A stretch of 64,000 nt of DNA from Candidatus Peregrinibacteria bacterium (GTDB lineage Bacteria; Patescibacteriota; Gracilibacteria; Peribacterales; Peribacteraceae), in NCBI GenBank assembly GCA_030649955.1, contig JAUSFD010000027.1, positions 1-64,000 of the forward strand. Reading direction: 5' to 3'. The notes beneath the pieces are model-generated. The model was not told the DNA's origin, did not search any database, and worked only from the letters and a program-made list of their open reading frames with translations. Position numbers and translations under genes: made by a program. Positions 1-64,000 of this stretch are shown here, piece after piece (the first letter of the stretch is position 1; every line of letters begins with the position of its first letter).

Positions 1-2
1 TC

Positions 3-18
3 GCCCCGTGCGCGGGGC
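3..18. repeat. GC-rich hairpin, family R copy 1
   Basis: A 6-bp GCCCCG stem with a four-base loop, followed by ctacgc. Two close relatives lie at 42742-42758 and 61349-61366, each followed by cTACGC or cTTCGC. It looks like a dispersed REP-like hairpin. It sits where the N-terminal half of the downstream SRPBCC gene should be. Confidence 0.55.
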
Positions 19-78
19 TACGCCGGACGAGCGGCCTGGAGAAAGTATACCTGCTTGCGGAGTCGATGGTCTGATTCC

Positions 79-120
79 CCGGAGCTTGCTCCGGAAAAAG
101 GAGTCCAGAGCTTGCTCTGG
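79..120. repeat. Twin hairpins with compensatory difference
   Basis: Two adjacent perfect 7-bp hairpins with the same TT loop. The first arm is CCGGAGC (79-85 with 88-94) and the second is CCAGAGC (105-111 with 114-120). They differ by one base pair, changed on both sides, so pairing is preserved. They are separated by an A-rich spacer. Confidence 0.6.
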
Positions 121-131
121 GGTTCATACCA

Positions 132-386
132 TTGATTGTCCGAAATCTCCCACATGAATTCTCCGGAACGTACGAAGTGAATGGCATGCTCCACATCATC
201 AGCAACCACTTCATTCCCGTGGATGAGAACACAACGAGGATGGTTTCCGACAACGACATCCACTTCACGGGATTCATGAAGGTCGTGGGTCTGTTCATGA
301 GAGGGCCCATCAAGAAGCAGACGTCGAAGTACATGGACAACTTCAAATTGTTCGCGGAGACCGGCGTTCCTGTCCCGCGGGAGTAG
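132..386 (+). pseudogene. SRPBCC-family protein, N-terminally truncated
   Basis: About 84 codons encode what looks like the C-terminal half of an SRPBCC (Bet v1/START-like) ligand-binding protein: an alternating beta pattern around YEVNGMLHI and then an amphipathic terminal helix with MDNFKLFAE. Family members are usually about 140-150 residues, so roughly 60 N-terminal residues are missing. The first usable codon is a TTG with no leader, and the sequence just upstream is hairpin repeat, not coding. I read it as a decayed remnant. A frameshifted or very short functional protein is less likely. The substrate cannot be inferred. Confidence 0.5.
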
Positions 387-464
387 GACATAGGAAGAGT
401 CGCAATCGTTCGTGAACGCGTTCACTTGAGAATTCACTTACCTCGCCGCTTGGTTTTCTCTTCA

Positions 465-875
465 ATGCGGCATCTTCTCATGGCGTTCACCTCTCCCGCA
501 CCGTATTCCGATTCCCCTGATAAACACTCACTGCGAGTGCGGACACAGGCGGATGATGACGCATGGACAATCGAGCGCATACAGAAGGGCACGGTGATCC
601 CTGGGACATGGCTCATGCGATTCGTCGAAGGCGCTCGGACGAAAGGGTTCGGCAGAGTGGAGCTCGAGTTGGTTGGACTCAAGAATCCTGAAACGTCCGT
701 GAGCGAGTGGATCGCTGCACTACGGAAGAAGGGCTACACCTTCGAAGATGTTTTCCCTCAACGTGTCGAGGAGGCTGAACGTTTGGGTGTGTACGCGACT
801 GCAAATATTTACCGTGTGCAGCGGGAGCAATGTTACGCTCTCTTCGGATTACCGATCCCTCAGTCGGAGAAATGA
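465..875 (+). CDS. Hypothetical protein
   Basis: A 136-residue soluble protein with no recognised domain. The region from DDAWTIERIQKG to the end has the mixed alpha/beta composition and codon use of a real gene, including a WIAALRKKGYTFEDV segment that looks like a helix-turn-strand. The open frame extends upstream to a TTG at 426. The ATG at 465 is preferred, and another ATG follows at 480. It lies downstream of the SRPBCC remnant in the same orientation. No function is assigned. Confidence 0.55.
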   Translation: MRHLLMAFTSPAPYSDSPDKHSLRVRTQADDDAWTIERIQKGTVIPGTWLMRFVEGARTKGFGRVELELVGLKNPETSVSEWIAALRKKGYTFEDVFPQRVEEAERLGVYATANIYRVQREQCYALFGLPIPQSEK

Positions 876-878
876 GTG

Positions 879-1157
879 TTAGAGCAAGTACCTCTTCCCG
901 AACATCCAGAGGGTGAGCATGCCCATAGTAATGACGATGCTGGGAGCAGCGGAGGAGGGGAGGGGGGCGTCACCCGTATTCTCAGTGTCCTCCGTTTCAC
1001 CGTGCGAGAGCGCAAAGCCGTGCGAACTCTGGAGGGTGAGAGCAACCGTGTCCGACCGTTCTGGGGCAGCACGGAGTACGCTGGGTACCACGAGGAGTGA
1101 TGCACAGACGGCCACGGAGGCGCACAAGCGGACGGTGGTGTGGAGGGGGGATCCCAT
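879..1157 (-). CDS. Small secreted protein with C-terminal anchor signal
   Basis: A 92-residue protein with an N-terminal signal peptide (hydrophobic core about residues 8-26, likely cut near VLRAAP). A short polar middle follows, then a C-terminal PLPSSAA motif, a hydrophobic stretch and a basic end (FGKRYLL). That tripartite C-terminus resembles a sortase-type sorting signal, with LPSSA in place of LPxTG. Compare LPSTGAA at the end of the surface protein at 62000-63478. The mature part is only about 35 residues, so it may be a tiny surface-attached peptide. No homolog is recognised. Confidence 0.5.
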   Translation of the reverse strand: MGSPLHTTVRLCASVAVCASLLVVPSVLRAAPERSDTVALTLQSSHGFALSHGETEDTENTGDAPLPSSAAPSIVITMGMLTLWMFGKRYLL

Positions 1158-1286
1158 GAAGGGAGAGGAGGGGTATTATTCTTCTATTCCTCTCAGTGTC
1201 AATGCACAGTCTTGCCCTTCGCGCAGGCCTTCCCAGGCGATTTCGCCTTGATCCGCCCTAGGCTGTCCCCTAGACTCCGCAAGCTC

Positions 1287-1598
1287 ATGTTCGCAATAGT
1301 AGACATCGGCGGCTTCCAGGAACGCGTCTCTGAGGGGCTCAAGCTCAAGGTTCCCCTCATGGAAGGTGATGCGGGGAAGAAACTGCAGTTCGGGAACGTG
1401 CTGCTCGTTGTTGATGGGGAAACCGTTTCGCTCGGTCTCCCTTTCCTCCAGGGCGCATCCGTCGAGGCGAAGGTTCTAGGACACGGGAGAGGCGAGAAGA
1501 TTCGCGTTGTGAAGGCGCACAAGCGCAAGCGGTACAAGAGAGTGCATGGGCACAAGCAGCATTTTACGGAGATTGAGATCACGAAGATTGCGGTCTGA
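1287..1598 (+). CDS. rplU: 50S ribosomal protein L21 (bL21)
   Basis: A 103-residue protein starting MFAIVDIGGFQERV, the characteristic L21 N-terminus, with the basic KAHKRKRYKRVHGHKQ C-terminal segment that binds 23S rRNA. Length matches the family. The frame is open upstream to 1140, but L21 starts at the methionine at 1287. L27 (rpmA), the usual partner, does not follow; instead two hairpins and the convergent tgt gene do. Confidence 0.95.
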   Translation: MFAIVDIGGFQERVSEGLKLKVPLMEGDAGKKLQFGNVLLVVDGETVSLGLPFLQGASVEAKVLGHGRGEKIRVVKAHKRKRYKRVHGHKQHFTEIEITKIAV

Positions 1599-1632
1599 TA
1601 TCTTTGCTCAAAGAAACTGTCTTCCTACCGCA

Positions 1633-1680
1633 GCACGGGATCGGTTTCCCGTGCGGTCCGCTGGGGTAACCGAACCCCAG
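1633..1680. terminator. Twin hairpins between convergent rplU and tgt
   Basis: Two perfect hairpins lie back to back. One has 8-bp arms GCACGGGA/TCCCGTGC (1633-1640, 1647-1654). The other has 7-bp arms CTGGGGT/ACCCCAG (1661-1667, 1674-1680). They fill the gap between two convergent genes, so a bidirectional transcription end is likely, although neither has a T tract. Confidence 0.45.
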
Positions 1681-2817
1681 CTACGGTAGGTGAATGTCCA
1701 TCACCTCCCTCAACCTCCGCAGCGTCTGCAATGTGACTCCAAGGTTCTGCATGCAAGCAATCGTCTCTGCCAGCCGCTCGTGGATGTGGAAGAGGTAGTG
1801 GAGGTAGCTCTTCGTATGCTCTCTGCTGAGAGGGGACGGGGAATCAGAATCGATAGGAGTGTGGTCGTGGCGGAACTCGCTTCGTTCGATCCGGATCGTT
1901 GAGCCATCGGAGAGTTGGATCGCGCCATGACGTGCCTCGCGCATGGGGAGCACGCAGTCGAACATGTCGATGCCCAGTTTCACGCAGTCGGTGAGCTGAT
2001 CGCGCTTCCCGACACCCATGAGGTAGCGGGCTTTGTCTTTGGGGAGGAGTGGAATAATCCCCTCCAGTACAGCAGTCATCTCCTCTGGCGTCTCGCCGAC
2101 GGCGAGGCCACCCAGGGCGTAGCCATCGAATCCCAGAGCGATGAGTTCCTGCGCGCACTTCTCGCGAAGATCGCGCTCGAGACCTCCTTGCACGATGCCG
2201 AAGAGGAGAGGAGAAGACTCAGAAGACGCAAATGACTCAGAGGAAGCATGCAACTTCTGGGTCTTCTGCGCTCTCTGGATCCTCTGAGTCTTCAGTTCCT
2301 CGTGGAACCTTTTGCAGTCCGCTGCCCATCGCAGTGTGCGATCCACTGCTTCGATGATCTCGCTCCTCTTCGCCGTCGATGGCGGACAGTGATCAAAGCA
2401 CATGATGACGTCTGCCCCGAGGCTGTGCTGGATGCGCATCGCTTCTTCGGGACCGATGAAGAGGGGATCGCCCGTGATGTGCGAGCGGAAGTGCACTCCC
2501 GCATCGCTGATGTCGCTGATGCGGCGCAACGAGAAAACTTGGAAGCCCCCCGAATCTGTGAGGATCGGATGCTGCCAACCGATGAAATCATGTAATCCTC
2601 CCGCTTCCTCCACGATCGCTTCCCCCGGTTGAAGGTGGAGGTGGTACGTGTTGCACAGGAGGATCTGCGCGCCGAGCGCCCGCAAGTCCTCGTGCGTGAT
2701 ACCGCGCATCGCCCCGCCCGTGCCGACGGGCATGAAGAAAGGGGATTCCACCACTCCGTGAGTTGTCGTGAGCCGTCCCCGCCGACCGGGGGGAGTGGAT
2801 GCGAGGAGTTCGAACAC
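1681..2817 (-). CDS. tgt: tRNA-guanine transglycosylase, zinc-site cysteines lost
   Basis: A queuine/preQ1 tRNA-ribosyltransferase of 378 residues that exchanges G34 for the queuine precursor in GUN tRNAs. DSGGFQVFS (substrate-binding Asp), GGLAVGE and GIDMFDCVLP (nucleophilic Asp) are all present. The family zinc motif C-x-C-x2-C...H normally follows PID; here it reads DSDSPSPLS, so all three Cys are Ser (codons 1840-1842, 1834-1836, 1825-1827) while the His in YLHYL remains. There is also a Ser/Gln-rich insertion of about 20 residues near QRAQKTQKLHA. I chose the GTG at 2817 because the family begins FELL; the open frame runs to 2949. Function is likely but altered metal dependence should be expected. 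Confidence 0.9.
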   Translation of the reverse strand: MFELLASTPPGRRGRLTTTHGVVESPFFMPVGTGGAMRGITHEDLRALGAQILLCNTYHLHLQPGEAIVEEAGGLHDFIGWQHPILTDSGGFQVFSLRRISDISDAGVHFRSHITGDPLFIGPEEAMRIQHSLGADVIMCFDHCPPSTAKRSEIIEAVDRTLRWAADCKRFHEELKTQRIQRAQKTQKLHASSESFASSESSPLLFGIVQGGLERDLREKCAQELIALGFDGYALGGLAVGETPEEMTAVLEGIIPLLPKDKARYLMGVGKRDQLTDCVKLGIDMFDCVLPMREARHGAIQLSDGSTIRIERSEFRHDHTPIDSDSPSPLSREHTKSYLHYLFHIHERLAETIACMQNLGVTLQTLRRLREVMDIHLP

Positions 2818-2921
2818 CCACCCAGGATACCGCGCGTTGGGATTGCAGAGGAGGCCAATGTGTGTGACCAATTGCTTGTCCAATACGCTCCCGACGCTCA
2901 TACGGCTTTGCGATAAATACA

Positions 2922-2976
2922 CCATCAATAGTTGATGGAGTACTTCCATGATATCGGCGAAGCGCTTCGCCGATAT
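2922..2976. promoter_or_regulatory. Palindromes between tgt and the DoxX-like gene
   Basis: A hairpin with arms CCATCAA/TTGATGG (2922-2928, 2932-2938) is followed by a perfect 26-nt palindrome at 2951-2976 (half site ATATCGGCGAAGC). They lie between divergent genes, a position that suits a regulator-binding site. A REP-like repeat is the alternative. Confidence 0.45.
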
Positions 2977-3060
2977 TCAGTGTTGCCATACAACAACGAT
3001 AGATGGTTGTTATTTTTACGGAGCCGTATCAAACTACGGGTGTCCCTCCCCCCTCCTCTC

Positions 3061-3645
3061 ATGTGCCACAGCTGCTACACGAAACCGAAGTCCGTCGTCG
3101 GGATGCTGATGCGCATCAGCATCGGTCTCTCCCTCGTCTTCATCGGCATCACGCACTATCGTGGGATCGGTGCGTTCACGGGAGCAGTGAGTGGAGGTCT
3201 CGGAACCTTGGAGCCGCTCGGTGTTGTGTGGGCGTACGTCCTCCCCGGTTTGATGATCATCGGTGGGGTTCTTTTCGTCGCGGGGATGTACATGAACATC
3301 GGCGCATGGGCAGCGGGCATCGCCATTGGCTCTATCCCCGCGGGACTCATGCTCAAGTCTGCACTCACGGGCGTCCCGCTTGAGCAGACCATGCCAGCGA
3401 CGATCAATGCACTCACGTGGTTACTCGTCATCTACTTCGCGTCGAAGTCCTCGTGTAGTTGGGGCGGGAAGTACATGTCAGCTTCGAAAGAGGATGCCTG
3501 CGGCTGCGGCTCAGAGAATTGCAGCAGCTGTGCTGAAAAGTGCGGTTGTGGTTCTGCGGAATGCGGGTGCGGTTCGGAGAAGTGTGGATGTGGTCCAGAG
3601 AAGTGCGGGTGTGGGTCTGAGGGCTGCGGATGCGGGAAATGTTGA
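3061..3645 (+). CDS. DoxX-like membrane protein with Cys/Gly-rich tail
   Basis: A 194-residue protein. Residues about 10-125 contain four hydrophobic segments resembling the DoxX/DUF417-type four-helix membrane family (LMRISIGLSLVFIGITHY, LPGLMIIGGVLFVAGMY and so on). From about residue 140 comes a soluble tail of repeated CGCGSE/CGCGPEK units with about 20 cysteines, like a metallothionein or a redox/metal-buffering tail. The N-terminus also starts MCHSCYTKPK. The start at 3061 is the first ATG after a long non-conserved open stretch. A role in metal or thiol handling at the membrane is inference only. Confidence 0.7.
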   Translation: MCHSCYTKPKSVVGMLMRISIGLSLVFIGITHYRGIGAFTGAVSGGLGTLEPLGVVWAYVLPGLMIIGGVLFVAGMYMNIGAWAAGIAIGSIPAGLMLKSALTGVPLEQTMPATINALTWLLVIYFASKSSCSWGGKYMSASKEDACGCGSENCSSCAEKCGCGSAECGCGSEKCGCGPEKCGCGSEGCGCGKC

Positions 3646-3682
3646 CGCTCACTATCGATTTTCCATGGGATGGTGATACGCC

Positions 3683-4333
3683 CTACTTCGCCGTTCTGTT
3701 CTGCACAATCTTGTCGATGAGGCCGTACTCGAGCGCCTCCTTTGCGGTGAGAAACTTATCGCGCTCGGTGTCCTTCATCACCTGATCGAGCTTCTTGCCC
3801 GTGTGCTTCGCGATCAGGAGGTTCAGGAGGTTCTTCATCTTGATGATGTGTTCCGCGTGGATGGCGATGTCCGTCGCTTGGCCCTCAGTACCGCCGAGGG
3901 GTTGGTGGATCATGATCTCGCTGTGCTCCAGTGCGAAGCGCTTCCCCTTGGCGCCGCCCATGAGGATGATGGCACCGCCGCTCGCCGCCATGCCCAGGCA
4001 CACGGTCGAGATATCCGGCTGCACGTACTGCATCGTGTCGTACATGGCGAGGGTAGAACTCACCTGACCACCAGGGGAGTTCACGTACAGCGTGATGTCC
4101 TTCTTGGGGTCCTCCTTCTCCAGGAACAGCAGCTGCGCGATGATGGAGTTCGCGACGTCATCGTTGATCGCCGTGCCCAGGAAGACGATGCGCTCCTCCA
4201 GCAAGCGCGAGTAGATGTCGTACACGCGCTCCCCAAATTGCGTCTTCTCTATGACCGTGGGGATGATGAAGTTCTCGATGGATGCTCCCGAGCGTGATAA
4301 ACGGGATGCTGTGGACTGGAGCTGAGGATGCAT
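3683..4333 (-). CDS. clpP: ATP-dependent Clp protease proteolytic subunit
   Basis: A 216-residue ClpP. The serine peptidase triad is visible: Ser118 in GMAASGG, His143 in IMIHQP and Asp188 in VMKDTERD; the Ser-His spacing of 25 residues matches E. coli. The usual AASMGA is AASGGA here. It forms the tetradecameric protease chamber that works with ClpX or ClpC. The frame is open up to 4384, but that ATG overlaps a TAGAAT -10-like box, so the ATG at 4333 is preferred. It is convergent with the DoxX-like gene and divergent from miaA. Confidence 0.93.
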
Positions 4334-4438
4334 GTGCGTCGTGAGGAAAATTGGAGTGATGAGCTTCGGAATGCTCGGAATCATTCTACCGTTTTTTTGG
4401 CTTTCCTCCTAGTGGGCAGGCAACGATAATGTGGTGGA

Positions 4439-5377
4439 ATGCCCCTTCCGATTCCCCAGCAGCTCATCGACTCCGTCTCTGCGGATGTGGCTCGTGCAAA
4501 ACGCCCTCTCCTCGTCGTCCTCGGGCCGACCGCGAGTGGGAAGACGGCCTTCTCCATTGCGCTCGCTCACGCAATCGGCAAAGCGGAGATCGTGAACGCG
4601 GATTCGCGACAGCTCTACAAGGAGTTGGATATCGGTACCACGAAAGTGACGGAGGAGGAGATGCAGGGAGTTCCGCACCATTTGATCGACGTCCTCGATC
4701 CCCGGGAGTCACTCACTGTCGCCTGGTACCGCGATCGTGCGTTTGCAAAGATTGATGAACTCCATTCACGCGGGATGGTACCGATTCTCGTCGGCGGTTC
4801 GATGCTGTATATCAGTGCGATCATCGACGGACTTTCCTTGGTGGAATCCGTCGATGCTGAGCTCCGTGCTCGCTTGCAGGACGAGTACGCGCGTGACGGA
4901 GGACAATCACTCTACGCACGACTGCGCGAAGTGGATCCAGAGACAGCGGAGAGCTTTCACCAGAACAACATGCCCTACGTTGTCCGAGCAATGGAGATCT
5001 ACGAGGCAACGGGAGAGAAACCCTCACAGAGAAAACGGAAGAGTGATTGCCCCTACGATCTCACAATTCTGGGAATGGAGTGGCCACGCGAGGATCTTCG
5101 GAAGCGAATTGATGCGCGTACCGAGGAGCTCTTCGCACGAGGATGGATTGCGGAAGTGCAGAGCCTCCTCGACCGCGGGTACACGCGTGAAAATCCTGGC
5201 ATGGTGAGCTCCGGCTACCGAGAAATTATCGATTTCCTTGCGAAGAAAGGACCAGCGACCGAAGGGGAATTACATGCGGATATCACTGCGAAGACGCGGA
5301 AGTACGCCAAGCGCCAGATGACCTGGTGGCGGGGCGATGAGCGTATTCAGTGGATTCCCTACGCCTTGTCCGAGTAG
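4439..5377 (+). CDS. miaA: tRNA dimethylallyltransferase
   Basis: A 312-residue enzyme that adds the isopentenyl group to A37 of tRNAs reading UNN codons. It shows the P-loop GPTASGKT (about residues 29-36), the signature DSRQLYKELDIGTTK (about 54-68), the catalytic Asp and Thr region, and a C-terminal tRNA-binding part with the family motif SSGYREI. Length is normal. A GATAAT -10-like box ends 8 nt before the ATG, so the transcript may be leaderless or nearly so. The 3' end overlaps the convergent small gene by 19 nt. Confidence 0.95.
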   Translation: MPLPIPQQLIDSVSADVARAKRPLLVVLGPTASGKTAFSIALAHAIGKAEIVNADSRQLYKELDIGTTKVTEEEMQGVPHHLIDVLDPRESLTVAWYRDRAFAKIDELHSRGMVPILVGGSMLYISAIIDGLSLVESVDAELRARLQDEYARDGGQSLYARLREVDPETAESFHQNNMPYVVRAMEIYEATGEKPSQRKRKSDCPYDLTILGMEWPREDLRKRIDARTEELFARGWIAEVQSLLDRGYTRENPGMVSSGYREIIDFLAKKGPATEGELHADITAKTRKYAKRQMTWWRGDERIQWIPYALSE

Positions 5378-5673
5378 AAGAGTTCTGTGCGATCTGCGAC
5401 GTACTGATTGGGATCTGCCTTCTTCACCTGAGCTTCAGCTAGCCAAGCCTTTGTTGCATCCATGAGAGTCGGGAATTTCGAACGAACTTCCTCTCGCATC
5501 TTCGCGAGCTTCTCCGGTGTCAAATTCTCCAGGACGCCTACGCGCCTGGCTGCTCCCTCGAGGAGGTTCGCGCTCATGTCCTTCAGATTCTTCCACAGTC
5601 CCTCCGCGACTGCTCCGCGCTCCTCTGCGATTTGCGAGACTTCTTTCGGCACTTCAGGGGTGTTCTGGGCCAT
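5359..5673 (-). CDS. Hypothetical small soluble protein
   Basis: A 104-residue acidic/helical protein with no recognised domain and no signal peptide; the sequence is rich in Glu, Lys and Ala with likely helices around LWKNLKDMSANLLEG and KLAMREEV-like segments. It lies 13 nt downstream of the next upstream gene (5687-6076) in the same orientation, so the two are probably co-transcribed. Its 3' end overlaps that of miaA. No function assigned. Confidence 0.6.
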   Translation of the reverse strand: MAQNTPEVPKEVSQIAEERGAVAEGLWKNLKDMSANLLEGAARRVGVLENLTPEKLAKMREEVRSKFPTLMDATKAWLAEAQVKKADPNQYVADRTELFYSDKA

Positions 5674-5686
5674 AGAAAGTTGGGAA

Positions 5687-6076
5687 TCAGAACTTGTAGA
5701 CGTCGCCGAACTTCGTCTCCACGCGGGTCTTCATCTGAAGCAGGTGCTGGATCATCGTTGCGAGTTGCGGGCACGCATCGGGCGTCTGCTTGGATTGGTA
5801 GAACTCAGCGATGTGGCGAAGGAGATCTGCGACGTTCAGTGTGGAGACATCCACTTGTGCTTGCTCCTCCGCACTCAGCGCCTTGTACACACTGTCGTTG
5901 AAGAAGGTCTCCGTGTTCCGCACATCGATTTTCCCACTGAGGATCATGTCTGAAACCATCTTCACGAACTGCTTGTACTCGTCGCCCATATCGCCCTGGA
6001 TCGCCTGCCCCACTTTCTGCTGCTCCGCGTCGGAGAGGGGAATGGCTGCGGCGATGGCGGAGGTGTAGTCAGACAT
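5687..6076 (-). CDS. Hypothetical small soluble protein
   Basis: A 129-residue, mostly helical protein of unknown function, first gene of a two-gene transcript with the gene at 5359-5673. A TACACT -10 box (plus-strand 6084-6089) ends exactly 7 nt before the ATG, which places the transcription start at or next to the start codon; the mRNA is probably leaderless. No membrane segment or catalytic motif is visible. Confidence 0.65.
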   Translation of the reverse strand: MSDYTSAIAAAIPLSDAEQQKVGQAIQGDMGDEYKQFVKMVSDMILSGKIDVRNTETFFNDSVYKALSAEEQAQVDVSTLNVADLLRHIAEFYQSKQTPDACPQLATMIQHLLQMKTRVETKFGDVYKF

Positions 6077-6083
6077 TGGTGTG

Positions 6084-6089
6084 AGTGTA
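6084..6089 (-). promoter_or_regulatory. Leaderless -10 box, gene 5687-6076
   Basis: TACACT on the minus strand with a 7-nt gap to the ATG at 6076. It is one of the set of -10 boxes placed too close to the start codon for an untranslated leader. Confidence 0.55.
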
Positions 6090-6206
6090 GCAGTGCGTCG
6101 CTCTACCGTATCAGGATAGTGTACCAGATTTCCGCATGCATGAGAAGCGCCGCTCTCAGTGCGCCGCGCTGTCCAGGGCTAGACTACCCGTACCTTCCCA
6201 CTCCCG

Positions 6207-6554
6207 ATGCGTTTGCTCCTCACCCAATCCCGTGCTGTGTTTCTCATCATCGTGCTCTCCGCCTGCTCTCGCGCAATCCCGGGTCAAGAAGCGTTCTCCG
6301 TCCCCGCCCAGGACTTCATCGTGGAGGGTGAGCGCGTCTTCCTCTTCGAGTACGATGATGCGGCTCTCATCGAGAAGGACATCGCTGCTCTCTCACCAGA
6401 CGGTCGCACACTCGGCGAGCAAAAGCTCTTTTGGGATGGACCAGTGCACGTGTACGCGACGGGGAACCAGCTTGCCGTGTACGTCGGATCGAATGCAATA
6501 GTCCTCAAAGCCCTCCAGTCCGAGGGAGGGGGGCAGATCGCGGGGGATAAATAG
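6207..6554 (+). CDS. Small lipoprotein
   Basis: A 115-residue protein with a lipoprotein signal peptide ending in the lipobox LSAC (Cys20), so it should be lipidated and held on the outer face of the membrane. The mature part has short beta-like segments (ERVFLFEYDD, VHVYATGNQLAVYVGSNA) and no recognised domain. The start is the ATG directly before the basic n-region MRLLLTQSR. Confidence 0.65.
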   Translation: MRLLLTQSRAVFLIIVLSACSRAIPGQEAFSVPAQDFIVEGERVFLFEYDDAALIEKDIAALSPDGRTLGEQKLFWDGPVHVYATGNQLAVYVGSNAIVLKALQSEGGGQIAGDK

Positions 6555-6580
6555 GTATTTGGTTTTCGCGTTTCTCTCAA

Positions 6581-6652
6581 TTACGCGTGGAACATTGGGA
6601 TCAGGAGGGCCATGACGGAGAACGTGGCCACAACGAAGGTGAATCTGCGCAT
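6581..6652 (-). CDS. Possible 23-residue membrane peptide
   Basis: A minus-strand ORF that reads MRRFTFVVATFSVMALLIPM and then three more residues. Two arginines are followed by an uninterrupted hydrophobic stretch, like a lone transmembrane helix or signal peptide. It lies in a 344-nt gap between the lipoprotein gene and recG that holds no other convincing gene. Evidence is composition only, so it could be chance. Confidence 0.3.
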   Translation of the reverse strand: MRRFTFVVATFSVMALLIPMFHA

Positions 6653-6885
6653 AGGTGGAAGCGGGGAACTGACGATGGAGGATACGAAGTGGGGTGCAGA
6701 CGAGCAATTTTTCGTGACTACTTTGCTTGTTCGATCAGTGCTGCATTGCCAATCCTCTCAGAGCTTCTTTCGCCAATGGAAGTTCCGGGATGTATTGCTG
6801 GAAAGGGGAGAGTGGCGTGCCGTAAGTTGACTCACAGGAGAAGGATGTTGTTTTGAGCAAAAAATGCCGACTCGAGTCCGGTCAG

Positions 6886-6891
6886 TATACT
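6886..6891 (+). promoter_or_regulatory. Leaderless -10 box of recG
   Basis: TATACT ends 7 nt before the recG ATG at 6899. Transcription from it would start at the A of the ATG. No good -35 hexamer is visible at 16-18 nt spacing. Confidence 0.6.
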
Positions 6892-6898
6892 GTCGCCA

Positions 6899-8929
6899 AT
6901 GCTCCTCTCGACGCCGCTCCGGGAAGTCCTCCACACAACGCAGCCGTACCTGGATGCGCTCAAGGGCATGGGAATCACGACGGTCGGGGATTTCCTCCTC
7001 TACTTGCCGCGCGCACATGAGGACCTGAGCCAGATGACGACTATCGTCGGTGCTCCGATGGATACGAAGGTGACCATCCGCGGCAATATCGAGGATGTGA
7101 AGCTCGTCTACACGCGACGGAGGAAGAAGCTCGTCACCGCAACGTTTACAGACACTCTGGGAGATTCTGCTGAGGTGATCTGGTTCAATCAGCCGCACAT
7201 CGTGCGCATGCTCAAGGACGGGGACGAAGTGGTGCTGACGGGGAAACTCGCAGAGGATGGACGGAAAATCACGTTCGTGAGTCCGCAGTTCGAGAAGGCC
7301 GGTGCACGTCCCCTCGTGCATGCGGGGCGTCTCGTTCCGATTTACCCTCAACATGATTTCATCACGACGAAGTGGCTGCGTGAGAAAATGGTCCTTGTGA
7401 AACCGGCGATCGATCAGCTGGAAGAGACACTCCCTGCTGAGCTCCTCGCCGAGGAGAATCTCCTGCCGCGGAAGGACACGGTGCGTGCACTCCACTTCCC
7501 GGAGGAACCTGAGGAGGTGAAGCGTGCGCACGACCGCATGGCATTCGAGGAGATGTACCGGCTCCAGGAGCAGGCGCTCTCCCGCAGACGTGACTGGCAG
7601 GAGCACTCGCAGGACCGCTTGAAGATCCCCATGGACATCGAGCTCATTCGCGCGTTCTTCGCCTCGCTCAAGTTCACTCCAACAGGCAGCCAGAAGATCG
7701 CCATCTACGAAATCCTCCGGGACATGGAGAGTGCGGTACCGATGTCCCGGTTACTCGAGGGGGATGTGGGATCGGGGAAGACACTCGTCGCGGTTGCCGT
7801 GATGGCAAACGTCGTCCGTCACGGCGGGCAAGCTGCACTCATGGTCCCGACAGAAGTCCTCGCGCGCCAGCATGCGGAGAGCATCACGCGTCTGCTCCTC
7901 AGTTTCCACACGTACGTCACGCAGGGAAAAGCTTCGTTCCCGTTCCCTCTGCCGGCAGTCGCACTCCTCACAGGATCAACACCGGGTGCGGATGCACGGG
8001 AGATTAAACAGAAGCTTGCAGCGGGGACGATAGACATCATCATAGGTACACATGCGCTCATCGAGGACAGCGTGACCTTCCGCGACCTGCGACTCGTGAT
8101 CGTCGATGAACAACATCGCTTCGGCGTCGTGCAGCGTGAGCGACTCAAGGAGAAGGGGAGTCCGCACTTCCTCTCCATGACGGCGACGCCTATTCCTCGC
8201 ACCCTTGCCCTCACCGCGTACGGCGAGCATGATCTCTCCGTTCTCACAGAGAAGCCCGGGCACCGGCAGAAGATCCACACGAAAGTCGTCCCACCGATGG
8301 AGCGGCGTACAGTAGAACTCTTCATCGACACGCAGATTGCGGAGGGTCGACAGGCGTACGTCATCTGTCCACTCATTACAGAGAGCGACGAGCTCGCGGA
8401 GGTGCGCAACGTCGAACAGGAGGTGAAGAGGCTCTCCGAAGAATTCTCACATCGACGCATTGCCATGCTCCACGGCCGCATGAAATCGCAAGAGAAGCAG
8501 GAGATCATGCGAGAGTTCCGCGAGGGAAAGCACGATATCCTCGTTTCCACCTCCGTGATCGAAGTCGGTATCGACGTGCCCAATGCGACGCTGATCTTGA
8601 TCGAAGGAGCTGAGCGCTTCGGACTCTCCCAGCTCCACCAGCTCCGTGGCCGCGTCGGTCGCAGCGATGCGAAGAGCTACTGCTTCCTCTTTGCGACGAG
8701 TGCTCAACAGTCGCGCTCTCCACGTTTGAAAGCGATGGAGCAGCACGACTCCGGGTTCCTCCTCGCCGAAATTGATTTGAAATTGCGTGGCCCCGGTGAG
8801 CTCTACGGACTTCGTCAGAGTGGTCTCCCGGATATGCAGGTCGCAACGCTTCTCAATCCGGAACTCGTCGTCCGCGCGCGCAGAGCGGCGGAGAAGCAGC
8901 TCGGGATAAGGGTGGGACAGGCCGTGTGA
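6899..8929 (+). CDS. recG: ATP-dependent DNA helicase RecG
   Basis: A 676-residue branch-migration helicase that remodels stalled forks and Holliday junctions. The N-terminal wedge/OB domain (about residues 55-115, VTIRGNIEDVKLVYTRRRKK) grips the junction. The helicase core follows with Walker A GDVGSGKT (about 285-292), DEQHRFG motif II (about 403-409), SMTATPIPRTL motif III, and the C-terminal motifs VGIDVPNAT and QLRGRVGRS. The RecG-specific C-terminus GELYGLRQSGLP is intact. Length is close to E. coli RecG (693). The -10 box abutting the ATG suggests a leaderless mRNA. Confidence 0.97.
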   Translation: MLLSTPLREVLHTTQPYLDALKGMGITTVGDFLLYLPRAHEDLSQMTTIVGAPMDTKVTIRGNIEDVKLVYTRRRKKLVTATFTDTLGDSAEVIWFNQPHIVRMLKDGDEVVLTGKLAEDGRKITFVSPQFEKAGARPLVHAGRLVPIYPQHDFITTKWLREKMVLVKPAIDQLEETLPAELLAEENLLPRKDTVRALHFPEEPEEVKRAHDRMAFEEMYRLQEQALSRRRDWQEHSQDRLKIPMDIELIRAFFASLKFTPTGSQKIAIYEILRDMESAVPMSRLLEGDVGSGKTLVAVAVMANVVRHGGQAALMVPTEVLARQHAESITRLLLSFHTYVTQGKASFPFPLPAVALLTGSTPGADAREIKQKLAAGTIDIIIGTHALIEDSVTFRDLRLVIVDEQHRFGVVQRERLKEKGSPHFLSMTATPIPRTLALTAYGEHDLSVLTEKPGHRQKIHTKVVPPMERRTVELFIDTQIAEGRQAYVICPLITESDELAEVRNVEQEVKRLSEEFSHRRIAMLHGRMKSQEKQEIMREFREGKHDILVSTSVIEVGIDVPNATLILIEGAERFGLSQLHQLRGRVGRSDAKSYCFLFATSAQQSRSPRLKAMEQHDSGFLLAEIDLKLRGPGELYGLRQSGLPDMQVATLLNPELVVRARRAAEKQLGIRVGQAV

Positions 8930-8999
8930 ACTGACGTGAATTACGGTAGAGAGTATCTTGTGCGTGGCGACAATACGGAGATATACTTGGTTACATTCC

Positions 9000-10421
9000 A
9001 TGCTACGGAAACGCTCACGCCTTCTCACCGGGCTCGTCCTACTGCTGGTCGCGATTCTCCTTGTAACGCTCAGTTTCAGCGTATTTTACAGTTCCGTACT
9101 CTGGGGTCAGCTGTTCGGGATCCCGGGCGGAGTCGTGAACGGGGGAATAATGGCGGTGCCTGTCTCCCCGGTGATGCCTCCGCTGCTTCCGCCAGCGCGA
9201 GCGCCCCTGCCCACGGAACGGTGCTACGTGTGCCTGTATCAGGATCTTCCCGAATGCCGGGGGTCCGACATGCAAACGTGTCCGACCATCCGCCCCGATG
9301 ACGATAATAGTACCTGCAAATGGTACGATGGGGGGTGCAGAGGGAGATTCGAAGTGGAGTGTATGAAGAAAGTCGATGAAATGGTGGCGCGCGGCATTGA
9401 CGTCAAGAATACCTACATCCTCCCCAGTGATACCGATCTGGCGACGCTGGATCTGAACAGGTGCGAAGCCATTGAGGTATACGTCAGGGGACATGCGAAC
9501 GAAACGATGTGTTCGGCGCCTTTTGACAGGGTCACCGCGTGCGTGTCTGCGTCGCCGAACTGTAAAGATATCGACGTCCGTGATACCGGGTGCCAGATAT
9601 TCCAGGATATAGTGACCGCCTTTGACCATGCGAAGAATCTCCAAGCAAAGCTCCCCCGTGGGGTTCAAGTGAACGTGACGGCGAATCAAGCAGTGTCTTC
9701 CCCCCGATGTATCTCGAGTCTCCACTTCACCATTGATTGCTCGGGCGTGAAGGAGACGTACATCCCATGCAGTTCGCTCGCGAATTTCTGCTTTAAACGA
9801 AACGAGACAGTCATCTGCACGGATGCTGATAGTAAACCTGTTAACCGCACTTGCTGCGTTCCCCTCGACAAGGTGCCTCTCTTTCCCACGGCTGGCACAT
9901 GGCAGCCGGGCTCCGTCTGTGCCGTCGCCAAGTGTAGTGACCTCCCCGCGACCTGCGGGGCTGAGGAGCGAACCATTATGTGTACGAACGACGCCGGTCG
10001 CAACATCCCCTACACCTGCTGCGGGAAAGAAAATCGGGCATGGCAAATCGGGGATGGCTGTCACCCTCGCTGCAGCACCCTTTCGACTTGTTCCTTGGGG
10101 GATCAGGATCGTTATTGCATCAGAGATGATGGAGCGAGTGATCCCTACGTGTGCTGCCCGAACGTGGACATGTCCCGTTACGACTGGCGTGAGCGCGGCT
10201 GCCCCCAGTTCTGCCGGGGCGTCGGTTCGGCGTTCTCCTGTAGCGCAGCGATGACCAATTCCATTGCGGACCGCAATCGATGCCTGTCGCAGATGACAAA
10301 GTGTAAGGATGGGGGAGGCGAGCTCGTCATCGGCCCGTGCGGGGTCTTGAGCACAACGAATACCCTCTTTCAGTGCACCGTAACGACCTACTGCGAAACG
10401 AACTGCCGGATAGTGCAGTAA
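9000..10421 (+). CDS. Cys-rich membrane-anchored extracellular protein
   Basis: A 473-residue protein with one N-terminal transmembrane anchor (about residues 8-32), a Pro-rich linker (VSPVMPPLLPPARAPLP) and a large extracellular part with dozens of cysteines, many in CC pairs or C-x3-4-C spacings (NRTCCVP, YTCCGKEN, YVCCPNVD). The repeated C...C...CC pattern suggests several small disulfide-knotted modules, each about 45 residues, in the C-terminal half. No family is recognised. TATACT lies 12 nt before the ATG at 9000. It may be oxidised by the DsbA-like protein at 15783-16520, which is an inference. Confidence 0.7.
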   Translation: MLRKRSRLLTGLVLLLVAILLVTLSFSVFYSSVLWGQLFGIPGGVVNGGIMAVPVSPVMPPLLPPARAPLPTERCYVCLYQDLPECRGSDMQTCPTIRPDDDNSTCKWYDGGCRGRFEVECMKKVDEMVARGIDVKNTYILPSDTDLATLDLNRCEAIEVYVRGHANETMCSAPFDRVTACVSASPNCKDIDVRDTGCQIFQDIVTAFDHAKNLQAKLPRGVQVNVTANQAVSSPRCISSLHFTIDCSGVKETYIPCSSLANFCFKRNETVICTDADSKPVNRTCCVPLDKVPLFPTAGTWQPGSVCAVAKCSDLPATCGAEERTIMCTNDAGRNIPYTCCGKENRAWQIGDGCHPRCSTLSTCSLGDQDRYCIRDDGASDPYVCCPNVDMSRYDWRERGCPQFCRGVGSAFSCSAAMTNSIADRNRCLSQMTKCKDGGGELVIGPCGVLSTTNTLFQCTVTTYCETNCRIVQ

Positions 10422-10434
10422 GAGTTGGCAAAAT

Positions 10435-10462
10435 TTGACAATGAATGAACGTCACGTAGACT
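10435..10462 (+). promoter_or_regulatory. Promoter of a short terminated transcript
   Basis: TTGACA (10435-10440) is separated by 16 nt from TAGACT (10457-10462). The -35 is a perfect match and the -10 matches 4 of 6. The transcript would begin near 10469 and end at the terminator at 10570-10597, only about 130 nt away. Confidence 0.5.
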
Positions 10463-10470
10463 GCGCTCAT

Positions 10471-10548
10471 ATGTTGGTCCTGCACCTGTTCACCGCAACG
10501 ATGATGCCCATGATGATGTCCCCTCTGCGAGGCGGGTGCGATTGCTGA
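10471..10548 (+). CDS. 25-residue Met-rich ORF, possible leader peptide
   Basis: The ORF reads MLVLHLFTATMMPMMMSPL and ends RGGCDC. It has five methionines in a six-codon run (ATG ATG CCC ATG ATG ATG), its own promoter 9 nt upstream and a terminator 21 nt after the stop. That layout is like an amino-acid attenuation leader (ribosome stalling at Met codons would control the terminator) or a very small metal-binding peptide. The next gene is an orphan of unknown function, so the target of any control is unclear. Confidence 0.35.
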   Translation: MLVLHLFTATMMPMMMSPLRGGCDC

Positions 10549-10569
10549 TCTGACTTCCTTTCGCTCTCC

Positions 10570-10597
10570 AACCCTCGCAGGAATGCGGGGGTTTTTT
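10570..10597 (+). terminator. Rho-independent terminator
   Basis: A 10-bp stem (10570-10579 with 10584-10593, one G-U pair), a GGAA loop and a six-T run at 10592-10597. It ends the short Met-rich transcript. Confidence 0.8.
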
Positions 10598-10624
10598 GTT
10601 TCTCACCCAGATACTTCTCCTCCA

Positions 10625-10714
10625 ATGAACTTCCACCTCACCCCAACCCTCTCCCACGTCACTGTCATGGTGATGGGCATGCTCATGCGATACCCGCGGA
10701 CGATGAGGACGTGA
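10625..10714 (+). CDS. 29-residue second Met-rich ORF
   Basis: The ORF reads MNFHLTPTLSHVTVMVMGML and continues MRYPRTMRT. It is the second small Met-rich frame in this 370-nt gap; its centre (VMVMGMLM) again alternates Met codons. A short hairpin followed by a T run (about 10738-10766) follows it. It could be a second leader peptide for the gene at 10793, or a chance ORF. Confidence 0.25.
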   Translation: MNFHLTPTLSHVTVMVMGMLMRYPRTMRT

Positions 10715-10792
10715 CGGAATGCTGCATCACGAACTCACTCCGCGGGACCGCTGCGGAAGTTTTTTCGTATTCCCTTTTCCTCACATTCTCCC

Positions 10793-11836
10793 ATGGAAAC
10801 TTTGAATGCTTTCGAAGATCGAGTGCTCTCGCGTGATGTGAGCGCTCTCCACGTCTTCTCCGATACACAGAATGCACGCGGTGCGCGCGATGCGCGTGAC
10901 CCACGCTTCGCAGATTTCGATGCCCCTATCACGACGGACTTGCGCTCTCTCCGCTTGGATACGGATACCCGCGATTCCATTGCGCGCAATCCAGACCTAG
11001 GTGCGTACGGCGCTGAAACCATTACAGCTTTGCAGGATCACGCTGCAGGTTTGATCGAAACAATAGAGCGGTACGGCAGAGTGACGCAGAACATCCGTCG
11101 TGCAAAGGATACAATCTATAACCGCACACGGCAGATTGTCGTGAACGATGCTCCACGGAACCGCGACAGGATCGTGCGGACGAACGGTAACGACTTCCTC
11201 CTCGGTATCACGTACAACGGCATCGAGATCTACTGCACACCCATTGAACTCCTGAAGTTCGCACGCAGAGACATCGTGAGCCTGTTCCGCATCCCGAATG
11301 AGAATCACCCGCTCTTTGATGGGAAGAAGGAGCAGTTCCGCTCCTCCGTCATTGCACTGAGTCGCAACTTCCCAGATCACCTGGTCCCGATCTACCGCTA
11401 CGAAACAAGGGAGGAGTTGATTGATGCGATTGAGAGAGGCGCGGAAACGACAATTCCCGAGCAGGAGCATGACTTCCAGAAAGCGTTTGCCGACCGCTAC
11501 GGGAATGCGAGAGTGAGAGCGAAGCGCAGCGGACAGGTAGAGGATCTCATCCAGAGTCGTATCAACAGGAGCGGAGTTGTTGGCCTCCTCCCCCATGGAC
11601 AGGCCGAGAGGAAGCCTATCCCGGCGTACCTCACGAGTTGTCTCGATGATATTCCGGAGAACCAAATCGGCATCTACAGGAACGTCGCCGATGGAGAGGG
11701 TAACCCTCATAAGCCAGGCTACTTCGAAGTCGCCAGGAAATTCCCGGACGGAGGAGGGGAGGAGGAGGTGGAGTTCGATGCGTTCACGACGCTCGGAAAG
11801 AGAATCGGGCAGCCGATTCAGATCGTGAGAATTTGA
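10793..11836 (+). CDS. Hypothetical protein
   Basis: A 347-residue soluble protein with no recognised family. The N-terminal 100 residues are very Asp/Arg-rich with repeated ARGARDARD-like composition. The middle (NGNDFLLGITYNGIEIYCTP) looks like a folded alpha/beta domain, and the C-terminus has a Gly/Glu-rich loop and ends GQPIQIVRI. It is followed by a second orphan gene after 25 nt, so the two are probably one operon. The ATG is preceded by a pyrimidine-rich tract and has no Shine-Dalgarno. Confidence 0.65.
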   Translation: METLNAFEDRVLSRDVSALHVFSDTQNARGARDARDPRFADFDAPITTDLRSLRLDTDTRDSIARNPDLGAYGAETITALQDHAAGLIETIERYGRVTQNIRRAKDTIYNRTRQIVVNDAPRNRDRIVRTNGNDFLLGITYNGIEIYCTPIELLKFARRDIVSLFRIPNENHPLFDGKKEQFRSSVIALSRNFPDHLVPIYRYETREELIDAIERGAETTIPEQEHDFQKAFADRYGNARVRAKRSGQVEDLIQSRINRSGVVGLLPHGQAERKPIPAYLTSCLDDIPENQIGIYRNVADGEGNPHKPGYFEVARKFPDGGGEEEVEFDAFTTLGKRIGQPIQIVRI

Positions 11837-11861
11837 TTCCGTATTCCCCCCCCCCCATTCC

Positions 11862-12725
11862 ATGAGCAATATCTATAGCACAATCACTGGCACAGAGATT
11901 CCACTGGATGGTCTGACTGACGAAGAGGGGATTGTCCTTCAGAGGCTTTACGAACAGGCGAAGATCGATACGCTGACAGGCTTGCCTTCTGAGGAGATTG
12001 TGAAGATCAGAAAGTCGTTCCGCGACTATTGCAGGATCGCTCTACCAGACATCATTCGTAGGACACTTCCTCACGAGAAACTTCATCAGCTCCTTAAAGA
12101 GGGAGCCAGAGTAGCGAAGACATTGCCATTGCAGAACGATACGAAGGGTATCGAAAACAGTGAAGCGCCCCTCTGGAGGGAGATACTGAATTCTCCGTTG
12201 GGGCAAGTTGCGTTCGATATCAGCGAGAGAATCGACGCAGTACTGTCGGAGCGGGAGAAGCAGAAGAGTTGCTTCTACATTCATGTCGGACAGTCACCGG
12301 ACACACAGTTCCATTTCTTCATCGGGAGAATTCGCTTTGGACTTGCCACTGGCAAAGGATTTGATCAGATGATCGAAGAAGGGCATCAAGCGAGAGGATT
12401 GGAATACAGGGGCAAGTACCTCTTCCCTCCCTCAAAGGAGACTGAGCTCGCACTGGAACTCCTTCAGAAGTACGGCACAAAGGCAGAAAACGTCCTGACA
12501 GGAATATTCGAACGCGCATTCCATTCTGTGGGAAAGCAGCAGACAGATATCGGAATTGTCGCTGTTTCATCAGAGGCAATTGATCAGTTTCTCGTGCCAA
12601 ATGATCAGGTTGTGCTGGAGAAAGTGTGTGACGAGCATGGAGTCGAAACTGTAGATCGACTGCTGATGAATATAATCGGATTGGGCATACGCTTAGGAGT
12701 GTTACGGAGAAGATCTGAGAAGTGA
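11862..12725 (+). CDS. Hypothetical protein
   Basis: A 287-residue mostly helical soluble protein of unknown function. It follows the previous orphan after 25 nt. A run of ten C residues (11846-11855) sits 6 nt before the ATG; length changes there could alter expression. The centre (SCFYIHVGQSPDTQFHFFIG) resembles a beta-hairpin core with helices on both sides. No catalytic motif is evident. Confidence 0.65.
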   Translation: MSNIYSTITGTEIPLDGLTDEEGIVLQRLYEQAKIDTLTGLPSEEIVKIRKSFRDYCRIALPDIIRRTLPHEKLHQLLKEGARVAKTLPLQNDTKGIENSEAPLWREILNSPLGQVAFDISERIDAVLSEREKQKSCFYIHVGQSPDTQFHFFIGRIRFGLATGKGFDQMIEEGHQARGLEYRGKYLFPPSKETELALELLQKYGTKAENVLTGIFERAFHSVGKQQTDIGIVAVSSEAIDQFLVPNDQVVLEKVCDEHGVETVDRLLMNIIGLGIRLGVLRRRSEK

Positions 12726-12765
12726 TCCATGCATGCATGAGCCCGTTCCCTTCCGTTTATCCTCT

Positions 12766-13098
12766 ATGCAGTTCTCCACTACCAATATCGAAGACCTCGT
12801 GCGCAAGCTCGCTGAGCCCTGGTCTCCCGTCGATGTCGCCCGTGTGAACAATCACATCATCCGCCTCGCGCTCTTCGAGGGTGAGTACCACTGGCACGTC
12901 CACGACGCTGATGAACTATTCCTCGTTCATCGTGGAGAAATCGTCATTCAACGGAAAGGATATCCAGATCTCCTTCTCAAGACAGGGGAAATCGGGGTAG
13001 TACCCAAGGGTGTTGAACACTGTCCAAAGAGTGCGGGGAAATCGTTCGTGCTGATGTTCGAGCCTGTTGCGCTCGAGAGTGAGGTAGGCAATCTCTAG
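12766..13098 (+). CDS. Cupin-domain protein
   Basis: A 110-residue single-domain cupin. Motif 1 (YHWHVHDADELFLVHRGE) supplies the two His and the Glu of the metal site, and motif 2 (GEIGVVPKGVEHCPKS) supplies the third His. It is the size of small cupins such as mannose-6-phosphate-isomerase-like or sensory cupins; the substrate cannot be told. The frame is open from 12733, but the family-like start is MQFSTTN at 12766, after a pyrimidine-rich leader. Confidence 0.85.
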   Translation: MQFSTTNIEDLVRKLAEPWSPVDVARVNNHIIRLALFEGEYHWHVHDADELFLVHRGEIVIQRKGYPDLLLKTGEIGVVPKGVEHCPKSAGKSFVLMFEPVALESEVGNL

Positions 13099-13163
13099 AC
13101 TTCACGAAATCGCATTGTCAAACAGGGCGCTGCTGGTAGACTGCTCTTCGTTCTCCCGACCCT

Positions 13164-13817
13164 ATGGCCGATCCGCAACCCCCTGCAGCTGGTACCGGTG
13201 GAGGTCCCACGCCTCCGCCACCCCCCCGTCCCGGCGATCCCGTGCCGGCGGGTGGACTCGATCCCACGCAGGTGTTCGCGTCACCACCGCCTCCTCCTCC
13301 CTCCGCGCAAGCGGGTGGGCAGGGTGCCGGTGCACCGCCGCAGGATTCCGGCCCGCCGCCTCCGCCTCCCGGTACGACTGCAACGAAAGAGATGGGATAC
13401 GACGATGAGGACATCCGCATCCTTGGGGAGGTGGGTAACTATCGGTTCGGATCGATCACGACAGGTCTAACGAATGGGAACTTGGTGGTGCCTGCGCACC
13501 CAGAGACAACCTTCGACGAGCAACTTTTCCTCACACTCTTGCGCGGGAGCATCTCTCTCACGCGGGACGAGAAGTGGAGGATCATCCAGGCGATCCCGCG
13601 CTTGAGCCAGTTCCAGATCGATGAGCTCCAGAAGATCTTAGAAGAGGAGAAGAAGAAGTTCGGCGAGCTCTCCCCCAAGCACCTCCTGCAGCTCCAGAAG
13701 CTCGAGCAGAAGCACGCGGAGGACTGGAAGGATCTCCAGACGGTCATAGTGCAGAAGGATGCAAAGCAGCAGGACCAGTCGCAGATCTCCGATATTAAGA
13801 AGCAGTTGGGGTTATAA
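13164..13817 (+). CDS. Pro-rich protein with C-terminal coiled coil
   Basis: A 217-residue protein. Residues 1-72 are low-complexity Pro/Gly/Ala with PPPPPP runs. Residues about 75-140 form a compact region, and about 140-217 is a charged, heptad-like helix (QKILEEEKKKFGELSPKHLL) ending in KKQLGL. There is no signal peptide, so it is probably cytoplasmic and possibly a scaffold. A TAGACT box lies 21 nt upstream of the ATG. Confidence 0.65.
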   Translation: MADPQPPAAGTGGGPTPPPPPRPGDPVPAGGLDPTQVFASPPPPPPSAQAGGQGAGAPPQDSGPPPPPPGTTATKEMGYDDEDIRILGEVGNYRFGSITTGLTNGNLVVPAHPETTFDEQLFLTLLRGSISLTRDEKWRIIQAIPRLSQFQIDELQKILEEEKKKFGELSPKHLLQLQKLEQKHAEDWKDLQTVIVQKDAKQQDQSQISDIKKQLGL

Positions 13818-13834
13818 CATTCATTCACTACAGA

Positions 13835-13895
13835 GCAGGCATACTTGCCTGCAGGTCCTGTTGCACGCTGTTTGTCTGCGGGCAAGTATGCCCGC
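13835..13895. repeat. Inverted twin hairpins with compensatory change
   Basis: Hairpin one has arms GCAGGCA/TGCCTGC (13835-13852) and hairpin two has arms GCGGGCA/TGCCCGC (13878-13895) with the complementary loop, so two is an inverted copy of one. The single different base pair is changed on both strands. The copies lie between two convergent genes and could also fold together as one long stem. Confidence 0.6.
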
Positions 13896-13905
13896 GTTTA
13901 CCGTC

Positions 13906-14451
13906 TCACACGTTCTCCCTAAACACCACAAAGATTCCCACCCCAAGAATCAACAGGATGATTCCACTCACATAGCTCCCGCGGATCTTCTTCTGCAGTG
14001 CACTCAGGAGGAGGAAGAGGAACGCGGCGAAGGAGAACTGGAGGATGACCGGGGAGAGGAAGAGCTCCTCTACGTACGGCATGTGGAACGGGAGATCGCG
14101 GATGTACTGGTACGAGCCGAGCGCGTAGATGATGAAGTACCAGGCAAGCAGCCAGCCTGCGTACAGGCGCAGTGTATCGAGGAGGGGGAGGTAGTGGCGT
14201 GGTGGGGGCAGCTCTTCTGCATGCGTGATCGGTGGAAATTCCGGAGCAGTGACGGAAACGGGTGAAGGCACCGTAGTCCACTGGAGCGAAGGTGATGGAG
14301 GGGTGGAGGGATTGGGAGCTTCTCGGAGTTCATCCACCGTTAAATTCATCTGTTGTAGTGAAGACGTTGCTGCCTGCACATCGATTGCATCCACCATCCC
14401 GCGCACAGTCATGCCCTGGGGGTTCTTTGCGGTGTAGGAGAAGGAGGCCAT
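13906..14451 (-). CDS. Membrane protein with PilC/GspF-like N-terminal motif
   Basis: A 181-residue protein. The N-terminal 45 residues (FSYTAKNPQGMTVRGMVDAI, then a helix and a short strand) match the small ARNA-like module at the start of type IV pilus/T2SS platform proteins (GspF/PilC), but the platform domain itself is absent. After a Pro-rich linker come three hydrophobic segments (about residues 95-115, 130-150, 155-175). The start at 14451 is supported by a TACACT box 7 nt upstream (leaderless). The frame is open further, to 14514. Link to pili is inference. Confidence 0.6.
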   Translation of the reverse strand: MASFSYTAKNPQGMTVRGMVDAIDVQAATSSLQQMNLTVDELREAPNPSTPPSPSLQWTTVPSPVSVTAPEFPPITHAEELPPPRHYLPLLDTLRLYAGWLLAWYFIIYALGSYQYIRDLPFHMPYVEELFLSPVILQFSFAAFLFLLLSALQKKIRGSYVSGIILLILGVGIFVVFRENV

Positions 14452-14458
14452 GGCCGGG

Positions 14459-14464
14459 AGTGTA
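14459..14464 (-). promoter_or_regulatory. Leaderless -10 box, gene 13906-14451
   Basis: TACACT on the minus strand, 7 nt from the ATG at 14451. Confidence 0.5.
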
Positions 14465-14635
14465 GCATATTCAGGTGGAGCCTCTGCGGAAGTTTTGATT
14501 GCGAGAGAGGGCACGAAGGGCAGTAACGGCAGGAAAGGCAGGAAGGTATTTCACATTGCTGCCCTTACTGCCTTACCTGCCCTGCCTGCCTTTCCTCAAT
14601 CGATCAGTGACAGCTTCTCCATTCGCAATCTCCTC

Positions 14636-15652
14636 TCACTCTCCCGGAGGAGTAAAGGAGATGAGGTTCTGCATGATGTAGCGGACGGTGGACTGCAGCA
14701 CCGCAGGCGCGGTGATCTCGAAGTGACGGTTCTCCGTCCAGCTACGGTAACCCACAACGTACCCTCCCTGGGTGACGACCGTGAGGTCACGGTTTTCCGG
14801 GATTGCTCCCGCGAGGAGATTCACGAGGAGCGGACCGTTCCCGAGGGAGTCGATCTCCTGTGGGGCGACCTCGACGTGCCAGAGGGATGAGGTCGTGGCG
14901 CCGAAGGATTTGAAGTACCAGTTGCGGTGCACGGGGAAGCAGAAGCCGATGTGCGGGGAACAGTACTGCTGCGTCCAGTCCCCAGCGATAGCGCCCTTCT
15001 TCTCCGTCTTCTCCATGTCCTGAGCCATCGTGTCCGCACGGACCTGCATGGTCGCATCGACGCTATTCCCCATTGCGCTCGATACTGCTGCTGCAGACGA
15101 CGCAGGTGTTGAGGAACGTTGGACGGATGAAGCGAGAGAAGAGCGAGTCGTCGATGCCGTTGCAGACGACATCGACTCTGCCTCAGAAGAAAAGCTCAAC
15201 GCCACCGAGGACTCTGCAGCCTCGGACGAGGAAGAGTCCTCCGTCACGACGTCGGTGACGAGGGGGGTGACACTCTGCACACTCATGATCGTTCCGCCTG
15301 CCTCGACCGTCGGCCGGACGGAGCCCGTGATGCGCACGCGCTCATTCTCGAATGCACTCAAATCCACAATGGCGCTCTCCAGAAGGATTGCTCCAGCACT
15401 CTCATCATTGGAGTCCATCACGAGGCGGTGCGTCCCCTCCATGTAGATGCTGATACCCGCAGGCTTGAGGACCCCCTCGTACGTGACGTTGTGCGTCTCT
15501 GGCACGGGCTCTGTCACATCGTCGACCATGAATGATGACGAGGAACGCCCTTCATCAGAGGGATCGCTGACGACAGGAGGCTCTCCTGTCCTGCAGGAGG
15601 CGAGTGTGAGGGCGAGAGTCAGTGCAGAAGCTGTGCGAAGGAGTTTGGGCAT
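14636..15652 (-). CDS. Lipoprotein with Ser-rich linker
   Basis: A 338-residue lipoprotein: signal peptide ending LASC (Cys20), an OB-like domain at about 50-135 (VTYEGVLKPAGISIYMEG, VRITGSVRPTVEAGG), a Ser/Ala-rich linker (about 140-205), then a C-terminal domain starting WTQQYCSPHIGFCFPVHRNW. Start chosen at MPKLL because the basic n-region and lipobox spacing fit; the open frame begins at 15712. A TATACT box lies 26 nt upstream. Probably a cell-surface protein of unknown function. Confidence 0.7.
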   Translation of the reverse strand: MPKLLRTASALTLALTLASCRTGEPPVVSDPSDEGRSSSSFMVDDVTEPVPETHNVTYEGVLKPAGISIYMEGTHRLVMDSNDESAGAILLESAIVDLSAFENERVRITGSVRPTVEAGGTIMSVQSVTPLVTDVVTEDSSSSEAAESSVALSFSSEAESMSSATASTTRSSLASSVQRSSTPASSAAAVSSAMGNSVDATMQVRADTMAQDMEKTEKKGAIAGDWTQQYCSPHIGFCFPVHRNWYFKSFGATTSSLWHVEVAPQEIDSLGNGPLLVNLLAGAIPENRDLTVVTQGGYVVGYRSWTENRHFEITAPAVLQSTVRYIMQNLISFTPPGE

Positions 15653-15707
15653 GGGTGAGCGAGAAGGGAGGAGGGAAGAGTATACCTCTTTCCGTTCCCC
15701 GCAACCA

Positions 15708-15746
15708 GTCACGTCGTTCGCGAACGACTGTGACGAACGACGTGAC
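15708..15746. repeat. 39-nt structured repeat, copy A
   Basis: An outer GTCAC/GTGAC pair encloses a perfect 16-nt palindrome (half site GTCGTTCG), followed by a second GAACGACGTGAC unit. A same-length copy lies at 57967-58005 with six substitutions, of which five keep the pairings. It is immediately followed by another hairpin. Confidence 0.65.
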
Positions 15747-15747
15747 C

Positions 15748-15775
15748 AGTCACGTCACATTCATGTGACGTGACT
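15748..15775. repeat. 13-bp inverted repeat
   Basis: Arms AGTCACGTCACAT and ATGTGACGTGACT around a TC loop, directly after the 39-nt repeat and just before the end of the DsbA-like gene. It may act as a transcription end for that minus-strand gene. Confidence 0.55.
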
Positions 15776-15782
15776 AGGGGGG

Positions 15783-16520
15783 TCAGTTGAGCATGCCGTC
15801 GATCACCGACTGGAAGTTCGAGAAGGGGACAGCACCGGAGATCACCTGGGACTCCTTCGTCTCATTGTTGAGGACGATGGTGCCCGGCGTGCCGTTCACA
15901 CCTGCAGCAGAGCCGCCGTTCATCTGATCCGTCACCGTCTGCTTGTGCTTGCCGCTACTCACGCAGGCCTTGAACTTCGTGGCATCGACACCCGCGGCCG
16001 TCGCGTACGCTTCGAAGTTGAACCCGTTCGTCCTCTTGAACACGTCATCCGTGAACTTCCAGAAGGCATCGTTGCCTCCTAGCTCCGCAACGCACTCAGA
16101 GGCGATCGCGCCCGGTTCCGCATTGGGATGGAAGCTCAGCGGGAAGTGGCGGAATACCCAGTTCACATCATCGCCGTAGGCATCCATGACCTGCTGCATT
16201 GTGGGGTGGTGCCTCTCGCAGAACGGGCACTCGTAGTCCGAGTACTCGACGAGGGTGATCTTCGCATTCTTGTTCCCTCGGATGTGATCTGTCTCTGGGT
16301 CGATCGGTGGCATGTTCTCCGCAGTCACCACGGGCTCTGGACCGGGAGCAGGTGTGGGAGTGGGGGTCGGGTTATTGACGAAGGAGGGCGCTGGACCCGT
16401 TGGGTACGTCATCGAGCCCATCGTGCCGATGCCGTAGCCTACGATGACTCCGAAGAGAGCCATGGAGACGGCGAACCAGGGATTACCGGTGGAGGAGGGG
16501 CCCATCGTGGAGGATGCCAT
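15783..16520 (-). CDS. DsbA-like thiol-disulfide oxidoreductase, membrane anchored
   Basis: A 245-residue protein with one N-terminal membrane anchor (about residues 15-35), a Pro/Thr linker (PTPTPTPAPGPEP) and a thioredoxin-fold DsbA domain. The active site is CPFC (Cys98, Cys101) in VEYSDYECPFCERHHP, and the cis-Pro loop is GVNGTPG. It should oxidise or isomerise disulfides outside the membrane, and the window encodes several Cys-rich secreted proteins (9000-10421, 52398-56261) that would need it. No DsbB or VKOR partner is visible here. Confidence 0.9.
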   Translation of the reverse strand: MASSTMGPSSTGNPWFAVSMALFGVIVGYGIGTMGSMTYPTGPAPSFVNNPTPTPTPAPGPEPVVTAENMPPIDPETDHIRGNKNAKITLVEYSDYECPFCERHHPTMQQVMDAYGDDVNWVFRHFPLSFHPNAEPGAIASECVAELGGNDAFWKFTDDVFKRTNGFNFEAYATAAGVDATKFKACVSSGKHKQTVTDQMNGGSAAGVNGTPGTIVLNNETKESQVISGAVPFSNFQSVIDGMLN

Positions 16521-16657
16521 ACGGAGAGTGGAAAAGAATCGTTCCTCCGTAAAGAGTGGAGGAGATCTGGGGCATCCTATCAGACGATGCGAGTGTTACC
16601 AGTCTTTCCTATTTGACGTTTTTCTCCTCTTATGCCGAAATTCCAACTTCCAACTAC

Positions 16658-16741
16658 CAACTTCCAAGAAAGATTTGCAAAATACTAAAACAAAAATTCT
16701 TTGTGATTGTTCATTGTGATTTTCTTGTGGATTGGAAGTTG
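16658..16741. mobile_element. Mini copy of the IVP-carrying unit
   Basis: It starts CAACTTCCAAGAAA (16658-16671) and ends with the 21-nt TTTCTTGTGGATTGGAAGTT + G (16721-16741). The second sequence is identical to 44674-44694 and the first matches 44208-44221 in 13 of 14 bases, but here only about 50 nt of AT-rich filler lies between them instead of a gene. The ends are imperfect inverted repeats. It sits between two gene 3'/5' ends without disrupting either. Confidence 0.55.
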
Positions 16742-16748
16742 GAGCTTC

Positions 16749-18143
16749 TCAATCAGCTGCTGCATGCACCGTCTCCACGAGGGTGTACTTCGCTACGATG
16801 CTCTTCGGCACCGCGTTGTACGCGGAGACGAGGATGTTGCGTTGCTCCGTCCCATCGGGGAAGTGGATGACCTGCTCGTAGGCGATCTCGCTCTTGCGCA
16901 GTGGCCGGTCATTCACACGCAAGCTGCTCGGCGCGTTGCTTGCGAAGAAAGGTCCGTTGAGGTTCACCGTCCTTCCATCGGGCGTGCCGTAGAAGCTCAC
17001 GATGGCGTCCGTCCCCTCGATGCGCGATTGAATGAAGAGGTAGTGCCCGGTGTCGTTCACGAATGCGAGGTCCTGCTTCCCGGGGAAGATCGTGGCGTCG
17101 ATCCCCACGCCATACTTCTCGTAGTAACTCACGTAGAGCGAGTGGTTCTTCCTCTTCACGATTGGAAAGCCTGCGTTGACGATCGCGCGGTACACCGTCG
17201 TCGCCACCTGGCAGATCCCTCCGCCGGGGACAGGCCGTAGCTCATTGCCATTGAAGATCCCCAGCGCCAGGTGCCATCCATTCCCTAAGCTCATATTCCC
17301 GAGTGTCGCGTTGAAGGAGAACGTCTCTCCCGGTGGGACGAGGATGTTCGTCACGCGCTCCTCGAATCCCTTGTGGACATTCTTGATTCTGCCCACACCC
17401 GATCCTGCGAAGTTGGAGCGTCCCGTGGCGAGCAGGGAGAACGTGCCCAGAGAAGGACCCGCTGCATTCACCAATGCTCCTGGCACGGTGTACACATTGA
17501 GCACAACTTCCTCTTCTCCCGTGAGCAGAGCACGCACAATCGCCTCCGCCGCTTCCTCGGGATCGAGCATCCTCCCCTCACGCGCAATTCCTTCCGTCTG
17601 CGCTCGCAGCACACCGTCCTCATCTGGTGCGTACTGCAGTAGGGTGGTGGCGACGGGCAGGGAGAGGGGAACAGGGGGGTAGAGGGCGAGGGATTCTGCG
17701 ACGAGTGCCGGGTCGAGTACAAACGACGCACTCTTCCTGCTGAACGTTGAGTGAATCCAGAGCGGATTCGCGCTGACGGCAATCGACCATGGGGCGAGTT
17801 CCGTATCAGAGGAGGCGAATGTTCCCGTTGCTGTCAGGCTGAGGAGATGCGCGCGCTCTCCCAATGCTTTCGCGAGGATTTCGACGGTGGGTCCACGGAC
17901 ATCGTGCTTCGCAAGCCGGCCACTCAGGCGCTCTGCCTGCCGAACGAAGCGGTGGTCTACAGGAGCGGCGTGCTCCTCCACAGCGGGAGTCTTCACTCTG
18001 CGTGCGACCCGCTCACGCACAAGCGATGCCGTTACTGCTGGACTGGGAGGCATGGGAAAACCCCCGGGCATCGTGACCACGAGCGCGAAGATTGCGAGGG
18101 AGAGTATTCCAACCGTGATGTTCCTCGTGTGTGTGTTTGTCAT
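16749..18143 (-). CDS. VanW-domain cell-wall protein
   Basis: A 464-residue exported protein: signal anchor at about residues 9-30, a long N-terminal region, and a C-terminal VanW domain with its hallmark GGGICQVATTVYRAI followed by HSLYVSYY and GVGIDATIF. VanW-like proteins are linked to peptidoglycan and vancomycin-resistance clusters, but their chemistry is not settled. It is divergent from the A2M/pbpC operon, which is also a wall-related locus. Confidence 0.85.
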   Translation of the reverse strand: MTNTHTRNITVGILSLAIFALVVTMPGGFPMPPSPAVTASLVRERVARRVKTPAVEEHAAPVDHRFVRQAERLSGRLAKHDVRGPTVEILAKALGERAHLLSLTATGTFASSDTELAPWSIAVSANPLWIHSTFSRKSASFVLDPALVAESLALYPPVPLSLPVATTLLQYAPDEDGVLRAQTEGIAREGRMLDPEEAAEAIVRALLTGEEEVVLNVYTVPGALVNAAGPSLGTFSLLATGRSNFAGSGVGRIKNVHKGFEERVTNILVPPGETFSFNATLGNMSLGNGWHLALGIFNGNELRPVPGGGICQVATTVYRAIVNAGFPIVKRKNHSLYVSYYEKYGVGIDATIFPGKQDLAFVNDTGHYLFIQSRIEGTDAIVSFYGTPDGRTVNLNGPFFASNAPSSLRVNDRPLRKSEIAYEQVIHFPDGTEQRNILVSAYNAVPKSIVAKYTLVETVHAAAD

Positions 18144-18263
18144 CGTTGATATTATACAACATTTTCATATATTTTGCAAATACTCTCCTCTCCTCGCTCT
18201 CCCCTCAGAAGTGTACGTCGAGCGAACCTTGACCTACAATCTCCGCACTTCCCTCACCATCGT

Positions 18264-21200
18264 ATGCTGTTTTCATTGATTTCCCTCCTCCGTCCGCACG
18301 CGCGGCGCGGGGCGGTTTCGGCGATCGCCATCGCGGCTGTCGTCCTCGTCGCCGGTGTCATCGGGACGTCGCTCTACGTCATGTACGCGCCGACGGGCGA
18401 GGTGGATTTCTCGCTGCGTCAGAAGGTCTCGGCAACGGCAGCACTCCGCTTCACCTTCCCGGAGTCCATGGACGAGGAGAGTGTCGAGGCAATGATGACC
18501 ATTCCGGATGGTGTCGATGGAGAATGGTCCTGGGAGCAGGGGATTCTCATCTTCACACCATCAGCATCACTCAAAGCGGGGGAGACCTACGTGTTCCGGA
18601 TGAGTCCGGAAGCCAAGAAGGTGAACGGTGAGCCCTTCGGGCGTGAGCTCCTCTTCGAATTCATCGTCGCAGGGCCGCCAGAAGTCTCCGCGCGACTGCC
18701 CGTACCGGGCTCGCACGATGTCCTCCCAAACTCCCGCATTACCATCATCTTCGATCGTCCGATGATCCCGCTGACGCAGGTGCAGGGTGAGGCGTCCGCT
18801 GCGCGGATCGCGGGGTGGAATGCGACGATCACGCCAGCGGTCGAAGGCCGCTGGCGATGGATGAGCACGGTCGCCGTGGAATTCATCCCCGCGAAGAACT
18901 TCGATCCAGCGACATCGTACTCGGTGTCCGTCCCGAAGGGCCTCGCCTCCGTTGCAGGGGATCAGACGGAACAGGACTTCGGCTGGATGTTCGAGACGCT
19001 GCGCCCAGCGGTGCTCACCACGAACCCTGGAGAGGCAAGTGCGCTCGCAGGACCCACGACAGAGATCGATCTCACGTTCAATCAGGAGATGGATCCGAAT
19101 ACTACGCTGCACGCTGTCGAGCTCATCCGCGCATCCCTCACTGATGAGGAACGTGCTCGTGGAGTTGGTGCAAGCCCCGATGGTCTGCGGCCGAAAGGAG
19201 CCAGCGTCCCCCTCAGGGCCGCGCGTTATGGGAAGAAGGAGGTCGATGAGAAAGAGGTGACAGACAAGGCAACGGTGGTCCTTACTCCAGGAGAGAAGCT
19301 CAGTCTCAATAGTGCGTACGCCGTGTACATTGCACCTGGATTGATGGCAGCAACGGGGAACCTGGGGAGCCAGAGCGGCTTTACACTCCACTTCAGCACG
19401 GTAGGAGATCTGGGAGTCGAGAGCGCTCGGTACGAGAATAATGGGATCTTCCTTCGCTTCAGTAATCCCCTGGATACGGATTCTGTGAAGGGGCAGATCA
19501 CCGTGAGTCCAGAACTCCCCGACGACGAGGCTCTCTGGACGGTCAATGAGTGGACGGACAATCGCGAAGTATCGCTCTATCCCACCCTCGATCCCAGCAC
19601 GAAGTACACGGTGACGGTGGGGACGGGCGTGCGGGACGCCTTTGGACAGAAGCTCGCGAAGCCCTACGTTCATACCTTCACGACACCACCGCTGAAGCCG
19701 CGGGTTTTCATCCACTCGAAGGGACCCTTCGGTATCTTCGAACGCGGGAAGCCGCCTGTGTACTACGTGAACGCCGTCAACGTGAGCAGGGTGGACGTCG
19801 CCTTCGCACCGCTCCCGCTCAAGGAATTCCTTGCGCTGCGTCAGAGCCGATTCGCGACGTACGAGGAGCCGCTTCCTGTACTGGAGGGACGACCAGACGT
19901 GCAGACGTGGACGCTCACTCCCAAGGTGAAGAAGGATGAGTGGGAGGTGTTCCCGCTCGATATCGCAGAGAAGGTGGGGCAATCCCTCGCGCCCGGCATC
20001 TACGCAGTCACTGCAAAGGCGCCGGAGTATGCGAAGAGCCAGTTCGAGTACGAGCCCCGCGTGCAGCATCAGTTCTTCCTCATTACCAATATCGCGCTCA
20101 CGCTCAAGTACTCCGGGGACCACGCGCTCGTGTGGGCGACGGACATGCAGACGGGGAATTCCGTCGGTGATGCGACGATCGCATTCCACTCCCTCAATGG
20201 CACTGTTGCGCTCACAGGGAAGACGAACGCCGAAGGGTTCTTCGAAGGCGCTCTCCCCCTCAACAAGCTGACGACTTCACAGAACGACTGGGAGCCAGAG
20301 TTCTGGGTGACTGCGGAGAAGGCGGGGGATATGGCGTTCGTGAGCAGTATCTGGAACGAGGGGATCCGCTCCTACGATTTCGGCTACTTCTCGGACTTCC
20401 ACAACACGCAGGCGGATGATGAGCGCGTCGACGGCTACGTCTACACGGAGCGCCCGATCTACCGCAGTGGGGACACCGTGTCCTTCAAGGGCATCATCCG
20501 CGTTCGCGATTGGGATGGCGCGTACGCAATTCCTGCCAAAGCTCGCACTGCCTCGGTAGCGGTATCGGATCCGAACGGGAACGAGATCTACCGCAAGAGC
20601 CTGCCCCTCACGGAGTTCGGGAGCTTCGCAGATACGTTACCCATCGATCCAAAAGCAGCTCTGGGCTATTACTCCCTTTCCGCGCAACTCCAGCCGGAGA
20701 CGGGTGTGTACCCGCGCTTCCTCGGGACGAGCTTCTCTGTCCTCGCGTACCGCAAGCCTGAGTATCGGGTTGATCTCACGACGGAGAAAGAGGAGTACTT
20801 CGATGATGAGGTTGTGACTGCGCAAGTGGAGGGTGCGTACTACTTTGGCGCGCCGATGGCAGGGGCGAAGGTGGTGTTTCGCGCATACACGAACGACTAC
20901 TTCTTCAACAAGTTCACGGACGGTTGGTACTCCTTCGCACTCGAGGAGAACTGGTGCTGGTGGGAGTGCTCACCGACGACGGAGCTCGTGAAGGAGGGAG
21001 AGGGTGAGCTCGATGCCGCGGGCCGCTTCACCGTGCAGGTCCCCGTTGATCTCGATACGAAGGGGGTGAGCCAAATTCTCGATATCGAGGCGGATATCAC
21101 GGATCAGAACAACCAAGTGGTGAGCAATCGCGTATCCGTTCCGGTGCACAAGTCGAATGTGTATGTTGGAGTGCGCACTGATGACTACGTGGTGACGCCT

Positions 21201-24200
21201 GGGAGCGAAACGCACGTGAGTTTCGTCACGGTTGATACGGAAGGGAATCCTGTTGCGAACCAGGATGTCGAGCTCTCGCTCTCGTACCGTGAGTGGACTT
21301 CCATTCGCAAGAAGGGCGTGGATGGGGAGTACTACTACGACAACGAGGCGAAGGATACGTTTATCCGGAAAGTGAGTGCTCGTTCCGACGAGAATGGGAA
21401 GGGGACGGCGACGCTCAAAGTCGATCAGGGGGGTGAGCACCGCATCATTGCCACCACCCAGGACAGTGCGGGGCGAAATGCGAAGGCAGGCACGAGCGTG
21501 TACGCCTGGTCCAGCACGTACGTGAACTGGCCGCACACCAATAGCGATCGTGTCGATGTGGTTGTCGATAAGCCGGAGTACAAGGTAGGCGATACCGCGA
21601 AAATCCTCGTGAAGTCTCCCTTCCAGGGGAAGGGTGTTCACGCCCTCGTCACCGTAGAGCGAGAGAACGTCATCTCTCGACGCGTCGTCGACATCGTGAG
21701 CTCTGCGCAGACGATTGAGATCCCCGTCACGGAGAAGTTCCTCCCCAATGCATTCGTCTCCGTCGTCATCGTGAAGCCGCGCATTGGTGAAACCTTCAAT
21801 GAGCACGGGCTCGATACGGGGGCACCTGCCTACAAAATTGGGTACGCGAAGCTGAAAGTCGAGATTGCCCCGAAGCGGCTCGCCGTGGAGGTGACGACCG
21901 ATAAGAAGCAGTACCTGCCTGGAGAGAAGGTGAATGTCACACTCACGGCGAAGGATGCTGCGGGAGCTCCCGCGCATGCGGAGCTGTCCCTCGGTGTTGT
22001 CGATATGAGCGTCCTCGCCCTCGCCGGCTTCCACTTGCCGGACCTTGCCGCACACTTCTACAGCGAGCGCGGACTGGGGGTGAACACCGCGCAAATGCTT
22101 ACGTACTTGGTGGAGCGCTTCAAGCCGGGTTCCAAAGGAGGCGGTGGTGGTGATCTGGAGGACCGCAAGCGCGGGAACTTCCGGGATACTGCCTTCTGGC
22201 AGCCGAACGTCATCACCGATGCGAACGGTAGAGCGCAGCTCAGCTTCACGCTCCCGGATAACCTGACGACGTGGCATCTCCTCGCGATCGGCTCCACGAA
22301 GGAGCATACCTTTGGTGCAGCGGACTTCACCGTCATCGAAACGAAGAACGTGATCGTGCGTCCGGTCCGCCCGCGCTTCGCAGTACGGGGCGATACCCTT
22401 TCACTCGCAGCCCTTGTGCACAACTTCCTCCCAGAGGAGAGGACGTTCTCTGTCACGCTCTCCGGGAAGGGCTTCACTGGTGAGACGCTCAAGAAGGAGG
22501 TATCCGTGAAGAGCGGAGAGCAGGTGAAGGTAACGTTTCCTGTTCAGGTGAATGCGGTGAACGAGCTCACGCTCAATTTCCTTGCAGAGACAGAGGGGGC
22601 GCGGGATGAGATCGAGGAGAAAATCCCCGTGCATATCTTCGGGACACCGCAGGCCGTGGCGACCAGTGGAATTACGGAGGATCGAGTGACCGAGCAGGTG
22701 CTCGTCCCCAAGGCCAAGGATGCCATCGACGGTGACCTCACCATCAGCATCTCTCCATCCCTCGCGACTTTCCTCCCCGGCGGGCTCGAGTACTTGGTGA
22801 AGTTCCCGTACGGGTGCACGGAGCAGACGGTGTCGAGCTTCCTCCCCAACGTCGCTCTCGCGAAGCTGCAGACGTTCGATGCATTTGCCATCGCCGACGA
22901 TGCACAACTCGAGAAGAACGTGACGGCGGGACTCGAGCGCATCTACAGCTTCCAGCGTCCCGATGGAGGATTCGGCTACTGGCAGGATAGTGAGAAGAGC
23001 TACGCGTACCTGACAGCGTACGTGGTCTACGCTCTGCAGATTACGCGCGACGCCGGATTCAGCGTCGACGCGGGCGTCCTCTCCCGCGCGCGCAACTACT
23101 TGAACACCGTACTCCGTACTGCGCGATTGGATGATCAGCTGGATCTCGCAACGCGCGCGAACATCCTCTTCGTCCTCTCCGAGGATTCTGCTGCGGAGGC
23201 GAGCCTCCTGAATAACCTCTACGAGCAGCGCACGAAGCTCCCGCTCTTCGCGAAGGCGCAGCTCGCGATGGCCTTCGATAATGTTGGGACCAACGCCGCT
23301 TCCTCTCGGGCCCGTGAACTCCTCACGGACATCGTGAACCGTGCGAAGGTCGATGCGCGCGGCACACGCTTCGAAGAGGAGGATAGCGACCGGTACGGCT
23401 TCCTCATGCACACGAATGACCGCACAACGGCGATCGTTCTCCATGCGATGCTCCGGATCGATCCCGAGAACGAACTCATCCCCTCCGTCGTCCGCTCGCT
23501 CCTCGCTGTTCGTAGGCAAGGGCACTGGGACACGACGCAGTCGACGACGCACGCGCTCCTCGCCTTCACGGAATTCCTGTCCGCTACGAAGGAGCTCGAT
23601 GCGCAGTACGCAGGTGCTGTTGCTGTGAACGGGAAGAAGGTCATCGATTGGAAGGTCGATCAGTCCAACATCCTCACGCGCAAGGAGGTGACACTCGCGA
23701 TCCAGTCACTGAAGCGTGGCGAGCGCAACGAAGTGCAGATTGGGAAGGACGGCGTTGGGCGCCTCTACTACGATCTCCTCCTCTCCTACTTCTACGAGGC
23801 GGACGAGATCCCGCCCGCAGAGGAGGGGATCAGCATCCTGCGCGAAATGACACCGCTCGAGGGGCAGAGTGAGGAAGTTCGCGTGGGGAAGACGTACAAG
23901 GTCACGCTCACGATGACGGTCCCGAAGGAGCGTGAGTTCGTCGCCGTTTCGAGCCCGCTCCCCGCGGGCATGGAGATCATCGACCTGTCGCTCCAGACGT
24001 CGCAGAAGAACCTCCTCAAGGATTCCTCCAGACGGAACTGGTGGAGCTCTGCGTACTGGGATAGTGGGCTCTGGTACTTCACGCACCACGAGTTCCGCGA
24101 TGACCAGCTCTTCCTCTTCGCGGATACGCTCCCCGCCGGCGTCTACCAGTACCACTACCTCGTCCGCGCGACGCTCCCCGGGAAATTCCGCTACCGCCCC

Positions 24201-24275
24201 GCTCGCATCTGGGAGATGTACTTCCCCGAGGTCTTTGGGCAGACGCGCGGCGAGTGGTTTACGATTGAGGAGTGA
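18264..24275 (+). CDS. Alpha-2-macroglobulin family protein (thioester form)
   Basis: A 2003-residue surface protein. It has one N-terminal membrane anchor (about residues 14-40), two or three bacterial Ig-like (Big_5-type) modules, a run of MG beta-sandwich domains and an alpha/alpha-barrel with the thioester GCTEQ (Cys1518). Such proteins trap proteases: cleavage of a bait region exposes the Cys-Gln thioester, which binds the attacker covalently. The anchor is a transmembrane helix, not a lipobox as in most Gram-negative forms. The GTGA overlap with pbpC shows co-translation. The start at 18264 is chosen over the open frame from 18174 because it puts the anchor near the N-terminus. Confidence 0.93.
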   Translation: MLFSLISLLRPHARRGAVSAIAIAAVVLVAGVIGTSLYVMYAPTGEVDFSLRQKVSATAALRFTFPESMDEESVEAMMTIPDGVDGEWSWEQGILIFTPSASLKAGETYVFRMSPEAKKVNGEPFGRELLFEFIVAGPPEVSARLPVPGSHDVLPNSRITIIFDRPMIPLTQVQGEASAARIAGWNATITPAVEGRWRWMSTVAVEFIPAKNFDPATSYSVSVPKGLASVAGDQTEQDFGWMFETLRPAVLTTNPGEASALAGPTTEIDLTFNQEMDPNTTLHAVELIRASLTDEERARGVGASPDGLRPKGASVPLRAARYGKKEVDEKEVTDKATVVLTPGEKLSLNSAYAVYIAPGLMAATGNLGSQSGFTLHFSTVGDLGVESARYENNGIFLRFSNPLDTDSVKGQITVSPELPDDEALWTVNEWTDNREVSLYPTLDPSTKYTVTVGTGVRDAFGQKLAKPYVHTFTTPPLKPRVFIHSKGPFGIFERGKPPVYYVNAVNVSRVDVAFAPLPLKEFLALRQSRFATYEEPLPVLEGRPDVQTWTLTPKVKKDEWEVFPLDIAEKVGQSLAPGIYAVTAKAPEYAKSQFEYEPRVQHQFFLITNIALTLKYSGDHALVWATDMQTGNSVGDATIAFHSLNGTVALTGKTNAEGFFEGALPLNKLTTSQNDWEPEFWVTAEKAGDMAFVSSIWNEGIRSYDFGYFSDFHNTQADDERVDGYVYTERPIYRSGDTVSFKGIIRVRDWDGAYAIPAKARTASVAVSDPNGNEIYRKSLPLTEFGSFADTLPIDPKAALGYYSLSAQLQPETGVYPRFLGTSFSVLAYRKPEYRVDLTTEKEEYFDDEVVTAQVEGAYYFGAPMAGAKVVFRAYTNDYFFNKFTDGWYSFALEENWCWWECSPTTELVKEGEGELDAAGRFTVQVPVDLDTKGVSQILDIEADITDQNNQVVSNRVSVPVHKSNVYVGVRTDDYVVTPGSETHVSFVTVDTEGNPVANQDVELSLSYREWTSIRKKGVDGEYYYDNEAKDTFIRKVSARSDENGKGTATLKVDQGGEHRIIATTQDSAGRNAKAGTSVYAWSSTYVNWPHTNSDRVDVVVDKPEYKVGDTAKILVKSPFQGKGVHALVTVERENVISRRVVDIVSSAQTIEIPVTEKFLPNAFVSVVIVKPRIGETFNEHGLDTGAPAYKIGYAKLKVEIAPKRLAVEVTTDKKQYLPGEKVNVTLTAKDAAGAPAHAELSLGVVDMSVLALAGFHLPDLAAHFYSERGLGVNTAQMLTYLVERFKPGSKGGGGGDLEDRKRGNFRDTAFWQPNVITDANGRAQLSFTLPDNLTTWHLLAIGSTKEHTFGAADFTVIETKNVIVRPVRPRFAVRGDTLSLAALVHNFLPEERTFSVTLSGKGFTGETLKKEVSVKSGEQVKVTFPVQVNAVNELTLNFLAETEGARDEIEEKIPVHIFGTPQAVATSGITEDRVTEQVLVPKAKDAIDGDLTISISPSLATFLPGGLEYLVKFPYGCTEQTVSSFLPNVALAKLQTFDAFAIADDAQLEKNVTAGLERIYSFQRPDGGFGYWQDSEKSYAYLTAYVVYALQITRDAGFSVDAGVLSRARNYLNTVLRTARLDDQLDLATRANILFVLSEDSAAEASLLNNLYEQRTKLPLFAKAQLAMAFDNVGTNAASSRARELLTDIVNRAKVDARGTRFEEEDSDRYGFLMHTNDRTTAIVLHAMLRIDPENELIPSVVRSLLAVRRQGHWDTTQSTTHALLAFTEFLSATKELDAQYAGAVAVNGKKVIDWKVDQSNILTRKEVTLAIQSLKRGERNEVQIGKDGVGRLYYDLLLSYFYEADEIPPAEEGISILREMTPLEGQSEEVRVGKTYKVTLTMTVPKEREFVAVSSPLPAGMEIIDLSLQTSQKNLLKDSSRRNWWSSAYWDSGLWYFTHHEFRDDQLFLFADTLPAGVYQYHYLVRATLPGKFRYRPARIWEMYFPEVFGQTRGEWFTIEE

Positions 24276-26659
24276 GCAAGAAGCCCACCGTCCCCGCACA
24301 CCGGCTCCAGCTATTTCCGCCCAGGGGGGCGAGAGGCAGAGTCCTCTCGCTCCTCTTGGGTCTGTGTGCCTCGATCGGGCTCTTCTTTCTCTGGCCACTG
24401 CCACCGGTGCTCGTCCTCGACGAGGAAGCATCGTCCGTGCGCGTGCTCGACCGCCACGGTGCTCTCCTCTACGACGTGCGCACGCAGGAGGGACTGCAAA
24501 ATCCTCTCACGCTCTCGAATGTCCCCTCGCAATTCCTCAACGCACTCATTGCTATCGAGGACCGCGGGTTCTACCACCATCCTGGTGTGAGCCCGCGTGG
24601 AATTCTCCGCGCGCTCACTCAGAATATCTCTGCGAGACGAGTCGTCTCTGGCGGGAGCACACTCACGCAGCAACTCGTGCGTATTCGACTCCAGCCGAAG
24701 AGCCGAACACTCGCATACAAGGTCCGGGAAGCACTCCTCGCTCTCAAGCTCGATGCTTGGTTCTCGAAGGAGGACATCCTCGAGTCGTACGTGAACGAAG
24801 CGTACTTCGGGCACCGCGCGTACGGGCTCACCGCTGCGGCCCGCACGTACTTCGGCAAGAGTCCGCAGGAGCTTTCGCTCGCGGAGAGCGCGCTCCTCGC
24901 TGGCCTTCCCCAATCTCCCTCAGCGTACGATCCCTTCTCCAGCCGGGAGAGAGCGACGAATCGCCAGCAACGGGTACTCACAGCAATGGAGGATGCGGGC
25001 ATAATCACCGCAGAGGAACGCACACACGCCGAGGAGGAACCCCTCGTGCTCACCGCGGACCGTATTGCAATCGAGGCACCACACTTCGTCTTCTGGCTGC
25101 AGGACATCCGCCCAGAGGCGTTCGTTGGTGCTGGAGAGGTGATGACGACGCTCGATCTCTCCCTCCAGCGCGCGACGGAGCGCATCGTCGAGCGCAAACT
25201 TGAGGAGCTCGCCGATGCGAACGTCACAGCTGCTGCAGTCGTCGTTCTCGATGCGCGTACGGGGGATATCCTCAGCATGGTCGGGTCTGCAGATTACTTT
25301 GATGAGGAGTACGACGGAGCAGTGAACGTCGCAGTCTCTCCACGACAACCGGGATCAGCACTGAAGCCTTTCACGTACGCACTCGCCCTCGCGAAGGGGG
25401 ATACTCTGGCGACGACCGTTGCGGATGTGGAGACGCAGTTCTTCACGCAGGAGGGGAATCCCTACATACCGCGTAACTACGATTACGGATACCACGGCCT
25501 CGTGCGCTACCGAGAGGCACTCGCGAATTCCTACAACGTTGCCGCGGTGAAAGTACTGGAGCGTGTTGGTGTCACCCCTCTCCTACACTTTCTCCAGAGC
25601 GTGGGCATCACCACACTCACGGAATCTGCGGATCACTACGGGCTCGCACTCACACTCGGGGATGGCGAAGTCACGCTCCTGGAACTTGCGCAGGCGTTCG
25701 CAATCTTCCCCCGAGAGGGGAAGACACTCCGGGCGCGCGTTCTCCTCAGTGATCCTGTTCTTGAGGGTGAGGAGATCCTCGATCCAAAAATTGCCTGGTT
25801 GATCACCGACACTTTGAGCGATCAGACCGCACGGCTCCCCGAATTCGGTGCGGATTCTCCACTCTCGTTCGATTTCCCCGTCGCGGCGAAGACGGGGACA
25901 ACGCGCAACTCGCGGGACAACTGGACGATCGGCTACACGGCAGATCGCATCGTTGGCGTATGGGTGGGGAATGCGGACAATTCGCCCATGCGCGGGACCT
26001 CCGGCGTGACGGGAGCGGGCCCCATCTTCCACGACGTGATGCTCGCGGTCGCAGGGGAGAATGGTGGAGCAGGTTTCCCCCGTCCTGCAGGGATCACTGT
26101 GCGGACGATTTGTCGCATATCTGGAAAACTCCCTACGAAGGCATGTCCACAGACCGTTGAAGAATTGTTCATCGATGGGACGGAACCCAGCGAGCCGGAT
26201 GACCTCTATAGGATGATCCGCATCGACTCGCGCAACGGCCTCCTCGCAGGGGAATCGTGTCCACCTGCGTTCGTGAGAGAGCGCGCGTACGCTATCTTCC
26301 CCCGTGATACAGCGATCTGGGCGCGGGAGAATGGGTGGCCGACTCCGCCGATGGAGTACTCACCACACTGCCGAGAAGGTGCTGTGAGGGTGGGGGAGTG
26401 GATCGCGATTGTTCAGCCGCACGCCGGTGACAGCTTCCGCTTGGATCCTCTGATCCCCGATGCGAACGAGACGATTCGCTTCCAGGCGCAAGCGGATGAA
26501 AGTATCCGAGAGGCACAGTGGTTCGTCGATGGTGTGCGGGTCGGGAATGCGAAAGCTCCAGGTTTTTCCTTCTCCTGGCAACCCACCTTGGGAAGTCACA
26601 CGGTCCGTATCCAAGCAAGAAATCTTGAGGATTCTCGAGTCATTGAGGTGGTGGAGTGA
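24272..26659 (+). CDS. pbpC: Penicillin-binding protein 1C
   Basis: A 795-residue bifunctional murein synthase. After the anchor (about residues 27-47) comes a GT51 transglycosylase domain (catalytic Glu in IEDRGFYHHPG, about 95; GGSTLTQQLVR). The transpeptidase domain has SALK (Ser about 361), SYN (about 420) and KTGTT (about 539). The C-terminal PBP1C-specific beta domain occupies about 690-795. It starts at a GTG that overlaps the A2M stop by 4 nt. The A2M-PBP1C pair is a known bacterial arrangement, thought to couple wall repair to protease defence. Confidence 0.95.
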   Translation: MSKKPTVPAHRLQLFPPRGARGRVLSLLLGLCASIGLFFLWPLPPVLVLDEEASSVRVLDRHGALLYDVRTQEGLQNPLTLSNVPSQFLNALIAIEDRGFYHHPGVSPRGILRALTQNISARRVVSGGSTLTQQLVRIRLQPKSRTLAYKVREALLALKLDAWFSKEDILESYVNEAYFGHRAYGLTAAARTYFGKSPQELSLAESALLAGLPQSPSAYDPFSSRERATNRQQRVLTAMEDAGIITAEERTHAEEEPLVLTADRIAIEAPHFVFWLQDIRPEAFVGAGEVMTTLDLSLQRATERIVERKLEELADANVTAAAVVVLDARTGDILSMVGSADYFDEEYDGAVNVAVSPRQPGSALKPFTYALALAKGDTLATTVADVETQFFTQEGNPYIPRNYDYGYHGLVRYREALANSYNVAAVKVLERVGVTPLLHFLQSVGITTLTESADHYGLALTLGDGEVTLLELAQAFAIFPREGKTLRARVLLSDPVLEGEEILDPKIAWLITDTLSDQTARLPEFGADSPLSFDFPVAAKTGTTRNSRDNWTIGYTADRIVGVWVGNADNSPMRGTSGVTGAGPIFHDVMLAVAGENGGAGFPRPAGITVRTICRISGKLPTKACPQTVEELFIDGTEPSEPDDLYRMIRIDSRNGLLAGESCPPAFVRERAYAIFPRDTAIWARENGWPTPPMEYSPHCREGAVRVGEWIAIVQPHAGDSFRLDPLIPDANETIRFQAQADESIREAQWFVDGVRVGNAKAPGFSFSWQPTLGSHTVRIQARNLEDSRVIEVVE

Positions 26660-26816
26660 CGGCTCTGAGAAGAAGAGTAGGAACTACATCTGTTGAAAAT
26701 CCAGTGACAAGTTGTACATGCCGCTCCTGAAGTTGCGTCATACACCCCGCAATTCCCTGCGGGGGCGCTTTGGCTACGGCGCCTCCTCTGATCCTATCCC
26801 TTCCCCCTTTCTCTCT

Positions 26817-28358
26817 ATGACGCGAAAACATTCGCAAACGAGGCCGGCGATTGCCGTGCTACTCGTCTTCACGGGGATGCTGTTCACAGCATTCCTGCCA
26901 TTCTCTACCCCTCCGCTCGCGCATGCGGTTGCTTGTACTCCTGTGTCGCCTACGAATCTCCTAGGGCATTGGAAGTTCGACGAGGGGAGTGGAACAACTA
27001 CTGCAGACAGCACGGGTAATGGTCACACGGGCGCCCTCGTGAATGGTCCCACATGGACGACGGGAACGCCGACGGTGGTCCCGAATCCTGCTGCACTCTC
27101 CTTCGATGGAACCGATGACCACGTCACCGTGGCGAATGATACTGATCTGCGCTTCGGCACAGGTTCCTTCACCGTCTCCCTCTTCGCGAAGACGGGATCC
27201 GGCGATCGCTCCGTGCTCGGCAACTTCAACGGAACCCGCGGCTGGGCTCTCTACTTCTACAATGCCAACGCCGTGAACTTCTTCGGGTACGGAAACCTGG
27301 GAACCAACGATGCGGCGCAGGCTGCAACGATCGTGAATGATGCCTGGCATCACGTCGCCGGTGTCTACACCCACAGCGGCACCTCCCTGAAGATCGATAC
27401 GTACACGGATGGTATCCTCCGCGGCACGAACACCGTGAACGTCGGGGATATTACCTCGAATTCCCCACTACTCTTCGGTCGCTACCTCCTCCAGCCGTAC
27501 TACCAAGGACGCTTGGATGACATCCGCATCTACGGTAGGACACTCTCCGCAGCGGAAGTGGCATCACTCTCTGTAGGGTGCAACGGCACCTCGAGCAGTT
27601 CCGTGAGCAGTAGTGTGAGCTCTTCCTTGAGTAGTTCGAGTCTGAGTTCCTCCGGTTCATCCATCAGCAGCTCGAGTGTCAGCTCCTCCGTGAGCTCCTC
27701 CGTGAGTAGTTCCACTGGTTCCAGTGTGAGTTCCTCCTCGAGCTCTATCGTGAGTTCGAGTTCTAGCTCATCTTCCTCGGTGAGTAGTAGTGTGAGTTCC
27801 TCGGTGAGCTCGTCGAGCTCCGCAAGTGCGGCTCCGACGTGCAATGGTCAGACGGCCAATGTCTACGTCCAGGGCGGCCAAATCGTCGGCGGTCCGGATA
27901 ACGGAGATCCCTACACGGGCGTTCTCCGCGGAACATCCGGAAATGACGTGATGGTCGGAACGGGAGGGAATGACTGGATCCGTGGTGGGAATGGAGATGA
28001 CACGATCTGTGCACGAGGCGGCCAAGACAACGTCGATGGACAGAATGGACAGGACGATATCCGTGGCGGTGGTGGTGACGACGACCTCGATGGCGGCAAT
28101 GGTGCAGACGCGGTGTACGGTGGTGCAGGACAGGATGCACTCCTCGGTGTGAACGGTGCAGACATCCTCTGCGGGAGAGGTGGCAACGACACTCTGCTTG
28201 GGGGCAATGGCGCGGACCGCATGGATGGCGGTGCTGGAGCGAGCGATACCCTCAACGGAGGACAGGGTGGAGACACCTGCCAGAATGGGGAGACGAACTC
28301 CAGTTGTGAGAGCAGCTCGGCGATTCCCGAGTGTTCGAATGCCACAGTAGACCTCTAA
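26817..28358 (+). CDS. Surface protein: LamG, Ser-rich stalk, RTX repeats
   Basis: A 513-residue secreted protein. Signal peptide (cut near AHAVA), a LamG/concanavalin-like domain (about 45-260: LGHWKFDEGSGTTTADSTGN, WHHVAGVYTHSGT, RLDDIRIYGRTLSAAEV), a Ser/Val stalk of about 85 residues and an RTX block (about 365-490) with nonapeptides such as GGNGDDTIC and GGGGDDDLD that bind calcium. LamG folds usually bind glycans, so a Ca-dependent adhesin is a reasonable guess. RTX proteins are often exported by type I systems, but this one has an ordinary signal peptide. A strong terminator follows. Confidence 0.9.
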   Translation: MTRKHSQTRPAIAVLLVFTGMLFTAFLPFSTPPLAHAVACTPVSPTNLLGHWKFDEGSGTTTADSTGNGHTGALVNGPTWTTGTPTVVPNPAALSFDGTDDHVTVANDTDLRFGTGSFTVSLFAKTGSGDRSVLGNFNGTRGWALYFYNANAVNFFGYGNLGTNDAAQAATIVNDAWHHVAGVYTHSGTSLKIDTYTDGILRGTNTVNVGDITSNSPLLFGRYLLQPYYQGRLDDIRIYGRTLSAAEVASLSVGCNGTSSSSVSSSVSSSLSSSSLSSSGSSISSSSVSSSVSSSVSSSTGSSVSSSSSSIVSSSSSSSSSVSSSVSSSVSSSSSASAAPTCNGQTANVYVQGGQIVGGPDNGDPYTGVLRGTSGNDVMVGTGGNDWIRGGNGDDTICARGGQDNVDGQNGQDDIRGGGGDDDLDGGNGADAVYGGAGQDALLGVNGADILCGRGGNDTLLGGNGADRMDGGAGASDTLNGGQGGDTCQNGETNSSCESSSAIPECSNATVDL

Positions 28359-28370
28359 CATGCGAGGGGC

Positions 28371-28410
28371 CTGCAGGGAGAGGAGTACATCCTCTCCCTG
28401 CAGTTTTTTT
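28371..28410 (+). terminator. Strong Rho-independent terminator
   Basis: A perfect 14-bp stem (28371-28384 with 28390-28403), 5-nt loop and seven T residues. It closes the LamG/RTX gene and marks the edge of the backbone before the tRNA-Ala island. Confidence 0.95.
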
Positions 28411-28431
28411 GTGTAGACCTCAATCAAATCC

Positions 28432-28492
28432 ATCGACGGTTCTATAACCTCCGAGTCAAAGATGGTGGAGCTGTAGGGAACGATTGGGAACT
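28432..28492. repeat. Left att-like scar (L1) of tRNA-Ala island
   Basis: The stretch from ATCGACGGTTCT through CTCCGAGTCAAAGATGGTGG to AGCTG repeats the right end of the island at 37862-37903, with a 27-nt exact block. It includes the last bases of the tRNA-Ala gene (TGGTGGAGCTG in this orientation). A diverged partial copy follows at 28621-28662. Confidence 0.75.
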
Positions 28493-28620
28493 CGACACGC
28501 CCAGGAAATTGGATCCACTTACTCGGTCAGAAAAGCTCATCGGGCTGAGGAATTCCTTGGATTTTGTGAAAAATATTCTCAAGAGTCCGCAAGCGGTAGA
28601 ATGTACTCTTACGCTATGAA

Positions 28621-28662
28621 ATCGATGGTTCTGTCAATGAGCTGTGGGGAACGATTGGGAAC
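28621..28662. repeat. Second, shortened scar (L2)
   Basis: It shares ATCGAYGGTTCT with L1 and the island right end, and GGAACGATTGGGAACT exactly with L1 (28477-28492), but lacks the middle. It ends just before the methyltransferase stop codon. It looks like an older, internally deleted site. Confidence 0.55.
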
Positions 28663-28665
28663 TTT

Positions 28666-29394
28666 TTAGGGTCTCTTTTTCACAATAACGGCCAAATAAT
28701 GACCGTCACGTGCGCGAATCAGCTTACCGAGCTTCCAAGGAGTCTTTTCCAAGGCTTCTTTCAAGAGCTTGGAAGAAACATGCAACCACTGAAACCATTC
28801 ACCGATGAGACCTTTGTATTCAATGCGAAGTTTCATCTGGCCGGGGTATTTGCCCTTCTTTCGTTGTCGCCTGTGATAGGCAAGATGGTCGGGGTTCGTT
28901 GTTTTTTCTACCTCGAAGCCCGTTGCAAGTATTACCGCATTGTCTGCGGTCAACTTGTCTAAAATGTGAAACAGCTTAGGAAGTTTATGCACTGTTCCGG
29001 CGACACCAAGATTGTTTCCAGCGAGCCATATGGTATCGAATGTGTACTTCCGTATGTGGTTCGGTTTGAAAATATCTTCTGTGAATGCAGTTTTCACTCC
29101 TCTCGCCTTCGCTGTCTTCACGCAATAACTGTCATAATCAATCCCCACGACTTTTAATCCTTTCTTCTGGAAATACAGCGCATGTCTGCCTGCACCTAGC
29201 CCAACGTCGAGGACTAAACCTTTCGCATGCTTCATGCCCTTTCTTTCGATTTCATAAATGCCATGCTTGAAATAGACGTTCGGGTTTTCAGGAGATTCAA
29301 ACCACCCGTCGTCACGTCGGATTCCATACGGGGTCTTGTCACCTTTCAAATAATTGCAGAGGACATGGCCGAAGAGATCTGGTTTGGCAGGCAT
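28666..29394 (-). CDS. Class I SAM-dependent methyltransferase
   Basis: A 242-residue protein with motif I VLDVGLGAGRHALYFQKKGL and the acidic motif GIDYD that binds SAM ribose. The C-terminal half (HRRQRKKGKYPGQMKLRIEY) is basic. The target is unknown; small-molecule or nucleic-acid substrates are both possible. It is the first gene inside the island and lies next to the AbiJ-like gene (6 nt apart), so a shared transcript and a role in the defence-like module are plausible but unproven. Confidence 0.8.
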   Translation of the reverse strand: MPAKPDLFGHVLCNYLKGDKTPYGIRRDDGWFESPENPNVYFKHGIYEIERKGMKHAKGLVLDVGLGAGRHALYFQKKGLKVVGIDYDSYCVKTAKARGVKTAFTEDIFKPNHIRKYTFDTIWLAGNNLGVAGTVHKLPKLFHILDKLTADNAVILATGFEVEKTTNPDHLAYHRRQRKKGKYPGQMKLRIEYKGLIGEWFQWLHVSSKLLKEALEKTPWKLGKLIRARDGHYLAVIVKKRP

Positions 29395-29400
29395 AGAAAG

Positions 29401-30351
29401 TTACTTGAGCAGCGCAGAATTACATTCCATGAGAAAAATAATGTTTGTAGCAGCAAGATGCAGTGCATATGCGGCAACGTGCGGTGGGACAGTCTTCACT
29501 TCCGCTCCTCCGCCATGCGGTCCTTCCCTATTCCTCAAACTTGGTAAACCACTCTCAAGTGTGTTACGCAAACTACTGAAATGAGAAGTCAGATATTCCG
29601 GTATTAATCCTTTTTCGAAACAAATATCGAGGAGAGCTTTTGCATTTGCCCCATCAGGATATGACCACTTTTTTTGGTCGAAGATTGCTTTCATGGTGCT
29701 CTCGAAACTTGCCAGAGCAAAAGTCACAGCTTGGCGGTGCTCGCCTTTTCGAAAATGTTCATGTGCAGTGAGGAATTCATTCTCTGGACCTGCAAATCCC
29801 TTTTGCCCCAAAAGTCTCAATACTGGCTTCGTCACTTCCTCGTGCATGAGTTCAGAATCAATTCGCAATAATTGGTTCTTTTCAAATCTGTATCCGACTT
29901 TCCATTGTGCAAAGCGGCCGTTTAGTTCGCTTATCGCTTCTGAAGGAGGAATACGATCTGCATATCCACCTCGCATTCCTTCCCAGTATCTTTTTGAGTC
30001 CTCCAACCGACTAAAGGCCACTTCAACAACATCGAGCACAAGCGCTTCTTCACCATGAAGAATAGCATCGATTAGCTGCTCTGCAGGACTTCTCCCTGAA
30101 GCAATGCTCATCACACCGCGATTCCTTGCGACGATATGCGCAATTGCTACCCAGTGCTGCCCATGAGTTTCTTCGATATCTCCCCATACATCTCGGCGTG
30201 TTGCACGTGGACCTAAAGCATCATTGAGAATCTGAACGATGTTTACACGCATCTCTTGTGGTACTTCATACTTCACCAATTCTCCATCATGTTGCTCAGC
30301 TTGTTTTTGCTGACGCTTCATTCTCTGTGAAAAAAGCTCCGTAATGCGCAT
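29401..30351 (-). CDS. AbiJ-like abortive-infection protein
   Basis: A 316-residue protein. The N-terminus (MRITELFSQRMKR ... VPQEMRVNIVQILNDALGP) matches the AbiJ N-terminal domain 4 / STM4504 family. The C-terminal part (about 205-316) looks like an Abi_C/HEPN-type domain with LRNREGPHGGG, the position of the Rx4-6H RNase motif. Such proteins stop phage growth by killing or arresting the cell, probably by cutting RNA. The start was moved from 30423 to 30351 to match the family N-terminus. Low GC and island context support horizontal transfer. Confidence 0.75.
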   Translation of the reverse strand: MRITELFSQRMKRQQKQAEQHDGELVKYEVPQEMRVNIVQILNDALGPRATRRDVWGDIEETHGQHWVAIAHIVARNRGVMSIASGRSPAEQLIDAILHGEEALVLDVVEVAFSRLEDSKRYWEGMRGGYADRIPPSEAISELNGRFAQWKVGYRFEKNQLLRIDSELMHEEVTKPVLRLLGQKGFAGPENEFLTAHEHFRKGEHRQAVTFALASFESTMKAIFDQKKWSYPDGANAKALLDICFEKGLIPEYLTSHFSSLRNTLESGLPSLRNREGPHGGGAEVKTVPPHVAAYALHLAATNIIFLMECNSALLK

Positions 30352-30394
30352 AAGTTTATTTTGGCAGAAAAGCCCATTATTACAATGCCAGACA

Positions 30395-30655
30395 CTAATA
30401 CAGCCTCGTCCCATCCTCATCAATCTTTATCACATTTGGATCATCCAGTGGCTCCTGTTCCTGAATCTCTTTCATTAGCAGTAAAAATCCAATCGCATTC
30501 GTGAAGTCGTAGTTTTTCCATTTCTCAGGCAGTTTGTCTCTGAAGTCGGCAGGCATAGTGGGCGCACATTTGATCTGCCTAGCCATGAAAGCAACGAGAG
30601 CGATTGGACTTGTTCCAAGGAAAGAACGCACGAGTTGATTTATGCCTCTTTCCAA
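30395..30655 (-). CDS. Hypothetical small island protein
   Basis: An 86-residue soluble protein of unknown function, rich in helix-formers (NAIGFLLLMKEIQEQEPLDD). Its start overlaps the end of the AdoMet-decarboxylase-like gene by 16 nt, and it is followed by the AbiJ-like gene, so all three probably share one transcript. It may be a partner or antidote for a neighbour, which is a guess from position. Confidence 0.55.
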   Translation of the reverse strand: MERGINQLVRSFLGTSPIALVAFMARQIKCAPTMPADFRDKLPEKWKNYDFTNAIGFLLLMKEIQEQEPLDDPNVIKIDEDGTRLY

Positions 30656-30981
30656 ACAACCTCTTTTGCCTGAAAGAATTTCTTTGTAAATTCCACTGCA
30701 TCCTCTATTTCAAATGCTTTGCACGTATAAATATCGGCACTAAAAAATGGGTATGGTTTATCCCACGCATAAAAGTGGCAGCCCGATGTTTCCCAGTGAA
30801 TCCAACCTGCCCAACCATATTTTGGGGATTGATGCGTGACGGGTTTTGCAAGCGTATGCATTTTCAGAACATCTGATAGTTGGGAAAGATATTCCTCAAT
30901 CTTCTCAGAAGTGATTGCCGAGTCGCATGTACCCTCAACAATCAATCGTTGCCTGTAGTGCATTGGTGCTAAGTCCTTCAT
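30640..30981 (-). CDS. AdoMet decarboxylase-like protein
   Basis: A 113-residue protein resembling the small SpeH/SpeD S-adenosylmethionine decarboxylase fold: a basic start with HYRQRLIVEGTC, a long helix, GWAGWIHWETSGCHFYAW, and a DIYTCKAF...VEFTKKFF ending like the family's DvFtC segment. The residue that normally self-cleaves to form the pyruvoyl group (Ser of ESH) is not clearly present; ETSGCH stands there. So it may not make polyamines. It is first in the minus-strand island cluster with the AbiJ-like and methyltransferase genes, which also concern SAM and defence. Confidence 0.5.
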   Translation of the reverse strand: MKDLAPMHYRQRLIVEGTCDSAITSEKIEEYLSQLSDVLKMHTLAKPVTHQSPKYGWAGWIHWETSGCHFYAWDKPYPFFSADIYTCKAFEIEDAVEFTKKFFQAKEVVWKEA

Positions 30982-31013
30982 TATCTGAATTCTACCTTAC
31001 TGGGGCAGAGAAC

Positions 31014-31030
31014 CTGAAGGGACTTAAACC
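31014..31030. repeat. Internal tRNA-Ala scar (B)
   Basis: CTGAAGGGACTTAAACC is an exact 17-nt match to 37901-37917, inside the tRNA-Ala T arm. The plus frame around it encodes NLKGLKPMSVQSR, like the LKGLKPSTSA tail of the intact recombinase, so it looks like the 3' end of an erased recombinase plus its tRNA junction. Confidence 0.6.
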
Positions 31031-31080
31031 GATGAGTGTGCAAAGTCGCACGAAGTGTGCAGACTCGTTCAAAGTGCATC

Positions 31081-31119
31081 AAAAAAGCCCTAGTCGCTCA
31101 TTCTGAGCAAACTAGGGCT
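31081..31119 (-). terminator. Terminator of the collagen-like cluster
   Basis: Read on the minus strand: arms AGCCCTAGT/ACTAGGGCT with an inner GCTCA/TGAGC hairpin, followed by six T residues. It lies downstream of the collagen-like gene at 31290-31952. Confidence 0.75.
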
Positions 31120-31136
31120 AAGTGTGCATAGTTGTC

Positions 31137-31265
31137 ATGGTGGAGCTTATAGGATCGAGTTGGAACACCATACTCGCTGAGATGGGTCACCTGGCGGGTA
31201 TGCTCAATGGAACGCTGAAGAACGTGGAGAGGCTGATCTATGGGTCGGTAGCTGTGTTGCCCTAA
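31137..31265 (+). CDS. Candidate small ORF family, copy 1
   Basis: A 42-codon plus-strand ORF beginning MVELIGSSWNTILAEMGHLA. It aligns with copies 2 and 3 (31998-32138, 32983-33150): all start M-x-E/Q-I/L, share the SSWxT/Wxxx block and the following helix-like segment. After its stop comes a segment conserved beside copies 2 and 3 (TGAGAGTRGAACACTA) that contains the stop codon of the convergent collagen-like gene. Its first bases (ATGGTGGAGCT) also match the tRNA-Ala 3' end, so part of it may be scar sequence. Coding status is not proven. Confidence 0.4.
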   Translation: MVELIGSSWNTILAEMGHLAGMLNGTLKNVERLIYGSVAVLP

Positions 31266-31289
31266 CGGGTAGCAAGTGAGAGTAGAACA

Positions 31290-31952
31290 CTACTGGACTG
31301 GTTGCTTGCAACAGACAGCATAAGCACTTGGAGGGTTCTCAGATTCAGTGATGTCTCTTGTAAAACATTGCCACCCAATGGGTTTACCCGAATCGTCAGC
31401 AATTGGGTTGGATGTAAATATGAAGCCCTGTCCTTGTGTTGAATTATTACTATTAACGAAAATAGGTTCGTAGAAGCAGCTCCCACCAGTCGCAATCTCA
31501 CCTTGTTCGCAGAAGACTTTGATAGAACATGCAGCATGTTGTTCAAGACCAGGAGTGTTATCAAAGCATGCTCTACGAGTAGCTGCGTCAGGTTTGAATG
31601 AACGAATCACACAGTCGAGTGATGCAACTCCTGACAGCCCCTGCTCACCTTGTGGTCCAATTGCTCCAGTTCCTCCCCTTGGTCCAGTTTCACCCTGTAG
31701 TCCTGTAGCACCCGTGCCTCCTTTTGGACCTTGTGGCCCCTGTGGTCCTGGAGGCCCAGGAATTAGCTGGATTTTGTCGATGCGCTCTCGAAGATCACAG
31801 ACGAAAGCTGTGATGCCAAATTGACGTGGCTTGTTGCAGTTCCTTTCAAAGAACCGCTGTGCCTCACTCGTGTAGTGGCTAGCTACAGCTAATGCGGGCA
31901 GCAGTACTGCAATGACCACTATGCCCCATTTGATTCGAGTTCGCGCATCCAC
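31290..31952 (-). CDS. Collagen-like surface protein, paralog 1
   Basis: A 220-residue protein: one N-terminal membrane anchor (about residues 10-28), a conserved region ending in DLRERIDKIQLIPG, about 13 collagen Gly-X-Y triplets ([20 protein letters not shown] and on), then a Cys-containing globular head. The GTG start lies 8 nt after a CAGACT -10 box with TTGACG 17 nt further upstream. Triple-helix stalks of this type make bacterial fibres or adhesins. It is a tandem paralog of the gene at 32149-32937 with an unrelated head. Confidence 0.8.
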   Translation of the reverse strand: MDARTRIKWGIVVIAVLLPALAVASHYTSEAQRFFERNCNKPRQFGITAFVCDLRERIDKIQLIPGPPGPQGPQGPKGGTGATGLQGETGPRGGTGAIGPQGEQGLSGVASLDCVIRSFKPDAATRRACFDNTPGLEQHAACSIKVFCEQGEIATGGSCFYEPIFVNSNNSTQGQGFIFTSNPIADDSGKPIGWQCFTRDITESENPPSAYAVCCKQPVQ

Positions 31953-31997
31953 AGGGGATGAGTCTGCGCTTCCAACTATTCAGCGTCAAATCTCTTG

Positions 31998-32138
31998 ATG
32001 GACGAAATTAGATCGAGTTGGGACACCCTGATTCCCTACATGATAGATATGGCAATCGTTGTAGAGCAGAGTCAAAGAACAATAAGAGGTGCTGAAATTG
32101 AAGCCAAAGAGCCTGTTTTGGCAGTAGCTACGAGATGA
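31998..32138 (+). CDS. Candidate small ORF family, copy 2
   Basis: A 46-codon ORF (MDEIRSSWDTLIPYMIDMAI and on) running divergently from collagen-like gene 1 and convergently with collagen-like gene 2. It aligns with copy 3 over its full length (M-D/E-E/Q-I-R, YMI-D/N, AI, QRT, IEAK). The net length differences between copies are multiples of three although single-base indels occur, which is some evidence for coding. Confidence 0.45.
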   Translation: MDEIRSSWDTLIPYMIDMAIVVEQSQRTIRGAEIEAKEPVLAVATR

Positions 32139-32148
32139 GAGTGGAACA

Positions 32149-32937
32149 CTAGTTTATGCCATATCTTAGGGGCATTGCGACAGGGTCATCAAAAGGAATG
32201 TCGACCGATCTTAAAGCTCTTACACTCTCAGGAGTAATCTGATCCCTTCTTTCCTGGCAGACGAAAGTATTTGATGCTTCATCAAAATATTGAACACGAA
32301 TCCATGCTTTTTGTTCCTGAGGTGTGTTGGGATCCAAAACGAAATACTTTCCTGGTCCTATGATGTAAAGCACTGATGTTGTCTGTGGAGTGTCGTCGAT
32401 AGGCTTATAGGCTGTTCCCATGCAATCGCTTGTCATAAAGTATGGATTGATCCTGTTTCGGATACGTCCATACCAGGTATCAAGTGGTGTATGAATGCTT
32501 ACTGATCGATCCAGCTGCTCAGAATAGAAAGTTGAAAGATCAATGAGAGGTCCTAGTTCATCCCAGTTGGCATCAAAAATCTTTAACGGAAGCGTTCCAA
32601 CTATGCCTGGAGGGCCTTGTTCACCCTGTGGCCCCTGAGAGCCAACTGCTCCTGTTCCACCTCTTGGCCCAGATGGTCCCGGCTCACCTTGCGGGCCTTG
32701 TTCACCCTGCGCCCCCTGTTCACCTTGCGGCCCCTGTGGTCCAGGAACGAGCTGAATGTTATCGATGCGCTCTCGGAGATCGCATACGAAGGCTGTGATG
32801 CCAAACTGACGTGGCTTGTTGCAGTTTCTCTCAAAAAACTTCTGTGCCTCTCCTGTGTAGTGGCTAGCAATGGCAAATGCGGGCACTAAAACCGCAACAA
32901 TTCCGATACCCAATTTGGCACGTATGCGCGTATCCAC
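32149..32937 (-). CDS. Collagen-like surface protein, paralog 2
   Basis: A 262-residue protein with the same N-terminal anchor, the same [20 protein letters not shown] segment and about 16 Gly-X-Y triplets ([20 protein letters not shown] and on), but a different C-terminal head (from about residue 115). Shared stalk and different heads suggest duplication followed by head replacement. It starts at a GTG in the same promoter block as paralog 1. Confidence 0.8.
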
Positions 32938-32982
32938 AGGGAGCGAGTCTGCGCTTCCGACTATTCAGCGTCAAATCTCTTG

Positions 32983-33150
32983 ATGGAACAGATTAGAACG
33001 TATTGGCATTCTGATTCCTATATGATTAACGTGGCCATCTTCTCCGAAGAGTGTCAAAGGACAACAGGAGATATCCAAATCGAAGCTAAAAAGATCATTT
33101 CATCAGTTACGACATGGGAGTGGAACTCCAGTAAGTTATCTGAAAGTTGA
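32983..33150 (+). CDS. Candidate small ORF family, copy 3
   Basis: A 55-codon ORF (MEQIRTYWHSDSYMINVAIF and on), divergent from collagen-like gene 2 and followed by the SLH protein gene in the same orientation. It is the longest copy, extended at the C-terminus by WEWNSSKLSES. See copies 1 and 2. Confidence 0.45.
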   Translation: MEQIRTYWHSDSYMINVAIFSEECQRTTGDIQIEAKKIISSVTTWEWNSSKLSES

Positions 33151-33195
33151 TTTGAAGTGTTCATATTGGCAGACTTGTCCTCAACCCACCTCATT

Positions 33196-34236
33196 ATGAA
33201 GCGTCCCTCAGGTTTCCTTGCAGCAATCGCTCTGGTTCTAGCTCCAAGTATTGGATTCGCAAACCCTTTGGATGTCCCAGCTGACTCTTGGTATTCAAGT
33301 ACAGTTTCATCTTTTGTTAACGCAGGGTACTTCGAAGCAACACAACCTTTCAGGCCAACTGAAAAAGCAACAAGGGCTGAATTTGTGCAACTTTTAGTCA
33401 ACCTTCAGGGGGGTGTGACTCATGCACCTTTTACAATTCAGAGTTTTGACGATGTTGCTCCCAGTAATCCTTTTTTCAAATACTTTGAGGAAGCTGGATT
33501 GGCGGGTTGGATGAAAGGTGCAGGCAGCTGTTATGGGCAGCATCCTTGCACGGCAAACCCAAATAATCCTATCAACAGAGCAGAAGCAGCCACGCTGATG
33601 ATACGAGCGTTCAAATTGGAAATGAACAGCCAGATGCCATACTTTAGTGATAATACGCCCAATGAGTGGTTCACCCTTCCAATCAATAGTGCAGCAAGTC
33701 TCTGCATTCTTCAGGGCGATGGAGGAGAGAAAAGAGTGCGACCTGCTGACAATATGATTCGGGCAGAAATGATTACAATGCTTCAAAGAGCATTGCAGCG
33801 TCTTCATTATCCGAATTGCGTAGCTCCTACTGGTTTTTCACTTCCCAACGCTAATGCCAAATCTGCTCAGCCAACTCAGTCTGTTTCTTCTTCATCAACT
33901 TCGAGTATTCAGTCTTCTTCGCAATCCAGTTCTTCTTCGATTTTTCCTATAGATTCAGCCATGACACTTTCCATTATCAAATTCCTCGCTCCAACTGAAC
34001 AAAACGTAAAGACCATTGAGAAAAATATGGAGTATTACAATGACGATTCTCACCGTGAATTTGTTCAAGAAATGATGGGGTATCTTTTTACAATTGAAGA
34101 GGCATCTGCGAAGCTTGAATTTTATCAAAAACAATCTGAAACAAGAGGACTAACTCCTGATGAAGTCAAAGAAGTTTATGCATTGATGGATCAAATAAAC
34201 GCTGTGGTTTTGAAAGGTAACAACATGCTTAAGTAG
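33196..34236 (+). CDS. SLH-domain surface protein
   Basis: A 346-residue secreted protein: signal peptide (cut near IGFANP), three S-layer-homology repeats across about residues 22-215 (WYSSTVSSFVNAGYFEATQP, RPTEKATRAEFVQLL; INRAEAATLMIRAF; MIRAEMITMLQRAL), a Ser-rich linker and a C-terminal helical region. SLH repeats tether proteins to wall polysaccharide. Start chosen at 33196; the open frame from 33157 would bury the signal peptide. It follows the collagen-like array and may anchor the same surface structure. Confidence 0.85.
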   Translation: MKRPSGFLAAIALVLAPSIGFANPLDVPADSWYSSTVSSFVNAGYFEATQPFRPTEKATRAEFVQLLVNLQGGVTHAPFTIQSFDDVAPSNPFFKYFEEAGLAGWMKGAGSCYGQHPCTANPNNPINRAEAATLMIRAFKLEMNSQMPYFSDNTPNEWFTLPINSAASLCILQGDGGEKRVRPADNMIRAEMITMLQRALQRLHYPNCVAPTGFSLPNANAKSAQPTQSVSSSSTSSIQSSSQSSSSSIFPIDSAMTLSIIKFLAPTEQNVKTIEKNMEYYNDDSHREFVQEMMGYLFTIEEASAKLEFYQKQSETRGLTPDEVKEVYALMDQINAVVLKGNNMLK

Positions 34237-34270
34237 GGAGTAGAATCTCAAATGATTTCGAGCACCCAAC

Positions 34271-34837
34271 ATGGACACAACTGATGCAGCCAGAAGAATA
34301 GAAATGACATTCCTCCGTAAATCAGGCTATCTATGCGGCTGGGCATGGAAAACAATACGATGGAATTGTAGAGGTGAGCCAACTGGTCAAATAACAGTAA
34401 AAATAGCTACAGGTAGTGATGGTGATAATTACTACATGGAGCTGGACTACAAGACGCGTTCTGGAGATGAGGAATGGCGACCAATGGATTATCGAGTCAG
34501 GCTTGAATCTACGCCATGTAGGTATGGAGGGAAGCGTTGGTGGTTTAGATGCCCCGTTGTGCGCTGCAACCGACGAAACAGCATTCTCTACCAGAGTGGT
34601 GATTATTTTGTGTGTCGCAAGTGTGCGAGGCTATCCTATGCCTCTCAGGAGTACAGAAGCAGACGCATTGGTCTTCTAGGTAGGATAATGGACGCAGAGA
34701 AGTTTGAAATGACCTTGAAACGTTGGTATTACAGAGGAAAGCCAACAAGAAAGCATCGAAAGCTCCTGAGGATGTATGGTGGCAAAAGTCCAATGGAGGC
34801 TGTGAACGCTGTGGCGGCTGCTCTTGGCATGTTCTAG
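34271..34837 (+). CDS. Zinc-ribbon protein common in mobile elements
   Basis: A 188-residue basic protein with CPVVRCNRRNSILYQSGDYF and CRKCARLSYASQ, a zinc-ribbon-like set of cysteines preceded by GGKRWWF. Proteins with the WWF-C..C...C..C-LTY pattern recur in phage and integrative elements; their role is not established, though DNA binding is a fair guess. It stands 34 nt after the SLH gene and is followed by a terminator. Confidence 0.65.
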   Translation: MDTTDAARRIEMTFLRKSGYLCGWAWKTIRWNCRGEPTGQITVKIATGSDGDNYYMELDYKTRSGDEEWRPMDYRVRLESTPCRYGGKRWWFRCPVVRCNRRNSILYQSGDYFVCRKCARLSYASQEYRSRRIGLLGRIMDAEKFEMTLKRWYYRGKPTRKHRKLLRMYGGKSPMEAVNAVAAALGMF

Positions 34838-34886
34838 GGCAATCTAACGCAATCTGCTAGTATAGGAGCGCGTATCCACACGCAAC

Positions 34887-34917
34887 AAAGCCCGCAGCTC
34901 GCCCAGTCGCGGGCTTT
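34887..34917 (+). terminator. Rho-independent terminator
   Basis: Arms AAAGCCCGC/GCGGGCTTT around a 13-nt loop, ending in TTTTT. It separates the zinc-ribbon gene from the next gene. Confidence 0.8.
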
Positions 34918-34933
34918 TTGATAGGCTTGGTAT

Positions 34934-35698
34934 ATGGGCGAGCAGAAGATTCCGCAGATTGCGGACAGAATTGAAGACCTCAATGAAATTAGCGAGTGGA
35001 TTTCAAGTGTAGATCTGTGGTTGGTTGAGAATATAGATTGCCGATTCGCTTCGAAAGCCCAGACAGAAGTTAAGAACCTAAGGAAGGCAATTCGGAGCAT
35101 GCGCTATTGGCAAGATGATATTGCCAATCCTTATGTGCCGTACTTTTCTTATTGGAGAGAGATTGAAACACCAGAAGAAATTCAAAAACGTAAAGACGAA
35201 CTAGAGAATAACAAAAGGAAAGGGGCTGAATCTGAATACCAAAAATGGATACCAACGTTGAAAGCCAGAGTTATGTTGGTTCGAACTTACCTTCGGAAAA
35301 TTCAAGAATGGAAGGAGTCCATCAGAGTTAAAACAACTGATGCTGAAGTTAGAGCAACTGAGTACAGGATTTATCTTGATGAGCAAGATGTCTTGCGTGA
35401 TACAAATGGTAACTTTTACAAACTTAACCAAGAGCAATCGAGGGACTTTCTATCAATAATTCGGCGCTTCTTATCAGGCAAACCATTGAAACAAGAAGAT
35501 CTGGAATCACTAATTGGTCACCATCCAAAGTCGAAACAGAAGAAGTACTCTGGGAACATCGACAAACTCTTGTATCACTATACTCAAAAGATGTCTCGCG
35601 GGAGGGAAGGAAAGAATTTCAAAAATGATTGGTTCGTAAGGGTGGGAGAGAGAAATAAGTACATATACCAGATGAATGCGAAGTACCTCACACGGTAA
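34934..35698 (+). CDS. Hypothetical island protein, helical
   Basis: A 254-residue charged protein, Lys/Glu-rich with long predicted helices (about residues 25-60 and 75-130) and no signal peptide. No domain recognised. AT-rich codon use like its island neighbours. It starts 17 nt after the terminator, so it probably has its own promoter in that short gap. Confidence 0.6.
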   Translation: MGEQKIPQIADRIEDLNEISEWISSVDLWLVENIDCRFASKAQTEVKNLRKAIRSMRYWQDDIANPYVPYFSYWREIETPEEIQKRKDELENNKRKGAESEYQKWIPTLKARVMLVRTYLRKIQEWKESIRVKTTDAEVRATEYRIYLDEQDVLRDTNGNFYKLNQEQSRDFLSIIRRFLSGKPLKQEDLESLIGHHPKSKQKKYSGNIDKLLYHYTQKMSRGREGKNFKNDWFVRVGERNKYIYQMNAKYLTR

Positions 35699-35878
35699 CA
35701 CGTTCTAAAACTGGCTAGCATAAGCCTTGAACGTGGAATTCAGGAAAAATACTGTTTTTTCTACACCTTGGATTTTTGGCTTAGATGAATAGTAAACAGG
35801 ATCTCATAACATTCACTTCTACACGATGTGCTCCAGAAACTTTCTATGTAGAACCAGTTGGTGATTCTTCGCTGGTTT

Positions 35879-35930
35879 CCACTTTGGCCGCCCACTCTAG
35901 GAAGAGGCCCTCCACGGGGGCCAAAAGTGG
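35879..35930. promoter_or_regulatory. Inverted repeat upstream of recombinase operon
   Basis: Arms CCACTTTGGCC and GGCCAAAAGTGG (35879-35889, 35919-35930) with GC-rich sequence between. It lies in a 259-nt gap with no other gene, 28 nt before the first small gene of the recombinase operon. An operator or structured leader is possible. Confidence 0.4.
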
Positions 35931-35957
35931 TACCTCTATTCGCTTACAATCTCTTCG

Positions 35958-36227
35958 ATGACAACATTTTATCAGCTCACGATCGGCGGGCGTCAGGAGT
36001 TCATCCCACCTAAACACAACATCTGGTCGTTTTTGGATCACATCTCACAGCGACGACCCAAGCTCCTCGATCCACACAGACACGGTGACCTGGTTATTGA
36101 ATTCGCTCACTACCTTGGATTGAACCCTGAGCGCTGGGGAAAAAACATTGGGCCTATTATGTGGCTTCTTAAGATCAGTCCTGATCTTGAGCGGGCTTGC
36201 AGAAAATACCGCTCCGATGCCCGCTGA
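35958..36227 (+). CDS. Small protein of the recombinase operon
   Basis: An 89-residue protein of unknown function with Trp- and His-rich sequence (NIWSFLDHISQRRPKLLDPH, GLNPERWGKNIGPIMWLL). It is the first of three overlapping genes ending with the serine recombinase: its stop overlaps the next start by a few bases. It could be a regulator or directionality factor, judged by position only. Confidence 0.5.
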   Translation: MTTFYQLTIGGRQEFIPPKHNIWSFLDHISQRRPKLLDPHRHGDLVIEFAHYLGLNPERWGKNIGPIMWLLKISPDLERACRKYRSDAR

Positions 36228-36387
36228 GTCACCAGTCACTGGCGGCCCCCGCTTTAACGTCCGTTATCTCAACTGGACGGAGGAGCAGAGCCGCCAGTGG
36301 GTTCAGGGACTCGCCAAACTCTGCATAATGAGTTATTGCCAAAATAAGGATCTTCTAAGTCTTCCCAATGACAGTCCCGAAAGCTAA
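36217..36387 (+). CDS. Small protein translationally coupled to recombinase
   Basis: A 56-residue ORF beginning MPAESPVTGGPRFNVRYLNW. It overlaps the previous gene by 11 nt and the recombinase start by 20 nt, a coupling typical of real genes. No domain recognised. It may be a recombination directionality factor, as small proteins in this position often are; that is a guess. Confidence 0.45.
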   Translation: MPAESPVTGGPRFNVRYLNWTEEQSRQWVQGLAKLCIMSYCQNKDLLSLPNDSPES

Positions 36388-37957
36388 GATTCAACCGATG
36401 GATACGCAAAAGGCTGCCGTGACCTATTCACGTGTCAGCACAGATGGCCAAGTGGATGGCTTCAGTCTGGACGTGCAGCGGCGCGAAACGAAGAAGGCAG
36501 CCGAGAAGCTGGGTTGTGAAGTATTACGGGAGTTCGTAGATGAAGGCGTGAGTGGAACATTGGAGGAACGCCCTGCATTTGCAGAGCTGTTACTATTCTG
36601 CGCTAAGAACAAAGGGAGGGTGACATATGTGATTGTGAAGGACATTGACCGCTTTTCGCGGGAAACTCTGGTTCACCAAATTCTCAACAACAAGCTGAAA
36701 GCATTGGGCGTGATTCTCTACTCCATCAATCAACCGTCTATTGCGGAAAATAATCCGCAGGGTCGATTCATGGAGAATATCTTTTCGTCTGTTGCTCAGT
36801 TGGAACGTGACCAGATCGTGCAGCGTTGCCTCTCAGGAACGAAGGAAGCCGTATTGCAGGGTGCATGGACGTGTCGCGCTCCCTACGGCTACGACTACGA
36901 TAAGACCTCTGACGGTAAACCTACACTCAAGATCATTCCTGAACGTGCTGAGGCTGTTCGGAAGGCATTTGAGTGGTACGCAGACGGCCTCCTGCTAACT
37001 CAGGTTGCAGACAGGTTGTTTGCCCTTGGCTACACGACAGGCAAAGGCAAAAAGTTTAGTAAGCAAAGCGTTGATAATATCCTAAAAAATCCCGCATATC
37101 TTGGGAAGGTGAAGCATCGACAATTCCCTGATCGGATCATTGACGGTCTGCATTCTGCAATCATTTCCGCAGAGATATGGGATGCTGTGCAAATGCGCTT
37201 TGATAATCGCTTCCCCTTTCCGACCAAGCTCAAAATCAACCCTGAGTTCATCCTGACGAATGTTCTCCGTTGCCCAAAATGCAGCGGTCCCATGACGGGC
37301 GCGTATCATCGTGGGAAGAGCGGCGCGAGATTCCCGTACTACCGTTGCCGTGTTTCTGGCTGCAAAGCGAAGGTACTCAAGCGCGACAAGGTGCAGGAGC
37401 AGTTCCGAGAGTCCCTGGCGAGTGTTAAGCCTACAGAAACATGTGTGAAGCTCTTTGAGGACAGCATCATCACTGTATGGCGGGAGAAGTGGCAGGACGC
37501 CTGCAATGAGAAGACAAGGCTGGCACGACAGATCACAGAGCTTGAGCAGAAGCGGGATACAGTCGTAGACAAGTTCATCACAGGCAAGCTCTCGGAAGAG
37601 CTATACCAACGGCACTTGGCGAAGGTGGATGCTGAGATTCTCAAAGTCAGTCAGCAGCGAGAGGAGCATGTTCTATCGGAGCAGCAGATTCGGGAGCTAC
37701 TGGAATACGCCCGACGGTTCATCACATCGCCTTTAAACACATGGGATCGCGAGCCACTAGATCGCAAAAGACTTCTCCAGCGGTTCGTCTTCCCAACGGG
37801 TCTCCGACCTGAAAGTGATGGCTCCATTTTAAACATCGAACTTTCGCCAATGTTACAGCTAATCGACGGTTCTGTTACCTCCGAGTCAAAGATGGTGGAG
37901 CTGAAGGGACTTAAACCCTCGACCTCCGCAATGCGAATGCGGCGCTCTATCAGCTGA
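36368..37957 (+). CDS. Large serine recombinase (integrase)
   Basis: A 529-residue site-specific recombinase: resolvase domain with catalytic Ser24 in YSRVSTDGQ and the DRFSR loop (about 1-155), a recombinase domain (about 165-290), a zinc ribbon (CPKCSGPMTGAY, C...C about 300-340) and a coiled coil (about 375-440). It should integrate and excise its element at an att site. Its last 65 nt run antisense through tRNA-Ala(CGC), so the C-terminus (VELKGLKPSTSAMRMRRSIS) is encoded by target sequence. Confidence 0.95.
   Translation: MTVPKAKIQPMDTQKAAVTYSRVSTDGQVDGFSLDVQRRETKKAAEKLGCEVLREFVDEGVSGTLEERPAFAELLLFCAKNKGRVTYVIVKDIDRFSRETLVHQILNNKLKALGVILYSINQPSIAENNPQGRFMENIFSSVAQLERDQIVQRCLSGTKEAVLQGAWTCRAPYGYDYDKTSDGKPTLKIIPERAEAVRKAFEWYADGLLLTQVADRLFALGYTTGKGKKFSKQSVDNILKNPAYLGKVKHRQFPDRIIDGLHSAIISAEIWDAVQMRFDNRFPFPTKLKINPEFILTNVLRCPKCSGPMTGAYHRGKSGARFPYYRCRVSGCKAKVLKRDKVQEQFRESLASVKPTETCVKLFEDSIITVWREKWQDACNEKTRLARQITELEQKRDTVVDKFITGKLSEELYQRHLAKVDAEILKVSQQREEHVLSEQQIRELLEYARRFITSPLNTWDREPLDRKRLLQRFVFPTGLRPESDGSILNIELSPMLQLIDGSVTSESKMVELKGLKPSTSAMRMRRSIS
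37861..37917. repeat. Right att-like site of the tRNA-Ala island
   Basis: The sequence shared with L1 (28432-28483) and, in its tRNA part (37901-37917), with the internal scar at 31014-31030. It straddles the end of the recombinase gene and the 3' end of tRNA-Ala. The crossover probably lies within ACCTCCGAGTCAAAGATGGT or the next ten bases. Confidence 0.75.
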
Positions 37958-37968
37958 GCTACAGCCCC
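37893..37968 (-). tRNA. tRNA-Ala (CGC)
   Basis: A 76-nt cloverleaf on the minus strand with encoded CCA. Acceptor GGGGCTG pairs with CAGCTCC, the anticodon stem CCGCA/TGCGG holds the loop TTCGCAT (anticodon CGC), and the T arm is GGGTTTAAGTCCC. Its 3' end faces the island and serves as the integration target. Confidence 0.95.
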
Positions 37969-37970
37969 AC

Positions 37971-38087
37971 GATAGGGTTAGGGTTAGGATTAGGGCTAGG
38001 AAAAGACCAAATGCGTGAGTGAGAGTACCAATGCCACGCTCGTATGACAACGATTTTTCAACGAGGACCTAGCCCCAGCCCTAACCC
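37971..38087. repeat. Telomere-like GGGTTA tract and inverted partner
   Basis: GATAGGGTTAGGGTTAGGAT and the following TAGGGCTAGG (37971-38000) lie between two tRNA genes. CCTAGCCCCAGCCCTAACCC (38068-38087) is its inverted match in 17 of 20 positions. The G runs could form a quadruplex, or the two arms a long stem spanning the 67-nt spacer. Confidence 0.55.
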
Positions 38088-38134
38088 AATCCCTTCTCAA
38101 ACAGAGAGACGTTTGCTACATTTTCCCCCGACGT

Positions 38135-38209
38135 GGCCCGGTAGCTCAGTGGTAGAGCGCAGCCCTGAAGAGGCTGGCGTCGTCAGTTCGATTCTGACCT
38201 GGGCCACCA
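38135..38209 (+). tRNA. tRNA-Phe (GAA)
   Basis: A 75-nt cloverleaf with encoded CCA: acceptor GGCCCGG/CTGGGCC, D arm GCTC/GAGC, anticodon stem CAGCC/GGCTG with loop CTGAAGA (anticodon GAA), and T arm GTCAG/CTGAC. A decayed copy of its last 40 nt lies at 40914-40953. Confidence 0.9.
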
Positions 38210-38468
38210 TAAACTTTTGGAGGATAGAACGCCTTCTCAATCACGGGATTCCACACAAAATTTCCCACTGAACCGTCGAACACAGAAAAGTTCGACCAAA
38301 GAAGACGGGCAAAGTGGTCTAGATCAATCGGATTCGCTTCTTTCCAATTCTGGAAGCCATTTTCAAGAGTTCGACTATTTTGTTGTAATTGAAAGATTCA
38401 CGGGAAAGGCGAAGTTGACATATACACTCATAGGTTTTACTGTAATCGTGCTTTTACCCCTCAAAATC

Positions 38469-39083
38469 ATGCTCGAAGTGAGAATCCCCGACTCCGATCA
38501 GCGATCTGCGTTTGAACTGCTCACATTGGCAACAACCATGACGGGTTTCAAAGCCGAATCGGAGGACAAACGAAGCCGTACTTTCAAACTCAATACTGGT
38601 CATAAAAAACTTGAAGATCGTCAAATTGAGGAAGTCAGAGCGAAGCTTGCTGGTATCGGTTTGGAACTTGTTGTTCCAGCGCAAGACAAAGCGGAAGGCG
38701 AAACGATTACAGTATCGGATGACGCAAAAGCTGCTTTGGAGTTGGCCTTCGATGAATCACTGGAAAGACTGGGAGAGTCAGACGAGCGTGATCTACTTGC
38801 AATCCTTCAAGCGGAAGGTGCGCGGATGAAGGTGTCGCCCGAGGCTAAGGCCGCGTTGAAGTTGGCGATGAAAGAATCATTCGAAAGAATCGTACAGGAA
38901 CACCGCGAGTTGTTCGATCTACATACGCTTCTACGAGCGGAAGGTGCGCGGATGAAAATATCTCCCGAAGCCAAAGCCGCGCTTAAATTAGCGATGCATG
39001 AATCACTCGAAAGAATCGCACAGGGCGGAAAGACCGACAGTGAAGAACCCTGCGTCTCGCCCTTCGCTGCGGCTCGGGCTTGA
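38469..39083 (+). CDS. Hypothetical protein with Ala-rich repeats, end altered by IS
   Basis: A 204-residue soluble protein. After an N-terminal domain of about 85 residues come three imperfect repeats of about 40 residues around AKAALKLAMKESFERI, each preceded by AEGARMK in the last two. The final residues (EPCVSPFAAARA) and the stop are encoded inside the right-end hairpin of the IS200 element, so the native C-terminus was probably replaced. The open frame reaches back to a TTG at 38217, 7 nt after tRNA-Phe, which would add a transmembrane segment. The true start is uncertain. Confidence 0.5.
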   Translation: MLEVRIPDSDQRSAFELLTLATTMTGFKAESEDKRSRTFKLNTGHKKLEDRQIEEVRAKLAGIGLELVVPAQDKAEGETITVSDDAKAALELAFDESLERLGESDERDLLAILQAEGARMKVSPEAKAALKLAMKESFERIVQEHRELFDLHTLLRAEGARMKISPEAKAALKLAMHESLERIAQGGKTDSEEPCVSPFAAARA

Positions 39084-39640
39084 ACGCAGGGCATCCCTCG
39101 CTACTCGAGATCGAACAGTTTGAGCTGCACATCATCTGGCTTTCTCCCCTGCTTCTCGATGTATTTCAGAATGGTTTCCTTTGTACCACGATTGCTGACC
39201 GTTCCAATGTAATAACCATCTGTCCAGAATGATCCACCCCAGAGTTGCTCTTTGACTGAGGGTATGCGAAGGCAGGGTCTTGCCGTGAGCTTCTTGATCG
39301 TGCCGATGACATCCCCTCCTGAGTGTGTGGGGAGGAATTGGCAGAGGATGTGAACGTGATTGTCATCGAAGCCAATTTTGTAGATGTGGATGGCAAAGCG
39401 CTCCTTGAATCCCTTGAGTGTTTCCAGGATTGTCTCGATCACGTGGGGTTCTAGGACCGCTTTTCTGTATTTGATCGTGATCTGGATGTGATAGTGGCAC
39501 TCAGAGACGTTGTGATACCAACGCCAGAGATCTGTATCAATCTTGAGCATAGATGTTCATTGTATCTGTTTGTTGTGTGTGTTGAGCGAATAAGGTGCCT
39601 GCGTCCGCGCTGCGGCGCTTGAACGCAGGGCATGGGTAGT
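39048..39640. mobile_element. IS200/IS605-family element, tnpA only
   Basis: A minus-strand tnpA is bracketed by two hairpins in the same orientation: arms CCCTGCGT/ACGCAGGG (39048-39055, 39084-39091) and CCTGCGT/ACGCAGG (39598-39604, 39623-39629), both containing CGCTGCGGC and followed by GGCAT. Subterminal direct-orientation hairpins are the hallmark of these single-strand transposons. Exact ends are not fixed by eye. No tnpB is present. Confidence 0.75.
39101..39550 (-). CDS. tnpA: IS200-type Y1 transposase
   Basis: A 149-residue HUH transposase, the normal length. His65 and His67 in NHVHIL hold the metal, and Tyr130 in ILKYIEKQG attacks the DNA 5' side. The RGTKETILKYI context matches the family. 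It moves as single-stranded DNA using the flanking hairpins. Intact, so possibly active. Confidence 0.93.
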   Translation of the reverse strand: MLKIDTDLWRWYHNVSECHYHIQITIKYRKAVLEPHVIETILETLKGFKERFAIHIYKIGFDDNHVHILCQFLPTHSGGDVIGTIKKLTARPCLRIPSVKEQLWGGSFWTDGYYIGTVSNRGTKETILKYIEKQGRKPDDVQLKLFDLE

Positions 39641-39673
39641 AAATAATTACCTTTCGATGACGCTTTAGAGCTT

Positions 39674-39699
39674 GAAAGCAAATTTGCTGCTTTCTTTTT
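39674..39699 (+). terminator. Terminator downstream of the IS
   Basis: Arms GAAAGCA/TGCTTTC, 7-nt loop and a T run. It may be the original end of the transcript for the gene that the IS now interrupts. Confidence 0.6.
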
Positions 39700-39833
39700 C
39701 ATCAAAAGTGAGCATTTTTAACTTCTTCGTCAGTTCCGTAAGCCCAGACAGAACTGTTATGATGTCCTCGTAGGGTTCGACTTTGAACTGATAAGCTCCA
39801 CCACCCACTGCACTTTTCTGTTATCCTGTGCGT

Positions 39834-40913
39834 ATGTCTCCCGCATTTTTGCGCATCCTCTGTGCTGTCTTGTTGCTCTCAGCCTGCTCCACAAAAACTG
39901 TAGTCGATAGTGGTCCCATGGTCGATGGTGGTGGTGTTTCCTCTGCCGTCGATGTATTGAAGACCGTCATTCGCAGTGCTGACACGGATATGCGTCTGCC
40001 ACTTCGTTTCTTCGACGTACAAGAAGCAATGGCCCAGCCGACAGAGCGTCAGACGGAACCGTTTCCCTGTCAGCCAGCGTTCTTCGTTCCGTCCAAAGAT
40101 TTGCCGAGCCTCACGCAAGACGGCCAGCTTCGGACTTCTTTTGGAAAGGTGATCGTCGATGTCTCGCGCACGACATTGCATGAATACTTCGGGAAGTCGA
40201 TCGCTCCGTACACAATTATCGAGTACTCGATCAGGGACCCCTATGGGGATTGCAAGACGGGGGCGCTCGAGATTCTGAACGATGGCAAACATGTTGCGCT
40301 GTATACGCATGTGTACCAGAACGAATGGGGCAATAATGAATGGAATATCAATCCCGTCTCGAAAAAACTTGTGATGCACAGCAGAAGAGTGCAGGACTCT
40401 CGCTGGGTGGAGCAGAGTCGCCTCATCGACTTGCCGACGAAGGAGACTCGCGCTCTGCCGTTGGATCCTTGTTACATCAATGCTCGTGTGCTGGACGACG
40501 GAACCATGCTTGGCGGATTTGGCGACGTGTCTCGCGATAACGCTGCTGTCTACTGTCCAATGGGTGCGAATGGTGTGTTGCTGGCCAAGATGAGCCCGGA
40601 GGGGGTGGGCGGTGCTTCGCTTTCACTCTATTATTTTGATGCAGAGAGGAAGTTGATCGCCTTTGCAGATCTGGGTAGTCAGCTCACACGCTTCTTTCCG
40701 GCAGACTCACACGCGTTTGTTGTCGTGAACATGGATGACCCCTCTGAATGGGTAGTCCTTCCATTCCCGTGGCAGCAGACGTGCGGTGAAGAGGAATTCG
40801 ACTTCTCTGATTTCAGCTTCACAGAGCCACATTTGCGGTACCGGTACCCACTCTACAACGTTCCGTGTGTCGAAAAAACAGGTCGCATGAGCGAGTGGGT
40901 GATGGTGCCGTGA
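39834..40913 (+). CDS. Lipoprotein, unknown function
   Basis: A 359-residue lipoprotein (lipobox LSAC, Cys18). The mature part looks beta-rich and may be a propeller-like fold (repeated segments such as HVALYTHVYQNEWG, KKLVMHSRRVQDSRW, LIAFADLGSQLTRF), but no family is recognised. TATCCT ends 6 nt before the ATG (leaderless). Its stop codon abuts the decayed tRNA-Phe fragment, so it is the outermost cargo of the tRNA-Phe island. Confidence 0.65.
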   Translation: MSPAFLRILCAVLLLSACSTKTVVDSGPMVDGGGVSSAVDVLKTVIRSADTDMRLPLRFFDVQEAMAQPTERQTEPFPCQPAFFVPSKDLPSLTQDGQLRTSFGKVIVDVSRTTLHEYFGKSIAPYTIIEYSIRDPYGDCKTGALEILNDGKHVALYTHVYQNEWGNNEWNINPVSKKLVMHSRRVQDSRWVEQSRLIDLPTKETRALPLDPCYINARVLDDGTMLGGFGDVSRDNAAVYCPMGANGVLLAKMSPEGVGGASLSLYYFDAERKLIAFADLGSQLTRFFPADSHAFVVVNMDDPSEWVVLPFPWQQTCGEEEFDFSDFSFTEPHLRYRYPLYNVPCVEKTGRMSEWVMVP

Positions 40914-40953
40914 GAGGCAGGCGTATGCTCTTCGATTCTGACTTGGGCAACCA
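40914..40953 (+). pseudogene. tRNA-Phe 3'-end remnant
   Basis: An ungapped 40-nt match to the 3' part of tRNA-Phe (38170-38209) with 32 identities, including TTCGATTCTGAC and the CCA end. It marks the far side of a 2.7-kb insertion at tRNA-Phe. No integrase remains between them. Confidence 0.7.
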
Positions 40954-40995
40954 TTCGACTCGGCCCTTTGCGCCTCGCTCATGGTAAACCACTCC

Positions 40996-42018
40996 TCACT
41001 TCCCAACCCTCCCCACCATGAATCGTACTGCCTCATTCATGTGAATGGGACGGATGACAATGTGTGGATGCGCTTTTGTGAAGACGCGGAAGATTTCATC
41101 GGCAAATGCCTGTCCAACAGTGGGCACTCTCTCAAAATCGAGAATGATCAGTTTGAATTTATCCAAGCCTGCGAGAAGGCGCCTCGCTTGCGACCGCGAA
41201 ATGTGGATGGTGCCGAATGTGTAGAGCCTCACTTGGATTTCCGTTTTGTCGAACGCAAACTCTGACGGGTCCTTCTGATACTGTCGGAAGAGATCGTTCA
41301 AGTTTTTTGAGGACGAGGATGACATGCGGAAATGGACCGTTGTTCCTCTCTTCCGAGACGTCACCTGCTCTACGAACACATCCGGCAGGCGATTGTCGAT
41401 CGTCAATTTGTACCCAAAGCTCTCCAGGGAGAACTCGTCCGCAATCTTGGACGTGAAGAAAATGCCCTCTCCGGAATGCGACTGCGGTTGTGTTGTGGTC
41501 TTCCCTTTCAACAGGTCTTGCATCGCCTCCCATTCTGACTGCAGGTGTCTCTTCCTCATCACGTTGCGGAAAACGCCTACTCCTGCGTCCTGTATCCGGA
41601 AGACGAGATCACTGCCTGTTTCTACACTCACGCGAACCTTCCGTGAACCAGAGTGCTCAATCGCGTTGTTCAGCATCTCGGAAAACGCATACGCGAAGAT
41701 GGCCCTCACATTCTCAGAAAGCGGACGGAGGATGTCTGGACGGTGCAGGAGGACTTCCAGGACTTCATCCTCTTGTAGACCGACCCGTGCAAATATCTTT
41801 TCGTATTTGCTCTTGCTCCGCAATCCCCCGGAGTGCATGGGCGTCGCGTATTCCGCAGAGCGAGTGCTGCCCGCTTTCACCAACTTGCCGTTCCTGACGA
41901 GATCTCGGAGAATTGTTGAAGCGTATTGCCGGGACACCCGGAAGCGCCGGACGATGTCCGGTGTGGTGATATTCTTCTGCGCGAGGACGAATACGGTGAT
42001 GTCGTCTCGCAAAGACAT
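40996..42018 (-). CDS. HTH-ATPase-STAS-like regulator
   Basis: A 340-residue protein: N-terminal winged-HTH (about 5-58, VSRQYASTILRDLVRNGKLV), a GHKL/histidine-kinase-type ATPase (about 85-230: N box EMLNNAIEHS at 114-123, G1 DAGVGVF at 144-150, G2 GEGIFF at 183-188), and a C-terminal STAS-like DUF4325 domain (about 255-338). There is no phosphoacceptor His domain. It resembles anti-sigma/anti-anti-sigma pairs fused in one chain. TACAAT sits 6 nt before the ATG and overlaps the first of three TTGTAAAC repeats, so it very probably represses its own leaderless promoter. Confidence 0.85.
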   Translation of the reverse strand: MSLRDDITVFVLAQKNITTPDIVRRFRVSRQYASTILRDLVRNGKLVKAGSTRSAEYATPMHSGGLRSKSKYEKIFARVGLQEDEVLEVLLHRPDILRPLSENVRAIFAYAFSEMLNNAIEHSGSRKVRVSVETGSDLVFRIQDAGVGVFRNVMRKRHLQSEWEAMQDLLKGKTTTQPQSHSGEGIFFTSKIADEFSLESFGYKLTIDNRLPDVFVEQVTSRKRGTTVHFRMSSSSSKNLNDLFRQYQKDPSEFAFDKTEIQVRLYTFGTIHISRSQARRLLAGLDKFKLIILDFERVPTVGQAFADEIFRVFTKAHPHIVIRPIHMNEAVRFMVGRVGK

Positions 42019-42024
42019 GCCTTA

Positions 42025-42071
42025 ATTGTAAACCATTGAATAGTAATTGTAAACAGATTTGTAAACAATTA
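42025..42071 (-). promoter_or_regulatory. Promoter with three TTGTAAAC operator repeats
   Basis: TTGTAAAC occurs at 42026-42033, 42047-42054 and 42059-42066. The last two sit inside an inverted repeat with arms GTAATTGT/ACAATTAC (42043-42050, 42064-42071). The -10 box TACAAT (minus strand, 42025-42030) of the regulator gene overlaps the first repeat. Confidence 0.75.
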
Positions 42072-42088
42072 CTCCAGAGTTTGCAAGG

Positions 42089-42394
42089 TTACGAAACTTC
42101 GATGAATCTCCTCTTCCGCCTCGTCTCGTCTGCGAGATAATTCGCAACGAGGACTCCCTGCACCGCGCTCGCTGCTTCGTGTTGATCATTCTCGACCACG
42201 AATCTTCCCTGTGGAGTGACCACATTTGGGTAAATCACGTCCGTCCCGTTCACGTCATCTGGAGACATTGCCCACTCCGTGGGGTACTCCTCGTCAGGAG
42301 TAGAGGATTTCTTGACGAATGACCCGTCGGGATGCTTCGTGAATGCCGGGCCATTGTGTGTGTAGTTCATGGGCGAGGTCTCAGAGAGTGCCAT
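42089..42394 (-). CDS. Hypothetical small protein
   Basis: A 101-residue soluble protein (MALSETSPMNYTHNGPAFTK start) of unknown function with acidic middle (PDEEYPTEWAMSPDDVNGTD) and a basic end (DETRRKRRFIEVS). I prefer the ATG at 42394, which follows a long pyrimidine tract like other genes here; the frame is open to 42463. It lies just upstream of, and in the same direction as, the ATPase-STAS regulator. Confidence 0.5.
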   Translation of the reverse strand: MALSETSPMNYTHNGPAFTKHPDGSFVKKSSTPDEEYPTEWAMSPDDVNGTDVIYPNVVTPQGRFVVENDQHEAASAVQGVLVANYLADETRRKRRFIEVS

Positions 42395-42498
42395 GGGAGA
42401 GGGGGAAGAGAGCTCAGTATTTGACGATGCTCTTGGCATTCTCTTACGCTCTTTCTCCATCAATGGATTTGCTGTAGCAGCAGCTGTAGAATGCCTCC

Positions 42499-42732
42499 AT
42501 GGACAACGCAGAAATCCAGCGGAAGTGCGAGGAGTTCCTCGAAACTCTGGGTATCCCGGGGTTCGTCTTCTTCGGGTGGAAGAAGCCCGATAACCAGTTC
42601 GGATTCGTGTACTCCTACCGGCAGTTCCCGCGCAACATCGGCATCCAGGGTCTCGAATGGGCGCTCAAGGAGCTGCGCACTGCCGAGAGCCAGGGTACGG
42701 AGGAGACACCCTCCGGAGGGGAGGCTGCGTGA
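42499..42732 (+). CDS. Hypothetical small protein
   Basis: A 77-residue protein with an aromatic core (GFVFFGWKKPDNQFGFVYSY) between two helices; no known family. TAGAAT ends exactly 6 nt before the ATG, a leaderless arrangement that supports this start. It ends just before a GC-rich hairpin (family R copy 2). Confidence 0.6.
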   Translation: MDNAEIQRKCEEFLETLGIPGFVFFGWKKPDNQFGFVYSYRQFPRNIGIQGLEWALKELRTAESQGTEETPSGGEAA

Positions 42733-42741
42733 TACCACTTC

Positions 42742-42758
42742 GCCCCGCTTGGCGGGGC
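42742..42758. repeat. GC-rich hairpin, family R copy 2
   Basis: Arms GCCCCGC/GCGGGGC with a TTG loop, followed by TACGC, between two convergent genes. See copies at 3-18 and 61349-61366. Confidence 0.6.
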
Positions 42759-42771
42759 TACGCGGCACGTG

Positions 42772-44127
42772 TCAGAGGAACGTATCGATGCGCGTCTCGC
42801 CGATGTAGACGGGATGAGCGTCCGGTCCGCGCATCTTCGCAATGGCTTTCGTGAGACCGATACGATCGAGGACATTGAGGAAGCGCTGGCGCCCGCCCCC
42901 ATTGCCGAAGTCCGTCATGTTCGTGAACTGCTCTACGCGCTTCCCCGTGACGACGATGCTCCCATCCGTCCTCTTCTCTAGACGGTACGCCCCCATCTTG
43001 TCGGAGGTGAGGTGCGGGCGAAGAATGGGAATTTCTCCTGCCGCCTCTGCGGGCTCCTCCTCTTCAAATGGACGCAATTTCGTTCGTTCCTTGAGCACCA
43101 GGGGCAGGAGCTTCTTCTTGAGCTCCTCCGTGCGCAGAGTCTGCGCTGCAGAGACGGTCAGGAAGACTTCGATGCCACGATCCTTCAGCTCTCGTTCGAT
43201 CTGCTCTGTCTCCCCACTGATGACGTCAGCCTTGTTGAGGATGACGAGTTCGCGCTTCTGTGCGAGGAGAGGGGAGTAGGTGGCGAGTTCGTTGCGAATT
43301 GCCCGGTAGTCTGCCGCTAGAGCATCTGCATCCACTACCCTCCCTTCCTTCAGTGCGCGGGAGATATCGAGGACGTGGACGAGGATCCCGCAGCGCTCGA
43401 TGTGGCGGAGGAAGGTACCACCGAGCCCCTTTCCTTCACTCGCTCCCTCGATGAGACCCGGGATGTCGCACACAACGAATGAGCGGTCGTCGACCTTTGC
43501 GACTCCCAAGTTCGGGACGATCGTTGTGAAGGGGTAGTCGGCGATCTTCGGCCTAGCTGCACTGATGACGGAGATGAGGGTCGATTTCCCCACATTGGGG
43601 TAGCCAATGATGCCGACATCCGCGACGAGCTTGAGCTCCAGGAGGACATGCACCCGTTCTCCCGGTTCCCCGAGCTCCGCGAAGTCCGGTGCTTGATTCA
43701 AAGCGGACTTGAAGTGGGCGTTCCCGTATCCCCCGCGTCCCCCGTGCGCGATGAGCATGCGGTCGCCGCCCGTCCGCAGATCTCCCACGATCACCCACTT
43801 CTCCTGATCCGGTGCCACCTTCGAGTGCGTCTTCTGTGTCTTCACGACTGTCCCGGGTGGCACGGGGAGCACGAGGTCCTCTCCCTCTCGTCCCCCGCGG
43901 TTCTGCCCAGAGCCGAAGCGGCCCTTGGGTGCTTCGAATTTCTTCCTACTCGCGAAATCACTCAGCGTATCCGTGTTCTCATCCGCGAGGAGGATCACGT
44001 CTCCGCCATCCCCGCCATCCCCGCCATCAGGTCCGCCCCGGGGCACGTACTTCTCCCGTCTCCACGACACACACCCGCGACCTCCAAGGCCGCCTACGGC
44101 TTCGATAGTGGCTTCGTCTAAAAACAT
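42772..44127 (-). CDS. obg: GTPase Obg
   Basis: A 451-residue Obg/CgtA GTPase acting in late 50S ribosome assembly and stress control. The Gly-rich Obg fold is at about 1-155 (GGLGGRGCVSWRREKYVPRG, GGDGGDGG). The G domain is at about 160-340 with P-loop GYPNVGKST, switch DIPGLIEGASEGKGLG and NKAD. The C-terminal OCT domain is at about 365-451. Start at MFLDEATIEAV; TATACT lies 6 nt upstream of this ATG (leaderless), while the open frame reaches 44196. Confidence 0.96.
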   Translation of the reverse strand: MFLDEATIEAVGGLGGRGCVSWRREKYVPRGGPDGGDGGDGGDVILLADENTDTLSDFASRKKFEAPKGRFGSGQNRGGREGEDLVLPVPPGTVVKTQKTHSKVAPDQEKWVIVGDLRTGGDRMLIAHGGRGGYGNAHFKSALNQAPDFAELGEPGERVHVLLELKLVADVGIIGYPNVGKSTLISVISAARPKIADYPFTTIVPNLGVAKVDDRSFVVCDIPGLIEGASEGKGLGGTFLRHIERCGILVHVLDISRALKEGRVVDADALAADYRAIRNELATYSPLLAQKRELVILNKADVISGETEQIERELKDRGIEVFLTVSAAQTLRTEELKKKLLPLVLKERTKLRPFEEEEPAEAAGEIPILRPHLTSDKMGAYRLEKRTDGSIVVTGKRVEQFTNMTDFGNGGGRQRFLNVLDRIGLTKAIAKMRGPDAHPVYIGETRIDTFL

Positions 44128-44133
44128 AGGAAG

Positions 44134-44139
44134 AGTATA
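44134..44139 (-). promoter_or_regulatory. Leaderless -10 box of obg
   Basis: TATACT on the minus strand, 6 nt from the obg ATG at 44127. Confidence 0.6.
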
Positions 44140-44207
44140 GCGAGTTCTGCGGGGTAATAGAACGGAGTTTTGCCTTTTCTGTAGAGAAAAAATCAACTCT
44201 CAACCTT

Positions 44208-44694
44208 CAACTTTCAAGAAATGATCAAGGAGATTAAGAGAAAAAGAGTCATTCTTTCTCCATGAATACTAGTGATCGTATAGATGCGAATATCATGAAG
44301 CCATTCGATCTTCAGCAGAGAAGTCTCCTCTTTGCACAGGATGTACGGTCCTTCGCTAGGCTCCTTCCACGTTCTGTTGCGAATATGCAGGATATTCGTC
44401 AATTGATCAGATCCTCTGGCTCAATTGGAGCAAATTACATAGAAGCATCCGATTCCCTTGGAAAACGAGACAGTATTCACAAGCTTCGAATTAGCAGAAG
44501 GGAAGCAAAGGAATCCATGTACTGGCTTTCTCTTGTGGATACAGGAGGCAGAAATGAGCTCAGTAGCCAGCGCACTCAACTTGTGAACGAAGCTAGGGAG
44601 CTTCTCTGTATCCTTTCTTCAATGATTCGTAAATGCACCGGAAGCCCTTAGTTACCTTTATTCTTTTCACCAATTTCTTGTGGATTGGAAGTTG
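44208..44694. mobile_element. IVP-carrying unit with inverted ends
   Basis: Bounded on the left by CAACTTTCAAGAAA and on the right by TTTCTTGTGGATTGGAAGTT + G, it holds one gene (44262-44651). Both boundaries recur at 16658-16741 without the gene. The ends are imperfect inverted repeats of each other, and the outer sequence repeats CAACYYTCAA motifs. It looks like a passive mobile cassette. Confidence 0.6.
44262..44651 (+). CDS. Four-helix-bundle protein (23S rRNA IVP family)
   Basis: A 129-residue protein of the intervening-sequence/S23 family: FDLQQRSLLFAQDVRSFARL, then IRSSGSIGANYIEASDSLGK and KLRISRREAKESMYWLSLVD, the conserved helices of the bundle. Members are encoded in 23S rRNA intervening sequences and scattered through many genomes; pentameric forms are known but the role is not. 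Here it is inside a unit with inverted ends between obg and dnaK. Confidence 0.9.
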   Translation: MNTSDRIDANIMKPFDLQQRSLLFAQDVRSFARLLPRSVANMQDIRQLIRSSGSIGANYIEASDSLGKRDSIHKLRISRREAKESMYWLSLVDTGGRNELSSQRTQLVNEARELLCILSSMIRKCTGSP

Positions 44695-44723
44695 TGTATT
44701 GGAAATTTTACTTCAAGAGACTG

Positions 44724-44764
44724 TTGACCTCTCCGTTTTATCACTCTAAAATACCGAGTGCTAA
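44724..44764 (+). promoter_or_regulatory. dnaK promoter with CIRCE (HrcA) operator
   Basis: TTGACC (44724-44729), 17-nt spacer, TAAAAT (44747-44752). The CIRCE element TTATCACTC-N9-GAGTGCTAA (44738-44764) overlaps the promoter and differs from consensus by one base in the left arm. HrcA repression of dnaK is therefore expected. Confidence 0.9.
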
Positions 44765-44776
44765 TTCCCCTCAACT

Positions 44777-46675
44777 ATGTCCAAAATAATAGGTATTGAC
44801 CTCGGCACAACGAACTCCTGCGTCGCCGTTATCGAAGGTGGTGAGCCTACGGTGATTCCCAATGCGGAAGGCAATCGCACGACGCCCTCGGTTGTTGCTT
44901 TCAAGGATACTGAAGTCCTCGTCGGTGTTGCTGCGAAGCGGCAGGCGGTGACGAATCCCAAGCGCACGATTTTCTCGGCGAAGCGCTTCATCGGTCACCG
45001 GTACTCGGAAGTGGAGAAGGAAGCGAAGCGCATGCCGTTCGATGTGAAGAAGGGGAAGGAGGACCGCGCAGTGATTGTCGTCGATGGGAAGGAAATGCTA
45101 CCGCAGGAAGTGAGTGCGAAGGTGCTGCAGAAATTGAAGAAGGATGCGGAGGCATTCCTCGGATCGGTCGTTACGAAGGCGGTCATCACGGTGCCTGCGT
45201 ACTTTGACGATTCGCAACGCCAAGCGACGAAGGAAGCGGGGCAGATCGCGGGCCTCGAGGTGGTGCGCATCATCAATGAGCCGACAGCCGCAGCACTCGC
45301 GTATGGACTCGATAAGGGGAAGAGCCAGAAGATTGTTGTCTACGACCTCGGTGGAGGGACGTTCGATGTGTCGGTCCTCGAGCTCGGCGATGGTGTCTTC
45401 GAAGTCGTTGCCACCAATGGCGATACGCACCTAGGCGGCGATAACTTTGATGAAGTAATCATCGATTGGATTCTGAGTGAATTTAAGAAAGATCAGGGCG
45501 TCGATCTCTCGCAGGATAAGATCGCTCTCCAGCGCCTCAAGGAATCAGCGGAGAAGGCGAAGATAGAGCTCAGCTCTGCGACGGAGACGGAGTTGAGCCT
45601 CCCGTTCATCACGGCCGATGCGAGCGGGCCAAAGCACCTGAATTTGAAACTCACGCGCGCAAAGTTAGAAACTCTCGTCGCGGATTTGATCGATCGCACC
45701 GTCGGTCCGTGCGAAGCAGCGCTCAAGGACTCTGGTCTCTCGAAAAAGGACATTGATGAGGTGGTCCTCGTGGGAGGTATGACTCGCATGCCTGCCGTTG
45801 TCGTGAAGGTGAAGGAGCTCTTCGGCAAGGAGCCGCACAAAGGTGTGAATCCTGATGAGGTCGTCGCCATTGGAGCGGCCATTCAAGCCGGTGTGCTCGG
45901 TGGCGACATCGACAAGGATATCGTCCTCGTCGACGTGACACCGCTCTCCATGGGTATCGAGACGCTGGGAGGTGTTGCGACGAAGCTCATCGAGCGGAAT
46001 GCGAAGATCCCGACCAGCAAGAGCCAAGTGTTCTCCACCGCAGCCGATAATCAGACTTCCGTGGAGATCCACGTCGTCCAGGGCGAGCGCGAGATGGCGA
46101 AAGACAACAAGTCTCTCGGGCGCTTCATTCTCGATGGTATCCTCTCCGCACCCCGCGGGTTACCGCAAGTTGAGGTCACCTTCGACCTCGATACGAATGG
46201 CATCCTGAGCGTGAAGGCGAAGGATCAGGGGACCGGGAAGGAGCAGCACATCACCATCCAGGGTTCGACGGGACTCAACAAGGACGAGGTGGAGAAGATG
46301 CGCAAGGATGCGGAAGAGCACGCAGAGGAGGACAAGAAGAAAAAGGAAGTGGTGGAGGTGCGCAACAGTGCCGATGCTCTCGTCTTCTCCCTCGAGAAGC
46401 AGTTACGCGAGTACGATGCGCGCATCCCGGACCCCGTGAAGAAAAAGGTGAACGAGCGCATCGCGGAGGTGAAGGATCTCCTCAAAAAGGAAGATGCCGA
46501 TCCGGAAGCGATCAAGAAAGCGACGGAAGCCCTCGGTCTGGAAGCGCAGGAGATCGGAAAGATCATCTACGAGGAAGTGCAGAAGAAAGGCAAGGAGGGC
46601 AAAGCGGGCGCGAAGGATGATTCCGTTGTCGACGCAGAAGTTGTCGATGAGAAGGAGAAGAAGGGGAAGAAGTGA
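44777..46675 (+). CDS. dnaK: Chaperone protein DnaK (Hsp70)
   Basis: A 632-residue Hsp70. ATPase domain with [27 protein letters not shown] and [13 protein letters not shown]; substrate-binding domain from about 390; a lid and an acidic/Lys-rich tail ending EKEKKGKK. It folds and protects proteins with DnaJ and GrpE, neither of which is adjacent here. A CIRCE operator overlaps the promoter. Codon use is typical of a highly expressed gene. Confidence 0.98.
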
Positions 46676-46717
46676 TTTCCTTGACGATCTCCCCCTCGCT
46701 TCGGAATACTCCCCTCG

Positions 46718-46930
46718 ATGCTGAAGCCAAAGGATTGTGGAACGTGTGCGGGTTACAACAGAGACAATGCCGAGGCAGGACTCGCTGTTCTCCTGTCCCA
46801 CATGACACCAGAGCGCAGAGAGAGTGCTCGGCGTATTGAGCAGGCACTCAGTGCTCCGTCCATCGCTCGCCTGCAGCAACGCGTTGAGGAGTTCTCCGAA
46901 GGATTGGAGCCTTCGAGAGGGGAGGAATGA
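46718..46930 (+). CDS. Hypothetical small protein
   Basis: A 70-residue protein: MLKPKDCGTCAGYNRDNAEA, then two helices (LLSHMTPERRESARRIEQAL, RLQQRVEEFSEGLE). The CxxC pair could bind metal. An AATACT box ends 7 nt before the ATG. It ends just before the convergent GAPDH gene. Function unknown. Confidence 0.5.
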   Translation: MLKPKDCGTCAGYNRDNAEAGLAVLLSHMTPERRESARRIEQALSAPSIARLQQRVEEFSEGLEPSRGEE

Positions 46931-46938
46931 AGACTGTC

Positions 46939-47949
46939 CTACAGTTTTCCTCCAACATACACTGCAAGTTCCACGAGCCGGTTGCTGTACCCCCACTCGT
47001 TGTCGTACCAGCCGAAGGCTTTGCAGAGATTCTTGCCGATGACCTGTGTGAGACCGGCATCGAAGATGCAGCTGGCCGGATCACCCACGATGTCGTGGCT
47101 CACGATGGGGCGGGACTCGTAGCGGAGCAGTCCTTTGAGTGACCCCTTCATTGCTGCCTGTTCAAATGCCTTGTTGATCAATTCCGCCGTTACCTCTTTC
47201 TTCGTGATCACTGTTACGTCGTTGAGGCTTCCGGTTGGAGTCGGCACGCGCACCGCTGAACCGTGGAGTTTGCCACTCAATTCCGGAAGGACGAGGCCGA
47301 TTGCCTTCGCTGCACCCGTACTCGTCGGCACCATGTTCACCGCAGCAGCTCGGGCTCTGCGCAAATCCTTGTGAGGAAGATCGAGGAGGTTCTGGTCGTT
47401 CGTGTAGCTGTGGATCGTCGTGAGGAGGCCCCACTCGACCCCGAAGCTATCGTTGAGGACCTTCATCATCGGTGCGAGGCAGTTCGTGGTGCACGAAGCA
47501 TTGCTGATGACATCCATGGTCTTCGCGTCGTACGTCTCGTGATTGACGCCCATGCAGAACGTTCCATCGGCTTTGTCCTTGCATGGAGCGGAGATGATCA
47601 CTTTCTTCGCGCCAGCCTTCAGGTGGAGTGCCGCATCATCACGCTTCGTGAAGTGGCCTGTGCACTCGAGGACGACATCGACTTTGAGATCTTTATTCGG
47701 AAGAGCAGAAGGATCCTTGAGTGCTGTCACCTGGATCGATTTTCCCTTCACCGTGATGGATTTCTCCGAGGATGATACTTCTCCTCCAGCGTACGTTCCG
47801 TAGCTACTGTCGAACTCGAACAGGTGCGCGAGCGTCGCTGTATCGGTGAGATCGTTGATGAGTACCACGTTCACCTGTGGATGCTTCTCGAGAACGATGC
47901 GTAGCACCTGACGACCGATGCGTCCAAATCCGTTGATGGCGAGGTTCAT
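46939..47949 (-). CDS. gap: Glyceraldehyde-3-phosphate dehydrogenase
   Basis: A 336-residue type I NAD-dependent GAPDH. Rossmann start AINGFGRIGRQVLR, catalytic Cys in SNASCTTNCLAP (about residue 155), catalytic His in TTIHSYTNDQ, and the substrate loop TSTGAAKA. It runs glycolysis at the glyceraldehyde-3-phosphate step. A TATAGT box lies 21 nt upstream of the ATG. No pgk or tpi gene is next to it. Confidence 0.97.
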   Translation of the reverse strand: MNLAINGFGRIGRQVLRIVLEKHPQVNVVLINDLTDTATLAHLFEFDSSYGTYAGGEVSSSEKSITVKGKSIQVTALKDPSALPNKDLKVDVVLECTGHFTKRDDAALHLKAGAKKVIISAPCKDKADGTFCMGVNHETYDAKTMDVISNASCTTNCLAPMMKVLNDSFGVEWGLLTTIHSYTNDQNLLDLPHKDLRRARAAAVNMVPTSTGAAKAIGLVLPELSGKLHGSAVRVPTPTGSLNDVTVITKKEVTAELINKAFEQAAMKGSLKGLLRYESRPIVSHDIVGDPASCIFDAGLTQVIGKNLCKAFGWYDNEWGYSNRLVELAVYVGGKL

Positions 47950-47979
47950 GGAGAGTGGGAAGGTAAGAGCACTATAGCA

Positions 47980-48804
47980 CTAGAGTTTTGCGTAGGCTCG
48001 CTGCATGCGCAGCGTATCCTCCTCAAGTAGCGGTGACTCACTCACGAGAGTCCCGCCGATGTCGTAGTCCTTCATGACCTTCAGGAAGTCCTTCCACCGC
48101 GCGTCGCTCTCCTCGAGGGGGAGGTGGTGCTTCTCGCCCTTGGGTCCGTACGCGATCCCGGAGAAGTGCATGTGCATGGTCTTCAGGGACTTCTTCCCCA
48201 GGATCTTCGCGTAGAGATCGAACATCTCTTCCCATTCCTTCTTCGTATTCACCGCTCCGTTGGACCGAGCGTGGAGGTGGGCTGGATCGATGCAGGGGTA
48301 GATGCCGAATTCCTTACTGATCTTCAGCACTTCCTCCATCGTGCCGAACTGCGATGGTTTGCCCATCGTCTCGAGCGCCAGATTCACGTGCGGGAAGAGG
48401 ACATCCTTCTTCTTCAGAATATCCGTAATGGCTCGTTTGATGTTGTCGTACGCTTTTGCGGGCTCGAGTCCCAAATAAAACGCTGCATGCACGCAGACTG
48501 AGCGCACCCCTGCGATCTCTCCCATGGCGAGTGCCTTGAGGACGCGCCCCTTGCTCGCAGCCAGCTTCGCGGGCTCTGGGGAGTTCAAATTCACGTAGTA
48601 CGGAGCGTGCACGGTGAGGTACGTGTCGTGTTCCTCGGCCGTTTTCCGAATCTCCACCATCCGCTCCGGATCACCGGGAACGTTCTGCACCCACTCAATC
48701 TCCATCGCGTGGATACCGAGAGCATGCGCCCGCTTGATCCCGGCTACGGTTCCCCCAGGAGCGGGAGTGGAGTGCGGACAACCGGCAACGGCGAAGTGCA
48801 GCAT
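47980..48804 (-). CDS. Endonuclease IV-like TIM-barrel protein
   Basis: A 274-residue AP-endonuclease-2 family protein. The metal ligands are visible as His in VHAPYY, His in CVHAAFY, Glu in ALETMG, Asp/His in CIDPAHLHAR, His in MHMHFSG and Glu in VSESP. It should cut at abasic sites or, less likely, isomerise a sugar (shared fold). TACACT ends 6 nt before the ATG, so the mRNA is probably leaderless. It is divergent from the CCA-adding gene. Confidence 0.85.
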   Translation of the reverse strand: MLHFAVAGCPHSTPAPGGTVAGIKRAHALGIHAMEIEWVQNVPGDPERMVEIRKTAEEHDTYLTVHAPYYVNLNSPEPAKLAASKGRVLKALAMGEIAGVRSVCVHAAFYLGLEPAKAYDNIKRAITDILKKKDVLFPHVNLALETMGKPSQFGTMEEVLKISKEFGIYPCIDPAHLHARSNGAVNTKKEWEEMFDLYAKILGKKSLKTMHMHFSGIAYGPKGEKHHLPLEESDARWKDFLKVMKDYDIGGTLVSESPLLEEDTLRMQRAYAKL

Positions 48805-48832
48805 GACACCAGTGTACGCGGAAGATGTCGGA

Positions 48833-48924
48833 TTGTTATATTGCTATATTGTTATATTGTTCGCAGGCGATTCACTGAGGTTCTGCAATACAATGTAACC
48901 ACATGCCTGCTAGCAATATAACAA
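48833..48924. promoter_or_regulatory. 14-bp inverted repeat in divergent promoter region
   Basis: TTGTTATATTGCTA (48833-48846) is a perfect inverted match to TAGCAATATAACAA (48911-48924). The first arm is followed by direct repeats of TATATTGT. The arms are about 60 nt apart, spanning the TACAAT box of the cca gene, so a regulator bound at both could loop the promoter. Confidence 0.5.
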
Positions 48925-50315
48925 TTTTTCTGATGTCCGTTTCGCAGCACATCATCGATGACACCCTGCGCACCCCCCAAGGTGAGGACGCCTACACGAT
49001 CGTCGAGAAACTGACGGATGCCGGCTTCGACACGTGGTGGGTGGGTGGGTGCGTGCGTGACATGCTCCTCGGACGTATCCCCGAGGATATCGATATTGCG
49101 ACTGGAGCGCTCCCGGAAGAGGTGAAAGTGCTCTTCCCCAAGGCGGACATGACCGCAGCACCGGTGGGGAGCGTGCGAATTCCGCTTCGCAAGCGGTCGT
49201 TCGAAGTGACCACGTTCCGGGAGGATGATGCGGCTTCGAACGGACGCCATCCGGAAGCAGTCGTCTTCGGGACGCGGGAGCAGGATGCGAAGCGACGCGA
49301 TATCACCGTGAATGCGATGTACTGGAACCCCATCTCCCGAGCACTCTTTGATCCATTCGATGGTGAGGCGGATCTCAAGGAGCGGCTCATCCGCTTCATC
49401 GGGGATCCCGCGATCCGCATCAAGCACGATGCACTGCGCATGCTGAGAGCTGTGCGCTTTCGAGCAACGTTGCATGGGCAATACCATCCAGAGACGTATC
49501 GAGCACTACAGGAGCAAGCGCCACTTGTCGAAATCCTCTCCGGGCAGCGCCTGCGCGAGGAGCTGGAGAAGATGCTCCTCTGCCCTCACCCCGACCGCGC
49601 ACTCGAGGACCTCTGGGAACTCGGCATCCTGCAGCGATTCCTTCCAGAACTCGCGGAATGCAAAGGAATCCCGCAGCCTGCCGATTACCACCACGAGGGG
49701 GATGTATGGGATCACACGCTGATGATCACACGCGCGTTCACGGCAGAGCACGGGATCGATACGCGTTTGGCGGCGCTCTTTCACGATTGCGGGAAGACGA
49801 AGACCTTCTCCTTGAAAGAACGCATCCGCTTCGACCACCACGCATCGATCTCTGCAGAACTTGCGGCGCAGGCACTTTCGAGACTCCAGATGCCGCAACG
49901 CAGGAGGGAGAAAATTTGCTGGGTTATCGAGCATCACATGATGATGGGTTCCTTCGCATCGATGAATGACGAGCGCAAGTCGCACTGGTACTACCACCCA
50001 TGGTTTCCCGAGCTCCTCCAGGTCTTCTGGCTAGACATCGCCGGCACGGATCCCGCGGACTTCTCCCTCTACGAGGAAATCGTCGCAGACGAGCAGCACT
50101 TCCTCGATAGTCACCCGCGCCCTCCCAAGCCGCTGCTCACCGGAGAGGACATCATGGATGCACTCGGCATCCCCCCGGGAGAGGAGGTGGGGAAAATGCT
50201 GCAAACCCTGTACGAAGCACAGATTCGCGGGGAGATCGCGACGAAGAAGGAGGCGCTTGCACGCATGAAGGGGTTGGGGGCAGATCGTACTGACAGCGCA
50301 CAGAGGGGTGCGTAG
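48903..50315 (+). CDS. cca: CCA-adding enzyme / poly(A) polymerase family
   Basis: A 470-residue nucleotidyltransferase of class II. NTase head with GGCVRDMLLG and the DIDIATGALPEEV catalytic Asp pair, RRDITVNAMYW, the RALRF-like helix, then an HD domain (LFHDCGKTKTF) and a C-terminal helical tail. It adds or repairs the tRNA 3' CCA; a poly(A) polymerase role cannot be excluded. A TACAAT box ends 8 nt before the ATG at 48903, the reason for choosing it; ATG 48933 is the alternative. tRNAs in this window already encode CCA. Confidence 0.92.
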   Translation: MPASNITIFLMSVSQHIIDDTLRTPQGEDAYTIVEKLTDAGFDTWWVGGCVRDMLLGRIPEDIDIATGALPEEVKVLFPKADMTAAPVGSVRIPLRKRSFEVTTFREDDAASNGRHPEAVVFGTREQDAKRRDITVNAMYWNPISRALFDPFDGEADLKERLIRFIGDPAIRIKHDALRMLRAVRFRATLHGQYHPETYRALQEQAPLVEILSGQRLREELEKMLLCPHPDRALEDLWELGILQRFLPELAECKGIPQPADYHHEGDVWDHTLMITRAFTAEHGIDTRLAALFHDCGKTKTFSLKERIRFDHHASISAELAAQALSRLQMPQRRREKICWVIEHHMMMGSFASMNDERKSHWYYHPWFPELLQVFWLDIAGTDPADFSLYEEIVADEQHFLDSHPRPPKPLLTGEDIMDALGIPPGEEVGKMLQTLYEAQIRGEIATKKEALARMKGLGADRTDSAQRGA

Positions 50316-50437
50316 TATGACGAGCGGCTCTGGGGTACGGTGAGAATGAACATCGCTACACAAGGGTGATAGGTGATCGTCAATGAACTTTTCGACATTC
50401 GGAGGACAGAGGGAGAGTGAACCTTCGTCACAGGATC

Positions 50438-50455
50438 CTGCAGAACGTTCTGCAG
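50438..50455. repeat. 18-bp perfect palindrome
   Basis: CTGCAGAACGTTCTGCAG, about 45 nt before the next gene. Possible operator of the small secreted protein gene. Confidence 0.4.
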
Positions 50456-50500
50456 ACGCTCTGTATCTTCTCACTCCCTATTTCTTTCCTCATTTTTCCT

Positions 50501-50800
50501 ATGTCTACACTCCGCTTACGGGCGACAGCCCTCGGTCTCGCAACAGCGCTCTCCGTATTCCCGACGCTCGCCTCCGCAGCGCGTGTACGTCAGAATGCGA
50601 ACGTGAGCACCTCCTCCAGTACACAGGTGAGCTCGACGGTCATCGCTGCCTCTGGAAATGATGTCGATATCCAGCAAGATGCTGGTGGCGGCACACGGGT
50701 CCGGCAGCGTGCCAACGTCCAGGTCAGTGCCGATACGCAGGTCGATGCTTTTGTTCTCGGCGCCTCGTTCAATTTCGTGTCTGTCCAGCAGTCCAACTAA
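50501..50800 (+). CDS. Small secreted protein with two imperfect repeats
   Basis: A 99-residue protein with a signal peptide cut near LASAAR. The mature part holds two repeats of RVRQxANVxxSxxTQV and Q-rich ends (VDIQQDAGG, FVSVQQSN). The regular polar/Val alternation suggests beta strands that could stack into a fibre, somewhat like curlin repeats, but the curlin consensus is not matched. The start at 50501 follows a pyrimidine tract; the open frame extends to 50417. A strong terminator follows. Confidence 0.6.
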   Translation: MSTLRLRATALGLATALSVFPTLASAARVRQNANVSTSSSTQVSSTVIAASGNDVDIQQDAGGGTRVRQRANVQVSADTQVDAFVLGASFNFVSVQQSN

Positions 50801-50827
50801 CACGCGCCATAGAAGAGTGTCTGCAGC

Positions 50828-50858
50828 GAGGAGGGAACGGTTGTTCCCTCCTCATTTT
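50828..50858 (+). terminator. Rho-independent terminator
   Basis: Perfect 11-bp stem GAGGAGGGAAC/GTTCCCTCCTC with a 4-nt loop, followed by ATTTTG. Confidence 0.85.
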
Positions 50859-50911
50859 GTGTGCGGCAGCGTTGTTTTCACGGCTGAAATAGGCTAGAAT
50901 AGTGAGATTCC

Positions 50912-52315
50912 ATGGAGCAAATACCCACACACATACAGGCTGTCGCGACGGAGACACAGGCGAATATTTCCTCTGTCCTCTCGCAGAAGAGGGGATTTTC
51001 GCGAACGTACCTCTTTGCGCTCGCCCTCCTCGTTGTGGGAGTTGCATTGGGCTCTACATCCCTCTCCCTCCCGTTGCACATCGCCTTTGCATCGGGCGGT
51101 GCGGAGGAGGATGGGGGAGAGGAAGTAGGCCTCCTCGCCCCGCGTTCCATCGTTGCGTTCTATCGCCCTGTGACCACTGCGAAGCCGTCCACCAGAGGAT
51201 CGCATTCAGCAGCTCCTTCTGTCGTCGATCCGCGTGTGGAACGCATTGAGCAACGGCGAGCCAGGGCAGCTGAGCAAGCGAGCTCCTCGTCATTGGAAAA
51301 TACCCTTGCGAGCAGCAGCTCTAGTACGGGCAGGGCTCCGACAGTCCATGCGGGGGTGTACCTCACGGGACCCAGTGTCGGGAGGAGACCTTTTCTCGAG
51401 GACACACTCACTGCACTTGGGGAGAGCAATGGAGATGCGATCGTCTTCGATGTGAAGGGCTCGTTCGTGTACTTCCACGCGAATGCGCCGATCGCGGAGG
51501 AGCTCAACCTCAAACGTCCCCTCTACGAACTCCCCGATATCCTCGCATTCGCTCATGAGCGTGGGATCTACACGATTGGTCGCTTCATCGCGATCAAGGA
51601 CGAGGGGTTCACAACGGCAATGCCTGAAGCGCGCATGCGTAATCCCAAGACGGGCACGGTTCTGAGCTACAACTGGATCGATCCCATGCACGGTGCTGCG
51701 ATTGACTACAACATGCAGGTCCTCTGCGAACTCGCGAGCAGCGGCATCGACGAAGTGAACTTGGATTATATTCGCTTCTCCACTGCCGATGTTGGAGCTC
51801 TGCGCATCCTCTCTGGTCAGGAGAAAGCAGACCGCGTCGAGGTGTTCCTCCGCGCCGCACGCGATACCATTAACCGCTGTGGACCGCAGACGAAACTCGG
51901 AATTTCCACGTACGCGATCCTCGGGTGGAGCTACCAGACTAATCTCGAAACACTCGGGCAGGATGTCGTACGCTTCGCCCCGCTCGTCGATATCATCTCC
52001 CCCATGGCGTACCCCGCGACCTTCGCCGCGAATGCCTACTACAATCCCGCGAAGCATCCCGTGAGCAGGATGTACTACCTCGTCTTCCGCACCATTCAAG
52101 GCTACGCCGAACTCCTCGGTCCGGATCATGCGCACAAACTGCGCCCCTGGATCCAGGGTTACGGCGTCACCGTGAAGAACATGCAGGATCAAATGCGCGC
52201 CGTCTACGATGCCGGTGCCTGTGGATTCACCGTCTGGAATGCGAACAATGCCTACGCACCGACCTACGCTGCGATGAAGACGAGGGAGGTGCCGGAGAGG
52301 TGTAAGGTACCCTGA
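50912..52315 (+). CDS. Putative glycoside hydrolase (DUF4015 type)
   Basis: A 467-residue membrane-anchored protein. Transmembrane helix at about 30-52, Ser-rich linker (about 90-135) and a TIM-barrel domain (about 145-455) of the PF13200 putative glycoside hydrolase family: AIVFDVKGSFVYFHANAPIA, YTIGRFIAIKDEGF, GIDEVNLDYIRF, LVDIISPMAYPATF, IQGYGV. DVK and LDYIRF carry the probable acidic residues. Target glycan unknown; wall or exopolysaccharide is likely. TAGAAT lies 11 nt before the ATG. A decayed copy of its 3' end lies at 56329-56362. Confidence 0.8.
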   Translation: MEQIPTHIQAVATETQANISSVLSQKRGFSRTYLFALALLVVGVALGSTSLSLPLHIAFASGGAEEDGGEEVGLLAPRSIVAFYRPVTTAKPSTRGSHSAAPSVVDPRVERIEQRRARAAEQASSSSLENTLASSSSSTGRAPTVHAGVYLTGPSVGRRPFLEDTLTALGESNGDAIVFDVKGSFVYFHANAPIAEELNLKRPLYELPDILAFAHERGIYTIGRFIAIKDEGFTTAMPEARMRNPKTGTVLSYNWIDPMHGAAIDYNMQVLCELASSGIDEVNLDYIRFSTADVGALRILSGQEKADRVEVFLRAARDTINRCGPQTKLGISTYAILGWSYQTNLETLGQDVVRFAPLVDIISPMAYPATFAANAYYNPAKHPVSRMYYLVFRTIQGYAELLGPDHAHKLRPWIQGYGVTVKNMQDQMRAVYDAGACGFTVWNANNAYAPTYAAMKTREVPERCKVP

Positions 52316-52329
52316 GGCTGAACTTGGTC

Positions 52330-52358
52330 TTGAATTAAGGGTTGATATGCACTATAAT
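52330..52358 (+). promoter_or_regulatory. Strong promoter of the 1287-residue surface protein
   Basis: TTGAAT (52330-52335), 17-nt spacer, TATAAT (52353-52358): a near-consensus promoter with a leader of about 33 nt, unlike the leaderless genes. It suggests high, constitutive expression. Confidence 0.75.
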
Positions 52359-52397
52359 GTCTGTTTGTAAGCTATATATTCCATCCATACACACATC

Positions 52398-55300
52398 ATG
52401 AAAGTCACCCCTTCGTGGCGCACGTGCGCGGATTGTCTGACTGGCAAGAATCTTATTGCGGTCGCCGTCCTCACTGGACTCGTGATCACCGCAGCCGTCG
52501 CGGCCGCCACCGGCGACCCTCTTGCGTACCTCACCGGGCGCACCATTCTCATCGCGCAGGAGAGCGGCAGCTGCAGTCCGTCTGAATCTGAGATTCTCAA
52601 AAATTGGGACAAATGCGCGCGCGTCACGTGCTCGTCGGGAAACTGGACCTGCACGGAGTATAAGGATGGAACCAGTGGATCGACATCCGGAAGCAGTGGA
52701 TGCTCGGGTTCGCCGCCAACGTCCTCCTCATGGTGCGAAAATGGCGCGTGGAAAGAGTCCTCGGGAAGTAGCGACACGTCCGGCGCCACCGGATGCTGGA
52801 CGTGCGGCAGTTGCGACGGCATGCCGGATGGAGAGTCCAAGAACTACTGTAAGAGCGGATGCAAATCCAGTTGCGATGGTTCCTCCGGCGGCACAAGCGG
52901 ATCAACGGGAGTGAGCGGAACGGGAGGAGGATATGTCGACCCGAACAGCGGGAAGACCGCCAAGCAGATGTGCTGGGACAGTCTCGTCACTATCACCGAT
53001 GCCGACATGAAGTCGCGCATGGAGCAAACCTGCAAGTGTAATACCCCACCCATCGATGCGAGCTGCTCTACGAATTCAGCTTTACCCGGTGACACGGGCG
53101 TCATATCCGGCGAGCGCTGCTTCTTCCCGGCCAAATGGAAGAAACCGAGCGGGGAGGTGTTCGGAGGGTCACTCACGTGCAGGAGTGACAAGACCGATTG
53201 CCGCGAAACGGAGGCCGGACCCGTGATCGCTTCGGGCGACATCGCCGAGTTCACGGGTGGCCCGACGAGTTGCTACAAACCGTCCGGCGGTGGCGGAAGC
53301 ACGGGCTCCTATCCCGCCGCGGGTGGCAACTGCGGACCGGATTCGGCGTTTGGGCGCGAGACGCAGGGAATTATGGGCAGCGATCAACGTTATAAAGATG
53401 CCGAAAAAAAGTATGGCTGCGGATCCGGCTGGTCGGGTGGCGGTCAGGGATATACGAGCGACGGTCCGCGCGAAATGTGGATCAGCCAGTGCGTCTCTTC
53501 CAGAGGCAAGTCGCGTCCGGAGTGCGAGAGCCTCTGTGGAACCTCGAGTGATTGTCCCAAGTCCGGCAGCTTCAGCTACTGGTCCGAGTCGAAGAAGAAG
53601 TGGTTCTCCCTCACCGGAGCCGGAGATTGTGACGGCTTGGTGTCCAGAAATGAAATTCCGGGGAATGAAGCGGAATGGTGCAGGATGGCGACCGGCGGAG
53701 GAGGAGTCGGGAACTATGGCAGCGGCCAAGGGAACACAAGCGGTGCGCAGATGCCCTGCACGTTCCCCAGCGGGACTGTGCTCTACTGCAGGACGCCGAA
53801 CGTCGATTGCAGCAGGAATCCCGGCGGCCCGATTCTGAGCAGTCAGGAGGTAGGGGCGACCGGCCCGAACTGCACATTCGGAGGCGGCAGCCAGTGGGGC
53901 CAGAACGGCGGTGTGGACCAGTGCGTCAGTCGCTGCATGGCAAGCTACAGCACCGACAGCGACTACTACGCCAAGTGCAAGGCGGATTGCCACGGCATCG
54001 GCGGAGGCGACAGAGGGAACGGCGACGGCCAGTGGGCCAACCCCCAGCTGCAGGACATCGAGCAGCGCCTCACCGAGATGAAGGCGATCGCGGAGAAGAT
54101 GGCGTCGCCGAATCTCCAGGCCATCATCACCAGTATCACGCAAGCGATCAGCGCCGTCCGCAACGGCACGACGCCCGAGCAGACCCGCACCGACGGAATT
54201 TACGAACTGATGAACAAGTTCTGGAGAACGGCGGAATCTCTCAGGGGCAACGACGGAGGACAGAATGACGGGTACGGATACATGTACCAGTGCGACATGA
54301 TCCGTAAGAAGATGGAGTACGCCGACGGCAACAATGGCTCAGCCGCGCAGCTCAAGGACATGTACAGTCAATGCATCAAGCAGGCGCAAGGAGCCGTGAC
54401 GGGCTCCGGTTTCAACGAGGAGCAATTCACGGACATCCAGGACCAATTCGACGCGTTCGGACAGCAAGACTACGCCCAGAACGCCTGCGCGATGGTCGAC
54501 AGCCTGATCAACGAAGCGAGGAATGCCATCGAGAATGAAGCGCCGATGATGATCAAGAAGCTCGGCAAGAAAGCGGATGCCGCTGCGAAGCTCAAGAAAC
54601 TCCTCGGGATGGCAAAGGACATCCTGAACCGCGCGCACGACTACCGCCAGAACAATGACTGTGGCAAGGCTCTCACGGCAATGCGAGATATGGAGCAGCT
54701 CGGTCAGGAAGCTGACAGGATCATGTCCCAAGCGGGGGTCCGCATGGGCGGACAGGATCTCGCGCTCGTCGATTACGAGCAGCAGTATGACAACGTCACC
54801 GACAGGGTCGGGGAGAAACTCGGCAAGACTACGAACATCGATATGAAGGAACTCAGAAGGCACATGGAGAAGAGCGGCTACAAGGGTGCCGAACTTGCCG
54901 CTATTGAGACGCTTGCGTCCAATCCCGACGTTCTCGAGAACCTCCTCACCTTCGCGGGGAACAGCCGCATCGTCGAGGCCGCCGTGAACGCCGATATCAG
55001 CACCGTGAAGCTCGAGTCGATCATCGCGGAGAACAGCGCTCTTCTGCAGAAAGTGGCCGATCTCGAATTGGAGAACAAAAACCTCAAGACGGGCGTACGG
55101 GGCATCGTTGAGCAGATGAAGAACAGCACCTACAACCCCAGGATCGCTCCGAAGATGGCGGCCCTTCTCGAAGTCGCGTCGTCGCTGCCGGAGAAGGAGT
55201 TCAAGGCGAAGTACGAGCAGTATGTCCAAGAATCGAACGACGAGAACTACAAGACGGGCATCGACCCGTTCCGGGACGTGCACACGTTTGAAAAAGGTCA

Positions 55301-56261
55301 TGAGTGGTTCATCGCCGCGGTCAAGAACGGCATCGAGAGCGGACTCTTCAAGGGCAAGGGCGATGGAACGTTCGACCCGACCGGTCCGGTGCTGCGCCAG
55401 GACATGTCGATCGTCATCGCGCGTGACCAGGAGGTGGCCGACAAACAGGGCACGCCGGAATCCTCCTTCGCACAGAAGGCGTCCACGTATGCACGGGAGT
55501 CTCTGGCCGGCCTCGAAGGCTTGGGCGTGGAGTTCTCCGATGTCTTCAACGGAGCCCCGACGGAAGCCGCGACACGGTTGGAGGTTGCCCGCATGATCGC
55601 GGCCGTCTACGCAGACTCGCTCTCCAAAGCGGACTTGTCGGTTCTGGATGAGTACGCAGATCTCAAAGATCTCTCTGAAGAGGATCGCTTTGCAGTGGCG
55701 CTGGTCATCTCCAATAGCATTATGATGGGTACCGACGGTACGTTCGATCCCAATGGCACGTTCAACCGCGCGCAATTCGCCACGGTGATGGGCCGCATGG
55801 CTGAGTCGGATGACGCGGAAGATGTCGTCAATGACAAAGAGGAAACCGATGGCACGGCAGCGGCCAAGAATGCCATCCATAGTGCGACGGAGACAGGAGA
55901 AAAACCTTTGTCGGAGCCCGTACTGGAACCTGAGCCCAAACGCGCGCCGGACTTCATAAGTGACCAAATCAGCGAACAGCAGCTGCAGATGCTCACGGCG
56001 CTCACCGCGTCGTTTATCGCGCAGAATGGCAAGGTGGGCGTTACCAGAGAGCAAGCTCTCCGTGTCAGTCTCATGACCGATATCTCCAAGAGCTTGGCCA
56101 GCACCCAGGAGTACAAGTTCGACCACTGGAGGAAGCAGGAGAACATGCCCGATGAATGGATCGCGAAGCAGACAGTGGACCTCAAGAACATGATGACGTC
56201 GAAAGCCCTGACCATGCTGCGGGACGAGATCGTCCCGGCATCGGGATTCCTGATGAAGTGA
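52398..56261 (+). CDS. Giant Cys-rich SLH-like surface protein
   Basis: A 1287-residue exported protein. A hydrophobic segment at about 17-40 acts as signal/anchor. Residues about 55-560 are Gly/Ser/Cys-rich with many C-x-C and CxxC pairs. About 560-960 is helical and coiled-coil (LADLELENKNLKTG-type heptads). About 960-1160 holds SLH-like repeats (FRDVHTFEKGHEWFIAAVKN, GTFDPTGPVLRQDMSIVIAR; GTFDPNGTFNRAQFATVMGR). The tail is acidic. It may be the S-layer or a major envelope protein that depends on disulfides and on wall binding by the SLH part. Its strong promoter and strong terminator fit a main structural protein. Confidence 0.8.
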   Translation: MKVTPSWRTCADCLTGKNLIAVAVLTGLVITAAVAAATGDPLAYLTGRTILIAQESGSCSPSESEILKNWDKCARVTCSSGNWTCTEYKDGTSGSTSGSSGCSGSPPTSSSWCENGAWKESSGSSDTSGATGCWTCGSCDGMPDGESKNYCKSGCKSSCDGSSGGTSGSTGVSGTGGGYVDPNSGKTAKQMCWDSLVTITDADMKSRMEQTCKCNTPPIDASCSTNSALPGDTGVISGERCFFPAKWKKPSGEVFGGSLTCRSDKTDCRETEAGPVIASGDIAEFTGGPTSCYKPSGGGGSTGSYPAAGGNCGPDSAFGRETQGIMGSDQRYKDAEKKYGCGSGWSGGGQGYTSDGPREMWISQCVSSRGKSRPECESLCGTSSDCPKSGSFSYWSESKKKWFSLTGAGDCDGLVSRNEIPGNEAEWCRMATGGGGVGNYGSGQGNTSGAQMPCTFPSGTVLYCRTPNVDCSRNPGGPILSSQEVGATGPNCTFGGGSQWGQNGGVDQCVSRCMASYSTDSDYYAKCKADCHGIGGGDRGNGDGQWANPQLQDIEQRLTEMKAIAEKMASPNLQAIITSITQAISAVRNGTTPEQTRTDGIYELMNKFWRTAESLRGNDGGQNDGYGYMYQCDMIRKKMEYADGNNGSAAQLKDMYSQCIKQAQGAVTGSGFNEEQFTDIQDQFDAFGQQDYAQNACAMVDSLINEARNAIENEAPMMIKKLGKKADAAAKLKKLLGMAKDILNRAHDYRQNNDCGKALTAMRDMEQLGQEADRIMSQAGVRMGGQDLALVDYEQQYDNVTDRVGEKLGKTTNIDMKELRRHMEKSGYKGAELAAIETLASNPDVLENLLTFAGNSRIVEAAVNADISTVKLESIIAENSALLQKVADLELENKNLKTGVRGIVEQMKNSTYNPRIAPKMAALLEVASSLPEKEFKAKYEQYVQESNDENYKTGIDPFRDVHTFEKGHEWFIAAVKNGIESGLFKGKGDGTFDPTGPVLRQDMSIVIARDQEVADKQGTPESSFAQKASTYARESLAGLEGLGVEFSDVFNGAPTEAATRLEVARMIAAVYADSLSKADLSVLDEYADLKDLSEEDRFAVALVISNSIMMGTDGTFDPNGTFNRAQFATVMGRMAESDDAEDVVNDKEETDGTAAAKNAIHSATETGEKPLSEPVLEPEPKRAPDFISDQISEQQLQMLTALTASFIAQNGKVGVTREQALRVSLMTDISKSLASTQEYKFDHWRKQENMPDEWIAKQTVDLKNMMTSKALTMLRDEIVPASGFLMK

Positions 56262-56278
56262 ACGCGCGTCGCCACGTC

Positions 56279-56318
56279 AAAGAGCAGTCTGTCCTCCTAG
56301 GCGGACGGACTGCTCTTT
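56279..56318 (+). terminator. Rho-independent terminator
   Basis: Long stem AAAGAGCAGTC...GACTGCTCTTT with an inner GTCC/GGAC, one mismatch, and a short T run. It ends the giant surface protein gene. Confidence 0.85.
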
Positions 56319-56328
56319 AAAGATGTCA

Positions 56329-56362
56329 CTGCGATGAAGACAAGGGAAATACCGAAGAGGTG
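56329..56362 (+). pseudogene. Fragment of the DUF4015 gene 3' end
   Basis: A 34-nt stretch beginning CTGCGATGAAGAC matches 52269-52302 (codons for AAMKTREVPERC) except for a handful of transitions. It flanks the far side of the surface-protein gene, so that gene seems to sit inside a duplicated or split copy of the glycosidase 3' end. Confidence 0.6.
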
Positions 56363-56388
56363 CCTGGCCAGCGGAGAGTGAGGAACAA

Positions 56389-56637
56389 CTATGCAGCCAT
56401 ACCTTCATCCGGTTTGACATCAGACTGCATGGCATCACCCTCCTTCACGGCAACGACATTGGCGGCCTTTGGACCCTTTTCACCTTTTTCGATATCAAAT
56501 TGAACGACTTGGCCGATCTGCAGATTCTCATATTGACCATTGCATGAGCTATGATGGAAAAATACGTCGTCCGATCCTTGAACGGCAATAAAACCGTATC
56601 CTTTGTCGGTCTTCGTTTTGATACTACCTGTAGCCAT
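56389..56637 (-). CDS. csp: Cold-shock domain protein
   Basis: An 82-residue cold-shock protein with RNP1 KGYGFIAV and RNP2 VFFHHSS, the nucleic-acid-binding motifs of the OB fold (about residues 1-66), and a short acidic tail. It should melt RNA structure. Slightly longer than CspA (70) because of the tail VKPDEGMAA. Confidence 0.93.
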   Translation of the reverse strand: MATGSIKTKTDKGYGFIAVQGSDDVFFHHSSCNGQYENLQIGQVVQFDIEKGEKGPKAANVVAVKEGDAMQSDVKPDEGMAA

Positions 56638-56919
56638 ATAATCAATGAGAAAAAATTAAAATCTCTACAACGACAACGTAGTCTACACTACTACATCTTC
56701 CAAAACCACTCTCAATAAGTCGAGTCCCACCGTTGGAAAAAGCAGGCAAAACGAAGCTTCCAAGGTCAAAATTCAAGGAGCCTTGCAAAGCCGCTTCGCG
56801 GGCACGTGGCACGTAAAGCTTGCTGCACGCTTTACGTGGTGGGGCAAGATGGTTGTTTCTTGAACTGCGGACAATCTATCTCTGTTTAAAGAGGGTACCA
56901 CTGGCTAAACTCTCATTCC
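56638..56919. other. AT-rich intergenic stretch with hairpin
   Basis: 282 nt without a convincing gene. It contains CACGTAAAGC/GCTTTACGTG (56810-56819, 56829-56838), a 10-bp hairpin, and the likely promoters of csp (minus) and the DUF692-like gene (TAAACT, 8 nt before ATG 56920). Base composition shifts toward AT from here to 57803. Confidence 0.4.
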
Positions 56920-57744
56920 ATGAAACTCGCTTTGAACTATTCACCACAAGCTCTGGAACTGCTTGAAGAAGAGCAAATCGACATTGATGTGATCAAGTGC
57001 TCTGATCAGCCTGATCTTATAGAAAAGGCTCAGCGCTTGAAGCCCACATACGTACACTTTCCCCTGAACGCAGGAACACAAGGATTTTCACCAGATTGGC
57101 AGCGAATTGAGGAAGTATTGAAAACGACAGCGACTCGTTTCATCAATCTACATCTAGAAGCCACAAGTGAAGACTATCCTGACATTCCCATTACGTCCCA
57201 AGACGAAGATCATGAGTCGCGCATCATGGAGAAGATGATTGAAGATGTGCAGGAAGTATCCTCACGCTTCGGAGCAGAGAATGTCATTCTCGAAAATGAC
57301 CCATATCATGCCGAAGCACGAGCGTCATTTCGCCTTCTTCGACTTTCAGCAGAGCCTTGGGTTATTTCCGAAATAATCCGACAGACAGGATGCGGGTTAC
57401 TTCTCGACATCGATCATGCTCGTGTCAGTTCTCATTATATGGGGATTACATTGGAATATTACATTGCACAGCTTCCAACTCATCGTTTGAAGGAATTGCA
57501 CATGACAGGAACCAGACCTCATCAGCAGGAAGGGTGGTTTGAGTCGCATCATGAAATGCGGCAGGAAGATTGGCTAGCCTTTGACTGGGCGCTTGGCCAA
57601 ATACAAAACGGTTCATGGGCAAATCCTAATGTCTATGCCTTCGAGTACGGAGGTGTCGGCGAGAAGTTCGACTGGCGTAGTGATAAGGCCATGATTGCCG
57701 AACAAGTCCCGCTTTTCAGAAAGAAAATCACGGTCCTGGTTTGA
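56920..57744 (+). CDS. DUF692/MNIO-like TIM-barrel protein
   Basis: A 274-residue protein with the xylose-isomerase-like barrel of the DUF692 (MbnB/TglH/ChrH) family: NLHLEATSEDYPD, VILENDPYHAEAR, GLLLDIDHARVSSHYMGI, KELHMTGTRPHQQ, the His pair in ESHHEM and AFEYGG at the expected metal-ligand positions. Studied members are iron oxidases that modify Cys in ribosomal peptides. No precursor or partner gene is visible next to it. AT-rich codon use and its position beside tRNA-Ile suggest transfer. Other sugar-phosphate or AP-endonuclease-like roles remain possible. Confidence 0.65.
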   Translation: MKLALNYSPQALELLEEEQIDIDVIKCSDQPDLIEKAQRLKPTYVHFPLNAGTQGFSPDWQRIEEVLKTTATRFINLHLEATSEDYPDIPITSQDEDHESRIMEKMIEDVQEVSSRFGAENVILENDPYHAEARASFRLLRLSAEPWVISEIIRQTGCGLLLDIDHARVSSHYMGITLEYYIAQLPTHRLKELHMTGTRPHQQEGWFESHHEMRQEDWLAFDWALGQIQNGSWANPNVYAFEYGGVGEKFDWRSDKAMIAEQVPLFRKKITVLV

Positions 57745-57803
57745 ACCCAAAGAATGGCCGAAGCGCACAGCGCGTAGACCATGAGCGAACGAAGTGAGTC
57801 GAA

Positions 57804-57880
57804 TGGTGGGCCAGGGTGGATTTGAACCACCGACCGCCGGTTTATAAGTCCGGAGCTCTCACCAACTGAGCTACTGGCCC
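57804..57880 (-). tRNA. tRNA-Ile (TAT)
   Basis: A 77-nt cloverleaf with encoded CCA: acceptor GGGCCAG/CTGGCCC, D arm GCTC/GAGC, anticodon stem CCGGA/ACCGG (closing A-A mismatch) with loop CTTATAA, and T arm GGTGG/CCACC. The anticodon UAU reads AUA directly; most bacteria use CAU modified to lysidine instead. Confidence 0.85.
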
Positions 57881-57966
57881 GTGAAATAAGGAACGATCAG
57901 ATGCACTGTGTACGAGACCTCTGGTCCCCCGTAGTCCGAAGAGGCGGACGAAGGGGGAAGCTACTG

Positions 57967-58005
57967 GCCACGTCATTCGCGAATGACAGTGGCGAACGAC
58001 GTGGC
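57967..58005. repeat. 39-nt structured repeat, copy B
   Basis: The same length and layout as copy A at 15708-15746: outer GCCAC/GTGGC and inner palindrome GTCATTCG/CGAATGAC. It lies between tRNA-Ile and rplI, after another hairpin TCCCCC...GGGGGA. Confidence 0.65.
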
Positions 58006-58090
58006 TGGCCCGTATTTGAATGCGCTGAAAGATCAACTAAGCAAAACACGCTCTCGCGAGCGAGTATAGCAGCGCAGCGTGGTAGTTCGA

Positions 58091-58537
58091 TCAGGCTTCT
58101 GCCGTGACCGTGACCTTCACGGGCTGCTCTGCCTCTCCTATCCGCACACGGATATCAAAGGTGCCAACAGCCTTGATGGGTGTTGGGATCGTGATGGTAT
58201 TCACAGGGACGGTGATCGTGTGCTGCTCCTTGAGGGCCTCCGCGATCTGTTCCTCAGAGATCCCAGCGTAGAGCTTGCCGGTCTTCGTGGCCTTGCGCTT
58301 GAAGGTGACCATCTTGCCTGTGAGAGCTGCAGACGCACCTGCCTGCACTTCCTTCTCGTGGAGTTTCTCCTCTGCGCGACGCTTGATGTGCTCCGCGTAG
58401 CGCTTGCGGACGGTGGGAGTCGCGACGAGAGCCTTCCTCTGGGGGAGGAGGAAATTGAGGGCGAAGCCATCTCCCACGACGAGGAGGTCGTTCTTCTTCC
58501 CAATGCCGTTGATGTCCTCGAGGAGGAGGATTTCCAT
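58091..58537 (-). CDS. rplI: 50S ribosomal protein L9 (bL9)
   Basis: A 148-residue L9 with the two-domain form: N-terminal rRNA-binding part (MEILLLEDINGIGKKNDLLV, GFALNFLLPQRKA), the long connecting helix (about 45-75) and a C-terminal domain ending VTVTAEA. Several CPR lineages lack L9, so its presence narrows the lineage. TTATCT lies 5 nt before the ATG. Confidence 0.93.
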   Translation of the reverse strand: MEILLLEDINGIGKKNDLLVVGDGFALNFLLPQRKALVATPTVRKRYAEHIKRRAEEKLHEKEVQAGASAALTGKMVTFKRKATKTGKLYAGISEEQIAEALKEQHTITVPVNTITIPTPIKAVGTFDIRVRIGEAEQPVKVTVTAEA

Positions 58538-58647
58538 GGGAGAGATAAGAGAGAAGATGCAGTGCCTGAAAGCCTATTAATGGCTCTGAAAAGGCCAAGG
58601 TAGTGTACTCGGGTGGCTTCCTGGCGTCAATGCTGCGAGGAATTCCG

Positions 58648-60867
58648 TCAGTCTCCTCCGCTGAAGAGTGAGGGGATCCACCCCAAGAATGAGAGCCAAC
58701 TCTTCCCTGGCTGGAAAACCCGATCCTGCTTGACATACCACCGATGTAGTGTCAAGAAACGATCCGAGTGGAGGGAGAGCGTTCCGAACTCCACACCCAG
58801 CACATCCTCGTGGTGCGCAAAGGTGTAGAGCGGAGAGTAGAGGAAGATCGCCGGGACATCCTTCTTGAGCACTTCACGAAGCTCCTGAAGGGCTTCCAGG
58901 CGCTCGTTCTCATCACGCGTGCGCCGTGCGGTTTCCAGGAGGGAATCCGCTTTGAAGGATGAATACTGCGAGAGGTTGTAGGCATCCAGCCGCAGGTCCC
59001 GACGCTCCCCCGTGAGCTTCTGCACACCGCTCGAGTGCCAGTAGGGGTAACTATCCAAGTTATCGAGGAGGGACTGGCCGAAGAGGAGGACGTCGTACTC
59101 TCTCCTCAGGAGCCGGCTCTGGAACGCATCCTGCGTTTCCGGCACTTCCACCGTCACCTTCACCCCCAGGGCGGCCCACTGCTCACTGATCGCCTCTGCG
59201 ACTCTGCGGTACGAGGGAGGGCTTGCGCTCGTGAGGAGCGTCAGCGAGAGCACTTCTCCTGCGTCGTTCACACGCACGCTCACGGGATCCTCAGAAGTAC
59301 GTCTCCGCAGCATGCCATTCTCGAGCGCGAGATCCTGTACCGCGATGCGCTCCTCAGCAGGAATTTTCCCATCGCGGGATGCGAGGAAGAGATCGACGAG
59401 TTTCTGCTCCCCCTCGGCTGCCCGGTACTGCTTGGGGTCCGTGACGCGGTTCAGGTAGAACGAATCCATGGTGGCGCCCTTCTCGTTCGTCAGACGGATG
59501 AGGTTCTCTCCGATCCGCAGCGAACCTGTTCCACCGTGCGTTGGCAGACCGACGATCCACGCGCCGGATTGCGTTGGCAGAGGCTGCAGTGGGATACCGT
59601 TCACGCGCGATCCAGGCTTTACATCGACGGAGGATCCGGTGAACGTGAGCACTGCGCCGGTATCAAGGAGGACGACGGGATCGAGGGAGAGCAGACCCAT
59701 ATCGTTGGCTTCGCGGATCTCCAGGAGGCGCTGGAGGCGCACTTTCTCCGGAAGGTTCCAGTGCGAAGAGAAGAGTGCACCCTGCGCAGATTGCGGATCG
59801 AAGTTGTAGCGCCAATCGGCGACATCGATCTCGAGCAGGGGAGTATCTATGATGAAGGACTCGTGTACGGTCTCCGCCGCCGCTTGCTTATCCGTTCCCA
59901 GTTGCAATCCCAGTCGGAGTTGCTCGTCCCGGAGGGATGGCTTCTCGAGATTGAAGAAGAGTGCCACGTACTGCGGGAGAGTGTAGTTCATTGCACGGAA
60001 ACGCTTCGGGATGATTGGCTCTCCTTCGTCATTTCGCGGAACTAAGCGCACACCATCGAGGTTGCGCAGGTCTGAGAGGAGAGTGGGATAGTCCGGGAAG
60101 ATGCGGAGGATGATCCGTTCGAGTTGGTAATCAGGTTTGAGCGATCGGGAGAAGCGTTCGAGTGTCACCTCCGTACTCAAGTCCGTCTGCACAATGCTCT
60201 TGAGTGCGTACGGCCCCGCGCCGATGGGACTGAATGCGAAGTCGAGAGTTTGATTGAGCTTCGCAGGCGGAATGCCTTCGAAGGAGCGCGCAGGCAGGAT
60301 GCCGAGCGTGAGGTTACTGGGGAAGAAGCTGTAGGGCTCGTCCAGGCGGAAGTGCACGGTACGGGAATCGAGCTTCTCCACCGTCACACCTCGGAAGTTC
60401 TGCTGGAGGATGGTGTTCGGGAACTGCGGATGCTGGATCGATTTAAATGTGAAGACCACATCGTCTGCCGTGACGGGGTGCGGGTTCTCCGGTGTGGAAT
60501 CATGCCAGTAGAGATTCTCGCGGAGCTTGAGTTTGTAGAGCTTCCCATCGCCGGAAACATCCATCGTCGCGAGGTCCGGTTCGATCTTGCGCGTCTGAGG
60601 ATTGTACTTGAGGAGTCCTGCGAAGATGAGCGACACGATGTCGCGGTTCACATCATTCGCCACTGTGAACCAGGGGTTCAACGGGAGGAGCTCTCCTACA
60701 GATCCCTCGATGTAGATGCCTCCCTTTGAAGGGACGAGTACCGTACTCTGCGTGTAGAAGAGCCGCAGTAACCCGAACATGCTCAGGATGCAGAGCGCAC
60801 TCAAGGAGGCGAAGGCCCACCGTTCGATGCGCGACATGGCGCCGATGAGATGGAGGAGCCGGTTCAT
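58648..60867 (-). CDS. Peptide-type ABC transporter substrate-binding protein
   Basis: A 739-residue SBP_bac_5 family protein, membrane-anchored by an N-terminal helix (about residues 18-38) rather than a lipid. Conserved signatures are visible (SLIFAGLLKYNPQTRKIEPD, ENLYWHDSTPENPHPVTADD, TFKSIQHP). It would capture oligopeptides outside the cell for an ABC importer, but no permease or ATPase gene is adjacent. It is longer than OppA (about 540) because of an insertion around 400-480. It precedes secG on the other side. Confidence 0.9.
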   Translation of the reverse strand: MNRLLHLIGAMSRIERWAFASLSALCILSMFGLLRLFYTQSTVLVPSKGGIYIEGSVGELLPLNPWFTVANDVNRDIVSLIFAGLLKYNPQTRKIEPDLATMDVSGDGKLYKLKLRENLYWHDSTPENPHPVTADDVVFTFKSIQHPQFPNTILQQNFRGVTVEKLDSRTVHFRLDEPYSFFPSNLTLGILPARSFEGIPPAKLNQTLDFAFSPIGAGPYALKSIVQTDLSTEVTLERFSRSLKPDYQLERIILRIFPDYPTLLSDLRNLDGVRLVPRNDEGEPIIPKRFRAMNYTLPQYVALFFNLEKPSLRDEQLRLGLQLGTDKQAAAETVHESFIIDTPLLEIDVADWRYNFDPQSAQGALFSSHWNLPEKVRLQRLLEIREANDMGLLSLDPVVLLDTGAVLTFTGSSVDVKPGSRVNGIPLQPLPTQSGAWIVGLPTHGGTGSLRIGENLIRLTNEKGATMDSFYLNRVTDPKQYRAAEGEQKLVDLFLASRDGKIPAEERIAVQDLALENGMLRRRTSEDPVSVRVNDAGEVLSLTLLTSASPPSYRRVAEAISEQWAALGVKVTVEVPETQDAFQSRLLRREYDVLLFGQSLLDNLDSYPYWHSSGVQKLTGERRDLRLDAYNLSQYSSFKADSLLETARRTRDENERLEALQELREVLKKDVPAIFLYSPLYTFAHHEDVLGVEFGTLSLHSDRFLTLHRWYVKQDRVFQPGKSWLSFLGWIPSLFSGGD

Positions 60868-60885
60868 GCAGTGTTTCGTCCGCGC

Positions 60886-61101
60886 CTACGCGACGTACCA
60901 CTGAGCGATCGACACGAGGAAGAACGCGATGCTCAGGACGATCGTCGCCTGGAAGATGACGCGCTCCGCTCCCCGGCGCTGGACGATGGTCGCTCCGCTT
61001 CCGCCGAATGTGGCAGAGAGGCCGGATGCCCGGTGCTGCAGCAGGATGACGATGATCAGCAGCACACTGATAATGGACTGGAGGAGCTGCAGGGTGACCA
61101 T
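60886..61101 (-). CDS. secG: Preprotein translocase subunit SecG
   Basis: A 71-residue SecG with two membrane helices (about 5-25 and 47-68) around the conserved loop LLQHRASGLSATFGGSG, including the GGSG motif. It assists SecYE. The start at 61101 (MVTLQLLQSI) fits the family; the frame is open to 61131. It is 18 nt upstream of the substrate-binding protein, likely one transcript. Confidence 0.92.
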   Translation of the reverse strand: MVTLQLLQSIISVLLIIVILLQHRASGLSATFGGSGATIVQRRGAERVIFQATIVLSIAFFLVSIAQWYVA

Positions 61102-61264
61102 AGGAGGGGAGGGAAGCGTTCCAGTGCGCAACGTGATTCCGGACTGGAAAAGCGAAAGCTAGTCTAGGGGATAGCCTTCCCTCTGGCAACCCCGCGCCTA
61201 GGGAGCAAACAGTTCCTCTGTGCGTGTTTTACGTGCGGAGGATCGCGTGGCATGCTCTGAGTGC

Positions 61265-61342
61265 GGGTGGTTAGCTCAGTTGGTCTAGAGCGTCTGGTTT
61301 ACACCCAGAAGGTCACAGGTTCGACTCCTGTACCACCCACCA
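61265..61342 (+). tRNA. tRNA-Val (TAC)
   Basis: A 78-nt cloverleaf with encoded CCA: acceptor GGGTGGT/ACCACCC, anticodon stem TCTGG/CCAGA with loop TTTACAC (anticodon UAC), and T arm ACAGG/CCTGT. A GC-rich hairpin follows within 7 nt. Confidence 0.95.
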
Positions 61343-61348
61343 CACTTC

Positions 61349-61366
61349 GCCCCGCTTTGGCGGGGC
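61349..61366. repeat. GC-rich hairpin, family R copy 3
   Basis: Arms GCCCCGC/GCGGGGC with a TTTG loop, followed by TTCGC, just after tRNA-Val. It may serve as its terminator. The next 150 nt carry further GC-rich hairpins and no gene. Confidence 0.55.
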
Positions 61367-61526
61367 TTCGCGTGGCAAGCCACTATTTCAGTTCGGGAAA
61401 GAAGTGCTTGCCCCTTCGTAGCGAAGCGAAGAGGGGTGCCCCGCGAAGCCGAAGGCGAAGTGGGGGTCCACCCCTAACAGGAGTCGCACAACTCTTTCCC
61501 CATGCGTACTGTGCTACATTCCGATC

Positions 61527-61805
61527 ATGCCCATCAACAGTGAAGGACTGCGCACAGGTCTTACCGAAATCCTCATGGGCACCCCACTCCAGCGGGTGGC
61601 AGACCAAGAGTACCCAACGGATGCGAGCGGACACGTAACGCAGGAAGCACTCGAACGCATGCGTGAGAAACTCCAGCATGCCATCGGTGCGAATGACCGG
61701 TGGCTCGCTGCGAATGTACAGCACGCAGCGAGGACGAAAGTTTCTGACTACAGTGAGAAGTACTGGAGCGCTCTCGCGAGCATCCAGCCAGACGCATCCG
61801 AGTAG
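61527..61805 (+). CDS. Hypothetical small protein
   Basis: A 92-residue helical soluble protein of unknown function (MPINSEGLRTGLTEILMGTP start, then TQEALERMREKLQHAIGAND). TACATT ends exactly 6 nt before the ATG, the leaderless arrangement seen at several genes, which supports this start. Confidence 0.55.
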   Translation: MPINSEGLRTGLTEILMGTPLQRVADQEYPTDASGHVTQEALERMREKLQHAIGANDRWLAANVQHAARTKVSDYSEKYWSALASIQPDASE

Positions 61806-61999
61806 TGAGAAGAGAATTTCGCATGCGATAGCGGAACGAAACGAATTCCTCTGCAATGGAAGTTGCGAACACATGATGTGATCGCGAACGGGATTTTTGC
61901 TCGCACGCCTGCGCTGAACGCTCACTCTATCGTGAAGAGCCCGCGCTTTGACGTGAGGAGAACGCTTTCGATACCGTTGGGTACTTCCCTTCCCTTCCT

Positions 62000-63478
62000 A
62001 TGAGTTCCATACTACGAACCTCTGGGCGAGCAATCGTCCTCGTCTTTGTGATGACCGTTCACGTCTTCCTCGCGTACCCCGCTCTCCTCGTCGCTCCGAC
62101 GTACGCTGCCTTCACGCAGTGTGCGGACGATGAAGACAACGATTACGACGGTGATGTCGATTATCCTGAGGATGATGGATGCTCATCCACGAAGGACAAT
62201 ACCGAGGACGAGGATGACGAGGGCGAATACACGATCGATGTGACGGACAGTCGTACGATCGTGGATGAGGGGGATACCCTCACGTACCGTATTACGCTGC
62301 GCAACGGCACACGACGGCAAAGGGAAGTGGATGTGCGCTTCCTTCAACCATCGGAAACACGCTTCCTCTCTGCAAGTGACGGCGGGGATCGTTCCGGAGA
62401 TACCGTTCGGTGGGACAATCTCGTTGTTGCACGCAGTTCCACGCGAACCCTTACCGTCCGTGTCGATGTCGACGATGCACGGGATGGAGATCTGCTCACA
62501 GCAGAGGTGACGAGTGAGGGCGAGCGCGATACGGATACGACTCGTGTTGAGAATAATGGTGACAATGATGATGACGACGATGACGATGACGATGATGACA
62601 ACGATGGCGATGAGTTCAGCTTGAGTGTTACAGATGGCACGTCCACGGTGGAACGCGGTGATGAGCTCACGTACCGTATCCGTGTGGAGAATCAACGCAA
62701 CAGTTCGTCCTACGCTGATGTCATCGCATACATACCGACGTACACCACCTTCGTTACGGCGAACAATAGTGACAGTCGTTCCGGAGATACCGTGCGCTGG
62801 AACAATGTCTCCGTTGGGCCAGATGGTTCACGTACGCTCTCCCTCACCATCCGCGTGCGCAGTGATGCTCCGCTGGAGCGTGAACTCACGATGCGTGTTA
62901 CAGGTGGGGGCGGTCAGGCGTCGGACCGCACGCGTGTTGTGCGCACATCGTCTTCGTCCCGCAGTTCCACTTCACGGAGCGGAACAACAGGGGATCGCGT
63001 GCTGCTGCGCAAAGTTGCGGATAGGAGCGAAGTGCAGCCGGGTGATCGGGTCACGTACACCATCCAGGTGAACAACATCACGGGGAAGAGGATCCGCAAT
63101 ATCCGTGTGGAGGATCGCTACGACGATCGCTACGCGACGGTGATTGGAGGCGGGAACGATGCATCGTACTCAGGAAACCGCTTGCGGTGGGATATCGACG
63201 ATCTCGCTATCGGGGAAGTGTGGGAGCGCTCGTACACACTCGAGATCGACCGCACTGCTCCGCACAGCCAGCAGATTACGAACATCCTCACAGTCGACGG
63301 TCCGGACATCGATTCCATGTCCCTCACCGAGCGCGTGCGCACGGGCAGGACGGGTGTCATCCGCACGCTGCCGAGCACGGGAGCAGCCTACGATTCCTTG
63401 TTCGTAGCGGGCACACTCTTCAGCGGACTGGGCCTGACTGCAGTGCAGCGCAGGCGCAGGAAGCTCTTATCAGTGTAA
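62000..63478 (+). CDS. LPxTG surface protein with DUF11-like repeats
   Basis: A 492-residue secreted protein: signal peptide (cut near PTYAAF), an acidic Cys-containing region (CADDEDNDYDGD), three DUF11-like Ig modules of about 95 residues (starting near YTIDVTDSRTIVDEG, FSLSVTDGTSTVERG and VLLRKVADRSEVQPG), separated by a poly-Asp tract (about residues 190-202) and a Ser/Arg linker. The C-terminus is a sorting signal: LPSTG (457-461), a hydrophobic helix and RRRRK. A sortase should cleave it and attach it to the wall; none is in this window. Confidence 0.85.
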   Translation: MSSILRTSGRAIVLVFVMTVHVFLAYPALLVAPTYAAFTQCADDEDNDYDGDVDYPEDDGCSSTKDNTEDEDDEGEYTIDVTDSRTIVDEGDTLTYRITLRNGTRRQREVDVRFLQPSETRFLSASDGGDRSGDTVRWDNLVVARSSTRTLTVRVDVDDARDGDLLTAEVTSEGERDTDTTRVENNGDNDDDDDDDDDDDNDGDEFSLSVTDGTSTVERGDELTYRIRVENQRNSSSYADVIAYIPTYTTFVTANNSDSRSGDTVRWNNVSVGPDGSRTLSLTIRVRSDAPLERELTMRVTGGGGQASDRTRVVRTSSSSRSSTSRSGTTGDRVLLRKVADRSEVQPGDRVTYTIQVNNITGKRIRNIRVEDRYDDRYATVIGGGNDASYSGNRLRWDIDDLAIGEVWERSYTLEIDRTAPHSQQITNILTVDGPDIDSMSLTERVRTGRTGVIRTLPSTGAAYDSLFVAGTLFSGLGLTAVQRRRRKLLSV

Positions 63479-63501
63479 GCTAAAAGCTCGTCGCTCAGAG
63501 T

Positions 63502-63518
63502 CTTTCAGAGACTGAAAG
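63502..63518. terminator. Hairpin between convergent genes
   Basis: CTTTCAG-AGA-CTGAAAG between the LPxTG gene and the pilin-like gene. No T tract; a weak bidirectional end or a REP-type hairpin. Confidence 0.35.
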
Positions 63519-63540
63519 CACAGTGCAAATTTCGGAGAAA

Positions 63541-63858
63541 TTACCGCAGCGAGCTGAAGATCTCCTGCATCAGATCCACGATCGTGGAGAAGTTCAGCTG
63601 GAAGGGGATGTCGAGCAGCTTCGAGAGCCAAGACACCACGAAGAACGCGATGAACGTGACGAAGAGTCCGATGATCGCGAAGCGGATGGTGTGGACTGCC
63701 TTCTTGATCTTGTCCTCGTTGCCGGCGGAGAGGATGAAGGTGATACCTCCGACGATGATGAAAACCAAGCAGAGAATGGAGGCGACGATGAGCGCCAGGG
63801 CAATGAATGTGGCAACGATATCGATGATGCTGCCGGATTCCAGGAGTTCGCGAAGCAT
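63541..63858 (-). CDS. Small pilin-like membrane protein (TrbC/VirB2-type)
   Basis: A 105-residue protein with two long hydrophobic helices (about 12-45 and 57-85) and the loop GGITFILSAGNEDKIKKAVH that is typical of CPR small pilin-like proteins related to T4SS_pilin. They are thought to form conjugative or attachment filaments, although individual members are uncharacterised. No other T4SS gene is in view. Confidence 0.65.
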   Translation of the reverse strand: MLRELLESGSIIDIVATFIALALIVASILCLVFIIVGGITFILSAGNEDKIKKAVHTIRFAIIGLFVTFIAFFVVSWLSKLLDIPFQLNFSTIVDLMQEIFSSLR

Positions 63859-63876
63859 ACGCTGAGGTGGGAAGGG

Positions 63877-64000
63877 TTAAGCGACTTGGGGTTCGAGGAT
63901 CTTCAAATTGATCCGTTCAGAGGTGTTGCCACCAATGATGCGTAGGAGTGTGCGTAGCGCCTTTACGGTCTGGCCGCCGCGACCGATGAGCTTGCCCATA
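63877..64000 (-). CDS. khpA: KH-domain RNA-binding protein, 3' end only
   Basis: The last 40 or so codons of a gene that continues beyond the window. MGKLIGRGGQTVKALRTLLR is the GxxG motif and helix of a type II KH domain, as in KhpA (YlqC), a small RNA chaperone that pairs with KhpB. The C-terminus ends LKILEPQVA. The ATG visible at 63999 is probably internal to the domain, so the start is not in the window. Confidence 0.8.
   Translation of the reverse strand, partial: MGKLIGRGGQTVKALRTLLRIIGGNTSERINLKILEPQVA

Follow-up and report, generated by a model that had tools for sequence, protein, structure and literature searches.

IVP proteins have been known for decades and, to our knowledge, no function has been assigned to them; nor do we know of any recognised nuclease, transposase or reverse transcriptase domain in these proteins. 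Terminal inverted repeats made of short tandem units, as found in the IVP cassettes described here, are present in the eukaryotic Foldback (FB) elements, which differ in being eukaryotic and much longer and in having different or unknown proteins.

The 23S rRNA IVSs carry an ORF of the same family (PF05635) enclosed by complementary termini (PMC4990558), and the passage of that article in which Ralph and McClelland (1993) are cited reports their guess that IVPs help IVSs to move. PF05635 has a four-helix-bundle fold and is reported to share homology with Avd, which serves as accessory protein in diversity-generating retroelements (PMC10053308). REPIN–RAYT systems resemble the units described below in consisting of dispersed intergenic inverted-doublet hairpins of ∼50–150 nt, each family of which is tied to a gene with the same repeat (PMC3116915). 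The GGGAATC and GGGGA(C/T)T repeats of Xanthomonas and Nostoc are, like IVP arms, intergenic heptamer arrays with many inverted pairs (70 and 75 in two strains); in the part of the article by Rehm et al. (PMC4692102) that deals with them they are read as quadruplex elements and described as quadruplex-forming simple repeats, without a link to IVP genes or to mobility.

The IVP cassette between obg and dnaK

The window (the whole stretch of 64 000 nucleotides of the host genome that was analysed) carries an IVP cassette, which on direct reading of the sequence is a 515-nt unit at 44193–44707. The gene (44262–44651, plus strand) encodes a four-helix-bundle protein of 129 amino acids and was assigned by profile matches to PF05635 (45.5 bits, cut-off 33.8) and TIGR02436 (66.8 bits, cut-off 24); the protein resembles the solved structure 2rld (E = 1.5e-9) and forms a long branch in the IVP tree. 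Both arms were read directly on the plus strand. The left arm (44193–44221) is a heptamer array of TCAACTC, TCAACCT, TCAACTT and TCAAGAAA, and the right arm (44674–44707), which is inverted with respect to the left, is TTTCTTG TGGAT TGGAAGT TGTGTAT TGGAAAT T. The arrangement of an IVP gene within a unit with inverted ends, proposed in the first-pass annotation, was thus confirmed. The ends given there, CAACTTTCAAGAAA at 44208–44221 and TTTCTTGTGGATTGGAAGTTG at 44674–44694, are present exactly at this site, and the gene-less pair of ends is present as given at the second site described below, but the true ends are longer heptamer arrays that reach further out. The 20-mer end has two exact occurrences in the window compared with 0.00 expected (allowing up to three mismatches). 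The 14-mer end alone is weak (two in the window, 0.5 expected, allowing up to two mismatches), so that the evidential weight lies in both ends occurring as a pair. The left and right arms of the cassette pair with each other in the minimum-energy RNA fold.

The second site is a gene-less mini unit of 103 nt (16641–16743) with the same ends as the cassette. Its left arm (16641–16671, plus strand), established by direct reading and alignment, is TT CCAACTT CCAACTA CCAACTT CCAAGAAA, and its right arm (16721–16743, plus strand) was read directly as TTTCTTGTGGATTGGAAGTTGGA. These arms contain CAACTTCCAAGAAA at 16658–16671 and, at 16721–16741, a 21-mer identical to that of the cassette, spanning 84 nt overall; direct reading of 16658–16741 revealed no IVP gene between the ends. 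The hairpin fold of the mini unit was better than those of all 200 shuffled sequences (z = −5.1). On alignment, the mini unit and the cassette have the ends alone in common. Three more gene-less copies of this family were located on host contigs C18, C30 and C11, together with a lone left-type arm at C28:19343. Counting the 14-mer gave 13 sites (two of them paired), barely above the reversed-sequence control (11 and three); membership of the family was therefore judged by the ends and loop common to the copies in the alignment and not by 14-mer counts.

The cassette is flanked by obg (42772–44196, minus strand) and dnaK (from 44777, plus strand), which are found near each other in at least 17 relatives. 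Five relatives have obg–dnaK gaps of 108–250 nt without an IVP gene, and some further relatives have longer gaps. An IVP gene of one subfamily is found at this junction in the window and in two other genera (L102 and L075). An ancestral IVP gene at this locus, named beforehand as the finding that would count against a mobile unit, is therefore only partly excluded: the two other genera are in its favour, but the short IVP-free gaps of other relatives are against it. The window protein falls in a clade with L102, L075 and IVP genes with AATTGA-like heptamer arms, inside which its placement is poorly supported. Taken as their reverse complement (TTGAAAGTTGAAGGTTGA), the window arms match the arms of this clade (L100, L105) better than as they stand; the window cassette also has its C-rich arm upstream, which is the minority polarity, and its gene is oriented opposite to L102 and L075 at the obg–dnaK junction. 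From the arm match and the polarity we hypothesize, as the simplest explanation, that the window gene may have been flipped between its two arms.

Compared with the described systems, the window unit has the IVP ORF enclosed by complementary termini of a 23S rRNA IVS, but it lies between obg and dnaK in a window without rRNA. As it is not inserted in a 23S rRNA helix, it was not classified as an rRNA IVS. IVP cassettes in general differ from the IVSs in lying outside rRNA, in ordinary intergenic regions and operons, and in having tandem-array termini and dispersed gene-less derivatives; the rRNA IVSs may be members of the cassette class that landed in rRNA. The cassettes were not filed under REPIN–RAYT because of their unrelated protein and their different kind of repeat: a four-helix IVP gene and no REP-associated tyrosine transposase is present, the arms are private tandem arrays of 6–9-nt units in place of REP palindromes, and the gene lies between both arms. 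They differ from diversity-generating retroelements in that no reverse transcriptase (RVT_1) was found in the host genome; RVT_1 is present in 17 of 59 genomes.

Private arms of IVP loci in many phyla

The host genome (1.67 Mb in 34 contigs) yielded nine PF05635 matches, one of them located at a contig end, and most of these genes sit between inverted short tandem repeats. The arms differ from gene to gene and comprise GGGTTA (telomere-like), GGATTA, CGTTTATT, GGCAGGAAA, AGCTATC and the CAACTT of the window; for one gene cut short by the end of its contig, the remaining side has GTGGACA. No recognisable inverted arrays flank the host IVP gene L010 (C1:134017–134322), which may have been domesticated or may be an old cassette without its former arms. 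Genome searches were performed with one representative per species, and IVP genes were found in 43 of 59 genomes of relatives, with a maximum of 21 per genome. At the search threshold no IVP match was obtained in phages.

Arms were scored as the best inverted repeat between the left and right flanks of a locus, with flanks mispaired across loci as the control. In the class to which the window belongs 63 of 76 loci scored at least 30, compared with 1.5% of mispaired flanks. A further 76 loci were taken from other phyla (Bacteroidota, Clostridia, Proteobacteria, Planctomycetes, Chloroflexi, Acidobacteria, Kiritimatiellota and others); 51 of these scored at least 30 (mispaired 1.5%) and 37 at least 40 (mispaired 0.16%). 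Over many phyla, inverted tandem arms were present in 147 of 179 distinct IVP loci (82%; mispaired flanks ∼3%), and non-IVP genes of the host reached the same score in 17 of 974 cases (1.7%). The cassette of the window (L012) escapes local-alignment detection because its arms are degenerate, and the value of 82% is thus probably a lower bound. The period among armed loci was 7 in 92, 8 in 22, 9 in 20 and 6 in five. The G-rich strand is upstream in 127 loci and the C-rich strand in 14, a bias that points to a role for one specific strand or transcript.

The arms match within each locus yet differ between loci, and there is no fixed end sequence. In the other phyla an arm sequence recurs 0.73 times elsewhere in its own locus and 0.12 times in other loci. 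The idea that IVP genes elsewhere would share the exact window ends did not survive this comparison, since the short tandem arrays are private to each cassette, and fixed 14- and 21-nt ends were rejected as a universal IVP signature. With private ends, a search of other IVP genes for the exact ends would wrongly refute the idea of a mobile unit.

Arm similarity was compared with IVP protein identity between genomes and gave a Mantel r of 0.38 (p = 0.001) in the window's class. Across all phyla, a locus and the locus in a different genome with the most similar protein agree in repeat period in 73% of cases (48% with shuffled labels), and the correlation with arm sequence is weak (r = 0.16) because arms change faster than proteins. 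This covariation is consistent with the protein recognising the arms, although linked inheritance could contribute.

In the Xanthomonadaceae IVP genes were present in 29 of 60 genomes, and 28 of 30 inspected loci had an arm score of at least 26, mostly with heptamers that include GGGAATC, GGGATTC, GTGATTC and GGGACC. These arms are of the same GGGA(A/T)TC type as the published heptamer repeats. Tandem GGGAATC occurred at two or more sites in 13 of the 29 genomes with IVP genes and in three of the 31 without; the latter three retain some GGGAATC arrays, for which lost drivers are a possible source, as they are for repeats without a cassette. The GGGAATC repeats of Xanthomonas appear to be part of the same IVP system. 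The IVP protein XCC0516 of Xanthomonas campestris is of known structure (2gsc), a pentamer of four-helix bundles.

Insertion sites and dispersed gene-less units

At five cyanobacterial plasmid sites the gene and both arms are jointly absent in relatives. At (a) cas6–cas4 the site is occupied in Anabaena sp. 90 and empty in Dolichospermum, with flanks that are 98.7% identical; the empty plasmid carries other intergenic sequence there. At (b), an integrase-gene junction, two Calothrix plasmids are occupied and those of Nostoc carneum, Tolypothrix and Aulosira are empty, the cassette fitting between adjacent genes. At (c), a TraM operon, Nostoc C052 and N. edaphicum are occupied, Nostoc C057 is empty and Nostoc ATCC 53789 has a gene-less unit at the same place. 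Site (d), an ABC-exporter locus of Calothrix, is a less clean occupied/empty pair, and (e) nrdB–nrdA is occupied in N. edaphicum and empty in Calothrix. At the better-resolved junctions the insertion replaces merely a few bases. Together with the short IVP-free obg–dnaK gaps in relatives, these site pairs identify the cassettes as insertions. Target duplications, which a comparison of occupied and empty loci had been expected to reveal, were looked for and none was visible at the compared sites; flank matches in six families were at the control level, and the units are in this respect unlike MITEs of the DNA-transposon type.

A gene-less unit on the Nostoc C057 and N6 plasmids (L396/L397), at a new site, holds the final ∼46 nt of an IVP gene between its left and right arms. 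The retained end of the gene identifies it as a direct deletion derivative with both ends kept, as in a MITE-like element, and a segment of its loop is also found in the ATCC 53789 unit, which lies at a different site. The earlier view of gene-less units as MITE-like derivatives of the cassette holds by virtue of this plasmid unit; the mini unit of the window shares the ends only. Among the other plasmid loci, the cassettes L303 and L342 (Nostoc plasmids, same site) are 97–100% identical and their left flanks 75–90%, which suggests recent transfer or conversion of the cassette. In plasmid pANA02 of Anabaena sp. 90 (L305:2600–2990) an IVP gene inserted into a type I-D CRISPR operon has an upstream heptamer array (GGTGACA/GGGAACA) that, at ∼300 nt, is unusually long.

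Dispersed units were sought in 1.21 Mb (73%) of the host genome. The scan returned 297 close inverted repeats at a score of at least 16 (six in the mirror control), the strongest of which were mostly inverted tandem arrays with short loops. Hairpin units form families of up to 25–30 members with sharp, unrelated flanks. Repeats of the cassettes L009, L008, L007 and L013 were found at 30, 48, 32 and 20 sites, respectively, of which 26, 18, 16 and 12 were paired; for L005, L006 and the window cassette, mini units are few or do not exceed the control. Dispersed inverted doublets tied to one gene, as in REPINs, are thus strongly developed for four of seven armed cassettes and weakly for the family of the window. 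Two further gene-less mini units in the window belong to families with cassettes elsewhere in the host: one at 37974–38094 (GGGTTA/GGGCTA, period 6; cassette at C28:198978) and one at 14508–14590 (GGCAGGAAA, period 9; cassette at C30:77268). Units avoid genes, eight of 121 lying inside a long open frame compared with 47% of random positions. A composite of an 8-mer hairpin nested in a 9-mer hairpin occurs in at least three places (C1:114867–115025, C28:107240–107400 and C11:39040–39200) with an identical internal junction, and was therefore copied as a whole.

Four host families (GGGAACA, AATGTA, CCCAAA and GAGACCGA) comprise 6–30 paired mini units, and no IVP cassette with such arms was seen in the host; the driver gene may have been lost, leaving them orphaned. 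Carriage of other genes between arms was considered and rejected: the long bracketed intervals without an IVP gene (C30:78163, C34:2289, C25:69594, C28:25271, C30:79976, C8:31167 and C30:36333) are ordinary genes between separate mini units. A separate GC-rich host family of CCCTCTCCCG...CGGGAGAGGG palindromes, often in inverted pairs (e.g. C18:66091–66213 and C28:19062–19137), resembles classical REP/REPIN sequences.

Mini units were also compared between genomes with and without IVP genes. The IVP-bearing genomes gave 141 calls in 1.21 Mb (host), 25 in 0.40 Mb (G031, 12 IVP genes) and five in 0.16 Mb (G004, one IVP gene), corresponding to 31–117 per Mb. In 0.60 Mb sampled from 15 relatives without detectable IVP (pieces of 4–240 kb per genome) there were two calls, a T/C-rich run and an N run, neither of which is credible.

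Proposed mechanism and rival explanations

The window unit is, on balance, probably a small mobile cassette of a very widespread class, in which IVP is proposed to act on its own arms and in trans on mini units. The layout is a short tandem array of period 6–9, the IVP gene and the same array inverted, over ∼450–520 nt. The IVP protein would recognise the hairpin of its own arms, as single-stranded DNA or RNA, promote the copying or the insertion of the cassette that encodes it and act in trans on gene-less deletion derivatives with the same arms; dispersed families of hairpin mini units would result, as REPINs do from RAYTs. This proposal starts from the observed architecture, the private matched arms, the association in many phyla, the insertion/absence polymorphism, the derivatives, the covariation and the lack of mini units in the sampled IVP-less genomes. 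From these we infer that IVP is a trans-acting factor that recognises the arms. As IVP has no recognised catalytic domain, either a host enzyme or the replication fork would be recruited or IVP would have an activity that has escaped recognition. By analogy, the best reading is a REPIN–RAYT-like selfish system with the IVP protein in place of the transposase. The stronger version, that the IVP pentamer itself is the dedicated mobility factor of widespread prokaryotic mobile elements, recognising and regenerating their private tandem-repeat hairpin ends, is put forward tentatively and is perhaps rather doubtful.

An explanation at the RNA level alone is unlikely but deserves weight. The arms would form an RNA stem, as in the 23S rRNA IVSs, at which RNase III would release the IVP message from any transcript that the element has entered; IVP would be a chaperone of the stem and not a mobility factor, spread would occur by ordinary horizontal transfer and recombination and the mini units would be decayed cassettes. 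In the Coxiella IVS a 28-bp terminal stem, which RNase III cuts, encloses the IVP ORF in its loop (PMC4990558), several insertions lie between operon genes (e.g. cas6–cas4 and nrdB–nrdA) and the window mini units fold well as RNA. Mini units nevertheless far outnumber cassettes and occupy unrelated sites, and the nested composite was copied; decay in place cannot yield this, and a pure stem requires neither tandem units of fixed period nor a constant G-rich upstream polarity. It is less likely again that another enzyme (an IS200/IS605 or RAYT-type transposase, or a reverse transcriptase) moves the hairpins and that the IVP gene is an often captured passenger, although REPIN–RAYT is exactly such a system (PMC3116915) and Avd-type relatives work with reverse transcriptases (PMC10053308). 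The host has two Y1_Tnp genes, one of which is in the window, an IS200/IS605-type transposase gene (39101–39550, minus strand) 4.6 kb from the IVP unit. This transposase, suggested in the first-pass annotation as the mobiliser, was not implicated: no Y1 transposase lies inside the unit as it would in an IS200/IS605 element, and at least 13 IVP-bearing relatives surveyed, including two single-contig genomes, are without Y1_Tnp, which is thus not required for IVP presence. With RVT_1 likewise missing from the host, dependence on IS200 or a reverse transcriptase is unsupported, and one gene family with covarying arms across phyla would be unexpected of a passenger.

We regard two further explanations as very improbable. 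If the arrays were ordinary simple-sequence repeats (slippage, G-quadruplex) with IVP genes inserted into or near them, as the quadruplex interpretation in the relevant part of PMC4692102 might favour for GGGAATC, they should not be missing from the empty sites and from sampled IVP-less genomes, nor be inverted and matched within a unit; many (e.g. AATTGAT and AAGCAGT) lack the G-runs needed for quadruplexes. If IVP genes were instead ancestral host genes with terminators or regulators as arrays, and lineage losses mimicked empty sites, the single subfamily at obg–dnaK in three genera would be accounted for; the joint absence of arms and gene at five plasmid sites with similar flanks, the numbers of IVP genes in some genomes (up to 21) and the short IVP-free obg–dnaK gaps of other relatives argue to the contrary.

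The open-access literature, the scope of the search (subscription papers and most preprints lie outside it), yielded no paper that connects IVP genes with dispersed inverted tandem repeats, and on that condition the cassette class looks undescribed so far. Should the mobility of IVP cassettes as a class be true, it would explain the spread of rRNA IVSs, of the cyanobacterial STRR-type heptamer repeats and of the Xanthomonas GGGAATC repeats, as well as the divergence of inverted ends, which is faster than that of the protein between elements while the ends stay matched inside each. If the association is causal, one gene family would stand behind a large set of dispersed repeats, hitherto not connected with each other, in bacteria of many phyla, and mobilisation would proceed without a recognised transposase or reverse transcriptase. 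IVP function and the spread of IVSs become directly testable questions, and the cassettes would offer a model for the joint fast change of mobile-element ends and the protein that recognises them.
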